From: an uncultured Eubacteriales bacterium
Lineage (GTDB): Bacteria > Bacillota > Clostridia > Oscillospirales > Oscillospiraceae
Assembly: GCA_900316205.1 (NCBI GenBank)
Contig: ONBX01000008.1
Span: forward strand, 1 to 56,867
Length of the DNA stretch: 56,867 nt
Direction of reading: 5' to 3'
This document shows positions 1-56,867 of the stretch, one piece after another. Within the stretch, counting starts at the first letter, position 1, and the number at the start of each line of letters is the position of its first letter. The translations under genes were made by a program, and so were the position numbers. The notes below the pieces were generated by a model, which was given only the letters and a program-made list of their open reading frames with translations, was not told the DNA's origin and did not search any database.

Positions 1-101
1 GCCTCACGACGGACACCCTTGGCTTTGGCTATGACCTTCCCGCTGCCGAGCGGTCTCGGGACTTTCACCCTTTAGAACGTGCGCTCGCCGGGCGCACAAC
101 G
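1..101. other. Left edge, no supported gene
   Basis: No gene with a start is visible here. The plus strand is open in one frame from base 3 through the hairpin to a stop near base 152 (it would contain GYDLPAAERSRDFHPLE), so the tail of a truncated reading frame or a repeat-borne fragment entering from the left is possible. The frame runs through a perfect terminator stem, which argues against real coding near its end. Confidence 0.3.
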
Positions 102-141
102 AAAAGATGGGGCATGTGGCTTGCCACATGCCCCATCTTTT
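102..141 (-). terminator. Rho-independent terminator of the cohesin/small-ORF unit
   Basis: A perfect 19-bp stem (102-120 with 123-141) closed by a 2-nt loop lies 17 bases after the stop of the 32-aa gene. AAAA and TTTT tails on both sides allow it to work in both directions. Confidence 0.85.
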
Positions 142-157
142 CAGTTAATTGACCGAA

Positions 158-256
158 TCAGTCTTCGGGAAGTTCGTTCTCGTCGCTGGTGACGATCACA
201 TCAGCAGCAGTAAAGCGGATGACTTCCATCTTGATCGGCATGTACTGTTCCTTCAT
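158..256 (-). CDS. 32-aa small protein, co-transcribed with the cohesin-like protein
   Basis: Small acidic protein too short for routine gene finding. It has an excellent Shine-Dalgarno site (AGGAGGAG, 6 bases before ATG), starts 18 bases after the stop of the cohesin-like gene, and is followed 17 bases later by a strong terminator. The peptide begins MKEQYMPIKMEV, continues IRFTAADVIVTS and ends in an acidic tail (DENELPED). From memory, short Clostridia proteins with a P-x-x-E/M-E-V/I-x-F-x-x-x-DVI-x-T-S pattern occur beside secreted proteins; their function is unknown to me. There is no signal peptide, no cysteine and no membrane segment. It could be a peptide precursor, a small regulator or a chaperone-like partner of its neighbour; nothing in the sequence decides this. 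Confidence 0.75.
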   Translation of the reverse strand: MKEQYMPIKMEVIRFTAADVIVTSDENELPED

Positions 257-274
257 TTACGTCTCCTCCTTCGT

Positions 275-1687
275 TCAGGTTGTAAAGTAGGACTCTGCAG
301 ATTTGCAGAAGATCATCATGGCGGTGATGATTGCGCGAGGACGCGCTCCGAGCTCGGGTTTGTTGAGCTGGTTGTATGCGTAGGATTCAATGCTATAGGT
401 AAACACGTCGCTGATCAGCGTGCTGCCATCGTAAATCTTCGCGGTCACAGGCTGGCCGGCGTCCTTCACCGCAACGGTTCTCAGCCGGATCGCATAGCGG
501 TCCTTCGCAGCTTCATATTCAAAGTCGCTGGAATCGAAGGAAACCGTCTGAGGCGTACCAAGCGCAGTGACATAGGTGAGCTCAGCGCGGACGTTGTCCA
601 GGCTCTGGCCTTCATCGAAGGTCATGTAGAACTTGACGACGATCTCGCTGTCCAGCACCACGCTCTTGCTGCTGAAGTGCGCGGTAGCGCCCGGCGTCTC
701 CACAGTGGCCTCGCAGGTGTTCAGCGCGCCGAGTTCAGCGGTGCCCAGCGCCTGCTGCTCCGCAGTCAGGTCCGCGTTGGCCATGCTGTTCGTCCGATAG
801 GTGAAATAGGTCTGAGCCGCGGCACCGTAGTTCAGCAGGTCGACCATCAAGGTCTTCAGCTTCGCTGCGCTGCTGCTCTTGGCCAGCTGGTTCATGGCAT
901 AGATCTTGACGCTGTAAAGGTCCTCCTGGCTGGTGTAAGTCACACCGTCCTTGTCGGCCATCACCTTCACCAGCACGTCGTCGCCGATCTCCTTGGCGGC
1001 GATGTTGCTGAAGGCGAACTTATACCGGTTCTTGGCATCGATCTCGGAATAGGGGAGATCATAGGTCTGCACAGTAAAGGAGCTGCCGTCGCCGTTGTAC
1101 TTGTTCTTCTCCACGTGCAGGCGAACGTTCGTATAACCTTCCAGATCACTGGTGGGGACCATATAGTAAATGGTCAGGTTGTTGCCCAGGGAGAGGCTGT
1201 GGCTGAAGGTCACATTCAGATCGCCTCCGCCTACGGTAACGGTAGCAGGCGTCACTTCAAATGCGACGATATCTTCATTATAGTTGGCGGCAGAGATCTC
1301 AAGCTTGACCTCGGTATCGCCGGCTTTGGCATCATCCAGGATCTTAAAGGTATAGGTCACGACCTTACCCGTGAAGGTGGAGTCGGGATAGGAATCAAAC
1401 AAGACCTTACCGTTGGCGCCTTCCGTCCAGTTGGTTTCTGTAGCCAATACGGTATCCTGCAGTTCCAGGACCGTGGTATCAAACTGCGGTTCCAGGGTAA
1501 GCGCCATCACGCCGGGATTGCTCTTGACTTCAACCTCGACTGTAACAGTCTCTCCTGCATTGCCGGAAGCGTTGCTCATGGCGATCGTGCCGGAGGTGGC
1601 ATCGGCAGCAAAAGCGAAGCTCGGGAGGAGGCCACAGAGGAGCAGGCAAACCAAGGTCAGGGAAAGAAAACGCTTCATTGTTTTCAT
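275..1687 (-). CDS. Secreted cohesin-domain-like protein
   Basis: 470-aa exported protein. Residues 1-27 form a signal peptide ending ...SFAFA. Residues about 30-152 read as a cohesin-type beta sandwich: the pattern GNAGETVTVEVEVKSNPGVM, then FDTTVLEL, then VVTYTFKILDDAKAGDTEV and a closing VTVGGG is the usual cohesin progression. The remaining ~310 residues hold two related beta-rich, Ala/Tyr-rich segments of a type seen in clostridial surface proteins, without a catalytic motif that I recognise. No sortase signal, SLH domain or C-terminal anchor is visible, so attachment to the cell is unclear. The start is chosen from GGAG 6 bases upstream. It has its own promoter at 1801-1829. Because the upstream gene ends in a dockerin, a cohesin-dockerin pairing is the simplest reading. 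Confidence 0.75.
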   Translation of the reverse strand: MKTMKRFLSLTLVCLLLCGLLPSFAFAADATSGTIAMSNASGNAGETVTVEVEVKSNPGVMALTLEPQFDTTVLELQDTVLATETNWTEGANGKVLFDSYPDSTFTGKVVTYTFKILDDAKAGDTEVKLEISAANYNEDIVAFEVTPATVTVGGGDLNVTFSHSLSLGNNLTIYYMVPTSDLEGYTNVRLHVEKNKYNGDGSSFTVQTYDLPYSEIDAKNRYKFAFSNIAAKEIGDDVLVKVMADKDGVTYTSQEDLYSVKIYAMNQLAKSSSAAKLKTLMVDLLNYGAAAQTYFTYRTNSMANADLTAEQQALGTAELGALNTCEATVETPGATAHFSSKSVVLDSEIVVKFYMTFDEGQSLDNVRAELTYVTALGTPQTVSFDSSDFEYEAAKDRYAIRLRTVAVKDAGQPVTAKIYDGSTLISDVFTYSIESYAYNQLNKPELGARPRAIITAMMIFCKSAESYFTT

Positions 1688-1800
1688 GTTGCTCTCCTTT
1701 CTTGTGCAATCAGGCGGAAAGCTTTGGATAGATCCAAGCCGCTGTCCTCAGGAGTCCTGATTCTGATGGAATCATTCACATGCACCATCATACGAATATT

Positions 1801-1829
1801 ATTGTATCGGAAATCATTGGATTCGTCAA
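1801..1829 (-). promoter_or_regulatory. Promoter of the cohesin-like gene
   Basis: Minus-strand -35 TTGACG (1829-1824), 17-base spacer, -10 TACAAT (1806-1801). Its spacer is 13/17 identical to that of the promoter at 8088-8116, with TGATTT and CGA shared. Confidence 0.75.
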
Positions 1830-1876
1830 TGGTAAATTTGGATTACGGGAAAAAAAATCAGTTTTCTTGGATGCCG

Positions 1877-1911
1877 GGGAAAGGAGCGGGCCACGCCCGG
1901 GCTCCTTTCCC
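1877..1911. terminator. Hairpin between the dockerin and cohesin genes
   Basis: 11-bp stem (1877-1887 with 1901-1911) plus an inner GGGC/GCCC pairing. A T-run follows on the plus strand; on the minus strand the T-run comes about 20 bases later, so termination after the LRR gene may be partial. It lies upstream of the promoter at 1801-1829. Confidence 0.6.
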
Positions 1912-1964
1912 TTTTTTCGTTTTTTGCAGGTCGGATCCGCTTATCGGTCTGTGGGGATTTTCGC

Positions 1965-4900
1965 TCAGTCCAGAACCGCGGTGGGATCCCCAACCAGATA
2001 TTTGCGCAGGCGGACCAGATCGTCGGCGTTCACCAGGCCGTCTCCGGTCAGATCTGTGTTGACGCTGTTGATCTCAACATTGACCTGCGCCAGGTATTTG
2101 CGCAGCCGAATCAGGTCCAGGATGTCCACCGTTCCGTCCCCGTTCACGTCACCGGGGAGATACGGCACCCAGGTGATATTCCCGCCGTAGTTCTGGCGAA
2201 CTTCTTCCGTCCAACTTGGGTCGCTCGCCGGATAGTACGCCGTGACTTTAACACCTGAGAATGCGTCCTCACGAATGCTCGGCGCAGAGCCCTTAAACAG
2301 GATCTCCTTCAAGCTGATGCAGTTGCTGAACGCAAAGGATCCGATACGGGTCACATCTGTCGGGATCGTCACAGCTGTCAGGCTGCCGCAGCCGGAAAAA
2401 GCATAGCTGCCGACGCTTTTGACACCTGGCTGGATCGTGACTGTCTGGATCTTGCTCCGACACGGGAACCAGGGAACGGCAGAAGCATTCGTCCAATCTG
2501 TCATGGCGCCAGCGCCGGAGATCGTCAGCGAACCCTGCTCCTCAAGCGTCCAGGTCAGATTCTCCCCACATGTTCCGGAGCTTTGCTTCATTGTCCAAAC
2601 AGCATAGAGTTCCATATCATGATCCGTCTCAATCGTTTCACCGGGAAGAAGATCCGCCTCCTGTGCATCCGGAGCCTCAGCCCAGCCGAGGAACTCGCAA
2701 TTCTCTCTGGTTGGAATCTCTTCCGTGATTGTGAGCGTCTCTCCTGAGGCAGCCGCCTGCATGTTCGGCGCGCCGCTGCCGCCGTTGGCGTTATAGGAGA
2801 TCACATAACCGTTAATCTCTCCCGAACAGGCAATCCAGGTCAGCGTCCCGCCGTAGTTCTGGCGCGTATTCTCCGTCCAGGAGGTCTCCACACCCGAATA
2901 AAAGGCGAAGGCCTTTACGCCGCTGAAAGTGTTATCATTGATTTTCGGCGCAGAGCCAGAGAAAACAATTTTTCTAAGCGCGTTGTCAGAACTGAACGCG
3001 TATGCATCGATTTCTGACATACTCGAAGGGATCGTCACGCTGGACAGACTTCTGCAGTTGGAGAATGTAAAACTCCCTATTTCCGTCACGCCTTCCGGGA
3101 TCGTCACACTCATCAGAGCATAGCAATTCCAAAAGGCAGAGTTTCCAATGTTGGTAACCGAATCCGGGATCGTCACACATTTCAAAGTGCTGCAACTGTA
3201 AAAAGCATATCCTCCGATACTGGTCACTCCATCTGGAAGCACCACCTTATTCAGGCCACTGCATCCGGAAAAAGCACCGCCTCCAATAATGGTCACCCCG
3301 TCCGGTACGATCAGGTCACCGCTCAGACTCGCGGGGCAGCAAACGACCGTCGTCATTGCCTTGTCATATAAGATGCCATCCAGGACCTGATAGGCTGGAT
3401 TTCCCTCCTTCACCAGAATCGTCTCCAGTTTCCCGCAATTGGCAAAAGCAGAGTCGCCTATGCTTGTCACGCCTTCCGGAATCGTCACACTCTCCAGAAC
3501 ACTGCACCAGGAGAACGCATTGTTTCCGATTTTTGTCACGCTCTCTGGGATTGTTACACGCGTAAGGCTTCGACAGGAGGAAAACGCCCTGCTTCCGATA
3601 CTCGTCACGCCCTCATCGATCAGAACCTCCTGTACCGAGCTCCGCAAATTGTCCCATGGCACATCCCAAGACCAGTCCATTCCCTTCATTGCGCCTCTCC
3701 CGGAAATATACAGCATGCCATCCGTGTACAGGACCCAGTTCAGGCCGTCTCCAAAGCATCCTCCCTCGCTGATCGTCCTTTCCGGATACGCGAGAGTGAA
3801 TTCCACCTCGATGAGCAGAGTCTCCTCCTGCCCTACGGTATAGGTCTCCATATCAATCACGATACCGTTCACACGGACTGTATCCACGCGATATCCGGGA
3901 TCGGGATAAATCTGTAAGGTGTCCAGCTTTTCGCCTCGCAGCACAAAACCTGCAGCAGTTCCATTCTCCTTCGCTACTATCTCACTGGGAACGATGGATG
4001 CGTTATAATACCATGTCGCATTCAACAGATCGTCGTTAGATCCTTTAATCGACATACCGTCACGCTCGGTCTCAGAGCCGGAATAGGCGACGCATCGCAG
4101 TTCAGCACAACCGTAGAACGCGCTATAGTCGATCATTGTCAGCGTGCTGGGAATCGCCACGCGCATCAGATTGCTGCATCCATAGAATGCGGAGTTCCCT
4201 ACGCTTGTCACGCCCGGTTCTATTCTCACAGACACGATGGAGGAACTAAGGTCGTTCCAGGGAGCTCCGGAGCTGCTGCTCCAGTTCCACATTGCGCCAG
4301 TACCATGAATGAAAAGCGATTCATCCTCATAAAAAGCCCAGAAGACATGATCGCCACAGGCGCCGGCTGCGATAAACGTTTCGCCTGGACGTATCTCCTT
4401 AAAAGCGATTCGGATTTGGAGGAAGGTTTCCTCTCCCACGATATAGCTTCCAAGGTTCTCCTCTTTGCCGTTGACAAAGAGGACCATGCAATATCCATCC
4501 TCCGCAGTAATCTGCAGTCGCAGTCTCTCACCTCTTACCGCAGTTTTCAGTTCGGCAGTACCATGTTCCCCAACCTCCTCCAGCGAGCTCGGCACGATAT
4601 CTGCGTAGGTCTTCTCGAAATGCCAAAAAGCGGCGGTCAAAGGTTCGTTGTTGCCTCTGACTTCAATCAAAGCCTTTTCTTCTTCTGTCCCATGATAAAA
4701 GACCTCTTCCAACTCTGAGCAGGCCTGGAAAGCGTTATATCCGACTGCCATTACTCCTCTTCCGAGTTCCAGCATCCGGATCTGGGCGCAGTAATCACAC
4801 CACGGGACGTCGGAACTGCTGCTCCAATCTCCGATCTCGCCGTTACCGTAGATATAAAGGATTCCGTCTTCATACAGGCTCCAGAAAACCTGATCCCCGC

Positions 4901-7900
4901 AAGAACCTCCAGCAACAGGCTGCTCCGGTCTATTCTCAGCAAAATCGATTCGGATCGCAAGGTTCTCTTCCTCTCCCACCGTATATGTTTGGAGTTCTTC
5001 CTTTTTCCCGTTGACATACAGGACAGGGGTATACCCCAAATCGGGGGCAAGCGTCAGGCGCAGTTTTTCTCCCCTGACACAAAGCTTAAGGGAAGCACTG
5101 CCATGTTCTCCCACTTCCAGTGTGCCGGGGACAATATCAGCAAGCGTTTTTTCCAAATGCCAGCAAGCAAAAGTAAGCGGTGAATTGTCGCCGTTAATCC
5201 CAATCTCAGATTTTTGCTCTGCTGATCCCTCGTAAAAGATATCATCCAGCGCATCACAGCCGAGAAAGGCTCCATATCCAACTTCCTTAATGCTGGTAGG
5301 CATCACTAAGATTTGCAACGTGTTGGAATTGGCAAATGCGCTTCTCGGAATCCCTGAACTCCATCCGAATTCTATATTACACCCGCTGCCGATCGGCCCT
5401 GCGGTTTTGAGTTCCGGGCAATTACGAAAAGCTTCGCTTCCGATATTCTTGACGCTGTCCGGGATCGTCACGCTCGTCAGGCTGCTGCAGCCGTAGAACG
5501 CATAATCGCATACATCTGTTACGCCATTCTCGATCTCCACTTTCTGAATCTCTTGACGGTACTGATGCCATGGGACCGACGTTTCATAGACATAGGAATT
5601 TGTAGTCCCGTTTCCATAGAGATAAAGCAATCCTTTATCATACAGTACCCAATACATGTTCTTGCCAAAAGAGCCGTTTGCCATGATCGTCCTGTCAGGG
5701 CGAATCGGTTTGAAGATCACCTGAACTAGCAGACTCTCCACATTTCTGACATAGTAATGCTGAGCGTCAACCGTTTCCCCATTAACGAGAACTTTTTCCT
5801 GCACATATCCACTATCCGGCACAACCGTCAGCCGCAATTGCTCTCCACGCACAGCCAACTGGGCGGATGCGCTGCCGCCCTCTTCCGCTATCACGGTACA
5901 AGGAACTATATCCTCAAAAGTCTTATTATAATGCCATGTTCCCAGTGAAGGACGAGAGCCGTTCCAAGTTGACGCGATATCGATTTCATAGTGCTGTGCC
6001 TCGCTTCCGGCGTAGATGGTGTCTGTAATGCTTCCCGGAAGAGCTCTGACGTCGATCTTTGTCACGCTTGTTGGGAGCACGAGGCACGCCAAGCTGCTGC
6101 ACCCTTCAAATGCATAGACCGAAATATTCGTCACGCCTTCGTCAATCTTCAGTACTCGAGCCTTATCTCCGATACGATACCAAGGCGAAAGCCCCGCATA
6201 ATAGTTATAGTCCGGCATCTCCCCGCTGCCGCAGACGCACAACAGTCCATCATCGCTCAACGTCCAAATACGCCCTTCGCCCCATGTTCCCTGATCAGCA
6301 TAGTCCCATGTATATTCCCAATCAGCCGTGGTAAGGAACTGATTTCCACTGTTAAACGAAATCGATGCTCTCTGATCCGCTGTTCCGACATAGAAGACCG
6401 TTGTTAAACGAGGGCAGGATTGAAAAGCATAGCTTCCAACGTTTGACATGCTCAAGGGCAGTCTGACATTTGCAAGGCAGGAGCAATTGGAGAACATATA
6501 TGAGCCGACCTTTATGCAGCCATCCTGAAATCGCGCACTTTTAAGGTTTACGCATTCAGAAAATGCATAATATCCAATCTCGCTGACGTTTGGGGGAATC
6601 ATCACATCCTGAAGGCAGGCACAGCCCGAAAACGCATACTGTCCGATGCTCGTTAAACTGGCAGGGAGTATTACATACCACATCTCAGCTTTGGTAAAAG
6701 CATACTGTTCAATCGTAGTTAAGCTCGATGGTAATACTATCGTACCACTTGATTTGTACCCCGAGAACGCATAAGGCCTGATCCTTGTCACACCGTCAGG
6801 GACAGTTAGCCTTCCCGAGACAGCGTTGTTGCGGACATACAGATTCTTCGCATAAAACATTGGATTTGACGTCTCAGTTTTGAACGAGATTTCGCACCAG
6901 GCAGGTAAACTCGAAATATATAAGTATTCCAGTTTTTTGCATCCATTGAATGCATAAGCACCTATTGTCGACACAGTAGATGGCATCCTAACCGTCTTTA
7001 AAGACGAACATAACTGGAACGCGCCAAATCCAATATCGGTCAAGCCTTCCTCAATGGTGATATCATACAATTCAGTACACTTTTCAAATGCCCCTGAACC
7101 GATACTTTTAACGCTGGAAGGGATTGTAAGGCTGTATAACGCTGTGCAATTCTCAAACGCAGAATCATTGATAGTTTCAACACTTTTGAGTGAAATTGAC
7201 TTAAGACTGCTGCAACCGGAAAAGGAATATGATCCGATCAAGCTAACGGAATCCGGGAGCGACACACTTGTTAATGAAGTGCACGAGGAGAACGCATAAT
7301 TTCCGATACTCTCAACACCGGATTTGATCACGACTGACTTGATGGCTCCACTGTAATTGGCCCAAGGGACGCTTGACTCACTGGAATAAACCGACATATA
7401 GCCGGTGCCCTTGATGGTCATTTGCCAATTGTCATCCAGCGTCCATGTCATGTTCTCACCGCAGGTACCGCCCGCCTTGATATCCTGCGGTTCGCTCTCC
7501 TCCGAAGGGAGCCCGATCGCATCAATTTCTTCTTCCGGATCATTGATCTGCCCATCTTCTTCCATGCTTTCAAGCCAGTCCTGTGCTTCTGTAATGACAA
7601 ACTCATCGCTCAAGACGCTCTCTTCCCCTGCGCAGGCGTGAAGGCAATAGGTTCCGGGCATCTGCATTTCCCAGGATTGGGCATCAACGGGTATCTCTTC
7701 AACCGGAATCAATTGTGTATCGGTATCGTTCTCCGTCTTTACCATCAATAGTTCCAGACTATCGGGAGTGCAGTTCAACTTCCAATAGACAACGCAGTTC
7801 CCTTTATGAGAAAGCGTTCCACCTTCAGGCTGCAAGGTGAACTCCAAGGCTGATTCCACAGCGGAAATCACGCCTTCTTCGTCCTCCCCGCGCTCGGTAA

Positions 7901-8021
7901 GTGCAGGGGTCTCCTCCACAGGCGCGATGCTGCCCTCTTCCTCCGCATAGGCCGCGGGGAAAAAGCTCAGCACCATCGCCAGACACAGGAGCAGTGAAAG
8001 AATCTGTTTCAGGGTCTTCAT
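1965..8021 (-). CDS. Giant secreted BspA-type LRR protein with C-terminal dockerin
   Basis: About 2018 aa. A signal peptide (MKTLKQILSLLLCLAMVLS, ending AYA) is followed by an acidic region, then at least seven modules of the form CG-x-n-x-x-W-x-L-x5-L-x-I-x-G-x-G-x-M, interleaved with BspA/LRR_5 repeats (V-T-S-I-G-x-x-A-F-x-x-C-x-x-L-x-x-V-x-I-P). Four or five copies of a second beta unit (GYxVDTVRVNG-like) come between. Near the C-terminus an InlB-type repeat (YNANGG ... FLGWAEAP ... ELYAVWT) precedes a type I dockerin with two calcium loops, DVNGDGTVDILD and DLTGDGLVNADD, each followed by LIRLRKYL/LVRLRKYL. Start: the ATG at 8021 has GGAGGA about 9 bases upstream, whereas the ATG at 8030 would be almost inside that site. 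Base composition is visibly more AT-rich than the flanks, a possible sign of transfer. A role in surface adhesion or substrate recognition is inferred. Confidence 0.9.
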   Translation of the reverse strand: MKTLKQILSLLLCLAMVLSFFPAAYAEEEGSIAPVEETPALTERGEDEEGVISAVESALEFTLQPEGGTLSHKGNCVVYWKLNCTPDSLELLMVKTENDTDTQLIPVEEIPVDAQSWEMQMPGTYCLHACAGEESVLSDEFVITEAQDWLESMEEDGQINDPEEEIDAIGLPSEESEPQDIKAGGTCGENMTWTLDDNWQMTIKGTGYMSVYSSESSVPWANYSGAIKSVVIKSGVESIGNYAFSSCTSLTSVSLPDSVSLIGSYSFSGCSSLKSISLKSVETINDSAFENCTALYSLTIPSSVKSIGSGAFEKCTELYDITIEEGLTDIGFGAFQLCSSLKTVRMPSTVSTIGAYAFNGCKKLEYLYISSLPAWCEISFKTETSNPMFYAKNLYVRNNAVSGRLTVPDGVTRIRPYAFSGYKSSGTIVLPSSLTTIEQYAFTKAEMWYVILPASLTSIGQYAFSGCACLQDVMIPPNVSEIGYYAFSECVNLKSARFQDGCIKVGSYMFSNCSCLANVRLPLSMSNVGSYAFQSCPRLTTVFYVGTADQRASISFNSGNQFLTTADWEYTWDYADQGTWGEGRIWTLSDDGLLCVCGSGEMPDYNYYAGLSPWYRIGDKARVLKIDEGVTNISVYAFEGCSSLACLVLPTSVTKIDVRALPGSITDTIYAGSEAQHYEIDIASTWNGSRPSLGTWHYNKTFEDIVPCTVIAEEGGSASAQLAVRGEQLRLTVVPDSGYVQEKVLVNGETVDAQHYYVRNVESLLVQVIFKPIRPDRTIMANGSFGKNMYWVLYDKGLLYLYGNGTTNSYVYETSVPWHQYRQEIQKVEIENGVTDVCDYAFYGCSSLTSVTIPDSVKNIGSEAFRNCPELKTAGPIGSGCNIEFGWSSGIPRSAFANSNTLQILVMPTSIKEVGYGAFLGCDALDDIFYEGSAEQKSEIGINGDNSPLTFACWHLEKTLADIVPGTLEVGEHGSASLKLCVRGEKLRLTLAPDLGYTPVLYVNGKKEELQTYTVGEEENLAIRIDFAENRPEQPVAGGSCGDQVFWSLYEDGILYIYGNGEIGDWSSSSDVPWCDYCAQIRMLELGRGVMAVGYNAFQACSELEEVFYHGTEEEKALIEVRGNNEPLTAAFWHFEKTYADIVPSSLEEVGEHGTAELKTAVRGERLRLQITAEDGYCMVLFVNGKEENLGSYIVGEETFLQIRIAFKEIRPGETFIAAGACGDHVFWAFYEDESLFIHGTGAMWNWSSSSGAPWNDLSSSIVSVRIEPGVTSVGNSAFYGCSNLMRVAIPSTLTMIDYSAFYGCAELRCVAYSGSETERDGMSIKGSNDDLLNATWYYNASIVPSEIVAKENGTAAGFVLRGEKLDTLQIYPDPGYRVDTVRVNGIVIDMETYTVGQEETLLIEVEFTLAYPERTISEGGCFGDGLNWVLYTDGMLYISGRGAMKGMDWSWDVPWDNLRSSVQEVLIDEGVTSIGSRAFSSCRSLTRVTIPESVTKIGNNAFSWCSVLESVTIPEGVTSIGDSAFANCGKLETILVKEGNPAYQVLDGILYDKAMTTVVCCPASLSGDLIVPDGVTIIGGGAFSGCSGLNKVVLPDGVTSIGGYAFYSCSTLKCVTIPDSVTNIGNSAFWNCYALMSVTIPEGVTEIGSFTFSNCRSLSSVTIPSSMSEIDAYAFSSDNALRKIVFSGSAPKINDNTFSGVKAFAFYSGVETSWTENTRQNYGGTLTWIACSGEINGYVISYNANGGSGAPNMQAAASGETLTITEEIPTRENCEFLGWAEAPDAQEADLLPGETIETDHDMELYAVWTMKQSSGTCGENLTWTLEEQGSLTISGAGAMTDWTNASAVPWFPCRSKIQTVTIQPGVKSVGSYAFSGCGSLTAVTIPTDVTRIGSFAFSNCISLKEILFKGSAPSIREDAFSGVKVTAYYPASDPSWTEEVRQNYGGNITWVPYLPGDVNGDGTVDILDLIRLRKYLAQVNVEINSVNTDLTGDGLVNADDLVRLRKYLVGDPTAVLD

Positions 8022-8087
8022 GCTGTTCATTCCTCCATTTTCCTTCTGTTATCTTCGGGTATCACAAACAACCATTATCCAAAAAGT

Positions 8088-8116
8088 ATTGTATCGAAAA
8101 TCAGAGCATTCGTCAA
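8088..8116 (-). promoter_or_regulatory. Promoter of the LRR-dockerin gene
   Basis: Minus-strand -35 TTGACG (8116-8111), 17-base spacer, -10 TACAAT (8093-8088). It is a near copy of the promoter at 1801-1829, suggesting joint control of the two surface proteins. Confidence 0.75.
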
Positions 8117-8163
8117 TGTGTAACGGCATCGAAAAAGCCGAAAAAATGAGGGGTGTTGATCGT

Positions 8164-8203
8164 GTTAAGATTCTCTGACTCCGCTCAGGATGACAGCGAC
8201 GGG
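8164..8203. repeat. Partial copy of a dispersed intergenic repeat
   Basis: The stretch with AAGATTCTCTGA ... CGCTCAGGATGACA resembles one arm of the palindromic element at 38946-39076 (GAAGAATCTCT ... CTCCTCAGGATGACA). Confidence 0.4.
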
Positions 8204-8217
8204 GCCCGGAAATCATC

Positions 8218-8250
8218 AAAGCCGGAGGCGACGGCGTCGCTTCCGGCTTT
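8218..8250 (-). terminator. Terminator of the importer/isomerase operon
   Basis: A 16-bp stem with one wobble (8218-8233 with 8235-8250; AAAGCCGG on one side, CCGGCTTT on the other) lies 44 bases beyond the isomerase stop. The T-tract is weak. Confidence 0.6.
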
Positions 8251-8293
8251 GCGTGTATTCTGTTTTCTGTCTGTGGTTCCGCTTTGGCTCCGC

Positions 8294-8983
8294 TCAGTCC
8301 TTCGCTTCGGGATACTCTCCGCAGAGAAGGCGGTAGGGCGGCTCGTCCTCCTCGATCCGGGGAAAGCGGCCCATGGGCGGGTTGAAGCGGTTGTCGGTGT
8401 TGTCGTCGTTGCACTGGCTCACTTCTCCCAGCAGCACCGGTCCGGTGCCGGGCTCTACCTCAAAATCATGGTAGAGGCCCTGGTAGACGTGGATGCTCTC
8501 CCCAGGGGTGAGGCGCACCTGTGTCCCCGCGGGGACGGTGAAGCAGCGCCCGTCGCACTTCACCGTGACGGGGCTTTCCCGGTCGATCTCCTCATCGGGG
8601 AGAGAGTTATAGACCCGGATGAGCACATTGCCGCCGGCCCGGTTGATGATGTCCTCGGTCTTGAACCAATGGAAGTGCATGGGCGAATACTGCCCCTCCT
8701 TCAGGTAGAGGAGCTTTTCCGCATAGACCTTGGGGTACTTTTCGGGCATGGCGCGATTGCCGTTTCGGATGGTGATGAGGGAAAAACCGATGCGGTCAAA
8801 GTCCCCCTGGCCATAGTCCGTGATGTCCCAGCCCAGCATGCAGTCCCGGATCTCGTCATACTCATGGCCAAGGCCCTGCCACTGCTCCGGGGTGAAGGCA
8901 CAGAAGGGCGGCAGGGCGATCCGATATTCCCGGATCATGGCCTCCATCTCCCGGAGGGCGGCGTTGATCTGACTGCGCTTCAT
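8294..8983 (-). CDS. D-lyxose isomerase family protein
   Basis: 229-aa cupin-fold sugar isomerase of the D-lyxose ketol-isomerase family (EC 5.3.1.15 type; formerly DUF1498). Members interconvert D-lyxose with D-xylulose, and often D-mannose with D-fructose. Metal ligands are visible: His103 and His105 in PMHFHWF, Glu110 in KTEDI, and His172 in YHDF. Length matches the family. The ATG at 8983 overlaps the stop of the HAD gene (ATGA) and has AAGGAG 8 bases upstream; an in-frame GTG at 8992 is less likely. It is the last gene of the importer operon, so it probably acts on the imported sugar after dephosphorylation. The exact substrate cannot be read from sequence. Confidence 0.85.
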   Translation of the reverse strand: MKRSQINAALREMEAMIREYRIALPPFCAFTPEQWQGLGHEYDEIRDCMLGWDITDYGQGDFDRIGFSLITIRNGNRAMPEKYPKVYAEKLLYLKEGQYSPMHFHWFKTEDIINRAGGNVLIRVYNSLPDEEIDRESPVTVKCDGRCFTVPAGTQVRLTPGESIHVYQGLYHDFEVEPGTGPVLLGEVSQCNDDNTDNRFNPPMGRFPRIEEDEPPYRLLCGEYPEAKD

Positions 8984-9603
8984 GTCTCGCACTCCTTCAC
9001 GTTGACGCCAAGGCTCTGCAGCTCATGGCGGAGGCGCTCCATGTCCTGATAGAACACCAGGCCCTCCATGCCGCAGCGCTTGGCCCCCTCAATGTTGGGC
9101 GGATAATCGTCCAGAAAGAGGCATTCCGCCGGGTCCAGGCTGTACTCGAAAAAGAGCTTTTCATAGATCTCATGCTGGGGCTTGAGGAGCTTCCAGTCCG
9201 CGGAGACGATATGGCCGCGGAAATGCTCCGAGCCGGGGATCCGATGGAAATAGCCGTGAAGGGCGGAGGTGGCGTTGGAGAGCAGATAGACGCCGTAACC
9301 CAGCCCATCCAGCTCCCTGATGAGCTCCGCCATGCCCTCCATGGGCCAGAGTTCGTCCTTCCACCAGAAGATGCAGCGGAGGGCCGCCTCACGCAGCCGC
9401 TCCGGCAAGCGTCTTCCCATGCTCTCAAGGGCTTCCTGCTCGGAAAGGCTGCCCCGGTCCAGGCACACCCATTCCACGCTCTGAAAGACCTCCCGGCGGA
9501 GGAGCTGACTGTCTTCCTTACTGAGCCCCAGCCGGTCCACGATGCGGGCGGGATCCCAGGCGATGAGGACGCCGCCCATATCAAAAACTACGTTTCGGAT
9601 CAT
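8980..9603 (-). CDS. HAD-superfamily (subfamily IA) sugar phosphatase-like hydrolase
   Basis: 207 aa. The four HAD motifs are present: nucleophile Asp8 in VFDMGGVL, Ser/Thr in LLSNAT, Lys in LKPQHEIYEKL, and acidic DD in FLDDYPPNIEGA. The residue two after the nucleophile is Gly rather than the usual acid Asp, as in other DMGGVL/DLGGVL-type proteins such as the YihX group, so catalysis may differ in detail. The cap is the small helical type. The start overlaps the permease stop (ATGA) and the stop overlaps the isomerase start, so translation is coupled on both sides. In this operon a sugar-phosphate phosphatase role is the best inference. Confidence 0.85.
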   Translation of the reverse strand: MIRNVVFDMGGVLIAWDPARIVDRLGLSKEDSQLLRREVFQSVEWVCLDRGSLSEQEALESMGRRLPERLREAALRCIFWWKDELWPMEGMAELIRELDGLGYGVYLLSNATSALHGYFHRIPGSEHFRGHIVSADWKLLKPQHEIYEKLFFEYSLDPAECLFLDDYPPNIEGAKRCGMEGLVFYQDMERLRHELQSLGVNVKECET

Positions 9604-11503
9604 AGGGTTTTATTGACTTCCTTCTTTTCTTTCTTGCCGAAGAGCTTTTCCAGCCGTTCCTTCCGTCTCTTCCGGATCTCCAGCCGCTCGCCCAGGTCTC
9701 TCGAGCCTACGCCGTAGACCAGGTAGAGCACGATGCCGGAAACGATCATGATGAACACCGTGGAGGCGCAGCGGCGGCCCAGGGCGTTCATGTTGGCGCC
9801 GCGGGTGGCGTCCGCCAGCATGCCCTGGATGACCATGGCATAGGTGATGCCCTGGGGGCTCTGGAAGGTGGCGGACATGTCGTATTCGGTGAAGAGGGCG
9901 TTGAAGTTCAGGGCAAACACCGCCAGCACCGAGGGCAGGATGATGGGCAGCTTCACCTTCAGGAAGGTACGCAGACCGCTGGAGCCCAGATTTCGGGCCG
10001 CGTCCTGCAGCTCATCGTCGATGGCGTAGAAGCTGGCCTTGATCATACGCAGGGAGAAGGGCAGCTTCGTCACCGTATAGGCCATGATGATCAGGAAGCG
10101 GACGTTTTCCTTGGAGTAGAGATTGGTGTTGCCCACGTACCAGACGTCGTTGGAGTTGAAGTAGGTCCGGTAGGAATAGCAGATCAGGATGGTGGGCAGC
10201 AGCCAGGGGAAGAGCAGGGAGTACTCCAGCACGATACCGGAGAGCTTGCTCTTTCTCTTATTGAAAATGTAGTTGCAGGCCACCACAACGATGACGCAGG
10301 CCAGCGCCGCGGCAATGGCGGACATGAGGAAACTGAGCTTGATGCCGCCCAGGGTCTTCTCGTTGGAGAAAACGCCGGAGATGGCGCCCACCACGGTCTT
10401 CTCCCGGCCCCGGTCGTTGGTATAGGTATAGTCCTGCTTGCCGATGAAGTTGATGAGGGTCCAGCCGTTCAGATCCAGGCGCTTGCCCTTGATGGCGCTG
10501 TAGTTCTGGAAGGAGAAGACGATGATCATGACCACCGGAGTCATGTAGATGATGAAGAGGATATAGGCGTAGATATGGGCAATGACGTTCCAGACGGGGT
10601 TCGTGATCTTCTGCTTCTGGAGCTTGGCCTTGGTCTTGGAGACGGAGAGGTAATGGCCCTTGCGCTCGTAGGCGGAGAGCACCGTCAGCAGCACGATGGT
10701 GAACATAGCCAGGATGATGCTGAGCAGGGCGGCTCTCGCCTGGGGGAAGGCCTCGTCCGCGGTGGAGGAACCGGCCAGACGCACGATCTCGGGGTTGATG
10801 GAGTCATAGCCCAGCAGGGTAGGCGCGGACATGGCGCAGAGACCCGTGATGAAGGTCATGACCGTGAGAGAAAAGAGGGTGGGCAGCAGGGAGGGCAGCA
10901 CCACCTTCAGCAGCACCTTGAAGGGCTTGGCGCCCATGTTGCGGGCCGCCTCCACGGTGTTGTAGTCGATGCCGCGGATGGCATTTCGCAAAAAGAGCAT
11001 ATGGTTGGAGGTACAGGCGAAGGTCATGGTGAAGAGCACCGCGTTGAAGCCGGAGAACCAGTTGGGGTTAAAGTCCGGGAAGGCGTTCTTCATCAGACTC
11101 GTGAGCATGCCGTCGCTGGCATAGAGGAACATGTAGCCGGTGACCAGGGCGACGCCGGAGTAGATCATGGTGGTCATATAGCCCATGCGCAGGATCTTGG
11201 CGCCCTTAATGTCGAAATACTCGGTGAGCAGCACCAGGGAGATGCCCACCACATTCACTGTTACCACCAGATAAACGGCAAGCTTCAAAGAGTTGAAGAC
11301 ATAGCGCTTCATCTTGCCCGCCAGGAAGAAGCGGATGACCGCGAAGGGGTCCGTCTCCCCCGCTGCGTTTTTGGTGCGGAAGATGCTGGTCAGGGTATTC
11401 AGGCAGGGCAGCAGCATGAAGCCGAAGAACAGATAGGCAAAGAAAGCGATGCCGAACACCCGCAGCAGGGTTTCCGGCCGGAGCTTTCTGTCAAGACCCT
11501 GGC

Positions 11504-11507
<4 letters not shown>
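9600..11507 (-). CDS. ABC importer permease, two permease units fused (FbpB/AfuB type)
   Basis: 635-aa inner membrane protein with about 12 membrane segments in two homologous halves. Each half carries an EAA loop that contacts the ATPase: EAARNMGAKPFKVLLKVVLP in the first half, and DAARNLGSSGLRTFLKVKLP in the second. This internal duplication is typical of the iron(III)/2-aminoethylphosphonate/sugar-phosphate class of importers, where one gene supplies both transmembrane subunits. It ends with a highly charged tail (KKEKKE). Start and stop overlap the neighbouring genes by ATGA, so ATPase, permease and HAD are translated as a chain. Confidence 0.9.
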
Positions 11508-12541
<1,034 letters not shown>

Positions 12542-12593
12542 AGGGCATTACTCCTTCTTTCCGCTTCACTTTTCTCTGTTTCCTCATAAATGG

Positions 12594-12634
12594 GCATCCG
12601 GAAACGTCTTCGTTCCGGAGGCGCTTCCGGATGC
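12594..12634 (-). terminator. Second hairpin between binding protein and ATPase genes
   Basis: 13-bp stem with one mismatch (12594-12606 with 12622-12634). No T-run follows, so it more likely shapes mRNA decay or partial termination than ends the transcript. Confidence 0.45.
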
Positions 12635-12660
12635 GCATGGATGAGCATCGAATACAGGTA

Positions 12661-12688
12661 TGGCGAGCCGGAGGGATCCGGCTCGCCA
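12661..12688 (-). terminator. Hairpin just after the binding-protein gene
   Basis: Perfect 12-bp stem (12661-12672 with 12677-12688), GGGA-type loop, 19 bases after the stop. It lacks a T-run on the minus strand. Probably an intra-operon hairpin that protects or attenuates, giving more binding protein than ATPase and permease. Confidence 0.6.
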
Positions 12689-12706
12689 TATGGAATTCAG
12701 GGATGA

Positions 12707-14038
12707 TTACTCGGCCTTCTGGGTCAGGGTAGCCCAATCCAGGTTGTCCCAATCGGGCTCGGCAGGAGCCTCGGAGGCGTCCTTCCAGTAGAAGCCCAGG
12801 TTGGTGAGGATGTTGGTCCACTCGGCGTTGTGAGCGGCAACATACTCAGCATAGGTCATGCCGCCCTCGACCTCGTTCAGAGCGAAGTTGGGGATCTGGT
12901 AGATGGCGGGGATGCCGTCGGGATAGAGCTCAGCGGCAGCAACGGTGTTGCAGGGGAAGGAGTCGAACTGCTCGCCCCACTCGGCCTGCACGGCGGCGGA
13001 GCCGAACCACTCGGCAAAGGCCTTGACAGCCTCGGTCTCTTCCTCGCTGCGGCCAGCGTGGTCGAGGATGCCCAGGTACTCGGCGATGTAGTAGGTGCCG
13101 TCCTTGATGTCGACCAGAGCCCAGTTCTCCGGGTTCATGGTGCCCTTCAGAGGATGCTCGCTGCCGTCGGCAGCGGTATCGATGGAGCCGTAGAGGGAGG
13201 AGGAGTAGAACTCGGTGACCTGCACGTCGCCGCGGTTCAGAGGCTCGATGCCGTACTTCCACTCGTCGCCGCCGAACTTGCCGTCGGCGCAGAATTTCCA
13301 CAGGGTCTTCCAGCCGTCAACGGAGATGCCGCCGGCAGGAGAGGCGGGATCCACGAAGGGATAAAGCATGGCGGAGTTGATATTGGCGTTGGTGGTTCCG
13401 CCGACCTTGTTCTGGCGGTACCAGGTGTAGCCGGAGTCGACCACATCGGCCCAGTGGTCGAAGTGCAGCTCCTCACCGTTGGTGCCAAACTCGTCGGTAC
13501 GGTAGAGCATCAGCACGTTCTGGATCACGATGCCGTAGGCCTTGCCGTCATACTTGAAGGCGCCCACTTCGTCAGCCCAGGTGGGAGTCCAGTCCATGAC
13601 GGACAGGTTCTCGTACTGGCCGTTGACCAGCTGGCCCCAGCGGGTCTCGTTCAGGCCGAAGATCAGGTCTCCGTCCTTGTTCTCGTTGGCGGCCTGGATG
13701 GCGGCGGCGTCGCCGGAGTAGACTTCGTTGGTGTCCAGGCTGATGGTGAAACCGGCGTCAGCAGCGGCGGCGACCAGCCAGTCAACACGCTCGGTGGAGT
13801 TGGAGTTGGAGTAGATGCGGATGGTGTAACCGGAGTAGTCCTTGGTCTCCTCGGCGGCTTCCTCAGCGGGTGCCTCGGCGGCGGGCTCTTCGGCTGCGGG
13901 GGTCTCTTCCTTCGCTTCCTTGGCAGGGGCCTCAGCGGCAGGTTCCTCCGTCTTGGGGGCCTCGGTCTTGGCTTCGCCGCAGGCGGCCAGGGCAAAGATC
14001 ATGGCCAGAGCAAGCAGAAGGGCAAGCAGCTTTTTCAT
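12707..14038 (-). CDS. ABC importer substrate-binding lipoprotein
   Basis: 443 aa. Lipoprotein signal MKKLLALLLALAMIFALAAC, with the lipobox Cys at residue 20. An Ala/Glu/Pro-rich linker follows (about residues 21-65), then a family 1 periplasmic-binding fold beginning YTIRIYSNSNSTERVDWL. The opening (IYS... start, small early strand, then FGLNETRWGQL) resembles FbpA/AfuA-type proteins. AfuA homologues bind hexose phosphates and FbpA binds ferric iron; no iron-binding tyrosine pair is obvious to me, and the downstream phosphatase and isomerase favour a sugar phosphate. AAGGAG lies upstream of ATG, and it is the first gene after the promoter at 14127-14155. Confidence 0.9.
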   Translation of the reverse strand: MKKLLALLLALAMIFALAACGEAKTEAPKTEEPAAEAPAKEAKEETPAAEEPAAEAPAEEAAEETKDYSGYTIRIYSNSNSTERVDWLVAAAADAGFTISLDTNEVYSGDAAAIQAANENKDGDLIFGLNETRWGQLVNGQYENLSVMDWTPTWADEVGAFKYDGKAYGIVIQNVLMLYRTDEFGTNGEELHFDHWADVVDSGYTWYRQNKVGGTTNANINSAMLYPFVDPASPAGGISVDGWKTLWKFCADGKFGGDEWKYGIEPLNRGDVQVTEFYSSSLYGSIDTAADGSEHPLKGTMNPENWALVDIKDGTYYIAEYLGILDHAGRSEEETEAVKAFAEWFGSAAVQAEWGEQFDSFPCNTVAAAELYPDGIPAIYQIPNFALNEVEGGMTYAEYVAAHNAEWTNILTNLGFYWKDASEAPAEPDWDNLDWATLTQKAE

Positions 14039-14126
14039 GTTGGTTCTCCTTTTTTTGATTTTTTATGTTGATACTCTCGCGGGATCGAAGCCCTGCGGAG
14101 TAGGAACAACTCTTTTGCCACCGCAT

Positions 14127-14155
14127 AGTATAGTTTTTTGAAGTGAAATTGTCAA
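14127..14155 (-). promoter_or_regulatory. Promoter of the importer/HAD/isomerase operon
   Basis: Minus-strand -35 TTGACA (14155-14150), 17-base spacer, -10 TATACT (14132-14127), about 90 bases before the binding-protein start. Confidence 0.8.
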
Positions 14156-14318
14156 TTCATGCAGCTATTTTGCCGTTCGATTTGGAAGCTTGCACAAAGT
14201 TTCCTTTTCATTTTTGGTCATGTTTCCGCTTGATTCTTCGCGCCAACTCTGCCCCCGTCTCGCCGCAGTTGCGGCCACCTTGTCCGCCCGCTTCGTGTCC
14301 ATCGATCCTGCAGAGGCC
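14156..14318. other. Intergenic stretch without a gene
   Basis: Between the importer promoter and the palindromic repeat no start with a ribosome site and no clear hairpin was found. Confidence 0.4.
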
Positions 14319-14389
14319 GGACGAGCAATGCTCGTCCCTACGGGTCGGTGCGAAATCTGTGCATCCGTAGGGACGGCCATTGGCCGTCC
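14319..14389. repeat. REP-like compound palindrome
   Basis: Two 9-bp palindromes (14319-14337, GGACGAGCA/TGCTCGTCC; 14371-14389, GGACGGCCA/TGGCCGTCC) are joined by a further inverted pair CCCTACGG (14336-14343) and CCGTAGGG (14365-14372). The arrangement is typical of REP-type intergenic repeats. Confidence 0.65.
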
Positions 14390-14449
14390 GCCCCGTCCCG
14401 CCGCAGCGCCGCCCCCCAGGCAAATCCGGTCCCTCTCCTCTCCCGCGCA

Positions 14450-14484
14450 AAAGCCCCTGCGGAACTTTGTCCGCAGGGTGCTTT
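14450..14484 (-). terminator. Terminator of the pullulanase gene
   Basis: Stem AAAGC + CCCTGCGGA pairs with TCCGCAGGG + GCTTT, with a one-base bulge, followed on the minus strand by TTTT. It is 26 bases after the pullulanase stop. Confidence 0.75.
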
Positions 14485-14509
14485 CGTGTGAGATTTGATT
14501 GTTTCGCGC

Positions 14510-17182
14510 TTATTTGAACTTCACGATCAGGGCGTTGCGGGGTCCTGCCGTCCACAGGTTCTCTCCCAGCAGTACCTCTAATTCATCGTCAAAAGGCGAA
14601 GGCTCAAAAACCACTTCTTCTTCCGTAGGATTGATGACAGCCCATGCAACCAGTTCGCCGTCGACCGTCCAGTTCACATGGATCATATTTCTTTCGTCAA
14701 GCTCCGCCGTGACATCGGCCTTGGCGAAGAAATCATTCTCCCGGCGAAGTGCGATCAGCTCCCGATAGAAGTTTGCCATCTCCCAGGCCGCGCTCTCCGG
14801 CTTCAGCGTCTCCCAATCCAGGTTGTTCACCTCGTCCGAGGACATGTAGCTGTTGTGGTCGCCGCCCTTGGTGCGCAGCATCTCCTCGCCGGCCAGCATA
14901 AAGGGCGTGCCTTTGGAGAGCAGCACGATCTCGGCGCAGAGGCGGTTCATCTGCAGCAGCTCTTCCTGCGCAGCCTCGGGGCTCGCGGCCTTCAGCTTAT
15001 CCCAGAGGGTCAGGTTGTCGTGGCAGGAGGTGTAGTTGATGACCATGGCGTTCTCCACGCCCCAGTTGGTCGTGCCGTCCCGCTCCCCGCCCCGGATGCC
15101 GAAGGCCACCTTCTGAGCGTTGAGCTTGTTCACACTGCCGTTTGCGTAGCCGCTTTCCTTCTCGTTAAACACGCTGCCCTTCAGCCCGTCCCGGATCACG
15201 TCGTTGAACACGGCGATACTGCCGATGCCCTCGCCGCTGGCCTTGATCCGGGCGATGTTCTTCTGGCTGGCCTGCTCATTCTCCCGCAGAGGCGTGGTGC
15301 CGCCGGTCCAGCCCTCGCCGTAAAGGATGGCCTTGGGGTTCAGCTCGTGGACAGCCCTTTCGATCTCCTGCATGGTTTCCACATCGTGCAGGGCCATCAG
15401 GTCGAAGCGGAAGCCGTCGATCTTGTATTCCTCCGCCCAGTAGCGGACGCTGTCCACCATATACTTGCGGAACATCAGCCGCTCGGAGGCGGTCTCATTG
15501 CCGCAGCCGCTGCCGTTGGCGGGGCTGCCGTCATTCTGGAAGCGGTAATAGTAATAAGGTACGATCTTATTCAGATTGGAGTCCAAAGAGTAGGTGTGGT
15601 TATAGACCATGTCCATCACCACGGCAAAGCCGTTGTCGTGGAGGGTCTGCACCATCTGCTTGAACTCCTTCACCCGCACCTCACCGTGGTAGGGGTCGGT
15701 GGCATAGCTGCCCTCGGGGGCGTTGTAGTTCTTGGGATCGTAGCCCCAGTTGAATTGGTGCTCGGCACTGCTCTCGTCCACAGTGGCATAGTCATAGACA
15801 GGCTGCAGGTGCACGTGGGTCACCCCCAGCCACTTGAGATAGTCCAGCCCCACGGGAAGCCCGGCGCTGTTCTTTAGTCCCGTCTCCGTAAAGGCCAGAT
15901 ATTTCCCGGGGTATTGGGACTCCGCGATCCGGTTGGAGAAGTCCCGCACATGGACCTCCCAGATCACAGCGTCCCCGTAGCAGTCCAGGTCCTCATAGTA
16001 TCCGCTGTCCCGGAAACCCTCCGGGTCGGTGCTTCTCAGATCCAGCACCATACCTCTCTCGCCGTTGATGCCCACTGTCCTGGCGTAGGGGTCCACCGCC
16101 TCCTGTGTTCCCAGGGCGGTGGTAACGGAGTAGGTATAGTAGGTGCCGGAACTGCAGGGAGTCGTGAGCCTCCAGACGCCCCGGTCGCCCTTCTCCATGT
16201 CCAGCACCGCGAAGGCCTCTCCCCCGTCGCCTTCCTCAAAGAGGTTCAGCTTCACCTCCGACGCGGTGGGGGCCCAGAGCTTGAACTGTGTTTTGTCGCC
16301 CTGGATGAGGGCGCCCAGGTCGTCTCCCTCGTAGGTGTATTTCTCGATGAATGCAGGGCTGTCAAAAATGCCCGTGGGCACGGCGGCGATCTCGCCGTAG
16401 CCCTCGATCTCCACGGTATAGGCCTTGGACACGTCCAGTTCCTCCTTGACGGTGATGACGCCGCTGACAACGCTATTGTTCAGGCTGGAGAGATCTTCGA
16501 TCTCCAGTTCCCGCCCCTCCTGCCGAACATGGATCTGGCTGAGACTCTCGATCCTGGCAGCGGGGCTCAGGCTATAGCGGATCTGGTTGGGCGAAAGGAT
16601 GCCCGCCATGGTGAAGGAGCGGATGGGCCTTAAGGTCACGCCGCCGTCCGAGCTCCGGTACTGCATCCCGTCCCCGGGCTGCAGATAAATAACGGTGTCC
16701 TCCTCGCTCATCTGAACAAAGCGGTCGTCCTCATAATCTTTGACGGCATCGCCCCAGGAGGAGCCGCCGGGATCGGAGCAATTTCGCCTCACGATGAAGC
16801 CCACCTCGTCCACGTCCTCGGGCACGTTCACCATGCATTTCACGCCGTAGGCGCAGGGATGAAACAGCTCGCCGTGACCGTCCCTGCCGGGAAACCAGAC
16901 CCAGACGTCGCACTTGCTGGTATCCGCGTCCGGATGCCGCCAATAGAGGGTCAGCTGCCGGCAGCCGTCTTCTTTTTCCAGGAAAAACTCCTCTTCCGCT
17001 TCCGCCTCGGAGACAGACTCCGCCGGCAGCGCCGTTTCTGTCGGAGCGGCATCTTCCACCGGGGCTTCCGCTTCCGTCGCGGCAGGGCCATACTTGGGGG
17101 CCGGCGTCTCCGTACAGGCGGACAGGAGCGTGCAGAGCATCAGCAGCGCAAGCAGGAAGGCCAGACTTCTTTTGCTTTTCAT
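14510..17182 (-). CDS. pulA: Type I pullulanase lipoprotein (GH13)
   Basis: 890 aa; hydrolyses alpha-1,6 branches of pullulan, amylopectin and glycogen at the cell surface. Lipobox LLSAC places the lipid at Cys23, followed by an acidic linker. Residues about 75-170 look like a CBM41 starch-binding domain (LTLYWRHPDADTSKCDVWVW). About 285-370 is the CBM48 domain (FKLWAPTASEVKLNLFEEG), and the rest is the GH13 barrel with the pullulanase motif FNWGYDPKNYN at 477-487. Catalytic residues visible are nucleophile Asp594 (GFRFDLM), acid/base Glu623 (YGEGW) and the transition-state Asp in SCHDN. The ATG at 17182 follows AGAGGTG; an upstream in-frame GTG at 17191 would overlap that site. Single-gene unit with its own promoter and terminator. 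Confidence 0.93.
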   Translation of the reverse strand: MKSKRSLAFLLALLMLCTLLSACTETPAPKYGPAATEAEAPVEDAAPTETALPAESVSEAEAEEEFFLEKEDGCRQLTLYWRHPDADTSKCDVWVWFPGRDGHGELFHPCAYGVKCMVNVPEDVDEVGFIVRRNCSDPGGSSWGDAVKDYEDDRFVQMSEEDTVIYLQPGDGMQYRSSDGGVTLRPIRSFTMAGILSPNQIRYSLSPAARIESLSQIHVRQEGRELEIEDLSSLNNSVVSGVITVKEELDVSKAYTVEIEGYGEIAAVPTGIFDSPAFIEKYTYEGDDLGALIQGDKTQFKLWAPTASEVKLNLFEEGDGGEAFAVLDMEKGDRGVWRLTTPCSSGTYYTYSVTTALGTQEAVDPYARTVGINGERGMVLDLRSTDPEGFRDSGYYEDLDCYGDAVIWEVHVRDFSNRIAESQYPGKYLAFTETGLKNSAGLPVGLDYLKWLGVTHVHLQPVYDYATVDESSAEHQFNWGYDPKNYNAPEGSYATDPYHGEVRVKEFKQMVQTLHDNGFAVVMDMVYNHTYSLDSNLNKIVPYYYYRFQNDGSPANGSGCGNETASERLMFRKYMVDSVRYWAEEYKIDGFRFDLMALHDVETMQEIERAVHELNPKAILYGEGWTGGTTPLRENEQASQKNIARIKASGEGIGSIAVFNDVIRDGLKGSVFNEKESGYANGSVNKLNAQKVAFGIRGGERDGTTNWGVENAMVINYTSCHDNLTLWDKLKAASPEAAQEELLQMNRLCAEIVLLSKGTPFMLAGEEMLRTKGGDHNSYMSSDEVNNLDWETLKPESAAWEMANFYRELIALRRENDFFAKADVTAELDERNMIHVNWTVDGELVAWAVINPTEEEVVFEPSPFDDELEVLLGENLWTAGPRNALIVKFK

Positions 17183-17223
17183 GGGGGACACCTCTTCTCT
17201 TTCAGAATACGGTTATATTTATT

Positions 17224-17252
17224 ATGGTAGCACCCCCGCCGTGGAAAGTCAA
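17224..17252 (-). promoter_or_regulatory. Promoter of pullulanase
   Basis: Minus-strand -35 TTGACT (17252-17247), 17-base spacer, -10 TACCAT (17229-17224), 42 bases before the start. Confidence 0.55.
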
Positions 17253-17263
17253 CGGAAGCTCCC

Positions 17264-17293
17264 TTGCATCGGGCCTTTCCCCTGTGCTATACT
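17264..17293 (+). promoter_or_regulatory. Promoter of the alpha/beta hydrolase
   Basis: -35 TTGCAT (17264-17269), 18-base spacer, -10 TATACT (17288-17293). The implied transcript begins near 17300, which rules out longer start choices upstream and fixes the ATG at 17317. Confidence 0.65.
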
Positions 17294-17316
17294 CTCTCCG
17301 GAAAGAGGCGAAGAAG

Positions 17317-18138
17317 ATGCACAGCAAAACCGAAACCGTATATATTCCCGGCCCCGCGGGCTTTCTCCGAGCCCTGCTGATCCGGCCGGAGGGGGAAGCT
17401 CCCGCAGAGGGCCGTCCCGGGGTCCTGTGGATCCACGGCGGCGGCTACTCCATGGGCATGCCCGAGATGGCCTATTTTTCCCGGGCCATCTCCCTGGTGC
17501 GGAAATTCGGCGCGGTGGTGCTGGCGCCGGATTACCGGCTGAGCCGGGAGGCGCCCTATCCTGCCGCCCTGGAGGATTGCTACGCCAGTCTTCTCTGGCT
17601 GCGGGACCACGCGGAGGAGCTGACCATTCGAAAAGATCAGCTCATGGTCGGCGGGGAGAGCGCCGGCGGCGGGCTCACGGCGGCCCTCTGCATGCTGGCC
17701 CGGGACAAGGGCGAGGTCCGCATTGCCTATCAGATGCCCCTCTACCCCATGCTGGACGACCGGGATACCCCCTCCTCCCGGGACAATCACGCGCCCGTCT
17801 GGAACACCAAACGCAATCACCGGGGCTGGCAGCTCTACCTGCGGGATCTGCAGGGAGCGGAGCCGCCCGCCTATGCCGCACCGGCACGCCAGACGGATTT
17901 TTCCGGTCTCCCGCCGGCCTACACCTTTGTGGGGGACGCGGAGCCCTTTTACTGCGAGACCCTGGATTTTGTGCAGCAGCTGCGGGAAGCCGGCGTGGAA
18001 GCAGAGGTGGACGTGTTCCCCGGCTGCTTTCACGCCTTTGACCTGTATGAATTCTGGTCCGAGCAGGGCAAGACCGCCATCGAGCGCTTTGAGGAGCAGT
18101 TTCAATACGCCCTGGAGCACTATTTCGCGGAAAACTGA
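17317..18138 (+). CDS. Alpha/beta hydrolase, hormone-sensitive-lipase/acetyl esterase type
   Basis: 273-aa cytoplasmic esterase. Oxyanion-hole motif HGGGYSMG, nucleophile elbow GESAGGG, acid Asp in VGDAEPF and catalytic His in CFHAFDL give a full triad and the HGGG signature of the HSL/Aes family. Likely hydrolyses short acyl esters such as acetylated sugars, fitting the neighbouring pullulanase, but the substrate is not readable. The start is set by the promoter at 17264-17293 and a purine-rich leader (GAAAGAGGCGAAGAAG). Confidence 0.88.
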   Translation: MHSKTETVYIPGPAGFLRALLIRPEGEAPAEGRPGVLWIHGGGYSMGMPEMAYFSRAISLVRKFGAVVLAPDYRLSREAPYPAALEDCYASLLWLRDHAEELTIRKDQLMVGGESAGGGLTAALCMLARDKGEVRIAYQMPLYPMLDDRDTPSSRDNHAPVWNTKRNHRGWQLYLRDLQGAEPPAYAAPARQTDFSGLPPAYTFVGDAEPFYCETLDFVQQLREAGVEAEVDVFPGCFHAFDLYEFWSEQGKTAIERFEEQFQYALEHYFAEN

Positions 18139-18189
18139 ACCGGGAATATCACCGCGGTGTTGCAAGATGCGCGCGAAGCCCGGTCAACG

Positions 18190-18250
18190 CCGTAGGGGAG
18201 GTCCTTGCTTCCCCCTCCGGGGGAAGTGGCCGAAGGCCGATAGGGGTTCT
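18190..18250. repeat. Dispersed palindromic intergenic repeat
   Basis: Contains CTTCCCCC-TCC-GGGGGAAG and GGCC-GAA-GGCC arms with flanking GTAGGGGAGG. Its general plan resembles the elements at 34500-34546 and 35930-36010. Confidence 0.5.
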
Positions 18251-18276
18251 TCAAGCAGCAAGCGAACAAAAGTAAA

Positions 18277-18323
18277 AAAATGTTCGGTGAACTCGCAGAT
18301 TGTGCGAATTCACCGAACATTTT
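18277..18323. terminator. Bidirectional terminator
   Basis: 15-bp outer stem (18277-18291 with 18309-18323) plus an inner TCGCA/TGCGA stem. A/T tails lie on both sides. It lies between the convergent hydrolase and PH-like membrane protein genes. Confidence 0.8.
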
Positions 18324-18430
18324 CTTATCTTATGGGTTTGGTTTCGCAGGGAGGCACAAGTCCGTCCCCTACAATATGGCCAAGGCTTCCTCATCTTTTT
18401 TGTGTTTTTCAACATGCCTGTCCCATTGTC

Positions 18431-18952
18431 TCACGCTTCCTTTTTTCGCTTGAGGCTGTCTCCTGTCCCATTTAGTTCACGGCGATTACGCAGGTATCGG
18501 ATGGTAACGTTCTCATCATCGTTGGGTTTATGGATAAATGGCAGTTGGACAAGGTGCTCCGCTCCGCGCCAGTCAATAGGAAACCAAGTAATCACTCTTT
18601 TTCTCTGATCATATAGGACAGCATACGATATTTGTGATAAAGCCGGCTTCCAGAGTCCCCATTTTATATGATCCCGCGAAAAAACTCTTTCTCTGCCAAT
18701 AGAGCTTGTAAATGTGATCGTTGATTCCGAGATTTCAATTTTCCAAAACAATACCTGCAAAACTTTATATAGCAGAATGGCAAGGAAGAGAACACTGATA
18801 CCAAGAAGCAACACCGGGATTCCGGTCCCCTCTCGCCAATACATGAAATCCGTGACGCCAGCGACCGCAACCGCAGACAAAACAAAAGGCAGGTCCTTTT
18901 TCTCTGCTGTGATCCTCTCAACATGATCCGGCTTGTTCTTGCGAGAGCGCAT
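18431..18952 (-). CDS. Two-TM membrane protein with PH-like domain
   Basis: 173 aa, function not recognised. Two hydrophobic segments (about residues 24-38 and 45-68) are followed by a stretch starting WKIEISESTITFTSS, with alternating strands as in bacterial PH-like domains, and a basic C-terminus. GGGAGG lies 9 bases before ATG. Single gene ending against the bidirectional terminator. It is more AT-rich than its neighbours and shares its general architecture with the protein at 35134-35838. Confidence 0.7.
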   Translation of the reverse strand: MRSRKNKPDHVERITAEKKDLPFVLSAVAVAGVTDFMYWREGTGIPVLLLGISVLFLAILLYKVLQVLFWKIEISESTITFTSSIGRERVFSRDHIKWGLWKPALSQISYAVLYDQRKRVITWFPIDWRGAEHLVQLPFIHKPNDDENVTIRYLRNRRELNGTGDSLKRKKEA

Positions 18953-19050
18953 GACAGTTTCCTCCCTGAAAGACTGCGTTTGCGATAGGCCTGATATGGA
19001 TCGTACCCCCGTGTTTCTCTCTCACGACAGCGGCAAGGCCCACTGACACG

Positions 19051-19080
19051 CGGAATTACGCATTCCGCATTCCGAATTTC
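19051..19080. repeat. GGAATTCGGAATGCGG-type repeat inside the GH3 3' end
   Basis: The CGCATTCCGAATT core matches the repeat at 29228-29266. Here it is translated as the last residues (KFGMRNA) of the glycosidase. Confidence 0.6.
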
Positions 19081-21509
19081 AAATTGCTCTGCTCCTCCGT
19101 GAGCTTTCTTGCCATGCGGATCACCCGGGTGGCGTTGATGCGCAGCTGCTGCCTTGTGAGCTTTTTCCTCTTCAGCGATTTCAGAATAGCCTTCTGGTCG
19201 TTCTTGCCGCCAGGCATCACCAGGTCCCCGCCGGCGGCGGCGATCTTCCCCGCGTCGGGAGCCGGGTACTTTTTGCTGCTGCCCTGGCCCATGGGGAGGA
19301 TCCAGTCGGTCATGACGATGCCGCCGAAGCCGAACTCACAGCGCAGGATCCGGTGGATCAGGTCCCGCTGCTCGGAGGTATGGGTCCCGTTGAGAAGGTT
19401 ATAAGAGGTCATCACAGCAAGGGGCGCGCTCTCCCGCACGCAGATGCCGAAGCCCCGCAGATACATCTCCCGCAGGGTCCGCTGACTGATCTGACTGTTG
19501 GAATTGTAACGGTTATATTCCTGGTTGTTGGCCGCATAGTGCTTGATGGTGACGGCGCAGCCCGGGTGCTTCTGCACGCCCCGGGTGATGCCCGCCGCCA
19601 TTTTGCCGGAGAGAAGCGGGTCCTCGGAATAGTACTCAAAGTTCCGCCCGCAGCGGATGTCCCGATGCAGGTTCAGGGCCGGGGCCAGCCAGAGATGTAC
19701 GCCGAAGCGGAGCATCTCCTCCCCCACCACGTCGCCGCAGGCCTCCGCCAGCTCGCGGTTCCAGCTCTGGGCGATGGCCGTGCCGATAGGGATGGCGGTG
19801 GCATACTGATGATGGATCTCTCCCCTGGGCTTGCCGCCGCCCAGCCTGGACATGAGCCAGCTGAGGGGCTTTGGCATCAGCTCCAGGATGCTCTCGGGCA
19901 TGGTGTCACCCACCGGGTGGACGCCCTTTTCATCCACAGTGTACTCCCTGCTCAGGCGCAGCCCCGCAGGGCCGTCCGCCATCACCAGGGCGGGGATGCC
20001 CTTTTCCCGGAGATTCCGGCAGGTCTCGCCCGCGGCGCCGGCCACCGTTCTTCCCGCGTTGCCGATGGTGCTGAGCAGGCCGGGCTTGTCCTCAAAGGCG
20101 CCCACGTTCAAAAGGGCCAGCTCCTCATCGCTGAGCTCCTCGGTGATGAGGTCCGTCTCGCCGCCCAGGCGGTAGACGACCCGCTCCCGCTTGATTTTCT
20201 TTGCGCAAAAGCGCAGGGTGCGCAGCATACCGGCCTTTTCCTTTTCCCTGGGCTCCGGGCTCCAGTCCTGGAAGTCCGGCTTGCCGCAGCAGGCCCGGCA
20301 GTCCAGGGTCACGGCGTCCTTGTTGAGCAGCAGCTTTCCCGCGATGCACGTATCGGCGCTGGACGAACCGAGACGCAGCAGATAAGTCCCCTTTTCCAGG
20401 GTCCAGGTGTCGTCGTCCTCATCGTAGTAGGCCAGGTCCCGGAACTTGAAGGAGAGCTCCAGCTCGCAGCCCTCGCCGGGCTGCAGCTCGGGGGTCTTTT
20501 GGAAGGCAGCCAGCACCTGCCAGGGCTGGGCGATCTCCTCGCCGGGCTGGGACACGTAGAGCTGCACCGTCTCCTTCCCGGGAAATGCCCCGGTGTTGCG
20601 CACCTTTGCCTTCAGAAAGATCTCCTCGCCCTCCCGGCGGAGGGCACCGGGCGTCACTTCAAAATCCGTATAGCCCAGGCCGAAGCCGAAGGGGAAGAGG
20701 GGCTTTTTCTCCACGCTGTCAAAATAGCGGTAGCCCACAAAAACGCCCTCTTTGTAGCGGGTCTCGTCCCGGCCGCCGAAGTCCCCGACGGTGGGATAAT
20801 CCGCCCAGGCGGCCCAGGTGGTGCTGAGCTTGCCGGAGGGATAAGCCTTGCCCAGCAGGAGATCCGCCAGGATGCTGCCGGTCTCCGCCCCCAGCTGGCT
20901 CAGCAGCAGGATATTCTCCACCTCCTGCACCGGGGAGAGGTCCACTACGCCGCCCACATTCAGCACCAGCAAAAAGCGTTTGTATTTCTTCTGAAGATTC
21001 AGGATGTCCCGGATCTCGGTCTCGGTGAGCAAGATGTCTCCCGGCTTTGCCTCCCGGTCCGAGCCCTCGCCGGAGATGCGGGAGAGCACATAGACCGCCG
21101 TCTCCCCTTCCCCGTAGAGAGGGATGGTGTACTCCGGCTCCGGCATCACCACGCCCATGTACTCCATCATGGCCATCTTATGCTCCCGGCGGGCCTTCTC
21201 CTGCAGCTCACGCAGGAAGATTTCCCGCGCCGCCTTGCGCAGGGCGTCATAGGTATCCAGCCAGTATTTGCTGCTGATGGAAAAGCCAGCGTTCTCCAGG
21301 CCCTGCTCCACCGTGACGAAATAGTGGGAATTCACTTCGCCAGAGCCGGTTCCCCCCTTCACGGTGCGCCTGGCACCGCTGCCGAAGAGGGCGATCTCCC
21401 CTGCCTCACGCAGCGGGAAGTCTCCGTTCCGCTTCAAAAACAGGGTGCATTCCGCCCCAAGGCGCCGCATCCGCTGCCCATGTTCCACTTCATAATCCTG
21501 CAGCTGCAT
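19056..21509 (-). CDS. Family 3 glycoside hydrolase with permuted domain order
   Basis: 817 aa, cytoplasmic (no signal). The domain order is reversed from most GH3 enzymes. The C-terminal-type alpha/beta domain comes first (about 35-235, GSGARRTVKGGTGSGEVN then LNVGGVVDLSP and SGKLSTTWA). A fibronectin-III-like domain follows (about 290-390), and the catalytic TIM barrel is last (about 455-815). The nucleophile is Asp735 in IVMTDW; the KH motif is Lys656-His657 (IKHYAANNQE). Ruminococcal and Butyrivibrio beta-glucosidases with this permuted order are known. The ATG at 21509 is preceded by GGGGAGGAG. It lies 23 bases after the SDR gene in one unit. Expected to cleave beta-linked gluco-oligosaccharides; the acidic Cys-rich loop near 400-440 is unusual. 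Confidence 0.9.
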   Translation of the reverse strand: MQLQDYEVEHGQRMRRLGAECTLFLKRNGDFPLREAGEIALFGSGARRTVKGGTGSGEVNSHYFVTVEQGLENAGFSISSKYWLDTYDALRKAAREIFLRELQEKARREHKMAMMEYMGVVMPEPEYTIPLYGEGETAVYVLSRISGEGSDREAKPGDILLTETEIRDILNLQKKYKRFLLVLNVGGVVDLSPVQEVENILLLSQLGAETGSILADLLLGKAYPSGKLSTTWAAWADYPTVGDFGGRDETRYKEGVFVGYRYFDSVEKKPLFPFGFGLGYTDFEVTPGALRREGEEIFLKAKVRNTGAFPGKETVQLYVSQPGEEIAQPWQVLAAFQKTPELQPGEGCELELSFKFRDLAYYDEDDDTWTLEKGTYLLRLGSSSADTCIAGKLLLNKDAVTLDCRACCGKPDFQDWSPEPREKEKAGMLRTLRFCAKKIKRERVVYRLGGETDLITEELSDEELALLNVGAFEDKPGLLSTIGNAGRTVAGAAGETCRNLREKGIPALVMADGPAGLRLSREYTVDEKGVHPVGDTMPESILELMPKPLSWLMSRLGGGKPRGEIHHQYATAIPIGTAIAQSWNRELAEACGDVVGEEMLRFGVHLWLAPALNLHRDIRCGRNFEYYSEDPLLSGKMAAGITRGVQKHPGCAVTIKHYAANNQEYNRYNSNSQISQRTLREMYLRGFGICVRESAPLAVMTSYNLLNGTHTSEQRDLIHRILRCEFGFGGIVMTDWILPMGQGSSKKYPAPDAGKIAAAGGDLVMPGGKNDQKAILKSLKRKKLTRQQLRINATRVIRMARKLTEEQSNLKFGMRNA

Positions 21510-21532
21510 GTTGTCTCCTCCCCGCGTTATCG

Positions 21533-22294
21533 TCATTGGATCCCCTGTTGTCTGCACCAGATATCCATCACCAGCTTCACCGGCAGAAACTTCACCAGGC
21601 GTACCTGGCGGCGCACCGGATGGCCCAGGATGGACACGGTCTTTTTCTTTTTCAAGTCCTTCATGGCCTGCTCCGCCACCTCATCGGGACCGTACCAGCG
21701 GTCTACATAGCGGATGTAGTCGTCATGATGGGCGTTCTGCTGAAACTCGGTCTTGATCCAGCCGGGGCAAACGCACATCACATGGATGCCCCGTGTCTTC
21801 AGCTCTCTCCCCATGGCCCGGGAGAGATTCAGCACATAGCTCTTGCTGGCTCCGTACACCGCCTGATAGGGCACCGGCTGCCAGGCGGAATTGGAGCCCA
21901 TGTTCACGATGGCGGCGCCCTCTTTCATATAGGGAAGGCTCACATGGCACATGGCCGTCAGGGCCAGGGCGTTGAGTCGGGCGCTCATGAGGAGTTTGTC
22001 CAGTTCCTTCTCTTCAAAGGGCCCGAAGACGCCGCAGCCTGCCGCGTTGATGAGAAGGCCGATCTCCGGCTGCTCCTTCTCCAGAAGGGCCTGATAGCGC
22101 TTCACATTCTCCGTATCCGCAAGGTCCAGGGAAAGGGGCCGGATGGGATTGCGGCACTTTTCCCCCAGTTCCTGAAGCCGTTCCTCCCGCCGGGCGATGA
22201 CCCAGATTTCGTCAAAACGCATCTCCCGGTCCACCGCATAGACGAACTCTCTTCCGATCCCGGCGGAAGCGCCGGTGATCACAGCGATCCTCAT
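21533..22294 (-). CDS. Short-chain dehydrogenase/reductase
   Basis: 253-aa NAD(P)-dependent oxidoreductase. Cofactor motif TGASAGIG at residues 7-14, the NAAG motif, and the catalytic Ser/Tyr/Lys set (NMGSNSAW ... YGASKSYVL) are present. The C-terminal extension of about 50 residues (RRQVRLVKFLPVKLVMDIW) is basic and amphipathic, as in several clostridial SDRs that touch membranes. The start is fixed by GGGAGG 9 bases upstream. It is first in the unit with the GH3 gene, from the promoter at 22350-22378. A sugar-alcohol or keto-sugar substrate is plausible only by context. Confidence 0.88.
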   Translation of the reverse strand: MRIAVITGASAGIGREFVYAVDREMRFDEIWVIARREERLQELGEKCRNPIRPLSLDLADTENVKRYQALLEKEQPEIGLLINAAGCGVFGPFEEKELDKLLMSARLNALALTAMCHVSLPYMKEGAAIVNMGSNSAWQPVPYQAVYGASKSYVLNLSRAMGRELKTRGIHVMCVCPGWIKTEFQQNAHHDDYIRYVDRWYGPDEVAEQAMKDLKKKKTVSILGHPVRRQVRLVKFLPVKLVMDIWCRQQGIQ

Positions 22295-22349
22295 GAAAAT
22301 GACCTCCCTTTGCGCAGCCCGGGGCTGTCGATGTCTCTCTTCCGTTTTC

Positions 22350-22378
22350 ATTGTATTACGCCGAGGTGCAGATTGCAA
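22350..22378 (-). promoter_or_regulatory. Promoter of the SDR-GH3 unit
   Basis: Minus-strand -35 TTGCAA (22378-22373), 17-base spacer, -10 TACAAT (22355-22350), about 55 bases before the SDR start. Confidence 0.6.
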
Positions 22379-22450
22379 ACAGAAAATGCACCGTCTCCCC
22401 TTGGCTTTCCCGCGGGCGAGACCCGCTTTGCCAGCGGATCGGGGCAATAA

Positions 22451-22464
22451 TGTAAGCGCTTTCC
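22451..22464. promoter_or_regulatory. LacI/CcpA-type operator
   Basis: TGTAAGCGCTTTCC matches the cre-like consensus of LacI-family regulators around the central AAGCGCTT. It lies upstream of both divergent promoters. Confidence 0.65.
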
Positions 22465-22528
22465 TTGACAATTTACACAGAAAAAGAGACTCCCTTTGCT
22501 GCAAATGAACGAAATTTTGAAGGATCCC

Positions 22529-22557
22529 TTGCTGATGAGGAAAAATCATGGTATTCT
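22529..22557 (+). promoter_or_regulatory. Promoter of the LacI regulator/sugar importer unit
   Basis: -35 TTGCTG (22529-22534), 17-base spacer, -10 TATTCT (22552-22557). The implied start is about 80 bases before the regulator ATG, with an operator in the leader. Confidence 0.5.
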
Positions 22558-22602
22558 TATGCAAAAGAAATCAGTTTCAAAGCGCAAAAATTGTGCAAAT
22601 TG

Positions 22603-22616
22603 TGTAACCGCTTACA
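22603..22616. promoter_or_regulatory. Second LacI-type operator in the regulator leader
   Basis: TGTAACCGCTTACA is a near-perfect palindrome, one base from TGTAAGCGCTTACA. It lies downstream of the predicted promoter and 27 bases before the regulator start, suiting autorepression. Confidence 0.7.
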
Positions 22617-22642
22617 TTTGTGGCCCGTTTCGGAGGTGGCGT

Positions 22643-23641
22643 ATGGCGTCCTCAGCAACTATTTATGACGTGTCGCGGCTCTCCGGCGTGTCCACGGCAA
22701 CGGTTTCCCGGACCTTTTCGGACCCGGACCGGGTCAAGGAGGCCACCCGCCGCAAGGTCTATGACGCGGCAGCGGTGCTGAATTATTCCCCCAACGCCAT
22801 CGCCCGGGCCATGGCCCGGCAATGCACCGACAGAATCGCCTACATCATCTGCAAAAAGGGCGCCACCATCCTGGATGAGTTTTATGCCAGCATCTGTGAA
22901 GGGATCATGCGCTCGGCCAACCGTTCGGATCTGCACCTGTTGGTATCCACAGCAGAGGATTGGGGTCAGCTCCTTCGATCCGCCCACAGCAAGCAGATCG
23001 AGGGCGTGATCCTGGGCGGTACGGCGGACCCGGCGCTGATCTCGGAGTTTCAATCCCGGAAGATCCCGGTGGTCCTGGTGAACAACCGGATCACAGGCTC
23101 GGAGCTTCCCTGTGTGGTGGCGGACGAGGCCTCCGGCGTCCGGCAGGCCCTGGAGCATCTGATCCAGCGGGGCCACCGGAAGATCGGCATGGTGGCGGGC
23201 CGGGTCAACAGCTATGTGATGAGCGAGCGCTACCACGCCTTTGTGGACTGTCTGAAGGAGCACGGCCTCCCGGTGAGTCCCGCCTCCATCAAGATGTGCG
23301 AGGCCACGGTCCAAAGCACCACGGCCGCGGCGGAGGAGCTGCTGCGTTCTCCGGAAGCGCGGCCCACCGCCCTCTTCTGCATCAATGACGTGGCGGCGGC
23401 GGGAGCCTACAAGGCCGCCCGCCGGCTGGGGCTGCGGATCCCGGAAGACCTGGCCGTCTCCGGCTTTGACGATTCCACCCTCTGCCCCATGCTGGAGCCG
23501 GAACTCACCAGCGTCCACATCGACTGCCGCAGGATGGGAGAGCTCTGTGTGGAGCGGCTCACCCAGCTTTTGCAGCACAAAAAGGATATCGAGCAGTTTT
23601 CCATGGTGCCGACGGAACTGATCGTCCGCCGGTCCACCTGA
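22643..23641 (+). CDS. LacI-family transcriptional regulator
   Basis: 332 aa. The N-terminal helix-turn-helix ATIYDVSRLSGVSTATVSR is followed by the hinge-helix region (NYSPNAIARAMARQ) and a sugar-binding periplasmic-protein-like domain ending in the usual VPTELIVRRST. The start has GGAGG 6 bases upstream; earlier in-frame starts would run through the operator. It lies 17 bases before the first permease gene and has operator-like sites at 22451 and 22603, so it probably represses its own unit and perhaps the divergent SDR-GH3 unit. The effector is likely the sugar carried by the importer. Confidence 0.92.
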   Translation: MASSATIYDVSRLSGVSTATVSRTFSDPDRVKEATRRKVYDAAAVLNYSPNAIARAMARQCTDRIAYIICKKGATILDEFYASICEGIMRSANRSDLHLLVSTAEDWGQLLRSAHSKQIEGVILGGTADPALISEFQSRKIPVVLVNNRITGSELPCVVADEASGVRQALEHLIQRGHRKIGMVAGRVNSYVMSERYHAFVDCLKEHGLPVSPASIKMCEATVQSTTAAAEELLRSPEARPTALFCINDVAAAGAYKAARRLGLRIPEDLAVSGFDDSTLCPMLEPELTSVHIDCRRMGELCVERLTQLLQHKKDIEQFSMVPTELIVRRST

Positions 23642-23658
23642 GTGAAGGAGGAAGATCC

Positions 23659-24495
23659 ATGAAGGAAAAAATGAGTACCAGGATCCTGAAAGGGATCGGC
23701 GTGGCGGTGCTGCTGTTCATCGCCCTGTTCCCGATCTACTGGCTGCTGGCCATGGGCATCCGGGAAACGGATGAGATGCGCGGTGCCATCCCGCTCTTCC
23801 CCCAGAGCTTCACCACGGAGCACTTCAAGCAGCTCTTCACCAGTAAGGGCTTCGGGACGGCTATCGTGAACAGCCTGCAGACCACCTTCGGTTCTCTGGT
23901 GATCTCCCTGGTGGTGGGCGTGGCCTGCGCCTACATCCTGGCCCGGCACCGCTTCCGCTTCGGCATGAAGCGCCCGCTGACCTACTGGGTGCTGCTGGTT
24001 CGCGTGCTGCCCCCGGTGGCCTTCACCATTCCCCTTTACATCATGTTCAACCGCATCGGCATCCTGAACACCAAGCTTCCGGTCATGCTGGCCTGCGTTC
24101 TCATCAACGTCCCCCTGATCATCTGGTTTCTCATCAGCTTCTTCCAGGATCTTCCGGAAGAGGTGGAGGAGAGCGCCAAGGTGGACGGGGCCAGCGAATG
24201 GAAGATGTTCACCCGCATCGTGCTGCCCCTGGTGCTGCCTGGCATCGCGGCGGTGGCCATGCTCTCCTTCATGTACGCCTGGAACGAATATACCTATACC
24301 GTTATCTTCACCCGCAGCCCTGCCAACAGCACCGTGCCTCTGGCCCTGGCGCTGCTGAACACGGAGGACGCCCTCACGAACTTCGGTCTCGTGGCAGCAG
24401 GCGGCATCATCTCCGTGGTGCCCATCACGCTGTTTGTGATCTTTGCGCAGAACTACTTGATCTCCGGTTTGTCAAGCGGTGCTGTAAAAGGATAA
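23659..24495 (+). CDS. Carbohydrate ABC importer permease, MalG type
   Basis: 278 aa with six membrane segments. The EAA loop EESAKVDGASEWKMFTRIVLP contacts the ATPase. A first segment ending in LFPIYWLLAMGIRETDEM and the C-terminal LISGLSSGAVKG are typical of MalG-like (COG0395) sugar permeases. GGAGGAAGATCC gives a strong start. Unusually it comes before, not after, the binding protein and the MalF-type partner at 25991. Confidence 0.93.
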   Translation: MKEKMSTRILKGIGVAVLLFIALFPIYWLLAMGIRETDEMRGAIPLFPQSFTTEHFKQLFTSKGFGTAIVNSLQTTFGSLVISLVVGVACAYILARHRFRFGMKRPLTYWVLLVRVLPPVAFTIPLYIMFNRIGILNTKLPVMLACVLINVPLIIWFLISFFQDLPEEVEESAKVDGASEWKMFTRIVLPLVLPGIAAVAMLSFMYAWNEYTYTVIFTRSPANSTVPLALALLNTEDALTNFGLVAAGGIISVVPITLFVIFAQNYLISGLSSGAVKG

Positions 24496-24521
24496 CAATA
24501 AATAAAACAGGAGGAAAAAAC

Positions 24522-25856
24522 ATGAAAAAGCTGTTCGCGCTGCTCCTCGCACTGTGCATGGTCCTGGGTCTGGCTGCCTGCGGTCAGACTGCACCTGCTT
24601 CCCCCGCTGCCGAAGCCCCCGCTGCTGAGGCCCCTGCTGCCGAAGCTCCCGCCGCCGAGGCTCCCGCCGCTGAGGCTCCCGCTGCCGAAGCTCCCGCTGC
24701 TGAGGCTCCCGCCGAGGCCACCAAGATGACCATCGCTCTCCGCGGCGGCACCTATGCCGACGTCATCAAGGAGTGCCTGCCCGCTTTCGAGGCGGAAAAC
24801 AACGTCTCCATCGAGGTTCTGGACCTGGGCGAGGATGACCTGCACTCCAGCATCGCCCTGGACGCCATCAACGCCACCGGTACCTATGATCTGGTCATGG
24901 TGGACGGCTCCTGGATGGCTGAGTTCACCGCCAACGGTGTTCTGGCCAACCTCACCGAGCTGGGCTACGAGCTGGATGACGACATCATCCCCGCCACCAC
25001 CGCCATCTGCGTGGTGGACGGCCAGACCTACCTGGCTCCCTACTACGGCAACGTCACCGTGCTGCTCTACAACAAGGCTCTCGTGGAAGCCGCCGGCTTC
25101 ACCGGCTCTGACATCGCGAACCTGGACGACATCATGACCATCTGCAAGGCTGCCAAGGACGCCGGCCAGAAGGGCTTCATCTACCGCGGCGACTCCAACA
25201 ACAACACCGTGGTGGACTTCCTGCCCATCCTGCTCAGCTTCGGCGGCTGGGTCATCGATGAAGAAACCAACGCCCCCACCGTGAACACCCCCGAGTTCAA
25301 GGCCGCCATGGAGTTCTACCTTGAGCTGGTCGCCACCGGCGAGGCCGAGAAGAAGGATGACCTGATCGCCTCCGTGGATACCGGCGCCGCCGCCATGGGC
25401 GTTGGCTGGCCCGGCTGGTACACCCCGACTGCCGACACCACCGCTGACTACACCGCCATCACCGGCGTCGCCCACGACGGCGATCCCGCGTACCTGGCCA
25501 ACGTCTACGGCGTGTGGACCATCGGTGTGCCCGCCAACAGCCCCCACCCCGAACTGGCTGTGAAGCTCATCAGCTACCTGATGGACAAGGACGTGCAGCT
25601 GGCCACCGTTCCTTCCGGCGGTGTTCCCTGCCGTTACTCCGCGCTGCAGAACCCCGAAGTCCTGGCCACCTATCCCCAGTACGAAGTGGTCTGCAAGGCT
25701 CTCGAGGGCGGCAAGTACCGTCCTGTTCTGGCCCAGTGGCCCCAGATGTACGACATCCTGGGCGCTGAGCTCGGCAACATCCTCCAGGGTGTGAAGACCG
25801 TTGACCAGGGTCTGGCCGACGCCCAGAGCAGACTGGAGTCCGAGATCGACTGGTAA
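24522..25856 (+). CDS. Sugar-binding lipoprotein of ABC importer (family 1)
   Basis: 444 aa. Lipoprotein signal MKKLFALLLALCMVLGLAAC has its lipid Cys at residue 20. Residues about 25-65 are a tandem PAAEA repeat linker. The binding fold then starts KMTIALRGGTYADVIKECLP and contains YDLVMVDGSWMAEF and typical extracellular solute-binding family 1 features. GGAGG lies before ATG. It sits between the two permease genes, and a hairpin at 25895-25921 separates it from the second. A translation frame open upstream to 24198 overlaps the permease and is rejected. The linker probably spans the peptidoglycan or keeps the domain off the membrane. Confidence 0.93.
   Translation: MKKLFALLLALCMVLGLAACGQTAPASPAAEAPAAEAPAAEAPAAEAPAAEAPAAEAPAAEAPAEATKMTIALRGGTYADVIKECLPAFEAENNVSIEVLDLGEDDLHSSIALDAINATGTYDLVMVDGSWMAEFTANGVLANLTELGYELDDDIIPATTAICVVDGQTYLAPYYGNVTVLLYNKALVEAAGFTGSDIANLDDIMTICKAAKDAGQKGFIYRGDSNNNTVVDFLPILLSFGGWVIDEETNAPTVNTPEFKAAMEFYLELVATGEAEKKDDLIASVDTGAAAMGVGWPGWYTPTADTTADYTAITGVAHDGDPAYLANVYGVWTIGVPANSPHPELAVKLISYLMDKDVQLATVPSGGVPCRYSALQNPEVLATYPQYEVVCKALEGGKYRPVLAQWPQMYDILGAELGNILQGVKTVDQGLADAQSRLESEIDW
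24602..24716 (+). repeat. In-gene 15-bp tandem repeats coding PAAEA
   Basis: About seven to eight degenerate 15-base units (GCTGCCGAAGCTCCC-like) code an Ala/Glu/Pro linker. The number of units could vary between strains by slippage. The other binding lipoprotein at 12707 has a similar but less regular linker. Confidence 0.75.
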
Positions 25857-25894
25857 GTCGTCTCCCCAAACAGATTTTTCTTCACCCTCGCAGG

Positions 25895-25921
25895 GGAGGA
25901 AGCGGGGTTCCCGCTTCCTCC
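25895..25921 (+). terminator. Intra-operon hairpin after the binding protein
   Basis: 12-bp perfect stem (25895-25906 with 25910-25921), 3-base loop, no T-run. Comparable in place to the hairpin after the other binding-protein gene. Confidence 0.6.
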
Positions 25922-25990
25922 CAAACCGGATCATTTTCCTGCCGCCAAGCCCTGACCCCTTCTAAATTCCTCTGACGGGAGGTCCCCGCT

Positions 25991-26887
25991 ATGCATAAGA
26001 ACGAACATCGGATCCTCAGCGGCGCCGCACAGACCAAGCGCTTCGGTATGGCCATGATCACCCCCACGGTGATCGTGCTGCTGATCCTCACGGCCTATCC
26101 GCTGATCTTCACCTTCTACTACAGCCTCACAGACTACAATCTGCTGAAGGCGCTGAAGAACCCGACCCACTTCATCGGGCTTAAAAACTACACCAAGCTC
26201 CTCGGAAATGAATACTTCCGCAAGGCCATCTGGAACACGGTGAAGTTCACCTTCTTTGCCGTGATCTTTGAGATGCTCTTCGGTTTCATGATGGCGACCT
26301 TTGTGAACAGTCTGAAAAAGGGACAGAAGGCGCTCCGGACCCTTCTGCTGCTGCCCTATCTGCTGCCCACCGTCACCGTGGCGCTGAGCTGGCGCATGAT
26401 GCTCTCCCCCAACTACGGCATCGTGAACCATGTGCTCAACGCCCTGCACCTGCCGGTCTACAACTGGTTTGCCGATATCAAAACGGCCTTTGCCATGCTG
26501 CTCATCATCGATATCTGGCAGTCCTCCCCCTTCGTGTTCCTGCTGCTCTACGCAGCCTTGCAGGCCGTGCCCCAGGATCAGTACGAAGCGGCCAAGATCG
26601 AAGGCGCCACCCATTTTGAAACGCTGATCTACATCACGATCCCCAACATCAAAAACGCTCTGGCTCTGTGCGCCCTGCTGCGCACGATCGACAGTTTCCG
26701 TCTGTTCGACAAGGTCAACCTCCTCACCGGCGGCGGCCCTGCCAACAGCACAACGACGATCACCCAGTATCTATACAACACCGGCATCAAGGTCTTCGAC
26801 TTCGGCTACGGCAGCGCCGGCGCCATCGTCATGACCTTCCTGGTGCTGCTTCTCGCCAGCGTTTACATCAAACGCGCCATGAGCTGA
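25991..26887 (+). CDS. Carbohydrate ABC importer permease, MalF type
   Basis: 298 aa, six membrane segments, EAA loop EAAKIEGATHFETLIYITIP. The N-terminal ITPTVIVLLILTAYPLIFTFYYSL with FIGLKNY is characteristic of MalF/UgpA-like (COG1175) permeases. Partner of the permease at 23659. The Shine-Dalgarno is GGGAGG 9 bases before ATG. It is followed after 4 bases by the MBL-fold gene. No ATP-binding gene is in the unit, so a shared MsmK-like ATPase elsewhere must energise it. Confidence 0.93.
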   Translation: MHKNEHRILSGAAQTKRFGMAMITPTVIVLLILTAYPLIFTFYYSLTDYNLLKALKNPTHFIGLKNYTKLLGNEYFRKAIWNTVKFTFFAVIFEMLFGFMMATFVNSLKKGQKALRTLLLLPYLLPTVTVALSWRMMLSPNYGIVNHVLNALHLPVYNWFADIKTAFAMLLIIDIWQSSPFVFLLLYAALQAVPQDQYEAAKIEGATHFETLIYITIPNIKNALALCALLRTIDSFRLFDKVNLLTGGGPANSTTTITQYLYNTGIKVFDFGYGSAGAIVMTFLVLLLASVYIKRAMS

Positions 26888-26891
26888 GCTT

Positions 26892-27878
26892 ATGGAGACG
26901 ATGAAGCTGACTTTTGTGAACGTCGGCTATGGCGAAGCCATCCTCCTGGAGTGTCCCGATCCGGCCTTTCCGGGCGGCTTCTTCACCATGCTGATCGACG
27001 GGGGCGGCGCGGATCCCGCGGAATTTGACGGGAACACCAGCGGCCGCATCCCCCTGCGCGAATACCTGAAGGCTCGCGCTTTGGATCACCTGGATCTGGT
27101 GGTAAACACCCATCCCCACGAGGACCATGTGAGCGGGCTGCTCAAGGCGGTGGAAACGATCAACGCACGCCAGCTGTGGCAGACTCTGCCCCCCGCCTTC
27201 TGCCGGGAGGGCATGCGGGAGCTGGACGTGAGCTTTGCCCGCAACCGCTCCCAGGACAAGTTCCTCCACGCGCTGAACGATTGCGCCGCCCTCTCCCGTT
27301 TGGTGGAGGATGCCGGCGGCAGAGTGCTGCAAGTGCGTCCCGGGATGCAGGGTGAGCTCTGCAAGGGCCTGCGCTATACAGTCCTCGGTCCCTCGGAGGA
27401 AAAGCTCCGGGACCTGGAAGCGCGCTGCGCGGCGCTCTATGCGGAAGCGGACGAGGAAGCCTTCCTGGAAAAGCTCAACGCCCTGGACGCCATGCTCAAC
27501 AACCACAGCATCATTCTGCTTCTGGAGTACGGCGAGACCCGCATCCTGCTTCCCGGGGACACCAACCTGGCGGGCTACGAAGGCATTGATTCCTCGCACT
27601 TGAAGGCCGATCTCTTCAAGGTGGGCCACCACGGCCAGCGGGACGGGGCGGACGAGAAGCTGCTGCAGGCGGTACAGGCCAGGGCCGTTGTCTGCTGCGC
27701 CAACAGCGATCGCCTCTATCACAGTGCCAATCCCGCCCTCATGGCCCTGATCCGGGACCACGGCGCCGCGCGCTATTTCTCCGACTGTCCTCCCGTGGAG
27801 GGCGAGACGATCCCGCCCCACAGCGCCCTGGTGTTTACCATCGGAAGCAATGGGACCATCGAAGCGGAATATCAATAA
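26892..27878 (+). CDS. MBL-fold protein related to the ComEC hydrolase domain
   Basis: 328 aa, no signal peptide. Metallo-beta-lactamase fold with metal-binding HPHEDH (near residue 74-79), a second His/Asp set in LLPGDTNLAGYEG, and KVGHHGQRDGADE. That last motif, like the one in stand-alone ComEC/Rec2-like hydrolases, ends the active-site series. An insert of about 60 acidic residues lies in the middle. It starts 4 bases after the permease stop, so it is part of the sugar import unit, which is unexpected; the ATG at 26901 (M4) is an alternative start. Function in the unit is unknown; cyclic nucleotide or phosphodiester hydrolysis would fit the family. Confidence 0.8.
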   Translation: METMKLTFVNVGYGEAILLECPDPAFPGGFFTMLIDGGGADPAEFDGNTSGRIPLREYLKARALDHLDLVVNTHPHEDHVSGLLKAVETINARQLWQTLPPAFCREGMRELDVSFARNRSQDKFLHALNDCAALSRLVEDAGGRVLQVRPGMQGELCKGLRYTVLGPSEEKLRDLEARCAALYAEADEEAFLEKLNALDAMLNNHSIILLLEYGETRILLPGDTNLAGYEGIDSSHLKADLFKVGHHGQRDGADEKLLQAVQARAVVCCANSDRLYHSANPALMALIRDHGAARYFSDCPPVEGETIPPHSALVFTIGSNGTIEAEYQ

Positions 27879-27897
27879 AGGTTCAAACATGCATGGC

Positions 27898-27939
27898 AAA
27901 ACCCCTCCGCGCCCGAAAACCGGGCCGCAGAGGGGTTTT
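27898..27939. terminator. Bidirectional terminator
   Basis: AAAACCCCTC pairs with GAGGGGTTTT, with an inner GCCCG/CGGGC stem. It lies between the convergent MBL and 2H phosphoesterase genes. Confidence 0.85.
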
Positions 27940-27950
27940 CCTTTGTATGA

Positions 27951-28487
27951 TCAGCATGGCAAAAGTGCGATTCGATCCACGATCTCATAGCCGTCTGGCA
28001 GGACGCGGGACAGCTCAAAGCGGACCACCTTTGCACGGATGGGAGAAAAGTGCCTGGTCATGACGCTCCGGATCTGTTCCAGGTTCTCGCCAGGCCCGTA
28101 AAACAGGGTCGTGTGAGGGTACCAGCGGTCACCTTTTGTCCACGGGTCCAGGTCATCTCCGTGCTTCTCGGCGATGCGACGGTGGAGCATGGTCAGGATC
28201 TCCGAATCCATCGGTTTTGCGACGATGATATGCGTTTCTTGCAGGATCACCAAGCTCTCATATGTGATCTCAAACGCAGGTATTTCCGCAAGCAGTTCCC
28301 GGCAGGAGCGTACAAAAGCCGTCTCCCGCTCTCCTGGATAGCTTGCCAGCGTGATATGCCCGTAGACCTGCTTTCCCTGCCCGCCGTCAGGAAACGCGGC
28401 TTTCCGGATCGCATTCAGTTTTGCGCTGGCCGCATCATCCAGCTTTGCGATCAGGCACAGCAAATTCGGCACCCCTTTCCGTTTCAT
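27951..28487 (-). CDS. 2H phosphoesterase (LigT / 2',5' RNA ligase-like)
   Basis: 178 aa. The two H-x-T/S motifs of the 2H superfamily are visible: GHITLAS in the N-terminal half and PHTTLFY in the C-terminal half. Members split 2',3'-cyclic phosphates or 2',5' bonds. No clear Shine-Dalgarno is seen before the ATG at 28487, so a GTG slightly upstream (28493) or downstream could be used instead. It is flanked by a small membrane protein gene on the same strand 17-23 bases upstream. A second 2H protein is at 55788. Confidence 0.8.
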   Translation of the reverse strand: MKRKGVPNLLCLIAKLDDAASAKLNAIRKAAFPDGGQGKQVYGHITLASYPGERETAFVRSCRELLAEIPAFEITYESLVILQETHIIVAKPMDSEILTMLHRRIAEKHGDDLDPWTKGDRWYPHTTLFYGPGENLEQIRSVMTRHFSPIRAKVVRFELSRVLPDGYEIVDRIALLPC

Positions 28488-28510
28488 CCGCACGGAAGGT
28501 CATTTATCGC

Positions 28511-28804
28511 TTACCGACTCCTGACATGCAGATCCTCTGCCGCCCTCTCGGAATTCTCCACCAGCTCGCCAAAGCCGGACAGAACAAGGCCGAGGATGTA
28601 CGCGCCCAGCGGTCCGCCCAACAGCAAAGAAAAGAAAAGAACGTCGTGGAAGACCGTGGTGGTATATACAAGGCCAGAGGCGGAAGATGTATAGTGCACT
28701 CTTTCAATGCCCAGGGTGAAGGCCAGGATCACGGAAACGATGGTGATGCCCCAGAACAGAATGGCGGCAAGCTTCTTGAGCTTTTCTCCCGGTTCTTCAA
28801 ACAT
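28511..28804 (-). CDS. 97-aa small membrane protein
   Basis: Two membrane segments (about residues 11-30 and 45-75) lie between a charged N-terminus (FEEPGEKLKKL) and a hydrophilic tail. AAGGAG 8 bases before ATG fixes the start. A longer frame running up through the tRNA gene is not credible. No family recognised. Confidence 0.65.
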   Translation of the reverse strand: MFEEPGEKLKKLAAILFWGITIVSVILAFTLGIERVHYTSSASGLVYTTTVFHDVLFFSLLLGGPLGAYILGLVLSGFGELVENSERAAEDLHVRSR

Positions 28805-28979
28805 AACGATGCTCCTTTTCCTGAATATTGAATTATAAGAAAGATCGAGGTAATGGTTCTCCGGGGAAATAATACCATACGTGTGCAGTGTTTGCAAGCG
28901 AGGGGGAGTCCGCTCTTCTCGACTGTCCGGGGCGCGAGCCCTGTGCAGTCTCCACTTCGCACGTCCGGTTTCGCGGCAG

Positions 28980-29061
28980 TGCGAGAGAGGAGACTTGAAC
29001 TCCCACGTCGGTTGACACACGCCCCTCAAACGTGCCTGTCTACCTGTTCCAGCACTCTCGC
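28980..29061 (-). tRNA. tRNA-Leu (anticodon GAG)
   Basis: The acceptor stem GCGAGAG pairs with CTCTCGC. The anticodon stem CACGT/GCGTG holds loop TTGAGGG with anticodon GAG (complement of 29025-29027). A variable arm of class II type (TGTCAACCGACG) and T-loop TTCAAGT follow, with discriminator A at 28980; CCA is not encoded. It reads CUC and CUU leucine codons. It has its own strong promoter. Confidence 0.9.
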
Positions 29062-29133
29062 ATACGGCCGATGCTTCGGCTTCATTGAAAGCCGCCTGCA
29101 CCACATTGGCCCGCCACATTTAAGGCAGAAGTC

Positions 29134-29161
29134 ATTATACCAGAGTTTCCGTTTTTGTCAA
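29134..29161 (-). promoter_or_regulatory. Promoter of tRNA-Leu
   Basis: Minus-strand consensus -35 TTGACA (29161-29156), 16-base spacer, -10 TATAAT (29139-29134). The start is about 65 bases before the mature tRNA. Confidence 0.8.
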
Positions 29162-29227
29162 GGCTTATTTTTAAAATCAGAGTTTCGCAGCAAGTTTTCC
29201 AAATCTATTCGTCTCCGGCATAAAAAG

Positions 29228-29266
29228 AATGCGGAATTCCTCATTCCGAATTCCGCATTCCGAATT
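29228..29266. repeat. GGAATTCGGAATGCGG-type repeat
   Basis: GCGGAATTC (29231-29239) and GAATTCCGC (29248-29256) form a palindrome, with a further CATTCCGAATT copy. The core matches the GH3-borne repeat at 19051-19080. Confidence 0.6.
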
Positions 29267-29270
29267 GTTT

Positions 29271-31082
29271 TCACCCCAGCACGGAGTAGGTGGCTTCGTC
29301 CTCGTACTGGCGGGTGTAGAGCCGGTAGTAGACACCCCTGGCGGCCATCAGCTCCTCGTGCCGGCCCCGCTCCACGATCTTGCCGTCCTTCACCACCAGG
29401 ATCACATCGGCGTTGCGCACCGTGGAGAGCCGGTGGGCGATGACGATGGAGGTCCGGTCGCGGATGATGGTGTCGATGGCGGTCTGGATCTTCTGTTCGG
29501 TGATGGTGTCCACAGAAGCGGTAGCCTCGTCCAGCACCAGGATCCTGGGATCGGCCAGAATGGCCCTGGCAAAGGAAATGAGCTGTTTTTCGCCGGTGGA
29601 GAGCATGTCGCCCCCCTCGCCCACATCGGTATCCAGGCCCTTCTCCAGCTTCTCCACCACGCCCTTGGCGCTGACCAGCTCCAGAGCCCGGTCGATCTGC
29701 TCCTGGGTGGCATTGGGGTTGCCGTAGAGCAGGTTCTCCCGCACGGTGCCGGAGAACAGATGGGGCGTCTGCAGCACATAGCCGATGGCGGAGTGGAGCC
29801 ACAGCTGGCTGCGCTCTCTCGCGTCCCGCCCGTCGATGAGCACCTTGCCCTCGGTGGGCTCATAGAAGCGGCAGATGAGATTGGCCAGGGTGGATTTGCC
29901 CGCGCCGGTCTCCCCCACGATGGCCACATTGGTGCCGAAGGGGATATCCAGGTCGAAGTGCTCCAGGATCTTCTCGTCCCCATCCGGGTACTGGAAGGAC
30001 ACGTCCTCAAAGCGGATATCGCCCCGGATGGGCTCCCAGTTCTCCTTTTTGGGCTCAAAGCTGTCTCCATAGACGGCGGTAACTTCGGCGCTGTCGTTCA
30101 CATCGGGCTTGGTTTCCAGAAGTCTGGTGAGCCGCTCGATGTTCACCTGGGTGGTGATGAGATCGGAGATGGCGTCCACGATCCAGCGCACGGGCTCCAT
30201 CATGCCCTGGGCATAGGACATGAACATGGAGAAGGTGCCGATCTGGGTCTTGGCGATGACGCCGCCCTTCCAGAGGACGATGGCCAGGGCCAGGGAAGAG
30301 GCAAAGTTCATGGTGACGGCGAAGGCGCCCCGCAGCCGGGCGGCGCCCACGCTCTTGCGACGCATGGAGGCCGTGTCGGTGACAAAGGACTTTTCCATCT
30401 TCTCCTCGATCACCAGGGTCTTGATGGTCCGGGCGCCGGTGATGCCCTCGTTAAAGTCCCCGGTGATCTTGGAGTTCAGCTCCCGGATCTCCCGGTTGGC
30501 CTTGGTGAGCCGCGCTTGGAAGAGTGAGAAGAGCAGCACCGTCAGCGGCAGCACTGCGATGACCAGCAGGGCGAGGCGCGTGTTGATGGCAAGCATCACC
30601 ACCACCGCGCCCACCACATAGCCGATCTGCCAGAGGCTCTCCAGCACAGTCCAGGACACCAGGGAGCCGATGCGCTGGGTATCCGACATGACGCGGGAGT
30701 GGATGTAGCCCACGCTGTTCTGGTTGTAATAGGAGAAGGACAGGGTCTGCAGGTGGGTAAAGGCGGCGTTGCGCAGGTCCCGGTCCACCCCCACCTCGAT
30801 TTTCATGCTGTACATGGCGGAGACGTAGTTGAAGAGGGCGCCGCCGCAGATCAGGGTGAGGTACAGGATCACGAAGAGGACAATGGTGTCCAAAGTCCCC
30901 TCGCCGATGAAGTGGTTCAGGGCATAGCGCTGGAAGAGGGGCACGCCGGTGTCCACCAGGCTCCCCACAAGGCTGCCCAGGACCATGAAGAACAGGGGCT
31001 TCTTGTAGTTTTTCAGGTATGGCAGCACCTTGCCGATGCCGAAAAACTTGAGATTTTTCTGTTTGGAGGTCTCGTTTTTCAT
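29271..31082 (-). CDS. ABC exporter half-transporter, consensus ATPase subunit
   Basis: 603 aa. N-terminal six-helix exporter domain (about 1-320), then an ATPase domain with Walker A GETGAGKST, Walker B ILVLDEATASVD (catalytic Glu present) and H-loop IAHRLSTV. The signature is degenerate: LSTGEKQ in place of LSGGQ. Together with the partner upstream this gives one working and one degenerate nucleotide site, as in BmrCD and TM287/288 heterodimers. The start overlaps the partner stop by ATGA and has GGAGG. Likely multidrug or lipid/peptide export. Confidence 0.92.
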   Translation of the reverse strand: MKNETSKQKNLKFFGIGKVLPYLKNYKKPLFFMVLGSLVGSLVDTGVPLFQRYALNHFIGEGTLDTIVLFVILYLTLICGGALFNYVSAMYSMKIEVGVDRDLRNAAFTHLQTLSFSYYNQNSVGYIHSRVMSDTQRIGSLVSWTVLESLWQIGYVVGAVVVMLAINTRLALLVIAVLPLTVLLFSLFQARLTKANREIRELNSKITGDFNEGITGARTIKTLVIEEKMEKSFVTDTASMRRKSVGAARLRGAFAVTMNFASSLALAIVLWKGGVIAKTQIGTFSMFMSYAQGMMEPVRWIVDAISDLITTQVNIERLTRLLETKPDVNDSAEVTAVYGDSFEPKKENWEPIRGDIRFEDVSFQYPDGDEKILEHFDLDIPFGTNVAIVGETGAGKSTLANLICRFYEPTEGKVLIDGRDARERSQLWLHSAIGYVLQTPHLFSGTVRENLLYGNPNATQEQIDRALELVSAKGVVEKLEKGLDTDVGEGGDMLSTGEKQLISFARAILADPRILVLDEATASVDTITEQKIQTAIDTIIRDRTSIVIAHRLSTVRNADVILVVKDGKIVERGRHEELMAARGVYYRLYTRQYEDEATYSVLG

Positions 31083-32917
31083 GCCGACACCTCCTCTGCG
31101 CTGGCAGACTGGATCTCGCAGATCTTCTGATAGATCCCGCCGCCCTGTTTGAGCTGCTCGTGGGTGCCCATCTCCGCAATACGCCCGTGATCCAGCACCA
31201 GGATCTGATCCGCCTTGGAGAGGGTGGTGATCCGGTGGGAGATGAGGATGATGCTGGCGCTGCCGAAGCGGCTCTCCAGCGCCTTGCGGATCTTGGCGTC
31301 GGTCTCCGTATCCACGGCGGAGAGGGAGTCGTCAAAGATCATGATGGGGCTCTGCTGGGTCAGGGTGCGGGCGATGGCGGCCCGTTGCTTCTGGCCGCCG
31401 GAGAGGGTCACGCCCCGCTCGCCCACAAAGGTGTCGTAGCCCTTCTGGAAGCTCTCCACCGTCTCGTCCAGACAGGCGGCCCGGGAAGCCTCCCGGATGC
31501 GCTCCATGGGCATTTCGTCCTCGGTGATGCTGATGTTCTCCGCGATGGTGCGGGAGAAGAGATAGGGCTCCTGCAGCACCATGCCGATGTTCTGCCGCAG
31601 GTGGCGGGTCTGGATATCCCGCAGGTCCACGCCGCCCACGGTGATGCTGCCGCAGCCCTGGGGCAGCTCGTAGAGCTTGTCCAGCAAAAGCATCATGGTG
31701 CTCTTGCCGCTGCCGGTGCCGCCCAGGATGCCCAGGGTGGTGCCGGCCTTCATGGTGAAGCTGATGTCGTGGAGGATCTCGGGGCTGCCCTCATAGGCAA
31801 AGGACACATGGTCAAAGCAGATGTCACGGTCCATGGCCGGGGTCAGTGCCTTGCCGGTCTCCTTCTCCTCTTCCGCCTGCATGATGTAGGCCACCCGGTC
31901 GATGGAGACGCCGGCCTTGCTCATTTCGGAGATCATGCGCCCCAGCATACGCACGGGCCAGGTCATGGTGGCGCCGTAGCTCAAAAAGGCAATGTACTCG
32001 CCGGGGAGCATCTCTCCCCGGATGCAGAGCCAGGAGCCGAACACCACGATCAGCATGATCTGCAGACCGGAGAGCACGTCGCTGATGCTCCAGAACCGGG
32101 CCATGGGGCTGGCCAGCTTCATCCAGAGATTGGTGTAGTACTCGTTCTGCTGCTCGAAGCGGTCCTTTTCATAGCGTTCCCGACCGAAGGCACGGACCAC
32201 CCGCACTCCGGTGAGATTCTCCTGAGCCATGGCGGAGAGCTTGCCCTCGTTTTCGTCGCAGTCCAGGAAGGCCGCGCCGATCTTCCGGTGGAACTGGAAG
32301 GAGCGCAGGATCACATAGGGCACCGGCAGCATGGCGATAAGGGTGAGCTTCCAGTTCATGGAGAGCATGAAGCTCAGCGACAGCACCAGCAGCACCAGGA
32401 TCCGGAAGATGGAGGTCATCTGCTCGGACACGAAGCGCTTCATGGTCTCGATATCCGAGGTGCAGCGCTGGATGATATCGCCGGTGCGGTGCTTGGCGTG
32501 CCAGGCGTAGGGCAGGCGCTCGATATGGCCGAAGAGCCGGTCCCGCATGGTCTTGGTCAGGGTCTCGGCCCCCTTGGTGTTGTACACCCGGAAGCAGTAC
32601 TGGGCCACTACTTTTACCGCCGCCACCACCAGGATGGCCGCCGCCATGATCCAGATGTGCTCGCCCAGATAGGAAAAGCCGCCGAAGCGGTCCACAATGC
32701 CCATGACGAAGGGAGAGAGGTTGGAATCCTTCCCGCCCAGGGCATTGTCCACCGCCATCCGGATGATCTGGGGGCTTACCATGTCCGCAAGGGCGGCCAC
32801 GGCCGCGGAGAGCATGCTGATGACGAAAAACAGCTTGCTCCCCCGCAGAAAGTCCCAGAGCAGCTTTCTGCTGAAAGCTTTTTCTTCTTTGGTTTTGATC
32901 TTCTTTTCGTTTTCCAT
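31079..32917 (-). CDS. ABC exporter half-transporter, degenerate-site subunit
   Basis: 612 aa, exporter domain then ATPase. Walker A GGTGSGKST, canonical signature LSGGQKQR, Walker B IMIFDDSLSAVD in which the catalytic Glu is replaced by Asp, and H-loop ISHRITTL. Forms the asymmetric pair with the gene at 29271. The N-terminus is basic (KKIKTKEEKAFSRKLL) and the linker before the ATPase is short. No strong Shine-Dalgarno is seen before the ATG. It is first in its operon. Confidence 0.92.
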   Translation of the reverse strand: MENEKKIKTKEEKAFSRKLLWDFLRGSKLFFVISMLSAAVAALADMVSPQIIRMAVDNALGGKDSNLSPFVMGIVDRFGGFSYLGEHIWIMAAAILVVAAVKVVAQYCFRVYNTKGAETLTKTMRDRLFGHIERLPYAWHAKHRTGDIIQRCTSDIETMKRFVSEQMTSIFRILVLLVLSLSFMLSMNWKLTLIAMLPVPYVILRSFQFHRKIGAAFLDCDENEGKLSAMAQENLTGVRVVRAFGRERYEKDRFEQQNEYYTNLWMKLASPMARFWSISDVLSGLQIMLIVVFGSWLCIRGEMLPGEYIAFLSYGATMTWPVRMLGRMISEMSKAGVSIDRVAYIMQAEEEKETGKALTPAMDRDICFDHVSFAYEGSPEILHDISFTMKAGTTLGILGGTGSGKSTMMLLLDKLYELPQGCGSITVGGVDLRDIQTRHLRQNIGMVLQEPYLFSRTIAENISITEDEMPMERIREASRAACLDETVESFQKGYDTFVGERGVTLSGGQKQRAAIARTLTQQSPIMIFDDSLSAVDTETDAKIRKALESRFGSASIILISHRITTLSKADQILVLDHGRIAEMGTHEQLKQGGGIYQKICEIQSASAEEVSA

Positions 32918-32964
32918 AGTTCTATTTTCCAGAACGGCTGAGACTGAGCTTGAGATACGGCGGC

Positions 32965-32993
32965 ATTATATCATATGGATCATAAAAAGAAAA
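32965..32993 (-). promoter_or_regulatory. Possible promoter of the ABC exporter operon
   Basis: Consensus -10 TATAAT (32970-32965), 48 bases before the start; the -35 region (TTTTCT, 32993-32988) is poor. Nothing further is seen from 33000 to 33169 except T-rich, low-complexity sequence. Confidence 0.4.
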
Positions 32994-33169
32994 GAGGGCC
33001 GCAGCTCTCAAAACGTTCAAAAAGCCCGGTTAGGCAGCTCTTTTTCTGCTGTTTTCTCTTCTATCCCTTTTCTCTTTTAACGGTTCTCTGTTTACCGTTC
33101 TCAGGAATTGCTTTTCCTTCCCCTGTATGAGCGGCTGGAGCGAGATATGAAAGATTTTTGCTTTCCTCA

Positions 33170-33198
33170 TTGCAATCCTACACCAATTGTTTTACAAT
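33170..33198 (+). promoter_or_regulatory. Promoter of the threonine dehydratase/RidA unit
   Basis: -35 TTGCAA (33170-33175), 17-base spacer, -10 TACAAT (33193-33198). It gives a short leader ending in CGGAGGGAACAAC before ATG. Confidence 0.7.
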
Positions 33199-33241
33199 AG
33201 ATACAGTGTTTTTGGTCATTCTACCAAACGGAGGGAACAAC

Positions 33242-34456
33242 ATGGAATTGGAACTGTACGATTTTGAGCGTGCAGCCGAACGTCTCAAACCCATCCTGCA
33301 CCATACCGAACTGGACCTGTCTTCCACCTTCTCCCGGCTCACCGGGGGCAAGATCTACCTGAAATGTGAAAACCGGCAGAAGACCGGCTCCTTCAAGATT
33401 CGCGGCGCCTCCAACAAGATCGCCTGCATGATCGAGCGGGGCGAGCGCTGCCCGGTGGTGGCCTCCTCCGCCGGCAACCACGCCCAGGGTGTGGCCTACG
33501 CCTCCAGCCGCTTCGGCATCCCCGCCACCATCGTGATGCCCAAGGCAGCCCCCATCGCCAAGGTTCAGGCCACTGAGGGCTACGGCGCCAAGGTGGTGCT
33601 CACCGGCTCCTGCTATGACGACGCCTACAACGAAGCTCTCCGCATCTGCGAGGAGGAAGGCGCCAAATTCCTGCACCCCTATAACGACCTGGAGGTCATC
33701 GCCGGCCAGGGCACCCTGGCCCTGGAGATCCTGGGCGATCTGCCCACGGCGGATATCATCATCGTCCCCGCCGGCGGCGGCGGACTGCTGGCCGGTATGG
33801 CTCTGGCCGCCCACCTGCTGAATCCCCGGGTGAAGGTCTACGGCGTCCAGGCGGAGGGAGCCCCCGCCATCGCCCTGAGCTTCCAGCAGAAGAAGCTGGT
33901 CACCACCGAGAGCGCCAGCACCATTGCCGACGGTATTGCCGTGAAGGTCCCCGGCGATATCACCGTGGATCTCATCAACAAGTACGCTGCCGGGGTGGTC
34001 ACCGTCTCCGAACGGGAGATCGCAAACGCCATCCTGCTGCTGATGGAGCGCTGCAAGCAGATCGTGGAGCCCGCCGGCGCCACTCCCCTGGCCGCTGTGC
34101 TCAGCGGCAAGATCGATGTGAAGGGCAAGCGGGTGGTCTGCCTCATGTCCGGCGGCAATGTGGACGTAAGCTTCCTGCAGAGCATCATTGAACAGGGTCT
34201 GGTGGCCCGCAACCGCCGTCTCAAGTTCGTCGCCACCCTGGCGGACCGTCCCGGCAGCCTGGTGCAGCTGCTCTCCGTTCTGGCAGACAAGCGCGCCAAC
34301 GTCATCTCCGTCCAGCACGACCAGCTCTACCGTCGCCTGAACCCCGGTCAGACCAGCGTCCATGTGGTCTGCGAAGTGGGCGGAGCGGAACATGGCAAGA
34401 GCGTCATCGACGCCATCGCCGCCACCGGCTGCGAGGTGGCAATGGAAGCGGAATGA
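33242..34456 (+). CDS. ilvA: Threonine dehydratase (threonine ammonia-lyase) with ACT domain
   Basis: 404-aa PLP enzyme turning threonine into 2-oxobutanoate and ammonia. PLP lysine is Lys52 in TGSFKIRGA; the phosphate loop is AGGGGLL. An ACT domain fills the C-terminal ~75 residues (VATLADRPGSLVQLLSVLAD), the length of the ACT-bearing TdcB/IlvA-like class rather than the 500-aa two-ACT biosynthetic type. It could serve isoleucine synthesis or threonine catabolism. GGAGG lies before the ATG; the open frame starts earlier but inside the promoter. RidA follows in the same unit. Confidence 0.92.
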   Translation: MELELYDFERAAERLKPILHHTELDLSSTFSRLTGGKIYLKCENRQKTGSFKIRGASNKIACMIERGERCPVVASSAGNHAQGVAYASSRFGIPATIVMPKAAPIAKVQATEGYGAKVVLTGSCYDDAYNEALRICEEEGAKFLHPYNDLEVIAGQGTLALEILGDLPTADIIIVPAGGGGLLAGMALAAHLLNPRVKVYGVQAEGAPAIALSFQQKKLVTTESASTIADGIAVKVPGDITVDLINKYAAGVVTVSEREIANAILLLMERCKQIVEPAGATPLAAVLSGKIDVKGKRVVCLMSGGNVDVSFLQSIIEQGLVARNRRLKFVATLADRPGSLVQLLSVLADKRANVISVQHDQLYRRLNPGQTSVHVVCEVGGAEHGKSVIDAIAATGCEVAMEAE

Positions 34457-34499
34457 TTTCGTTTTGCAGGGATCATCAAGCAGGCTGGACAACCCTTCC

Positions 34500-34546
34500 G
34501 CCTCGCTTCGCTCAGCACCTCCCCTTTCTCAGGGGAGGTCATAAGG
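34500..34546. repeat. Dispersed palindromic repeat in the ilvA-ridA gap
   Basis: ACCTCCCC-TTTCTCA-GGGGAGGT (34517-34539), preceded by GCTTCGCTCAGC, resembles half of the element at 35930-36010. It lies within an operon and could act as an attenuating hairpin. Confidence 0.55.
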
Positions 34547-34561
34547 AAAGGAGATTTTGAT

Positions 34562-34933
34562 ATGAAAGCTGTTTCTACCAACAAGGCGCCGGCCGCCATC
34601 GGCCCCTATTCCCAGGCCCAGATCGTGGGCAGCCTGGTCTATACCTCCGGACAGATCCCCATCATCCCCGAAACCGGCGCGCTTGCCGAAGGGCTGGAGG
34701 CCCAGGCCCACCAGGTCTTCAAAAACCTGGGCGAGCTGCTGAAGGCCGCGGGCTCCGACCTGAGCAAGACGGTGAAGACCACGGTGTTCATCAAGAACAT
34801 GGACGATTTCGGCGCCATCAACGCCATCTATGCCCAGTATTTCACCGAGCCCTTCCCCGCCCGCTCCTGTGTGGAAGTGGCGCGCCTGCCCAAGGACGTA
34901 CTGCTGGAGTGTGAGGTCATCGCCGAGCTCTGA
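34562..34933 (+). CDS. ridA: RidA-family reactive-intermediate deaminase
   Basis: 123 aa. Full YjgF/RidA signature: opening APAAIGPYSQAQIVG, the loop GQIPIIP, and the C-terminal ARSCVEVARLPKDVLLECEVIA. The catalytic arginine of the RidA subclass is Arg101 and the conserved Glu is at 117. RidA hydrolyses the enamine/imine released by threonine and serine dehydratases, so its place directly after threonine dehydratase is functional. AAGGAG lies 6-9 bases before ATG. Confidence 0.95.
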   Translation: MKAVSTNKAPAAIGPYSQAQIVGSLVYTSGQIPIIPETGALAEGLEAQAHQVFKNLGELLKAAGSDLSKTVKTTVFIKNMDDFGAINAIYAQYFTEPFPARSCVEVARLPKDVLLECEVIAEL

Positions 34934-34943
34934 TTGCGATTGC

Positions 34944-34984
34944 AAACGCCTGGATCCCACTTTTCAGATGGGACCCAGGCGTTT
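34944..34984 (+). terminator. Terminator of the ilvA-ridA unit
   Basis: AAACGCCTGG pairs with CCAGGCGTTT, with an inner TCCCA/TGGGA stem, followed by TTTCTTTTT. It begins 11 bases after the ridA stop. Confidence 0.9.
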
Positions 34985-35039
34985 TCTTTTTATGTTCTGT
35001 TTGCGGAAGCGTTTTTTTCTGTGTGTTTCCTTGAGCGAA

Positions 35040-35065
35040 AGCAGTCAGCCGCAAGGCTGACTGCT
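35040..35065 (-). terminator. Hairpin downstream of the membrane-protein gene
   Basis: 11-bp stem AGCAGTCAGCC/GGCTGACTGCT with loop GCAA. It lies 69 bases past the stop of the gene at 35134, with a short TTTCG tail on the minus strand. Confidence 0.55.
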
Positions 35066-35133
35066 GAGCTGTCACTGGATTTGTGATCATAATCCGCTGC
35101 TCGTTATAACTGTTGACAGGGAAAACGCTGTGA

Positions 35134-35838
35134 TCAATGGCGGAGCCCTTTATTGTTTTCTCGTTGCAGTATTCTATAACGATGCACGATTTTGTTTGCA
35201 TCGGGAAGGGTGACCATTTCAGAATTCCCCCACGATCCATCCGTATTTCTGTCTCGTCGATAAGAGTGCAGATTCTGCTTGATATCATGAGGTTTTTGCG
35301 TCGAGGGGATGGGAAGAGGACAGATTCTCTTCAACATTTCTTCATTTTGAATGCCCCTGCATGGCACTTTGACCAGTTTGCCAGCTTTGGCGTGCTTCGC
35401 ATCATCAAGGGTTCTATCCATGACCGCACGTTCGAACTCATCAAGATGCCAATCTGCAAAATAAAGGCAACGATGAGGGCCGCTCATGGCGGTCCATTTT
35501 TCCAAAGCAATTCCGGTTTCTTCCAGCTCATCCCACGGGAGGAAGCATAGGCTTTTTCCGAATCTCCTTTGCTCAACTCCCTGCGAAGAAAAGACCACCT
35601 GAGAAAAGCTTTCTCGGACGAACCCGAAAGAGATGAAGGCAAACAAGACGGCAAACAAGAAAAGCAAGAGTCCTGAAATAAAGGAAAGCCAATCAATTCC
35701 CGTATCAAACGCGTATCTTGCCATAAAAACATAGGCGATATTTGCGCAAAGAAGGCAGACAGCGGATGACAGAAGCAGAAAAGGCAGCAGACCCAAAAAC
35801 CGCAGCCACGAATGGCGCCGAAGAATCCACTCTTCCAT
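35134..35838 (-). CDS. Two-TM membrane protein with PH-like region
   Basis: 234 aa, not recognised. Two strong membrane segments (about residues 14-38 and 48-72) are followed by a soluble region. Its opening VVFSSQGVEQRRFGKSLCFLPWDELEETGI resembles a bacterial PH-like domain in strand pattern, and a basic hydrophilic tail of about 70 residues follows. GGGAG lies about 10 bases before ATG. It is noticeably AT-richer than its neighbours and architecturally like the protein at 18431, suggesting an accessory origin. Confidence 0.65.
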   Translation of the reverse strand: MEEWILRRHSWLRFLGLLPFLLLSSAVCLLCANIAYVFMARYAFDTGIDWLSFISGLLLFLFAVLFAFISFGFVRESFSQVVFSSQGVEQRRFGKSLCFLPWDELEETGIALEKWTAMSGPHRCLYFADWHLDEFERAVMDRTLDDAKHAKAGKLVKVPCRGIQNEEMLKRICPLPIPSTQKPHDIKQNLHSYRRDRNTDGSWGNSEMVTLPDANKIVHRYRILQRENNKGLRH

Positions 35839-35929
35839 TTATAGACACTCCCTCTTTTTTGCTGCAATTGCTAAATCAATTATGACATTCGAAAGCAATC
35901 GTTGTGTTTTTGCGTACATCTGAATAATC

Positions 35930-36010
35930 CGGAGGCGCCTCGCCTTCTCCTTGAGGAGAAGGTGGCTTGCCCCGATCTCACGCGAGGGGCAAGACGGATG
36001 AGGTGGAGGT
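35930..36010. repeat. Dispersed intergenic repeat with palindromic arms
   Basis: GCCTTCTCC-TTGA-GGAGAAGG and a second arm pair around TTGCCCC/GGGGCAA, ending GACGGATGAGGTGGAGG. This plan is widespread in gut Clostridia; partial relatives are at 18190 and 34500. Confidence 0.65.
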
Positions 36011-36062
36011 CATTCGCGCCCTCCCTTTTCTTTCATCCATTCAGCTTCTGGATGACCCATTT

Positions 36063-36821
36063 TCATAGCACAACAGGCATCCGGCGCTTGTGGAGATTGG
36101 CTTGCTCCCTGCGGCGGATCTTTTCGTCCGTCTCCGGATCGCCGCTGGTCCCCAGGCGCAGATAGTTGTGGATATCCCGGTAGCGCAGGCCCAGCTTTTC
36201 CTCGTCGCTCATGCCGGAGAGGCCATCGCTGGGAGTCTTGCACACAAGATCCCGGGGCAGTTCCTCCATGGTGAGGCCCACCTCCACCACCTCCACGCTG
36301 GTGAGGGAGCCCAGCAGCGAAAAGTCACAGGAGGTGTCTCCGTCCTTGGTGCAGTAGCCCACGGTGGCCTCCGAGAGGTTCCCGGTGCCCACGAGCCTTG
36401 CGCCCAGGGCCTGGGCGGCGTAGCGCAGCACCGTCATGCGGAGCCTTGGCCCCACGTTGATATTGCTCTCCCGGTCAAAGGGCAGTTTGAACTCCCCTTC
36501 CCCCGGCTCCCGCTCCGGCTCCACCTGAGCAAGGAGAGCCCGGTGCATTTCGCCGATGTTCAGCGTGCGGTGCCGGATGCCCAGGGCTGCGCAGACTCTT
36601 TCGCTGTCGGCGATATCCTTTTGTTCCCCATCCGGGAGGAGGATGCCGTAGACGTTCTCTTTCCCCAGGGCCCTGGCGCAGAGGGCCGCCGAGACACTGG
36701 AATCCTTCCCGCCGGAGACGCCGATCACCACACGGGAAAAGCCCTGCTGCCGGGAAAGCTCTCGCAGAGCCTCCACCAGCCGGTCCCGCTGCTTTGCTGC
36801 GTCAAATACGTAGTTTTCCAT
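36063..36821 (-). CDS. nadE: Ammonia-dependent NAD synthetase
   Basis: 252 aa; joins ammonia to nicotinate adenine dinucleotide with ATP to make NAD. P-loop SGGKDSS (36-42), GTGNLSEATVGYCTKDGD for substrate binding, and the closing DIHNYLR-type region match the short, glutaminase-free NadE. The ATG at 36821 follows GAGGAAACGGCT; the more upstream start would overlap the pncB stop. Last gene of the pncA-pncB-nadE unit, so it completes NAD salvage except for the adenylyltransferase step (NadD), which is not in this window. Confidence 0.93.
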   Translation of the reverse strand: MENYVFDAAKQRDRLVEALRELSRQQGFSRVVIGVSGGKDSSVSAALCARALGKENVYGILLPDGEQKDIADSERVCAALGIRHRTLNIGEMHRALLAQVEPEREPGEGEFKLPFDRESNINVGPRLRMTVLRYAAQALGARLVGTGNLSEATVGYCTKDGDTSCDFSLLGSLTSVEVVEVGLTMEELPRDLVCKTPSDGLSGMSDEEKLGLRYRDIHNYLRLGTSGDPETDEKIRRREQANLHKRRMPVVL

Positions 36822-36831
36822 AGCCGTTTCC

Positions 36832-38280
36832 TCAGTGGGCCTTGGCAAGCAGATCCATCTTCATCTCGTAATAGGCAGGGCTCATGTCCAGATAATGCTG
36901 GTGGGGGTTGGAGAAGCGCTGCTCTTCCTTCCAGATCTCGCCCTCCAGCTGATCTTTCAGACGCTGGGCGATCTGTTGGAGCGGCTCCGGTTCGAAGCAG
37001 CGGTGTCCGTCCTTCAGCACCTGGACCTGCAGCTTTTTGGCCTTGCAGTTTTCCAGGAACATGAGCTTCCATGGGCGCAGGGGGTCCACAAAGCGATAGG
37101 GCTTGGTCAGATCCACTTCCTCCCCCTGCATGCAGATGAGATCCGCCACCGCCCGTCCGTCCGCGTCATAGATGCGGTAGACGTCCTTGAGGCCGGGGTT
37201 GGTGGTCTTCTCCACCGTGTCGGAGACCTTGATGCGCGGCTCCCAGACTCCGTTCCGGTTCACGGCGCAGAGCTTGTACACGCCGCCGAATACCGGCTCG
37301 GACCGGGAGGTGATCATCCGCTCGCCCACGCCGAAGGCGTTGACCTGGCCGCCCTGGTCCAGGATGGAGGTGATGGTGTACTCATCCAGGCTGTTGGAGA
37401 TGATGATTTTCGCATCCTGGAAGCCCGCCTCGTCCAGCATGGCCCGGGCCTTCTTGGTGAGATAGGCCAGGTCGCCGCTGTCGATACGGATGCCGTAGCT
37501 GCGGGACCGGATGCCCTGCTCCCGCATTTCCCGGAAGACCTTGATGGCATTGGGCATGCCGGAATTCAGCACATCGTAGGTGTCCACCAGGAGGATGCAG
37601 TTGTGGAGGTAGCGCTGGGCAAAGCGGCGGAAAGCGGTGAGCTCATCCTCATAGAGCATGACCCAGCTGTGGGCCATGGTGCCGCTCACAGGGATATCGA
37701 AGCGCTGGCCGGCCAGCACGGTGGCGGTGCCTTTCACACCGCCGATGAAGCAGGCCCGAGCCCCGTATACCGCGGCGTCGTTGCCGTGGGCCCGGCGGGC
37801 GCCGAAGTCCGACACGACGCGTCCCCCCGCCGCCTGGACGATCCGGCGGGCCTTGGTGGCGATGAGGCTCTGGTGGTTGAACTGGGCCAGGATCTCGGTC
37901 TCGATGATCTGGGCCTCCACGATATCCGCCACCACGGTGATGATGGGCTCGCCGGGGTAAATCACGCTGCCCTCGGGGAAGGCGTATACGTCCCCATGGA
38001 AGCGGAAGTCCTCCAGATAGCGGAGGAAGCGCTCGTCAAACTGCTGGAGAGAGCGGAGGTAGTCCACGTCCTCCTTCTCAAAATGCAGGGTATCCAGATA
38101 GTCCACGATCTGCTCCAGCCCCGCAAAGACGGAGAATCCGCCCTGATCCGGGTTCCGGCGAAAGAACACATCGAAGGCCACCCGGGTGTCCCGGCTTTCC
38201 TCGTCCAGATAGTAGCCGTTGGCCATGGTGAGCTCATAGAGGTCCATGACCATGGCGGGATTGGCAGGCATCCTGTTCAT
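36832..38280 (-). CDS. pncB: Nicotinate phosphoribosyltransferase
   Basis: 482 aa; converts nicotinate and PRPP to nicotinate mononucleotide. Recognisable parts: MVMDLYELTMANGY at the N-terminus, RRAHGNDAAVYGARACFIGG, GTMAHSWVM with the catalytic His, and GIRIDSGDLAYL. GGAGGAG precedes the ATG at 38280. It is 13 bases after pncA and 10 bases before nadE. Confidence 0.95.
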   Translation of the reverse strand: MNRMPANPAMVMDLYELTMANGYYLDEESRDTRVAFDVFFRRNPDQGGFSVFAGLEQIVDYLDTLHFEKEDVDYLRSLQQFDERFLRYLEDFRFHGDVYAFPEGSVIYPGEPIITVVADIVEAQIIETEILAQFNHQSLIATKARRIVQAAGGRVVSDFGARRAHGNDAAVYGARACFIGGVKGTATVLAGQRFDIPVSGTMAHSWVMLYEDELTAFRRFAQRYLHNCILLVDTYDVLNSGMPNAIKVFREMREQGIRSRSYGIRIDSGDLAYLTKKARAMLDEAGFQDAKIIISNSLDEYTITSILDQGGQVNAFGVGERMITSRSEPVFGGVYKLCAVNRNGVWEPRIKVSDTVEKTTNPGLKDVYRIYDADGRAVADLICMQGEEVDLTKPYRFVDPLRPWKLMFLENCKAKKLQVQVLKDGHRCFEPEPLQQIAQRLKDQLEGEIWKEEQRFSNPHQHYLDMSPAYYEMKMDLLAKAH

Positions 38281-38293
38281 GCTTCTCTCCTCC

Positions 38294-38839
38294 TCAGATG
38301 ATGGTGATCTGGCAGCTGGCCATGGTCTCCAGGGCGGCGCGGTGCTTTTCCGGCGTGACGCCGGCGCAGCAGGCGCTGTCCACACGCATCTCCGCCTCGG
38401 GGAAGGCGGCCTTCAGGATCATGGCGTTGGACACCACGCAGATGTCCGTGCAGAGGCCGATGAGTTCGATGGAAAGGCCCTTGCCGTCCCCTTCCGCGCC
38501 GGTAAGCTCACGCACCAGGCCGGGCAGCTCCATACTGCCGAAGCTGGGCTTTTCCAGCCTCACGCCGTCTCCCAGGGCATCGGCAATCTCGCCGTTCAGC
38601 TCCCAGCCGGGCGTTTCCTTGATGCAGTGCTCCACCGGCAAAAAGCGTCCCTCCCGGGTGGAGAGATAGTCCGGTCCGTGGGTGTCCAGCGTGGCGATGA
38701 CAGGCAGCCCCTCTGCCCGCCAGGCGCGGAGCTTCGCTGCCGCAGCCGGGGTGATGGCCACGGCCTCCGCCGTGCCCAGGGCACCGTCAATAAAGTCCTT
38801 TTGCATGTCTACCACGATCAGGATCCGGTCGAATTTCAT
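38294..38839 (-). CDS. pncA: Nicotinamidase (isochorismatase-like family)
   Basis: 181 aa; hydrolyses nicotinamide to nicotinate. The catalytic Asp is in VVDMQKDFIDGAL, the metal-binding DTHGPDYLSTREG and EHCIKETPGWEL stretches are typical, and the active-site Cys is in GLCTDICVVSNA. AAGGAGG lies 7-8 bases before the ATG. First gene of the salvage unit. Nicotinamide deamidation matters to host NAD metabolism when the bacterium lives in a gut. Confidence 0.95.
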   Translation of the reverse strand: MKFDRILIVVDMQKDFIDGALGTAEAVAITPAAAAKLRAWRAEGLPVIATLDTHGPDYLSTREGRFLPVEHCIKETPGWELNGEIADALGDGVRLEKPSFGSMELPGLVRELTGAEGDGKGLSIELIGLCTDICVVSNAMILKAAFPEAEMRVDSACCAGVTPEKHRAALETMASCQITII

Positions 38840-38872
38840 GGTCAAGCCCTCCTTATTTCTATGGCTGACTGT

Positions 38873-38901
38873 ATTATACACCAATTCCTCGCATTTGTGC
38901 G
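38873..38901 (-). promoter_or_regulatory. Promoter of the NAD salvage unit
   Basis: -10 TATAAT (38878-38873), 34 bases before the start, with a weak -35 CGCACA (38901-38896). A short palindrome CGCA-CAAA-TGCG covers the -35 region and could be an operator. Confidence 0.45.
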
Positions 38902-38945
38902 GGATATGACAGTTAGATACTTCACAAACGACATGTCATTAAAAG

Positions 38946-39076
38946 GGCTGTCTCAAAACGGCCTGTCATTCTGAGTGAAGCGAAGAATCTCTTTCCGATC
39001 TCTTGAAAAGACTTCAAAGGAGAGATCCTTCATCGTTCCGCTCCTCAGGATGACAAAATGGTATTTTGAGACAGCC
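38946..39076. repeat. 131-bp palindromic MITE-like element
   Basis: 13-bp terminal inverted repeats GGCTGTCTCAAAA and TTTTGAGACAGCC. A second nested pair GTCATTCTGAG and CTCAGGATGAC lies inside. No reading frame. It lies just past the stop of the gene at 39083 and may also terminate its transcript. A partial arm is at 8164-8203. Confidence 0.75.
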
Positions 39077-39082
39077 TCTTTT

Positions 39083-39493
39083 TCAGCTTGCTTGCAGGGA
39101 CCCGTTTTCACCGCGGCGGTTCAGTTCCCGCTCCACCTTGTTGAGGGTGTCGAAAAAGCGCTCCGTTGCCACGGCCGGACCCATCAGCAGCAGGCCGAAC
39201 ACGTTCCAGTCGAACATGTGCCGGAAGGAGGTGAGCTTTCCCTCGATGCCAAGCTCCAGGGCTTTGGCCTTCAGTTCCTCGGCGATCCGCCCCATCCACA
39301 CCAGGGTATAGAGGAAGAGGGTGGGGATCCCCAGCAGGTAGGCCACCCAATAGCGCTGGGTCCGTCTGCCAAGGATCTGGTCCAGCTCGTCCTGCAGGCC
39401 CAGCTGCATGTAGACGAGAAAGAACAGTCCCGCCGTAAAGAAATCGAGTATGCCCAGGAGGAAGCCCGGGCGTTTCGTGTGTTTGAATTCCAT
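39083..39493 (-). CDS. DUF4234-like membrane protein
   Basis: 136 aa with three to four hydrophobic segments, beginning MEFKHTKRPGFLLGILDFFTAG. The sequence resembles small DUF4234-type membrane proteins (KRPGF..G..FFTAGLFF...). The start has only a weak ribosome site. It follows the six-TM protein by 45 bases. Function unknown. Confidence 0.6.
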   Translation of the reverse strand: MEFKHTKRPGFLLGILDFFTAGLFFLVYMQLGLQDELDQILGRRTQRYWVAYLLGIPTLFLYTLVWMGRIAEELKAKALELGIEGKLTSFRHMFDWNVFGLLLMGPAVATERFFDTLNKVERELNRRGENGSLQAS

Positions 39494-39538
39494 GTCCTGT
39501 TCCAGCTATTCCCGGAGAACTGCCCCGGGCCTTTCTTC

Positions 39539-40207
39539 TCAGATGACGCCCAGGGGGATCAGCACCGCCAGCAGGACTGCCACCAGGGCCCACTCGCCGA
39601 TGAGGAAGGCCTTCCTCTTCTTCGGTGCCATGTCCGGCACATAGTTGCTGGCCAGGAAGAAGGGCACATAGGTAGTGATAAACACCGGAAGCACACCCCA
39701 CCATTTGTACACCCAGATGAAGGAGTGGTTGCTGGTGCCGGCCAGGAAGGACTCGAACAGCGCAAACAGCAGCGCCATCTCCAAGGCGCCCACCAGCTTG
39801 CAGCTGACACCGCCCTTGCCGTTTTTGGCGAAATAGCGCTTGCTCCGGTCCTGGGGCAGCATCTTGAAGGAGATGATCCCCGCCAGGGAAAACATCATGG
39901 AAAGCTCCCAGCACACGCCGATGAGCAGGATGAAGGTGGTGGATGCGTTGGAGACCGACCAAAGAGGATAGCCGAACACATGGCCGATCACGGCGTTGGC
40001 GATCTCATAGAGCCAATGCACCCCGTAGAGGGCCAGCCCCGCATAGACTGCCGGGTAGTTCTTTTTGTTGATTTCCGTCCAGTACACATAGAAGACCACC
40101 GCCAGGATAAAGATAAAGGTCCAGTTGAAGTTTTCCGTGCTGCGCACCAGGATGCCGTCCACCAGGTCCTTAGCCTCCTGGGAGCCGTCTCCCCAAAATA
40201 CGAACAT
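39539..40207 (-). CDS. Six-TM membrane protein of unknown function
   Basis: 222 aa, six hydrophobic segments separated by short loops; a distinctive tail MAPKKRKAFLIGEWALVAVL. AAGGAGGAG precedes the ATG. It shares a unit with the DUF1349 and 73-aa proteins upstream and the DUF4234-like protein downstream. No family recognised. Confidence 0.7.
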   Translation of the reverse strand: MFVFWGDGSQEAKDLVDGILVRSTENFNWTFIFILAVVFYVYWTEINKKNYPAVYAGLALYGVHWLYEIANAVIGHVFGYPLWSVSNASTTFILLIGVCWELSMMFSLAGIISFKMLPQDRSKRYFAKNGKGGVSCKLVGALEMALLFALFESFLAGTSNHSFIWVYKWWGVLPVFITTYVPFFLASNYVPDMAPKKRKAFLIGEWALVAVLLAVLIPLGVI

Positions 40208-40249
40208 GATGCTCCTCCTTTCTCTGTTTCCTTGTCTGCTGCTGACCGA

Positions 40250-40471
40250 TCAGCTGATCTCGTTGAGCTTGTGCTGCAGCTGGTCCAGATCCTTTTGCGT
40301 AAAGGAATCCGGGTCCACGCCGCAGGAAATACAGGCGCGGCGAAATTCCGCCGTGTCGATGGTGTCGTTGGGACTCTCGGCCAGAGTTCTGGCCACCCGG
40401 TTGATGAGCCCGGTGTTGGTATCCATCAGGCCGTAGTCCTCCATCATGGCAAGCTGCCAGTCCTTGAACAT
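40250..40471 (-). CDS. 73-aa small soluble protein
   Basis: Short alpha-helical protein starting MFKDWQLAMMEDYGLMDTN and ending with a DLDQLQHKLNEIS helix. It has an isolated CISCG pair of cysteines. It starts 5 bases after the DUF1349 stop, with GAGG as ribosome site. Not recognised. Confidence 0.6.
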   Translation of the reverse strand: MFKDWQLAMMEDYGLMDTNTGLINRVARTLAESPNDTIDTAEFRRACISCGVDPDSFTQKDLDQLQHKLNEIS

Positions 40472-40476
40472 ATGGC

Positions 40477-41085
40477 TCACACCTCGTCCGGCTGCTGGCC
40501 GTCGTGGGCCTTCCAGGCGCAGTCCGTCACCGCAAGATCCGTAAATCTTGCCGTGAAGCTGGACTCCTCCGGGCTGCAGGCGTAGATCCCGAAGCGGATC
40601 TTTCCCGCGCCCTCCCACAGATGGCACACGCGCATCTGGGAAAAGTGCTCTCCGTCATAGGAGCACTCCACGCAATAGTCGTCCTCCCGGCGGCTCAGGC
40701 GGTACCACATGGTCTTGACCTCCGCCGGGATGGCGGTGGTGGCCCAGTCCGAATAACCGTGGTTCGTGACCACCGAGCCCAGGTGCTGAAACTGCTCGTT
40801 TTCATATTCCACCGAGGCCTTCAGCCAGTTTTCCGCGTCCAGATACAGCACGATCCCGCACTGGTCAAAGCGGTGATGGCTCCGGCTGAAATCCGTCTTC
40901 ACCACGAAAGAAAAGTACTTCTCCTCCGTCTCCGCCTGGAGCAGGGGCGCGTTGTCGTTGCGAAAGTGATAGTAGGTCCTCTGCCAGAGATCCGTGTGGG
41001 GTTCGGTGGTGATAGAGATTTCCTCCCCCTCCATGCAAAACACCTTCGGCGCCCTGGTCCAGCTCATCTGCTCTATAAGGTTCAC
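40477..41085 (-). CDS. DUF1349 (concanavalin-A-like) protein
   Basis: 202 aa, one beta-sandwich domain of the DUF1349 family (WQRTYYHFRNDNAPLLQ, DQCGIVLYLDAENWLK, WYRLSRREDDYCVECSYDG, RFGIYACSPEE). Members resemble lectin-like glycosidase accessory domains and the yeast enolase-1 regulator. No secretion signal. The start is a GTG at 41085 placed 8 bases after GGGAGGAG; internal ATGs lack a site. First gene of the unit 41085-39083. Confidence 0.8.
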   Translation of the reverse strand: MNLIEQMSWTRAPKVFCMEGEEISITTEPHTDLWQRTYYHFRNDNAPLLQAETEEKYFSFVVKTDFSRSHHRFDQCGIVLYLDAENWLKASVEYENEQFQHLGSVVTNHGYSDWATTAIPAEVKTMWYRLSRREDDYCVECSYDGEHFSQMRVCHLWEGAGKIRFGIYACSPEESSFTARFTDLAVTDCAWKAHDGQQPDEV

Positions 41086-41110
41086 AGGCTCTCCTCCCTT
41101 TCTCCTTTCC

Positions 41111-41139
41111 ATTATAGCCTATCTGCTCTCAAATTGCGA
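41111..41139 (-). promoter_or_regulatory. Possible promoter of the DUF1349 unit
   Basis: -10 TATAAT (41116-41111) with weak -35 TCGCAA (41139-41134), 26 bases before the GTG start. Confidence 0.45.
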
Positions 41140-41167
41140 TAGGAGAACTCACTTTTCTCACCGTCAA

Positions 41168-41202
41168 AAAAGAGCGAACGGCCCATCACCGCTCGCTCTT
41201 TT
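41168..41202. terminator. Terminator of the lipoprotein gene
   Basis: AAAAGAGCGA pairs with TCGCTCTTTT; a T-run follows on the minus strand. It lies 10 bases beyond the lipoprotein stop. Confidence 0.85.
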
Positions 41203-41211
41203 GCTGTTGCT

Positions 41212-42666
41212 TTATTCCTGGGGGCACATCTGCTCGGCGATCGCCAGCAGATCAAAGCCGTCCAGATCCTCCGCCGTCACGCCGACAGCATAGGAGATGC
41301 CGGTCTCCGCGTCAAACCAGGTGCAGAGATCCGCGTCATACTCATTTCCTCCCACAAAGCGGAAGCACTTGGCGGTGAGCTTGCCCTCGGCCCAGTTTTG
41401 CAGGCTCCGCTCCATCTCATCCGCCCAGGCATAGTTCATGCCGGAGATGTCCGCCTCCGCGTCGTCGGTGGCCTGCATCCGGGCGGTGTAATGCTGCCCG
41501 TCCAGGTCAAAGCTCAGCTGCAGGAGGGGGTTGGAATCGGCAGATTCCATCACGCTCCACTCCACATTCTCCGCGCCCTCGGGCACTGTAAAGGGCTGGG
41601 CAAAGAAATTCTGAATCTCATCCTCGGTGATGACGCGCCAGGGATTTGCCATGCCGATGGTCTCGCTCTCTTCCACGGGCACCCACTCGAACTCCAGATC
41701 CTGTCCGTACTCGGACTGGTCCTCATGCCAGGTAAAGCCCCCGTCGTGGAAGACGATGGTGCCGGTGCCGTCGCCGTAGACCTGCTCCTCGTTTTTCACT
41801 TCGCCGTTGTCGTCGTAGGTCACGTTGTACTTGCTGCAGCCCTCATAGGGGATGGTCAGCGTCTCGGTGTCCAGCTTGCCCGCGATGAGCCAGCGTGCCA
41901 GCTCCCAGGCGCTGCCGCTCCACTCGATGGTGATCCAGGCCTCGTCCTTGTCCCAGCATTCCACGGTGGCGCGGGCACGGCCGCTCTGATAGTTGCCCAC
42001 AAAGTTCATCACGGGATTCTGCCAATCGGGATCCTCCTCAAACACGGCCACAAAGTCCGCGCTATCGGTGAGCTCCACGGTGATCTGGGCATCATAGGAG
42101 AAGTCCTGGCCGTCCTTTTGCCACTTCACAAACAGATAGCCGGTCCGGGGCCAAGCCAGGAAGGTGTAGGTAACAGGCTCCGCCAGATTGAACTGGTGAG
42201 ACTGGAAGGGATACTCCGGATCCACTTCCGGGGTCTCCTCGCCCTCGGCCGCGGCGACATTGCCCATGCCCTCGGTGTTCACCGAGACGAAGATCTTGGG
42301 CTCCGGCAGTGGCTTCATGTGGTAGCTCCCGCCGCCCTCCACCTGAAGCAGCAGGCCGTCCTCCCCCTCTTCGGAGACGGTGACCGTAAAGACTTCCTCC
42401 TGCGTATCCCAGTCCTTCAGAGCGCCGTGCAGGCTGCTGCCCTCCTGGGGCAGGACAGCGCCGGCCATGGTTTCATCCAGGGCCGCCCACACATACCATC
42501 CCGGTTCGGTTCCTTCCTCCGTCCAGCTAATGGACAGGACGTTTTCGTTTTCATCGGAAAAAGAGCCGCTGCGGCTCCATGCCTTCACTTCCTCCGGCTG
42601 CCGGCCGCAGGCGGCGAGGCCCAGCAGAAGGACCAGCGCCATCAACAGGGAAATCGTTCTTTTCAT
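41212..42666 (-). CDS. Lipoprotein of unknown function
   Basis: 484 aa. Signal MKRTISLLMALVLLLGLAAC with lipid Cys20. Beta-rich sequence with a central segment of InlB-repeat flavour (WPRTGYLFVKWQKDGQDFSYDAQITVELTD). The tail has YNVTYDDNGEVKNEEQVYGD and a final C-x-W-F-D-A-E-T-G domain. No catalytic motif is recognised. GGAGG lies before ATG. Its own terminator follows. Probably surface-attached. Confidence 0.8.
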   Translation of the reverse strand: MKRTISLLMALVLLLGLAACGRQPEEVKAWSRSGSFSDENENVLSISWTEEGTEPGWYVWAALDETMAGAVLPQEGSSLHGALKDWDTQEEVFTVTVSEEGEDGLLLQVEGGGSYHMKPLPEPKIFVSVNTEGMGNVAAAEGEETPEVDPEYPFQSHQFNLAEPVTYTFLAWPRTGYLFVKWQKDGQDFSYDAQITVELTDSADFVAVFEEDPDWQNPVMNFVGNYQSGRARATVECWDKDEAWITIEWSGSAWELARWLIAGKLDTETLTIPYEGCSKYNVTYDDNGEVKNEEQVYGDGTGTIVFHDGGFTWHEDQSEYGQDLEFEWVPVEESETIGMANPWRVITEDEIQNFFAQPFTVPEGAENVEWSVMESADSNPLLQLSFDLDGQHYTARMQATDDAEADISGMNYAWADEMERSLQNWAEGKLTAKCFRFVGGNEYDADLCTWFDAETGISYAVGVTAEDLDGFDLLAIAEQMCPQE

Positions 42667-42738
42667 TTTTCCTCCTATGGTTTTTCCGGAGCGAACGATC
42701 GCTCCGACAATATATGAAGCCGTCTGAAACCGACGGGA

Positions 42739-43404
42739 TCACTTTTCAAAGATCACGCCGCCCGCCTGGGTGGGGTGATCGATGTAAACAATGGTTTCGG
42801 CATCACTGCGGTAGCGCAGGATCTTCCAGACGATGAGGATATCCCCTGCCGCCGAATCCGCCATGATGATGCCAAGCAGCAGAACCCCGAAGGATCCAGT
42901 CAGGATCCCCCCGATCATCGGCAGGATCCCCAGCAGGATCAGGGGCATCAGCGCCCCGAAGATATAGGCTCCCTTCTCCAGCGGCACGCCGCAGGTACAA
43001 TAGGGCGTCAGATACTGCTTCATGAAGCCGAATTCGATGTCCTTCCAATGATGCTCGGCAAAGAGCGACCAGCTCAGACCGTGGATCAGCTCATGCACCA
43101 CGATCAGTGCGAAGAGCAGCACCAGGAAGAGGATCGGGTTCATCCTTCCCAGGCCCCCGCTCACGCTGTGGTTATGCAGGAAAAACAGACCGATCCCGGC
43201 GATCAGCAGCGGGATCAGCAGCACCACGGCAAAAATATTGGCCTTCACGATGCTGACAGTCAGCTCCACCCGCCGGTAGCCCTGCTGGATCAGGCTATCA
43301 GACAGTTCCTCAAAGCGCCGGAGCCGCCGCTCCTCCGCGGCAGAAAGCTCCCGGCTTTTTTCTTTTTCGTCCCGGTTTCCCAGGGCCGTTTTCTTTTCTT
43401 TCAT
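42739..43404 (-). CDS. DUF3267 putative zinc metalloprotease, membrane
   Basis: 221 aa. Two to three N-terminal membrane segments, then the zincin motif HELIHG with His104, Glu105 and His108. A second conserved stretch follows (EFGFMKQYLTPYCTCGVPLEKGAYI), and then further membrane segments. This matches the DUF3267 family of predicted membrane metalloproteases. The N-terminal 40 residues are highly charged. Substrate unknown. Confidence 0.85.
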   Translation of the reverse strand: MKEKKTALGNRDEKEKSRELSAAEERRLRRFEELSDSLIQQGYRRVELTVSIVKANIFAVVLLIPLLIAGIGLFFLHNHSVSGGLGRMNPILFLVLLFALIVVHELIHGLSWSLFAEHHWKDIEFGFMKQYLTPYCTCGVPLEKGAYIFGALMPLILLGILPMIGGILTGSFGVLLLGIIMADSAAGDILIVWKILRYRSDAETIVYIDHPTQAGGVIFEK

Positions 43405-43441
43405 AGCTTTCCTTCCTGCATCTCAGGAGCTTTCCGCTCCC

Positions 43442-43852
43442 TTATTTTGCGTAAGATTCCCAGCACCAGCGGGCGATCCGGGAGATCAGCTCCCTGGGCA
43501 GCTCCCGGTCCCAGGGCAGTCGGATGGACCCCTTGCTCACGTCCAGGTCTTTCAGCTCCTCAGCGAAGACCGTTGTCGCCTCCCCGCCGGGGTAGAGACC
43601 CAGGTGCTTTTTTGCCGCGGCAAAGTGGATCAGGTTCTGCCCTTTCCAATAGGTGGGCATGGACCAGGAGATGCGCTCCTCCGCCTCCGGCAGGGTCTCC
43701 CGAAGAAGGCTGCGCAGTTCCCGCAGTCTGGGTCGGAGGCTTTCCTCCTGGGCCTCGATGTACTCCTCAACGTCTGTGGGTTTCCCGCAGTAATGCTGCT
43801 GTTCCGCCCGTTTGAACTCCCGTCCGCAGTTGGGACATTTCCATGCCGCCAT
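43442..43852 (-). CDS. DUF1801 protein with N-terminal zinc ribbon
   Basis: 136 aa. Residues 1-25 look like a small zinc ribbon (CPNCGREFKRAEQQHYCG: three Cys and a His). The rest is a DUF1801/YdhG-type domain (EAEERISWSMPTYWKGQNLIHFAAAKKHLGLYPGG). The ATG at 43852 follows GGAGGGAG; a longer frame upstream has no site. Function unknown. Confidence 0.8.
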   Translation of the reverse strand: MAAWKCPNCGREFKRAEQQHYCGKPTDVEEYIEAQEESLRPRLRELRSLLRETLPEAEERISWSMPTYWKGQNLIHFAAAKKHLGLYPGGEATTVFAEELKDLDVSKGSIRLPWDRELPRELISRIARWCWESYAK

Positions 43853-43865
43853 ACCGCTCTCCCTC

Positions 43866-44252
43866 CTATTTCCGCTCTGAGAACGCGTAAGCTTCCTCCA
43901 GCCAGGAGAGAAGCTCCTCATCCAATTCCTCCGGCGCGCCCAGCACGAAATGGGTGGTCCAGCGCCCGGGACAGGCCTCCGTTTTCGCCGCCACCCGCGG
44001 AGATCCCAGGGGATAGGGCAGGCCCAGGCTCAGGGTGAGCCAGGTCCGGGGAAGCTCCGCCTTCCGCTTCACCCGGGCCAGGGAGACGCAGGCAAAGACG
44101 AAGCGGTGATAATAGCTGATCTGGGTTTTCTGCACCCGCCTTTTCGTCTCCGGGAAGCGTGTGAAGATCGCGTCCTCCAGCGCCGAAAGCAGAGGCAGCG
44201 CCCCGGGCTGCGCGTTGAAGAGCAGCAGCGTATCCGCGTCCCAGTCTCTCAT
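43866..44252 (-). CDS. DUF5655-like protein
   Basis: 128 aa, resembling DUF5655 proteins (RRVQKTQISYYHRFVFACVSLARVKR ... WTTHFVLGAPEELDEELLSWL). Soluble. It is 13 bases upstream of the DUF1801 gene and 7 bases downstream of the DUF1905 gene, in a run of small-domain proteins of related kinds. Function unknown. Confidence 0.65.
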   Translation of the reverse strand: MRDWDADTLLLFNAQPGALPLLSALEDAIFTRFPETKRRVQKTQISYYHRFVFACVSLARVKRKAELPRTWLTLSLGLPYPLGSPRVAAKTEACPGRWTTHFVLGAPEELDEELLSWLEEAYAFSERK

Positions 44253-44259
44253 GGTTCTT

Positions 44260-44541
44260 TCACTCCCCCGCTTCGATCTCGACGTGTATCGGATCCCCGT
44301 CTCCTTTTTGAAGCTTCTGCCGGATATCCTTGCGCACGCCGATGAGATAGCAGATACTGCCGTCCGGGTTTTTCAGCCCCATATTCACGATGCTTCCCTC
44401 ATAGGGGATGCCGTCAAAGCGGGCATGGACCTTCACGCGGCCCCTGCCGAACTCCTCCCGCAAATCCCAGGGAAAGATCACCCAGGCGCCTCCGTCCGAC
44501 GGGTCTTCCCGGAGGACGGCGTCGTATTCATAGCGCTTCAT
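44260..44541 (-). CDS. DUF1905 domain protein
   Basis: 93 aa, single DUF1905 domain (DGGAWVIFPWDLREEFGRGRVKVHARFDGIPYEGSIVNMG ... YLIGVRKDIRQKLQKGDGD). The ATG at 44541 with GGAGGAG 9 bases upstream is preferred over a GTG at 44550. It ends 7 bases before the DUF5655 gene. DUF1905 proteins are often linked to DUF1801-type proteins, as here. Confidence 0.8.
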   Translation of the reverse strand: MKRYEYDAVLREDPSDGGAWVIFPWDLREEFGRGRVKVHARFDGIPYEGSIVNMGLKNPDGSICYLIGVRKDIRQKLQKGDGDPIHVEIEAGE

Positions 44542-44546
44542 CGCTT

Positions 44547-45107
44547 TCACTCCTCCGGGCGGTCCGCTTTCCCGCGCCTGCGCCAGCGCCGCGCCAGGGC
44601 GTAGATCCCGTAGCCGATGAGGACGCCGCAGGTGTTCTGGACGAGATCGTCCGCGTCCGTCGTCCGCCCGAAGAAGGGCAGCTGCAGGATCTCGATGCCA
44701 AGGGAAAGCAGCGCACCCACGCCCACCACCTTCCAGAGGCGGTTCAGCTTTCCGTACAGCAGCGGCAGGATGATCCCGGTGGGGATGAACATGGCCACAT
44801 TTCCCAGCACATTCAGCAGCAGATTGCTTTTACTGGTATAGAGCTTCAGATTCACAAAGGGCAGCGGGTTTATCCGGAAGGGCAAGATCCTTGCCGGGTC
44901 AAAGAGCAGCGGCTGCACCCGGCCGTCCACCCTGGCCATGGGGAAGAACACGAAGCGGAGGATCACCGCCAGGTTCACCGCCATCAGGAGCAGCATGCAC
45001 TCCCGCTTCCAGTCGATATGCTTTTGCCGGTGCCAGACCGCCGCGCGCAGCAGCAGCCAGCAGAGCGCGAAGAGGCACTCCGTGAAAAGGAATGAAATTT
45101 CGATCAT
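44547..45107 (-). CDS. VanZ-family membrane protein
   Basis: 186 aa with about five membrane segments. The VanZ signature is visible: NLLLNVLGNVAMFIPTGIILPLLYGKL, GIEILQLPFFGRTTDADDLVQNTCGVLIGYGIY. VanZ proteins raise resistance to teicoplanin or lipoglycopeptides in some settings; most genomic copies are of unknown role. The start overlaps the stop of the GNAT gene (ATGA). Confidence 0.88.
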   Translation of the reverse strand: MIEISFLFTECLFALCWLLLRAAVWHRQKHIDWKRECMLLLMAVNLAVILRFVFFPMARVDGRVQPLLFDPARILPFRINPLPFVNLKLYTSKSNLLLNVLGNVAMFIPTGIILPLLYGKLNRLWKVVGVGALLSLGIEILQLPFFGRTTDADDLVQNTCGVLIGYGIYALARRWRRRGKADRPEE

Positions 45108-45862
45108 AGCGTCTTTCTCTGCGCAAGCAGCTTCAGGAACCTGGCCTCGTTCATCTGCTCGTTGGTCAGATACTCCCCGTCGCAAAACAGCGCATAGGTG
45201 GTGATGGGTGTGGGCGCCGTCCGGGCCGCCTCCCGGCTGTCCAGGTGGATCGCCTGAAAAGGCAGGCCCTGCGCCTTTGCCGTCTCCTCCAGGATGGGGA
45301 CGTATTTTGCGTTGAACGGGCACTGGCTGGTGTAATAGAGCACATAGCCCGTTTTGTCTACATGGGGGTGCCTGGCGCAGTCCCGGAACCGGGGCTTTCC
45401 CGCACCCTCTTCAAAGGGCAGATACCAGAGCTGGATGCCGTTTTCCGCCTCGTCGGAGACGGAAAAGCCCTTGTATTTCAGATACTTCGGATCTGCCAGG
45501 AAGGGCTTCTTTTTGGCGGAGGAGAGGATGCAGAGGCCCTTTCTGCCCTTTTCTTTGCTGTCGGCAATGCAGGCTTCCAGCAGCTCGCTGGAGTATCCGT
45601 GGCCCTTGAAGGAACCGGAGACCCAGAGGCAGTCGATATACATATAGCCTCCCGCGTCGATGGGATTCCAGGCCATCTCCGCCGGAAGATATTCGATGAA
45701 GCACTTGCCCCGCTCCACGCTTTTGAGAAACACCAGGCCCTCGTCGAAGCGCTGGGCAAGCCAGGCTTTCTTGGAAGCGACCTGTACGTCCCTGTTGTTG
45801 GAGATGGCGCAGCAGATGTGCTCCCGCTCCAGGTTTTCATTTGTGACGCGGATATATTCCAT
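45104..45862 (-). CDS. GNAT acetyltransferase with C-terminal YoaP domain
   Basis: 252 aa. N-terminal GNAT fold (MYIDCLWVSGSFKGHGYSSELLEACIADSK, with the acetyl-CoA loop GHGYSSELL), then a YoaP-type thioredoxin-like domain with YYTSQCPFNAKYVPILEETAKAQG and DSREAARTAPTPITTYALFCDGEYLTNEQM. AAGGAG lies before ATG. Such fusions are common in Clostridia, substrate unknown. Confidence 0.88.
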   Translation of the reverse strand: MEYIRVTNENLEREHICCAISNNRDVQVASKKAWLAQRFDEGLVFLKSVERGKCFIEYLPAEMAWNPIDAGGYMYIDCLWVSGSFKGHGYSSELLEACIADSKEKGRKGLCILSSAKKKPFLADPKYLKYKGFSVSDEAENGIQLWYLPFEEGAGKPRFRDCARHPHVDKTGYVLYYTSQCPFNAKYVPILEETAKAQGLPFQAIHLDSREAARTAPTPITTYALFCDGEYLTNEQMNEARFLKLLAQRKTL

Positions 45863-45877
45863 GTTCGTTCTCCTTGC

Positions 45878-46288
45878 TCAGATCAGGATCCCCTCCAGAT
45901 GGTCCAGCTCGTGCTGGATGATCTGGGCCGTAAATCCGGTGTAGGTCTTGATTCTGGTCTCCATACGCTCATTCTGGTACCGCAGCTTGATGGAGCGCCA
46001 GCGCTTTGCCTTTCGCGTGCCGGAGAGAGACAGGCAGCCCTCCTCGGCCTCATAGGTGCCGGAGCCTTTGAGGATCTCCGGATTGAACATCACCGTTGCG
46101 CCGCCCTTGTCATCAAAAATGATGATGCGCTTGTTGACCCCGATCATGTTGGCCGCCATGCCCACGCAGCCCTCCCGGTATGACCCGAGTGTATCCCGCA
46201 GGTCCAGGGCAACAGGCAGATCCGCCTCGGTGGCCGGCACGGACTTCTGGGCAAGGAAGATCGGATCCTTCATGATGGCTTTGATCAT
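45878..46288 (-). CDS. def: Peptide deformylase-like protein with altered motif I
   Basis: 136 aa; removes the N-formyl group from nascent proteins. Motif II EGCLS (83-87) and motif III QHELDHLEG, with HELDH at 126-130, are intact, supplying Cys and two His as metal ligands. Motif I reads GMAANM (43-48) where the canonical oxyanion-hole Gln (G-x-A-A-x-Q) is Met48. It is shorter than the usual 150-190 aa. Either an active divergent deformylase or a paralogue with other chemistry. GGAGA precedes ATG. Confidence 0.85.
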   Translation of the reverse strand: MIKAIMKDPIFLAQKSVPATEADLPVALDLRDTLGSYREGCVGMAANMIGVNKRIIIFDDKGGATVMFNPEILKGSGTYEAEEGCLSLSGTRKAKRWRSIKLRYQNERMETRIKTYTGFTAQIIQHELDHLEGILI

Positions 46289-46316
46289 TGTCGTCTCTCC
46301 ATCGATTTTTTGCCGG

Positions 46317-47219
46317 TCAGAAGAGATCCAGAGAGCTCGTCAGATAGAGCTCCTCCCGGACCTTGAGTTGGTATTCCGGCTTTGTCGTATAGTAAAGCAG
46401 AAACTCCAGGAGCATGGCGCTGCCAAGGCTGCGCCCCTCGATCTTGAACTGGGAAAAGCCATTGGGAAGATAGCGCTCCCGAATATCCCGGATCCCGATG
46501 AAGCCGGGATTTTCCATGGCGTCGGAGAAGCGATAGCCCCGGCTCGCACTCGGGGAAGCGCAGACGTGCTCCGGGCAGTCCTCCCCCAGGTTCCGGCGGC
46601 TCACATTCTCATAGCAGGCCTTCCGTTCGGGGCAGTCGAACCAGCAGCACTCGTTGCAGAGGAACTCAAGCTTCTCCTTTTTCTCCTCAGGCAGGCTCTC
46701 CAGCCGGTCAAAGGCTTTGTTCAGCCGGAAATCCGGCACCACAAAACGAAATTCCGGGCGTTCCAGTTCTTTCTCCAGCCGGAAAAAGTCCCGCAGCACC
46801 TTGGTGGTGGAGGAGACGAAATAAAAGCCGGGATAGCGCTTTCGCAGGCAGCCCAGCAGCAGATCGGAGGCCAGGATCACGCCGTTTTGTACCGCCCCGC
46901 TTTTCTCGAACAGGGCGCAGAGGGCGTTGCACTTTCTGTCCTCCAGATGCTCCGGCCGCAGAAGGGAGTTCGAGAAGGTAAGCCGGGCGGAGATCCCGTA
47001 CTCCGCCGTGAGCGCAGCCGCGTCCTCCGGCCGGTCCTCCCCAAAGCCGACCCTGCCGCCGCCCCAAAGGCAGTCTGCCGGGGCGCCGTAGAGCGAGCCG
47101 ATCTCGCACCAGTCATAAAACCAGTCACGGTGCTCCCGATAGAGGGGCAGGAAGACGCGGTAAAAGTCGATAAATTCAAAGAGCCCCGGGAGATGATAGA
47201 TCGCTTTTCGCTGCTCCAT
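46317..47219 (-). CDS. Cysteine-rich protein, possibly U32-like
   Basis: 300 aa, soluble. It contains a CNECCWFDCPERKACYENVSR cysteine cluster and a C-terminal FIGIRDIRERYLPNGFSQFKIEGRSLGSAMLLEF. The spacing suggests a bound metal or iron-sulfur cluster, and the tail recalls the peptidase-U32 TIM barrels, but I do not recognise it with certainty. The ATG at 47219 overlaps the preceding stop as TGATG. Translationally coupled to the monooxygenase-domain gene. Confidence 0.55.
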   Translation of the reverse strand: MEQRKAIYHLPGLFEFIDFYRVFLPLYREHRDWFYDWCEIGSLYGAPADCLWGGGRVGFGEDRPEDAAALTAEYGISARLTFSNSLLRPEHLEDRKCNALCALFEKSGAVQNGVILASDLLLGCLRKRYPGFYFVSSTTKVLRDFFRLEKELERPEFRFVVPDFRLNKAFDRLESLPEEKKEKLEFLCNECCWFDCPERKACYENVSRRNLGEDCPEHVCASPSASRGYRFSDAMENPGFIGIRDIRERYLPNGFSQFKIEGRSLGSAMLLEFLLYYTTKPEYQLKVREELYLTSSLDLF

Positions 47220-47503
47220 CACCAGTTCACTTTTTCGATCTCCACCCGCTCACAGAAGCGGGCTTTGATCTCCTGCAATTTTCGGAAGCGCTCAGTCTGG
47301 CAGTGGGCCTGCTGGAAAGAGGGATTGGTCCAGCTCTCCACCAGGAGGAGGTCGTCCTCCTTTTCCGCCGCGAAGTAGTAATCATAGCGGAGGTTCCCGT
47401 TTTCCGCCCGGGAGCCGGCTTTTACGCCCAAATCGCAGAGCGCCTGATAGAAGGCGGCTCTCTGCCCCTTTTTGCAATGATATGTCACATACCAGGTCAG
47501 CAT
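47219..47503 (-). CDS. Antibiotic-biosynthesis-monooxygenase (ABM) domain protein
   Basis: 94 aa dimeric ferredoxin-like fold of the ABM/YgiN kind (MLTWYVTYHCKKGQRAAFYQALCDL ... YDYYFAAEKEDDLLLVESW). Members act as quinol or heme-type monooxygenases; the role here is unknown. GGGGAGGG precedes ATG. It is the first gene of the minus-strand run and overlaps the next by one base. Confidence 0.8.
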   Translation of the reverse strand: MLTWYVTYHCKKGQRAAFYQALCDLGVKAGSRAENGNLRYDYYFAAEKEDDLLLVESWTNPSFQQAHCQTERFRKLQEIKARFCERVEIEKVNW

Positions 47504-47558
47504 GTTTCCCTCCCCTTTCTCGCCTTCCCTTCCGCTGAGAGCAGGAAGCATTTTTTAT

Positions 47559-47587
47559 ACAATACCACGAACAGGGCGAAAAAACAA
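47559..47587 (-). promoter_or_regulatory. Possible promoter for the ABM/U32-like/PDF run
   Basis: -35 TTGTTT (47587-47582), 17-base spacer, -10 TATTGT (47564-47559), 56 bases before the first start. Confidence 0.45.
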
Positions 47588-47598
47588 GCAAACGAAAA

Positions 47599-47629
47599 AC
47601 GGAGTCTGCTCACAGCGAACAGACTCCGT
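47599..47629. terminator. Terminator of the acyl-lipid/MMPL operon
   Basis: 10-bp stem ACGGAGTCTG/CAGACTCCGT with a T5 tail on the minus strand. It begins 18 bases after the MMPL stop and isolates it from the next unit. Confidence 0.85.
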
Positions 47630-47646
47630 CTTTTCATGTATACACG

Positions 47647-50600
47647 TCAGTCTTCGGCAGTCCGTCTCTTCCGAAACAGGAACTCCGAAAACAGCGCGGC
47701 ACAGATGGTCAGGATCAATGCTGCCAGGGGCAGCAGGCCGCCCAGCATCACGCAGCGGCGGCGCCAGATCACAAGAGCCATCAGGCTCAGCAGACCGGCG
47801 GCGGCGCTGAGGATCGCCGCGGGAAGCGGCTTCTTTTTCAGGGCGATCGCGAGAACCAGGGAAACCACAGCGCAGATCAGCGACAGCGCCATCAGGATCG
47901 ACACAAAGCGAGCGGAACGGTTTTCGTTTTCCGCCTGCTGCAGGAGGCCGCGGTAATAGGACTCCGCAGCATCCAGCGTCTCCAGGGCGCCTGCATTTCT
48001 GGAGAGCGTGTCCTTGAGTCCCGGCTCGGATTTCAGGAGCCGCAGCCCCTGCTTCAGCCGTTCCATCTCATCGCTGAGCTGGTCCAGGTCGGAAAGGCTG
48101 TTGTTCAAGGCTGCCAGGTTCTCCTCCAGCATCTCGCGGCCTTCCTCCAGCTTCTGGCGGCCGGCCTCCAGCTCGTTGCCGCCCTCCTCCAGGAGTTCAT
48201 GGGCGTCGCTCAGCTGTTGTCTGCCCTCTGCGATCTGGCTTCCGCCCTCGGCCAGCTGGGCATAGCCCTCGTCCAGGGCGGCTTTGCCCTCGGCCAGCTT
48301 GCGTTCGCCTTCGGCCAGCTGCTGCTCGGCCTCCGCGGCTCTGGCATAGCCCTCATCCAGCGCGGCCTTGCCCTCGGCCAGCTGCTGTTCGGCAGCGGCA
48401 GCCTGGGCATAGCCCTCGTCCAGCGCGGCCTTGCCTTCGGCCAGCTGCTGTTCGGCAGCGGCCAGCTGGGCTCTGGCCTCCTGGTACTGCGCCGCAAGGC
48501 CGCCCAGGCTCATCCCGCCAAGCTCAGCCTCCAGCGAAGCCCGCACGCCGGCCAGCTCCGCCGCGATGATCAGGGCGGAAGCGATGTCGCCCTGCTCTAT
48601 GGCCGCGTCATACTGTTCCTGCAGCGCGTCGGCGCGGTCCTGCAGGGCGCTGATCACCTCGTAGAGCGGTTCCACCGCGTCCAGCGCGGCTTTGGCAGAG
48701 TTATACTGGGCAAGCCCCTCGTCATACTGGGCCTGGCCTTCGGCCAGCTGGCGCTGGCCTTCCTCGTAAGCGGCCATGCCCGCGTCATACTGGGCCTGGC
48801 CTTCGGCCAGCTGGCGCTGACCTTCCTCGTAGGCGGCAAGGCCTTCGTTATAAGCGGCAAGGCCCGCGTCATACTGGGCCTGCGCCTCGGCAAGCCTTGC
48901 CGCGCCCTCGTCATACTGGGCCTGGGCATCCGCCAGCTGGGCTGCGCCGGCATTGTACTGGGCAAGGCCGCTGTTGTACAGCTCCTCGTTTTCCGCCAGC
49001 ACCTGCTCGCCCTCAGCAAGCTGCGCGGAGCCGACCTCGTCGGTGACCAGCTGCTGGGCAAAATCGTACTTCAGGCTGTCCAGGTCATTGCCTTCCCCTT
49101 CCAGCTTCTCCGCAAGGGTACGCAGCTGGCTGGTCTGCTCCAGCAGACCGCCCACCCGCTCCCGGGAGTCCTTCAGCAGCGAAGCGCCCCGGTGCAGGCC
49201 GTGGGGAATGGTGGCTGCGGCAAACAGCATCGCCGCGGCCAGGAGCCCGCCGGCAATGCGCAGGCGATTTTTGGCCAGAAAGCCCAGGAAACGGGACTTT
49301 TCGGTGTGCAGCGTGGTGGCGGACACGAAGGAATCTCCCAGCAGGAGCACCTGCGGCAGGGCAAAGAGGATCAGCACGAGGGAGATGCTGGTGCCGGTAC
49401 CAACATAGTAGCCCATGCCGGCGATGATGCACTGGGACACCTGGAAGCCGATCAGCAGGCCCGCGCAGACCATCATGAGGCCCGAGGTGATGATGGTGGG
49501 GAAGGCCAGATTCAATGTCTCGATAATGGCGTCCCTCTTGTCCATCGTCTCCCGGAATTCCCGGTAGCGGGAAGAGACCACGATGGCATAGTCGATATTC
49601 GCGCCCATCTGGATGGCGCTGACGATCAGATAGCAGAGGAAGAATACATAATCGCCCTTCAGAGCGGCAATGGCAAAGTTCACCCAGATGCTGCCCTGGA
49701 TCACCAGGATCAGCAGCAGGGGCATGCCGAAGGACTTGAAGGTGAAGAACAGGATCAGCATCACCAGCACCAGGCTCATGAGACCCACCACCGCGTTATC
49801 CTCGGCGAAGGAGTCCCGGAAGCCCAGGGCGCTCACCGAATCGCCGGTGAGGACCACGCCGCTGTCATAATACTGGGCGGCGATATGGTGGATCTGGTCC
49901 AGGAAGCGGAAGGTCTCCTCCGATTGGACCGGCAGATTCAGGTTCAGCACCAGGCGGCTGTAATTGTCGCTCATCAGCTGACCGCGGACCATGCTGAGCT
50001 GATCGAAAAGCTGCTTGATGAGCGCCACCTGGTCCTCTTCCAGCTCCACATCCCCGGCCTCTACCCGCTCATGCAGGAAGAGGAACAGATCCAGAAGCGA
50101 GGCCTTGTAGCCGGCCAGATTCTCACGGACAGCCCGATGGTCGCCCTGTTCGGCGGCATAATAGGCATACACCGCCTTGGCGCTGATCTCATCGATCCCG
50201 GCAATCCTTTGAAATTCGGCGTAATCCACCTCGTCGGTGATGGTGTGGCCCTCGATGGCCTCGATATCGGCCAGGCCCATGGCGGACTTGACCTCCGGGC
50301 GGAGTTTCAGCTCCTCCAGCAGCTCCCGCTCGGCGGCGTAGTCCCCGGAGGGGACCATCACGGCCACCACATTGCTGTGGCCGAAGGTCTCCCGGACCTC
50401 CTCCTTGGAGCGCTCATACTCGGTCTGGCGGAAGGCGGGGACCATGTCCACGCTGTAGGCATAGTGCACCCGGCTGAAGGTCAGATAGGCGCCCACCACC
50501 AGCAGTACCAGCAGGATGGGCATCACGAAGCGGGACTTGTAGGCAAATTTGCCGATAGGCGTGATCTTGGGGACAAAGCGGCGGTGTTTGGTCTTGTCCA

Positions 50601-51558
50601 TGGCCTTGCCGAAGGCCATCAGCAGCGCCGGCATGAAGAAGAACACCGTGAGCAGGCTGCAGAGGATGGCCTTGATCAGTGTCATGCCCATATCCACGCC
50701 CAGGCGGAACTTCATGAAGGTCATGGCCGTGAGCCCGGCGATGGTGGTCAGGCTGCTGGCAAAGATCTCCGGAATGGAGGCGGCCAGGGCCTTCACCACG
50801 GCGTCATGGATGTCCAGGCGCTCGTGCTCTTCCTTGTAGCGGTTGCAGAAGATGATGGCATAGTCCACCGACAGGGCCAGCTGCAGCACAATGGCCACGG
50901 AGTTGGATACGAAGGAGATGGTCCCCATCAAAAAGTGGGTGCCGATGTTGATGACGGCCGCCACCATAAAGGTCAGGATCATCACCGGGATCTCGGCATA
51001 GGTGCTGGAGGTAAAGACCAGCACGGCCAGGACCACGATGACCACGAAGATCAGCACGGTCAGCATCTGCTCCGCCACCAGATCGGAGAGGCTGAAGCCT
51101 ACCTCCGTGTCGATGGTGACGTCCCTGTCTCCCAGCAGCGTCTTCACCTGCTCCAGAGCCTGCTCGCTGCGTTCAGAGGCTGCCACATCCGCAAAGGTCA
51201 GGTCGAAGAGCGCGGTATCGTCCTTATAGTGGGAAGCGCTCTCGTCAAACTGGACCAGGACCACATCCTGTACCTTGGAAAGCTCCCCGGACAGGGCTTT
51301 GGCATCCTCGAGGCTGATGTTCTTCACCATGACCTTGGCGGTGCCGTAGGTGATGAACTCCTCCTCCATGATGGCCAGGCCCTGCTTGGCTTCGGCGTCC
51401 TCCGGCAGATAGGCGGTGATATCCTCTTCCACCTTGATCCATCTCAAGGAGAACACCGAGAACACGAGCATCGCCGCGAAAAGCAGCAGGATCCATCTCC
51501 TTCTGTCCACCACGAAGCCCGCAAGCCGTGTCATAAAGCTCTTGTTTTCCTTGTCCAT
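47647..51558 (-). CDS. MMPL/RND-family transporter with long coiled-coil domain
   Basis: 1303-aa inner membrane transporter. Two RND halves are visible: residues about 1-360 and 360-760, each with a first membrane helix, an outer loop domain and a five-helix bundle. The bundles include the conserved intramembrane charged motifs VDYAIIFCNRYKEEHER and IDYAIVVSSRYREFRE. Then comes a hydrophilic coiled coil of roughly residues 840-1150, built of 21-residue repeats (AEQQLAEGKAALDEGYAQAAA-type), and finally four membrane helices. Coils of this kind also occur in YhgE/Pip-like proteins and may span the cell wall. AAAGGAG lies before ATG. Last gene of the ligase-carrier-acyltransferase operon, so lipid export is the best inference, as for mycobacterial MmpL. 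Confidence 0.9.
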   Translation of the reverse strand: MDKENKSFMTRLAGFVVDRRRWILLLFAAMLVFSVFSLRWIKVEEDITAYLPEDAEAKQGLAIMEEEFITYGTAKVMVKNISLEDAKALSGELSKVQDVVLVQFDESASHYKDDTALFDLTFADVAASERSEQALEQVKTLLGDRDVTIDTEVGFSLSDLVAEQMLTVLIFVVIVVLAVLVFTSSTYAEIPVMILTFMVAAVINIGTHFLMGTISFVSNSVAIVLQLALSVDYAIIFCNRYKEEHERLDIHDAVVKALAASIPEIFASSLTTIAGLTAMTFMKFRLGVDMGMTLIKAILCSLLTVFFFMPALLMAFGKAMDKTKHRRFVPKITPIGKFAYKSRFVMPILLVLLVVGAYLTFSRVHYAYSVDMVPAFRQTEYERSKEEVRETFGHSNVVAVMVPSGDYAAERELLEELKLRPEVKSAMGLADIEAIEGHTITDEVDYAEFQRIAGIDEISAKAVYAYYAAEQGDHRAVRENLAGYKASLLDLFLFLHERVEAGDVELEEDQVALIKQLFDQLSMVRGQLMSDNYSRLVLNLNLPVQSEETFRFLDQIHHIAAQYYDSGVVLTGDSVSALGFRDSFAEDNAVVGLMSLVLVMLILFFTFKSFGMPLLLILVIQGSIWVNFAIAALKGDYVFFLCYLIVSAIQMGANIDYAIVVSSRYREFRETMDKRDAIIETLNLAFPTIITSGLMMVCAGLLIGFQVSQCIIAGMGYYVGTGTSISLVLILFALPQVLLLGDSFVSATTLHTEKSRFLGFLAKNRLRIAGGLLAAAMLFAAATIPHGLHRGASLLKDSRERVGGLLEQTSQLRTLAEKLEGEGNDLDSLKYDFAQQLVTDEVGSAQLAEGEQVLAENEELYNSGLAQYNAGAAQLADAQAQYDEGAARLAEAQAQYDAGLAAYNEGLAAYEEGQRQLAEGQAQYDAGMAAYEEGQRQLAEGQAQYDEGLAQYNSAKAALDAVEPLYEVISALQDRADALQEQYDAAIEQGDIASALIIAAELAGVRASLEAELGGMSLGGLAAQYQEARAQLAAAEQQLAEGKAALDEGYAQAAAAEQQLAEGKAALDEGYARAAEAEQQLAEGERKLAEGKAALDEGYAQLAEGGSQIAEGRQQLSDAHELLEEGGNELEAGRQKLEEGREMLEENLAALNNSLSDLDQLSDEMERLKQGLRLLKSEPGLKDTLSRNAGALETLDAAESYYRGLLQQAENENRSARFVSILMALSLICAVVSLVLAIALKKKPLPAAILSAAAGLLSLMALVIWRRRCVMLGGLLPLAALILTICAALFSEFLFRKRRTAED
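48230..49000 (-). repeat. In-gene tandem repeats coding a heptad coiled coil
   Basis: Degenerate 63-base units (21 aa, three heptads) repeat with CTGGGCCTGGCCTTCGGCCA-like and CCTCGTCCAGGGCGGC-like cores. Sub-periods of 7 aa (AEGQAQYDAG-type) lie within. Unit number may vary by recombination. Confidence 0.8.
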
Positions 51559-51586
51559 GGCAAGGTTTCTCCTTTCCGGAAAAGAA

Positions 51587-52948
51587 TTACAGGCTGCGCC
51601 GGATCAGCTCCTCCAGGCTCTGCTCCGGCTCGGCCACGCCCAGCTCCAGGAAACGAAGCATAAAGGCATGAAGCTGCTCGCAGCTCTCCTTTTTGGTGTA
51701 GCCAAGCGCATAGCAGTAGATCCCGTACAGATCTCCTGTGTCATCCTGGGGCTGAACAAGCATATAGAGCGGGATCGGGACAAATCCGTTGTCCAGCATC
51801 TTGGCAACGAATCTCAGTTCGCTGCTGCCCATTTTGAAGAACGGCTGGTAGGTCAGCCAGACAGAATCATAGGTGCAGTCGTCGGGTACCTCAAACCTCG
51901 GGAACATATCCGCTTTCAGGTTGAAATACTCATAGTGCGCGTGACGGTATACCTCATTCTCGGCGGCAGCCACGCGGTTCAGGGCCTCGCCAAAAGGCAG
52001 ATCAGACGGGAACGCCATCCGAACCGGCGCGGTTTTGGCAATGCTGAAGCCCGCAGACTTCTGATAGAGCGTAGAGCGCATCGCCATGGGCGTGACCACC
52101 ATCACATCGTCGCTCTTGTTCACATGGGCCAAGTAGCTGCGCAGGGCCAGCATGTAATAGACCTGGGGAGAGAGCTTTCGCTCCGCGGCCGAGGCATTCA
52201 CCTGGTCCACCAGTTCTTTGGGGATGCGCATGCGCAGCAGTTCGGTGAACATCTGCTCAAAGGACTGCTTGCGTCCATAGCGCTTGCCCTCCACATATTC
52301 GGGGCCGCCCAGGCCGTTCACGGAACAAAACATGGGTTCGGTCTCATACTGGGCGCGCCACCACTGTCCGTCTCTCTCCTCTTTTTTGGAACCGAAGTAG
52401 GCGTTCTCCTCCTCCAGAAGCTTCCAGGGCAGAGGGGCTTCCGGGGGCAGCTGTTCCCCACGGGAAAGGGCGGAATAGACCGCATCCACATAACGCACGG
52501 TGTTCATCATGGAAAAGGCGTCCATAATGAAATGGTGCACGACCAGGTGCAGAACATGCTTTCCGCCGGGCATCCGGATCAGACGGAAGCGGTAAAGCTG
52601 CACGTCTCTCTGATTGTTGGGAAAGTTCTCCTTCTGCCACTGGAGCTTCAGGCTTTCCAGCTCTTCCTCGGTGCCCTGGCTCAGATCGATGATCTCAACC
52701 GGGTCGGGAGCCTCCTCGCTGCAGTACTGCATGCAGCTGCCATCGTCCATGTCATGGAGGCGGACCCGACAATAGGGCAGACGTTCTCCGCTGATGCGGA
52801 TCGCATCCAGGAGCCGCTCTTCGGAGATATCGCTCACAAAGTCGATTTCGGTGAAGAGGTACAGCAGATTCGGGAAGGGGAAAAGCCCCGCCAGCATCAC
52901 AAGACCTTCCTGCTCCTTGGAAAGGGGGTAGTACTTTCTTTCTTCCAT
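51587..52948 (-). CDS. Condensation-domain acyltransferase (Pap/AATase-like)
   Basis: 453-aa CoA- or carrier-dependent acyltransferase of the condensation superfamily. The active-site HHxxxD motif is VHHFIMDAF, with His138-His139 and Asp143. The domain has the two-lobed layout (DAIRISGERLPYCRVRL in the first lobe, PVRMAFPSDLPFGEALNRVA in the second) and no adenylation or carrier domain. Gly of the usual HHxxxDG is Ala, which is tolerated in Pap/AATase-type enzymes. AAGG precedes the ATG at 52948. It is 4 bases after the ACP stop, so coupling to carrier-bound acyl groups is the natural reading. Confidence 0.85.
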   Translation of the reverse strand: MEERKYYPLSKEQEGLVMLAGLFPFPNLLYLFTEIDFVSDISEERLLDAIRISGERLPYCRVRLHDMDDGSCMQYCSEEAPDPVEIIDLSQGTEEELESLKLQWQKENFPNNQRDVQLYRFRLIRMPGGKHVLHLVVHHFIMDAFSMMNTVRYVDAVYSALSRGEQLPPEAPLPWKLLEEENAYFGSKKEERDGQWWRAQYETEPMFCSVNGLGGPEYVEGKRYGRKQSFEQMFTELLRMRIPKELVDQVNASAAERKLSPQVYYMLALRSYLAHVNKSDDVMVVTPMAMRSTLYQKSAGFSIAKTAPVRMAFPSDLPFGEALNRVAAAENEVYRHAHYEYFNLKADMFPRFEVPDDCTYDSVWLTYQPFFKMGSSELRFVAKMLDNGFVPIPLYMLVQPQDDTGDLYGIYCYALGYTKKESCEQLHAFMLRFLELGVAEPEQSLEELIRRSL

Positions 52949-52952
52949 ATAC

Positions 52953-53177
52953 TCAGACCTTCCCCTCCAGGAACTTGACCAGATCCCGGATGGTGAAGAG
53001 ATTGCGCAGCTCCGGCGTCTCGATGGTGATGTCAAATTCATCCTCCAGATCGCCCACCATGGTCATGATGTCCAGAGAATTCATAGCCAGGTCGTCGATG
53101 AAGCGGGTCTCGGGCGTGAGACCGCCTTCCGGCTCCTCCACATAGTTCAAAAGGATCTCACAGACTTTTTCGTACAT
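52953..53177 (-). CDS. Stand-alone acyl carrier protein
   Basis: 74-aa carrier protein. Four-helix fold with the phosphopantetheine site Ser34 in DLAMNSLDIMTM, where the usual D-S-L-D is N-S-L-D (Asn33). The C-terminal half is FTIRDLVKFLEGKV. AGGAG precedes ATG. It lies between the acyl ligase (42 bases upstream) and the acyltransferase (4 bases downstream). Its dedicated position suggests a separate pathway from the housekeeping fatty-acid carrier. A phosphopantetheinyl transferase elsewhere must load it. Confidence 0.9.
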   Translation of the reverse strand: MYEKVCEILLNYVEEPEGGLTPETRFIDDLAMNSLDIMTMVGDLEDEFDITIETPELRNLFTIRDLVKFLEGKV

Positions 53178-53219
53178 GATGCTTTCTCCTGTTCTAAAGA
53201 TTTTTATGATTTCAAAAGT

Positions 53220-54860
53220 TCAGCGCTTCCCGGCGGGCTGCGCAAGCAGATAGCGCTTGATCTTCATGGTGGTGGTCTTTTCAAAGGGGGCGGAGCGCAG
53301 CTTCACTTTCTGGATGTTCTTGCAGGAGGGCATGCTGCTGTTGAACAGGCGGACATCCTCCTGCAGACGTTCCGGAGCGTCCGGATACTCCATCGTATCC
53401 AGATAGAATTCACCGGTGACGGTCTTGTCTTCCTCGTACACAGCAACTTCCTTCACATATTCCAGCCTGCGCAGCTTCTCCTCCAGCTCCTCCGGGGAGA
53501 CGTTCTTGCCGTTTGCCAGGATGATCAGGTTCTTTTTCCGGCCGGTGATGAAGAGGAATCCATCCTTGTCTATGTAGCCGTAGTCGCCGGTCTTGAACCA
53601 CTCGCCGTCAAAAGCCTCGGCGGTGGCCTCGGGATCCTTGTAGTAGCCCAGCATCACGTTGGTCCCGGCCACGTAGATCTCGCCCACGCCTTCCTCGTCG
53701 GGATCTGCGATCTTCACCCGGTTGCAGGGCAGAGGCTTGCCCACGCTGCCGAAGCGGAAATCGTTGTTGCGGTTCACCGCCACCACCGGGGAGCACTCGG
53801 TGATGCCGTAGCCGTTGATGACCGTGATGCCGAAATCATACAGGCCCTTCTGAAGCTTGGGGTCCAGCGCGGCGCCGCCGCAGATGATGGTCTCCAGCTT
53901 GCCGCCGAAATGTTCATGGATCCGGCGTAACAGGCGCTTGCGCAGATCGATGCCGCAGATCATCAATGCCTGGCTCAGGGTGATGGTATGGCGCAGCTTT
54001 TTGTCCATGCCCTGCTTCTTTGCGTTGACCCAAATGCCGTAATAGAGCATTTCCACCATCAGCGGCACCGCGGAGATGTTCTGGGGTTTGTTCTGGTTCA
54101 GATCCTTGACGATGCGCTTCATGCTGCCGCTGATATGGGCGTCCACATTGTAAAGGAAAGCGGCGAACATGGCAGAGGCCCAGGAGAAGGTATGGTTCAT
54201 GGGCAGGAAGATCTGGGTATTGCGGGCGGTGACGCACTGGCAGGTGGCCACCACGTCGCTGGCCAGATTTCCGTGGGAGAGCATGACGCCCTTGCTCTTG
54301 CCGGAGGTGCCGGAGGTGTAGACGATGCAGGCCAGGGTATCCGGCGTCACGGTGGTCTCGGCAAAGGAGCGGTCTCCGTCCTGCATGAGATATTCCCCTT
54401 CGGTCACATAGGCATCAAACTCATTGATCGTGAAATAGAGCATATGGGAGAGATCATCCAGGCTGTGGAAATAATCCGCCACATCGGTATATTTCTTTGA
54501 GAAGATGATGGCCTGGCAGCCGCAGTGCCGGATCAGTTCCGCCAGATCCTCCCGGGGCAGCTCCTTGTCCAGGGGGACCACCACGTTGCCGGTGCTGACG
54601 ATGGCAAAATAGCTCAGGCACCACTCGGTAGAGTTCTCGCCCAGCAGGGCGATCTTCGCGTCCCGCAGCTCCTGATTCAGCAGGAAGGTGCCCAGGGCCT
54701 CCACCAGATGATAGGCGGACTTGAAACTGATGGGCTGGGTGTTCCGCTTGCCGCCGTAAAAAATCGTGTTGTTGCCGCCCTGATCCCGCCCGTAGGCGAT
54801 CAGGTCCCGCAAGGTGGGAACTTCGGCGATCTCATAGTACGGATACGGTGCGTTTTTCAT
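53220..54860 (-). CDS. AMP-forming acyl ligase (FadD/FAAL-like)
   Basis: 546-aa ANL-superfamily enzyme that adenylates a carboxylic acid, probably a long-chain fatty acid, for transfer to the carrier. P-loop YTSGTSGKSKG (181-191), substrate helix NHTFSWASAMFAAFLYNV, adenine motif YGITECSP, the ribose Asp in WFKTGDYGYIDKDGF, and the C-terminal hinge GRKKNLIILANGKNVSP, with catalytic Lys near TTTMKIKRY. The ATG at 54860 (GGAGG about 13 bases upstream) is preferred over one at 54905 that lacks a site. First gene after a strong promoter. Whether the product is acyl-CoA or acyl-ACP is undecided, but the next gene is a carrier. Confidence 0.9.
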   Translation of the reverse strand: MKNAPYPYYEIAEVPTLRDLIAYGRDQGGNNTIFYGGKRNTQPISFKSAYHLVEALGTFLLNQELRDAKIALLGENSTEWCLSYFAIVSTGNVVVPLDKELPREDLAELIRHCGCQAIIFSKKYTDVADYFHSLDDLSHMLYFTINEFDAYVTEGEYLMQDGDRSFAETTVTPDTLACIVYTSGTSGKSKGVMLSHGNLASDVVATCQCVTARNTQIFLPMNHTFSWASAMFAAFLYNVDAHISGSMKRIVKDLNQNKPQNISAVPLMVEMLYYGIWVNAKKQGMDKKLRHTITLSQALMICGIDLRKRLLRRIHEHFGGKLETIICGGAALDPKLQKGLYDFGITVINGYGITECSPVVAVNRNNDFRFGSVGKPLPCNRVKIADPDEEGVGEIYVAGTNVMLGYYKDPEATAEAFDGEWFKTGDYGYIDKDGFLFITGRKKNLIILANGKNVSPEELEEKLRRLEYVKEVAVYEEDKTVTGEFYLDTMEYPDAPERLQEDVRLFNSSMPSCKNIQKVKLRSAPFEKTTTMKIKRYLLAQPAGKR

Positions 54861-54934
54861 GGAATCGCAAAAACCTCCGGTGGCGTTCGGGCATATTTCT
54901 GCCATATTACGCCATTTTATTTTATGACCAGAAT

Positions 54935-54963
54935 ATTATATGAATCAACTTTCGTGAAGTCAA
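54935..54963 (-). promoter_or_regulatory. Strong promoter of the acyl-lipid/MMPL operon
   Basis: Minus-strand -35 TTGACT (54963-54958), exact 17-base spacer, -10 TATAAT (54940-54935). It leaves a leader of about 70 bases before the ligase. Confidence 0.85.
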
Positions 54964-55032
54964 GAGAACCGGGCTTTTGTCAAAAATTTAATTATTCATA
55001 TCTGCCCTTCAGCCCACGTTTTGCCACAAAAA

Positions 55033-55078
55033 ACAAACGAAGAGGACTGTGAAAAAGCGCACAGTCCTCTTCGTTTGT
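55033..55078 (-). terminator. Terminator of the MBL/RNA phosphodiesterase unit
   Basis: A perfect 19-bp stem (55033-55051 with 55060-55078) with a T6 tail on the minus strand, 18 bases past the MBL stop. Confidence 0.9.
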
Positions 55079-55095
55079 CAGTCGGGTGGGAACAC

Positions 55096-55785
55096 TCACG
55101 GATCGCACAGGAAAACGGCAGCACCCACGTCGTAGGCCCGGATGCTGTTTCCGTGTACCTCCATCGGCTGGCCCTTCACGCTTCCCTCCAGCACCCGGAT
55201 GGCGCCGTCGTGCAGCTTGTCGATCAGCTCCGGGGAAACCGGAATGGACCCATGAGAGGGCCATATTGCATCGAAGCGGCCCCGCCAGGTCTGGAGATGC
55301 TCCAGGCTTTGGATATACTTCTCCATATTCCGGAAGCGGCCGAACATGAAGATCCGCCCGTCCTGGATGGGGTCGCCGCTGATGAGGACCCGTCGGGATC
55401 GGTCCAGCAGGGCGATGCTCCCTGGCGTGTGGCCGGGCAGATGGATGACCTCCAGCGTCCTTTCGCCAAGGTCGATCAGGTCTCCCTCCCGCACGGGCAG
55501 GATCTTGCCGCCCCTCTCCCCGCGGCGGAAGTTTTCCTCCTCGTCCGGATGCATATAAAAGGCATCAAACTGGGCGTTGCTGCCCACATGGTCCATGTCT
55601 CCATGGGTGTTCAGCAGGCCGATGGGCAGATCCGTGAGACTTCCGGCAATGTCCCGGGCATTGTGAACGCTCCTGCCGGAGTCCACCAGCAGGGCCCGCT
55701 CCGTCCCTGCGAGCAGGAAGAAACGCACGCCGCTGTCCTCAATGCGCCAGGAATCGCTGCCGATCTGAATGATTTCATAGTCCAT
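55096..55785 (-). CDS. MBL-fold hydrolase, glyoxalase II-like
   Basis: 229 aa. Metal motif HGDMDH in place of the usual HxHxDH (first His kept, second replaced by Asp), then GHTPGSIALLD with the third His, SGDPIQDGR with the bridging Asp, and WPSHGS with the last His. The core fold of glyoxalase II and quorum-lactonase-like enzymes is clear; the altered HxDxDH may change metal choice. AAGGAG lies before ATG. It starts 2 bases after the ThpR stop. Confidence 0.85.
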   Translation of the reverse strand: MDYEIIQIGSDSWRIEDSGVRFFLLAGTERALLVDSGRSVHNARDIAGSLTDLPIGLLNTHGDMDHVGSNAQFDAFYMHPDEEENFRRGERGGKILPVREGDLIDLGERTLEVIHLPGHTPGSIALLDRSRRVLISGDPIQDGRIFMFGRFRNMEKYIQSLEHLQTWRGRFDAIWPSHGSIPVSPELIDKLHDGAIRVLEGSVKGQPMEVHGNSIRAYDVGAAVFLCDP

Positions 55786-55787
55786 GT

Positions 55788-56306
55788 TTACATCTCCTTG
55801 TCCGGGGTCTCCGCCTCAATGCGGCCCAGCTCCGTATAGATCATCCCCCTCTTTCCCCTGTCGGAGCGCATGAGGGAGAGCGCCTCCACCTGCATGGCGG
55901 CCGGCTCGATCCCGATCCACGCAGCATCTCTCGTAGCCTTTCGCAGCAGGGTGATGTGGGGAGAAAAACGTTTGCGGTCATAGGGGATATCGTTCTCGGC
56001 AAGCGCTCTGCGCACACGGCGCGCAACAGCGTTCAGCGCCGCGGAATCCCGCAGGCCAGCCCACCAGAGATCGCCGAAGCGTCCGATCCCCTCCAGGGTC
56101 AGGGCGAATGGCGTGAAGGTGACGGTGCTCAGGGCGTCCAGTACCGGCTCCGCCTCCGGAAAGTCCCCGATGAAGGCCAGGGTCAGGTGCAGGTTTTCCT
56201 CCAGGCTGTAATTCCCCCGCAGGCCCCGGTCGTACATGGCGTTCTGGGTCTCGATGAGGGCCTCTTTCATTTCGTTTGACAGAAGGATCGCGATAAACAG
56301 TCTCAT
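55788..56306 (-). CDS. thpR: RNA 2',3'-cyclic phosphodiesterase (ThpR/LigT family)
   Basis: 172 aa. H-x-T-x motifs HLTLAFIG and PHITLLRK, family length, and the N-terminal MRLFIAILLSNEMKEAL typical of ThpR/LigT. Opens 2',3'-cyclic RNA ends. It is followed after 2 bases by the MBL hydrolase and shares its terminator. A second, more distant 2H protein lies at 27951. Confidence 0.88.
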   Translation of the reverse strand: MRLFIAILLSNEMKEALIETQNAMYDRGLRGNYSLEENLHLTLAFIGDFPEAEPVLDALSTVTFTPFALTLEGIGRFGDLWWAGLRDSAALNAVARRVRRALAENDIPYDRKRFSPHITLLRKATRDAAWIGIEPAAMQVEALSLMRSDRGKRGMIYTELGRIEAETPDKEM

Positions 56307-56337
56307 ATTGCTTCAAGAGATCAGCAGTTTTTCTGCT

Positions 56338-56772
56338 TCAGCCGAGCCGTACCAGCTCTTTGCCCATCTGACGGGCCTTTTCCAGATCCAATGGGAACTG
56401 CTTTTCATGGTGGGCCAGCTTGTGCTCGGCATTGAAGCCCGCCATATTGAACTTGCTGTAGTCCTTCACCTGCAGGGTGTCGAAGCTGCACAAGGTCTCT
56501 ACCTTGCCATTGAGGCTACGGAAGGCGTTCGCCTGTTCGGTCAGCTTCCGTTTGTATTGCAGCTGATAGAAAGCCTGCGGCGCGTTCATGGTGAAGATCA
56601 CGCCCACGTTGACCTTTCCGATAAAGTAATTGCTGTAGTCGTCATAGGACAGCGTGCAGAAGTGCAGCCGCTCCACAAAGGCGTGAAACTGGCTGGTGGT
56701 GTCGCCGAGATAGATGGGCGAGCCGATCAGCAGGACGTCCGCGGCAAAAACGCGGTCCAGCAGCGGGCTTAT
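56338..56772 (-). pseudogene. Flavodoxin-family (NADPH-dependent FMN reductase-like) gene, interrupted
   Basis: The reading frame covers ADVLLIGSPIYLGDTTSQFHAFVERLHF onward to the C-terminus, matching the middle and end of flavodoxin-fold FMN reductases such as WrbA-like proteins. The N-terminal FMN phosphate loop (SPRxxGNT) is absent: upstream of about 56772 the frame breaks into AT-rich sequence and a stop. The IS end at about 56768 explains the loss. The complete gene may continue beyond the insertion. Confidence 0.75.
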
Positions 56773-56867
56773 ACTAATTTCTAATTAAAACATTTAATAA
56801 TCCAAGAACGCGCAGTAATGCTGCGAATAACCTCGGCAGATAATGAGTTGATGGTATCGCAGAGACG
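56768..56867 (-). mobile_element. End of an insertion sequence
   Basis: Sharp change from GC-rich coding DNA to an AT-rich terminal stretch (about 56770-56800), followed by an open frame that ends at a stop facing the flavodoxin fragment. Family and terminal repeats cannot be determined because the other end lies outside the window. Confidence 0.6.
56781..56867 (-). CDS. Transposase C-terminus, partial
   Basis: 28 codons in frame to the edge, ending EVIRSITARSWIIKCFN and a stop at 56781-56783. The ending is of a kind I associate with DDE transposases; the frame is lost beyond the window. It runs off the right edge. Confidence 0.5.
   Translation of the reverse strand, partial: RLCDTINSLSAEVIRSITARSWIIKCFN

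Follow-up and report, generated by a model that had tools for sequence, protein, structure and literature searches.

A putative FAA-type cassette of Oscillospiraceae with a candidate MMPL exporter and a condensation gene that differs between near-identical relatives

The 56,867-bp contig sequence of an uncultured Eubacteriales bacterium analysed here (the window) carries on its minus strand four open reading frames for an acyl ligase, an acyl carrier protein (ACP), a free-standing condensation enzyme (CD) and an MMPL transporter. As judged from genome assemblies, what is new in this unit is that the CD varies between otherwise near-identical relatives while its neighbours persist. Within the genus, the CD gene occurs in different types, is missing or survives as a relic; ligase and ACP stay, as does MMPL wherever contigs can be read that far. 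With moderate confidence, we consider the unit to be a divergent cassette of the fatty-acid-amide (FAA) type that has its own exporter and in which the condensing gene can be exchanged. All evidence is drawn from assemblies; the relatives were read from draft genomes, most of which carry titles of metagenome assemblies, and completeness is 67% for G608.

The features of the unit are compiled in Table 1. The four genes proposed in the initial annotation were confirmed: Pfam matches were obtained for all four proteins (PF00501, E 5.9e-66; PF00550, 2.4e-9; PF00668, 5.3e-28; PF03176, 8.5e-40), and consensus matches at both ends predict a single promoter-to-terminator unit. Its description as minimal was also borne out: a Pfam scan of the eight proteins encoded between positions 46317 and 56306 (the four genes and four neighbours) gave no PKS, and no acceptor-making gene is among the four. 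The unit has a single ACP and a single CD, and no acceptor carrier. The downstream ABM and 301-aa genes were excluded because they lie behind a terminator-like hairpin and, among the loci searched, are present only in the two closest relatives.

Table 1. Features of the four-gene unit and its boundaries (positions refer to the window).
Feature	Positions	Strand	Evidence or remark
Promoter-like TTGACT-17-TATAAT	54935..54963	-	11/12 matches, consensus match only
Acyl ligase (AMP-binding), 546 aa	53220..54860	-	PF00501; start from relatives and GGAGGT
Acyl carrier protein, 74 aa	52953..53177	-	PF00550; beside ligase and CD in 14/14 loci
CD, HHFIMDA, gene variable among relatives	51587..52948	-	PF00668; OaaC best PDB sequence match
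Segment from ACP stop to MMPL start, not homologous in DNA to the orthologous G608 locus	51559..52952	-	
MMPL/RND transporter, 1303 aa	47647..51558	-	PF03176; Foldseek best MmpL4/MmpL5
MMPL residues 885-1176	48031..48906	-	predicted long helices (AF2) and tandem repeats in DNA
Terminator-like hairpin closing the unit	47595..47633	-	consensus match
Terminator-like hairpin separating the unit from the MBL-fold hydrolase gene upstream	55032..55079	-	consensus match

The ligase frame is open from position 54905, and translation probably starts at 54860 (MKNAPYPYY), because GGAGGT lies upstream of this codon and the relatives begin there; the ATG of the CD gene is at 52948. A FAAL-type ligase was rejected on the molecule names of the PDB entries matched at E<=1e-20, which are those of CoA ligases, of luciferase and of adenylation domains from NRPSs. 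The ACP keeps a serine, in MNSLDI, and the genome encodes one PPTase, of the ACPS type. Ligase, ACP and CD are adjacent and in this order in all 14 Clostridia loci found with CD, so that their grouping is more than chance. One of these loci (L020) has a GH3 gene inserted between ligase and ACP.

The HHxxxD motif of the CD is intact, as had been noted in the initial annotation, and reads HHFIMDA. According to passages of PMC13142362, the second His and the Asp are conserved in the FAA condensation set, and the Asp is followed by Ser (42%) or Ala (36%); the motif of the CD agrees with this in its second His, Asp and subsequent Ala. The best PDB sequence match was OaaC (12KH; residues 4-449, E 2.3e-23). 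The AF2 model (pLDDT 91.9) has the C-domain fold; 12KH is absent among the fold matches listed for it, which says nothing against kinship. PF00668 was the only Pfam match of the CD at E<=1e-3, and genome-wide this is the only condensation domain. In a tree, OaaC-type and window-type CDs grouped together (100/100), apart from 12 of 13 NRPS rows. The remaining NRPS row, on a very long branch, falls inside the FAA group, and a grouping of FAA alone was not rejected by the AU test (p 0.335). Eleven of the 13 rows were labelled NRPS from open frames >900 aa, and L051 and L053 (frames of 460 and 497 aa) because they lie near L050 and L059. The clade of window-type CDs is weakly supported (61/74). 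Judged from the Pfam and PDB sequence matches, kinship of the CD with Pap proteins had no support beyond the shared superfamily and was rejected.

Ligase and ACP are retained in 9 of 102 genus genomes, in which the CD is variable, and MMPL is present in all eight of these chassis loci that are readable that far. Ligase matches with internal stops in G667 and G680 fell below the chassis cut-off and are outside the nine; the G667 region was searched along with the chassis loci, and G680 was left out. Between the window and G608, identity is 98% for the ligase, 99% for ACP and 97% for MMPL, but 37-39% for the CD, and DNA homology is lost from the ACP stop codon up to the ATG of MMPL, where it resumes. 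As a control, 34 of the 42 ORFs of the window are collinear on the G608 contig with 68-99% identity. In a second pair (G674 and G648; CD 41%, ligase 89%, ACP 78%, MMPL 77%) homology breaks likewise, within tens of bases. The third pair (G654 and G675; CD 41%, ligase 90%, ACP 92%) differs in both CD type and gene order, CD preceding ACP in G654, and is no simple replacement. On the CD tree, all three pairings were rejected by the AU test (p 1e-36, 1.4e-7 and 6.3e-10); the same three pairs are starred on the ligase tree. G608 and G630 are 98-100% identical over 900 bases on each side of the CD and less so beyond, the pattern that import of the CD by recombination in the flanks would be expected to leave. 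In G616 the CD is absent and the other cassette genes have open frames, which shows that a CD is not an absolute requirement. The initial annotation had missed the difference in CD between these relatives.

The MMPL has the RND fold, with MmpL4 and MmpL5 as best Foldseek matches besides HpnN and MmpL3; MmpL5 and MmpL4 are also its nearest solved relatives by sequence. Long helices are predicted for residues 885-988 and 1018-1176 (AF2 mean pLDDT 74.7, pTM 0.55), and the DNA encoding residues 885-1176 contains tandem repeats of 21, 42 and 63 bp. The initial annotation had proposed a search for the four genes together in other Clostridia: this association held for the carrier, but MMPL was found in five of the 14 loci with CD and in none of ten OaaC-type loci. 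MMPL was thus rejected as a general marker of FAA clusters and, because of these counts, appears among the loci examined to belong to the version of this genus, not to the whole kind. Long-coil MMPL paralogues of other genera were rejected as further cassettes, with ligase, ACP or CD matches in none of seven loci; these were searched with all ORFs over 14-16 kb each, so that genes under longer opposite ORFs were included. PMC6712304, followed as a lead for MMPL combined with a condensation domain, concerns other clusters in the passages retrieved.

In the proposed pathway, the ligase would adenylate a fatty acid and load it onto holo-ACP, and the CD would move the acyl group from ACP to a small acceptor in free form, for which an amine is the likeliest candidate. 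The N-acyl amide would be released without an acceptor carrier and exported by MMPL. A changed CD would change the acceptor, and hence the product, because ligase and ACP presumably set the acyl side. The conserved neighbours of the CD may provide homology arms for exchange.

The exchange could be questioned on two grounds. That the CDs are orthologues which diverged very fast under selection is hardly credible: an acceptor site could evolve quickly, but CD DNA identity is about 50-60% with sharp edges between flanks of 91-100%, the CD tree joins G608 with G637 and G675 and not with the window, and G675 and G654 each keep a remnant of the other's CD type. Chimeric assembly of co-resident strains is very improbable, although the genomes are draft or metagenome assemblies, near-identical flanks favour misjoining and the relic of G654 is less than 400 bases away from the end of its contig. 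Two pairs break at gene ends and the third has relics; chimeras would themselves require both CDs beside the same flanks, and the G608 CD is represented, counted by CD alone, by six members on three contigs from three sources.

With regard to transport, we regard it as unlikely, if less remote, that MMPL does not carry the product but is a common family protein of envelope or general efflux function that ended up behind acyl genes. Core homologues in 77 of 300 family genomes, an unlinked 46% paralogue in the same genome, the lack of ligase, ACP and CD in all seven homologue loci inspected (within 14-16 kb) and the ten OaaC-type loci that do without MMPL are consistent with a bystander. Against it, MMPL lies behind the acyl genes in the eight readable chassis loci and shares their predicted transcription unit in the window, and cassette MMPLs (about 1300-1380 aa) are longer than most paralogues, whose open frames are mostly <900 aa. 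As to the product, the initial annotation had envisaged an ester, acyl-amino acid or acyl-sugar. Pap-style synthesis of an ester or acyl-sugar with MmpL-like export would suit the shared condensation superfamily, the common MMPL fold and the proximity to MmpL5 and MmpL4; we consider it quite improbable in view of the OaaC-like CD, the GH3-family genes (PF03321) inside two of nine genus cassettes and the lack of PKS among the eight proteins scanned. GH3 proteins are amide formers in plants. An amide is the likelier product because the CD is nearest OaaC, whose FAA pathway in Clostridia yields an amide with a free amine, as stated in passages of PMC13142362.

It is possible, though a little short of probable, that the exchangeable cassette is a natural combinatorial platform, in which a fixed chassis of ligase, ACP and exporter is kept while the population trades condensing enzymes, so that near-identical bacteria would make and export different N-acyl products. 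The chassis ends would then act as homology arms, a GH3 amide synthetase would sometimes travel with the condensing enzyme, and the same acyl-ACP would feed every product; a single type of ACP would have to dock with condensing enzymes that mostly share no more than 35-48% identity, and perhaps also with MMPL. The window and G608 form a matched enzyme pair by virtue of their near-identical ACPs and dissimilar CDs; such pairs would allow a direct test of whether acceptor choice is a matter of the condensation enzyme alone, which is disputed in NRPS work. MMPL is a candidate exporter for FAA-type products. Bacterial amides of this type act on host GPCRs, as described in part of PMC13142362.

By sequence, the nearest known system is that of the NRPS-like FAA clusters found in gut Clostridia, rather than the Pap/MmpL system of mycobacteria. 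Chang 2021 is reportedly the founding paper on these clusters. OaaA-OaaACP-OaaC of Coprococcus eutactus is described in passages of PMC13142362 as an FAA NRPS-like system of gut Clostridia, in which the CD, OaaC, forms a homodimer that holo- or acyl-ACP opens. As in the window unit, the acyl-adenylating enzyme, the ACP and the condensation enzyme of FAA clusters are each free-standing, three proteins in all; the CD is related, and there is no acceptor carrier. The proteins of the ten OaaC-type loci are 22-26% (CD), 33-37% (ligase) and 31-45% (ACP) identical to those of the window; their order is CD-ACP-ligase instead of ligase-ACP-CD, the window CD is on a separate tree branch, and the window unit stands apart in having MMPL as fourth gene and a CD that changes from one close relative to another. 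Starter condensation domains (CDA-C1, 5du9; RzmA, 7c1l) are 16-17% identical to the window CD, which is free-standing and works without an acceptor carrier in the proposed pathway. Mycobacterial FadD, Pap and MmpL proteins serve lipid assembly and export. The likeness to them drawn in the initial annotation holds for the set of ligase, carrier, acyl transfer and MMPL pump, for the superfamily and for the MMPL fold, but is less apt for the CD, which is nearest OaaC by sequence; the window unit also lacks a PKS and a fifth gene such as MmpS. MmpL5 with AcpM offers a pump-carrier comparison (PMC12346298, in part). In the window unit the genes for ACP and pump lie close together, and the long helices predicted for MMPL may form a coiled-coil stalk. 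Natural NRPS recombination usually exchanges adenylation cores and mostly leaves C domains in place, with exceptions named (passages of PMC8097286). Both NRPS genes and the cassettes appear to diversify by recombination beside conserved parts; in the cassettes the whole condensation gene changes while adenylating enzyme and carrier stay.

The ligase, the ACP, the free-standing condensation enzyme (CD) and the MMPL are encoded by four minus-strand genes which are separated by 42, 4 and 28 bases. A promoter-like site lies at one end of this unit and a terminator-like hairpin at the other, and 54860 is the probable start of the ligase. In the source genome (96.4% complete) one condensation-domain match, one match to ACPS-type PPTases and four proteins with MMPL matches were found. 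Solved structures matching the ligase are CoA ligases and NRPS adenylation domains, and those matching the ACP are ordinary acyl carriers. The top sequence match of the CD among solved structures was 12KH (query residues 4-449, E 2.3e-23), which the accessible text of PMC13142362 describes as OaaC of a fatty-acid-amide (FAA) pathway. The AlphaFold2 model of the CD (pLDDT 91.9) has a C-domain fold, with CDA-C1, LgrA and the RzmA starter domain as nearest structures.

Coordinates of cassette genes and neighboring or related features
Feature	Location	Remarks
Ligase gene	window 53220-54860 (-)	
ACP gene	window 52953-53177 (-)	
CD gene	window 51587-52948 (-)	
MMPL gene	window 47647-51558 (-)	
Tandem repeats (21, 42 and 63 bp)	window 48121-48963	in MMPL gene part coding for long helices
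301-aa protein	window 46317-47222	no Pfam match; adjoins the ABM-domain gene, an arrangement kept in the two closest relatives
GH3-family (PF03321) genes in two related cassettes	L092:9428-11158; L093:3247-5073	in one cassette between ligase and ACP; in the other after the CD, together with a GtrA-like gene
ACP of G630	L016:6704-6874	17 residues shorter in second half than in window and G608; frame intact; either deletion or assembly collapse
Shorter MMPL paralogue (819 aa) and 935-aa GLUG-motif protein directly following	L165:1120-3924, 3924-6380	G000 C39; in G659 and G109, genes of 842 and 843 aa follow the MMPL
MFS transporter genes	L028:6688-7914; L029:6578-7978	adjoin ligase in two distant FAA-type loci without MMPL

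A tree was calculated from 48 CDs, including 17 window-type rows, 17 other free-standing rows, OaaC and 13 NRPS rows. Window-type and other free-standing enzymes were united with OaaC at 100/100, apart from 12 NRPS rows, while the 13th, on a very long branch, nested within the free-standing group; support for the window-type branch was weak (61/74). Best match and tree together point to a distant kinship of the CD with OaaC. In the motif of eight CDs from the genus, the first histidine position is occupied by H, Q or E and the aspartate is followed by A or G; the second histidine and the aspartate are invariant.

Three pairs of near relatives were chosen from the identity table before any tree was built. 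Identities of ligase, ACP, CD and MMPL were 98, 99, 37 and 97% between the window and G608, and 89, 78, 41 and 77% between G674 and G648; for G654 and G675 they were 90, 92 and 41%, with MMPL not comparable. All three pairs are starred in the ligase tree, and the CD data reject all three pairings (AU p 1e-36, 1.4e-7 and 6.3e-10, respectively). DNA homology of window and G608 stops at the ACP stop codon and restarts at the MMPL start; that of G674 and G648 stops 12 bases before the end of the ACP frame and restarts roughly 60-70 bases after the beginning of the MMPL frame. G654 and G675 make a more complicated case, the CD of G654 sitting between ligase and ACP. All evidence given here, on the pairs and otherwise, comes from draft or metagenome assemblies, that of G608 being 67% complete.

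By sequence comparison, the window and G608 loci are orthologous. A stretch of 12 kb of the window, separated from the cassette by about 14 kb, has matches at 90-94% in conserved order on the G608 contig that carries the cassette. As a control, 42 minus-strand window ORFs were searched on this contig: 34 were collinear at 68-99% and the CD matched at 39%, while four had no hit, one was partial at the contig end (44%) and two had moved (57 and 68%). Most ORFs at 8-19 kb and 22.6-28 kb of the window, judged to be variable regions, were unmatched on the G630 cassette contig and mostly matched on that of G608. G608 and G630 share 98-100% DNA identity across the 900 bases that flank the CD at either end. 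The value falls to 83-97% over what remains of the ligase and MMPL genes and to about 77-86% in the sequence surrounding the cassette, where one badly aligned bin gave 61%. Between window and G608, identity was 97-100% in the first half of the ligase gene, and the MMPL gene gave values of 93-98% over its length. From these profiles G608 looks like a mosaic, in which a tract near G630 surrounds a CD unlike that of the window or of G630, as expected of an introgressed piece.

The CD can also be absent. G616 (92% complete) has open frames for ligase, ACP and MMPL, with 55 bases between the latter two, and a search of this genome gave no condensation-domain match. This leaves room for ligase, ACP and MMPL having a role of their own, with the CD as an accessory. 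A remnant comprising the last ~97 CD residues, 90% identical to the G654 CD, lies between a GtrA-like gene and MMPL in G675. Behind the ACP of G654, less than 400 bases from the contig end, short fragments matching the CD, GH3 and GtrA genes of G675 were found in unchanged order (DNA identities of 92, 87 and 87% over 111, 53 and 68 bases). The GH3-family genes of G637 and G675 were Pfam-confirmed.

Scanning the species-genome collection with a pattern yielded 17 loci, 14 from Clostridia and three actinobacterial NRPS genes. Ligase, ACP and CD occurred together in all 14 Clostridia loci, in one of which (L020) a GH3 gene separates ligase from ACP. MMPL was present in five; of the nine contigs without it, two end at the CD, three extend only 1-3 kb beyond it and four at least 4.8 kb. 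A close ligase (E<=1e-150) was detected in nine of 102 genus genomes, the source genome included, and in one of 400 genomes drawn from the family, the source genome itself. Eight of the nine genus loci carry MMPL, truncated in G675 where the contig stops; in the ninth, G654, the contig ends ahead of the MMPL position. Ten OaaC-type loci from other genera all have the order CD-ACP-ligase, and none of the ten contains MMPL.

The MMPL is predicted with moderate confidence to have an RND core with two long helices behind it, and MmpL4 and MmpL5 are the structures closest to it; mycobacterial MmpL5 has been solved together with the carrier AcpM, according to the accessible part of PMC12346298. Complete MMPL proteins measure 1303-1379 aa across loci. 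The pump looks recruited, because homologues of the MMPL core are widespread in the family, occurring in 77 of 300 genomes, and none of seven inspected family loci with such a homologue had a ligase, ACP or CD match.

We favor an FAA-type cassette with an added exporter and an exchangeable CD. By analogy with OaaC chemistry, the ACP would be loaded with an acyl group, which the CD would pass on to a free amine, and the MMPL would export the product. Since the CD alone changes, the comparison suggests that the acceptor depends on this enzyme, with acyl side and export left to the chassis of ligase, ACP and MMPL. A literature search, with most subscription journals outside its coverage, retrieved no account of such cassettes exchanging their CD, and PMC13142362, which deals with them, does not mention MMPL or a transporter in the main text accessible. 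In multimodular NRPS genes, as far as the accessible portion of PMC8097286 describes, adenylation cores recombine most and C domains, with named exceptions, mostly stay, whereas in the cassettes studied here it is the CD alone that changes.
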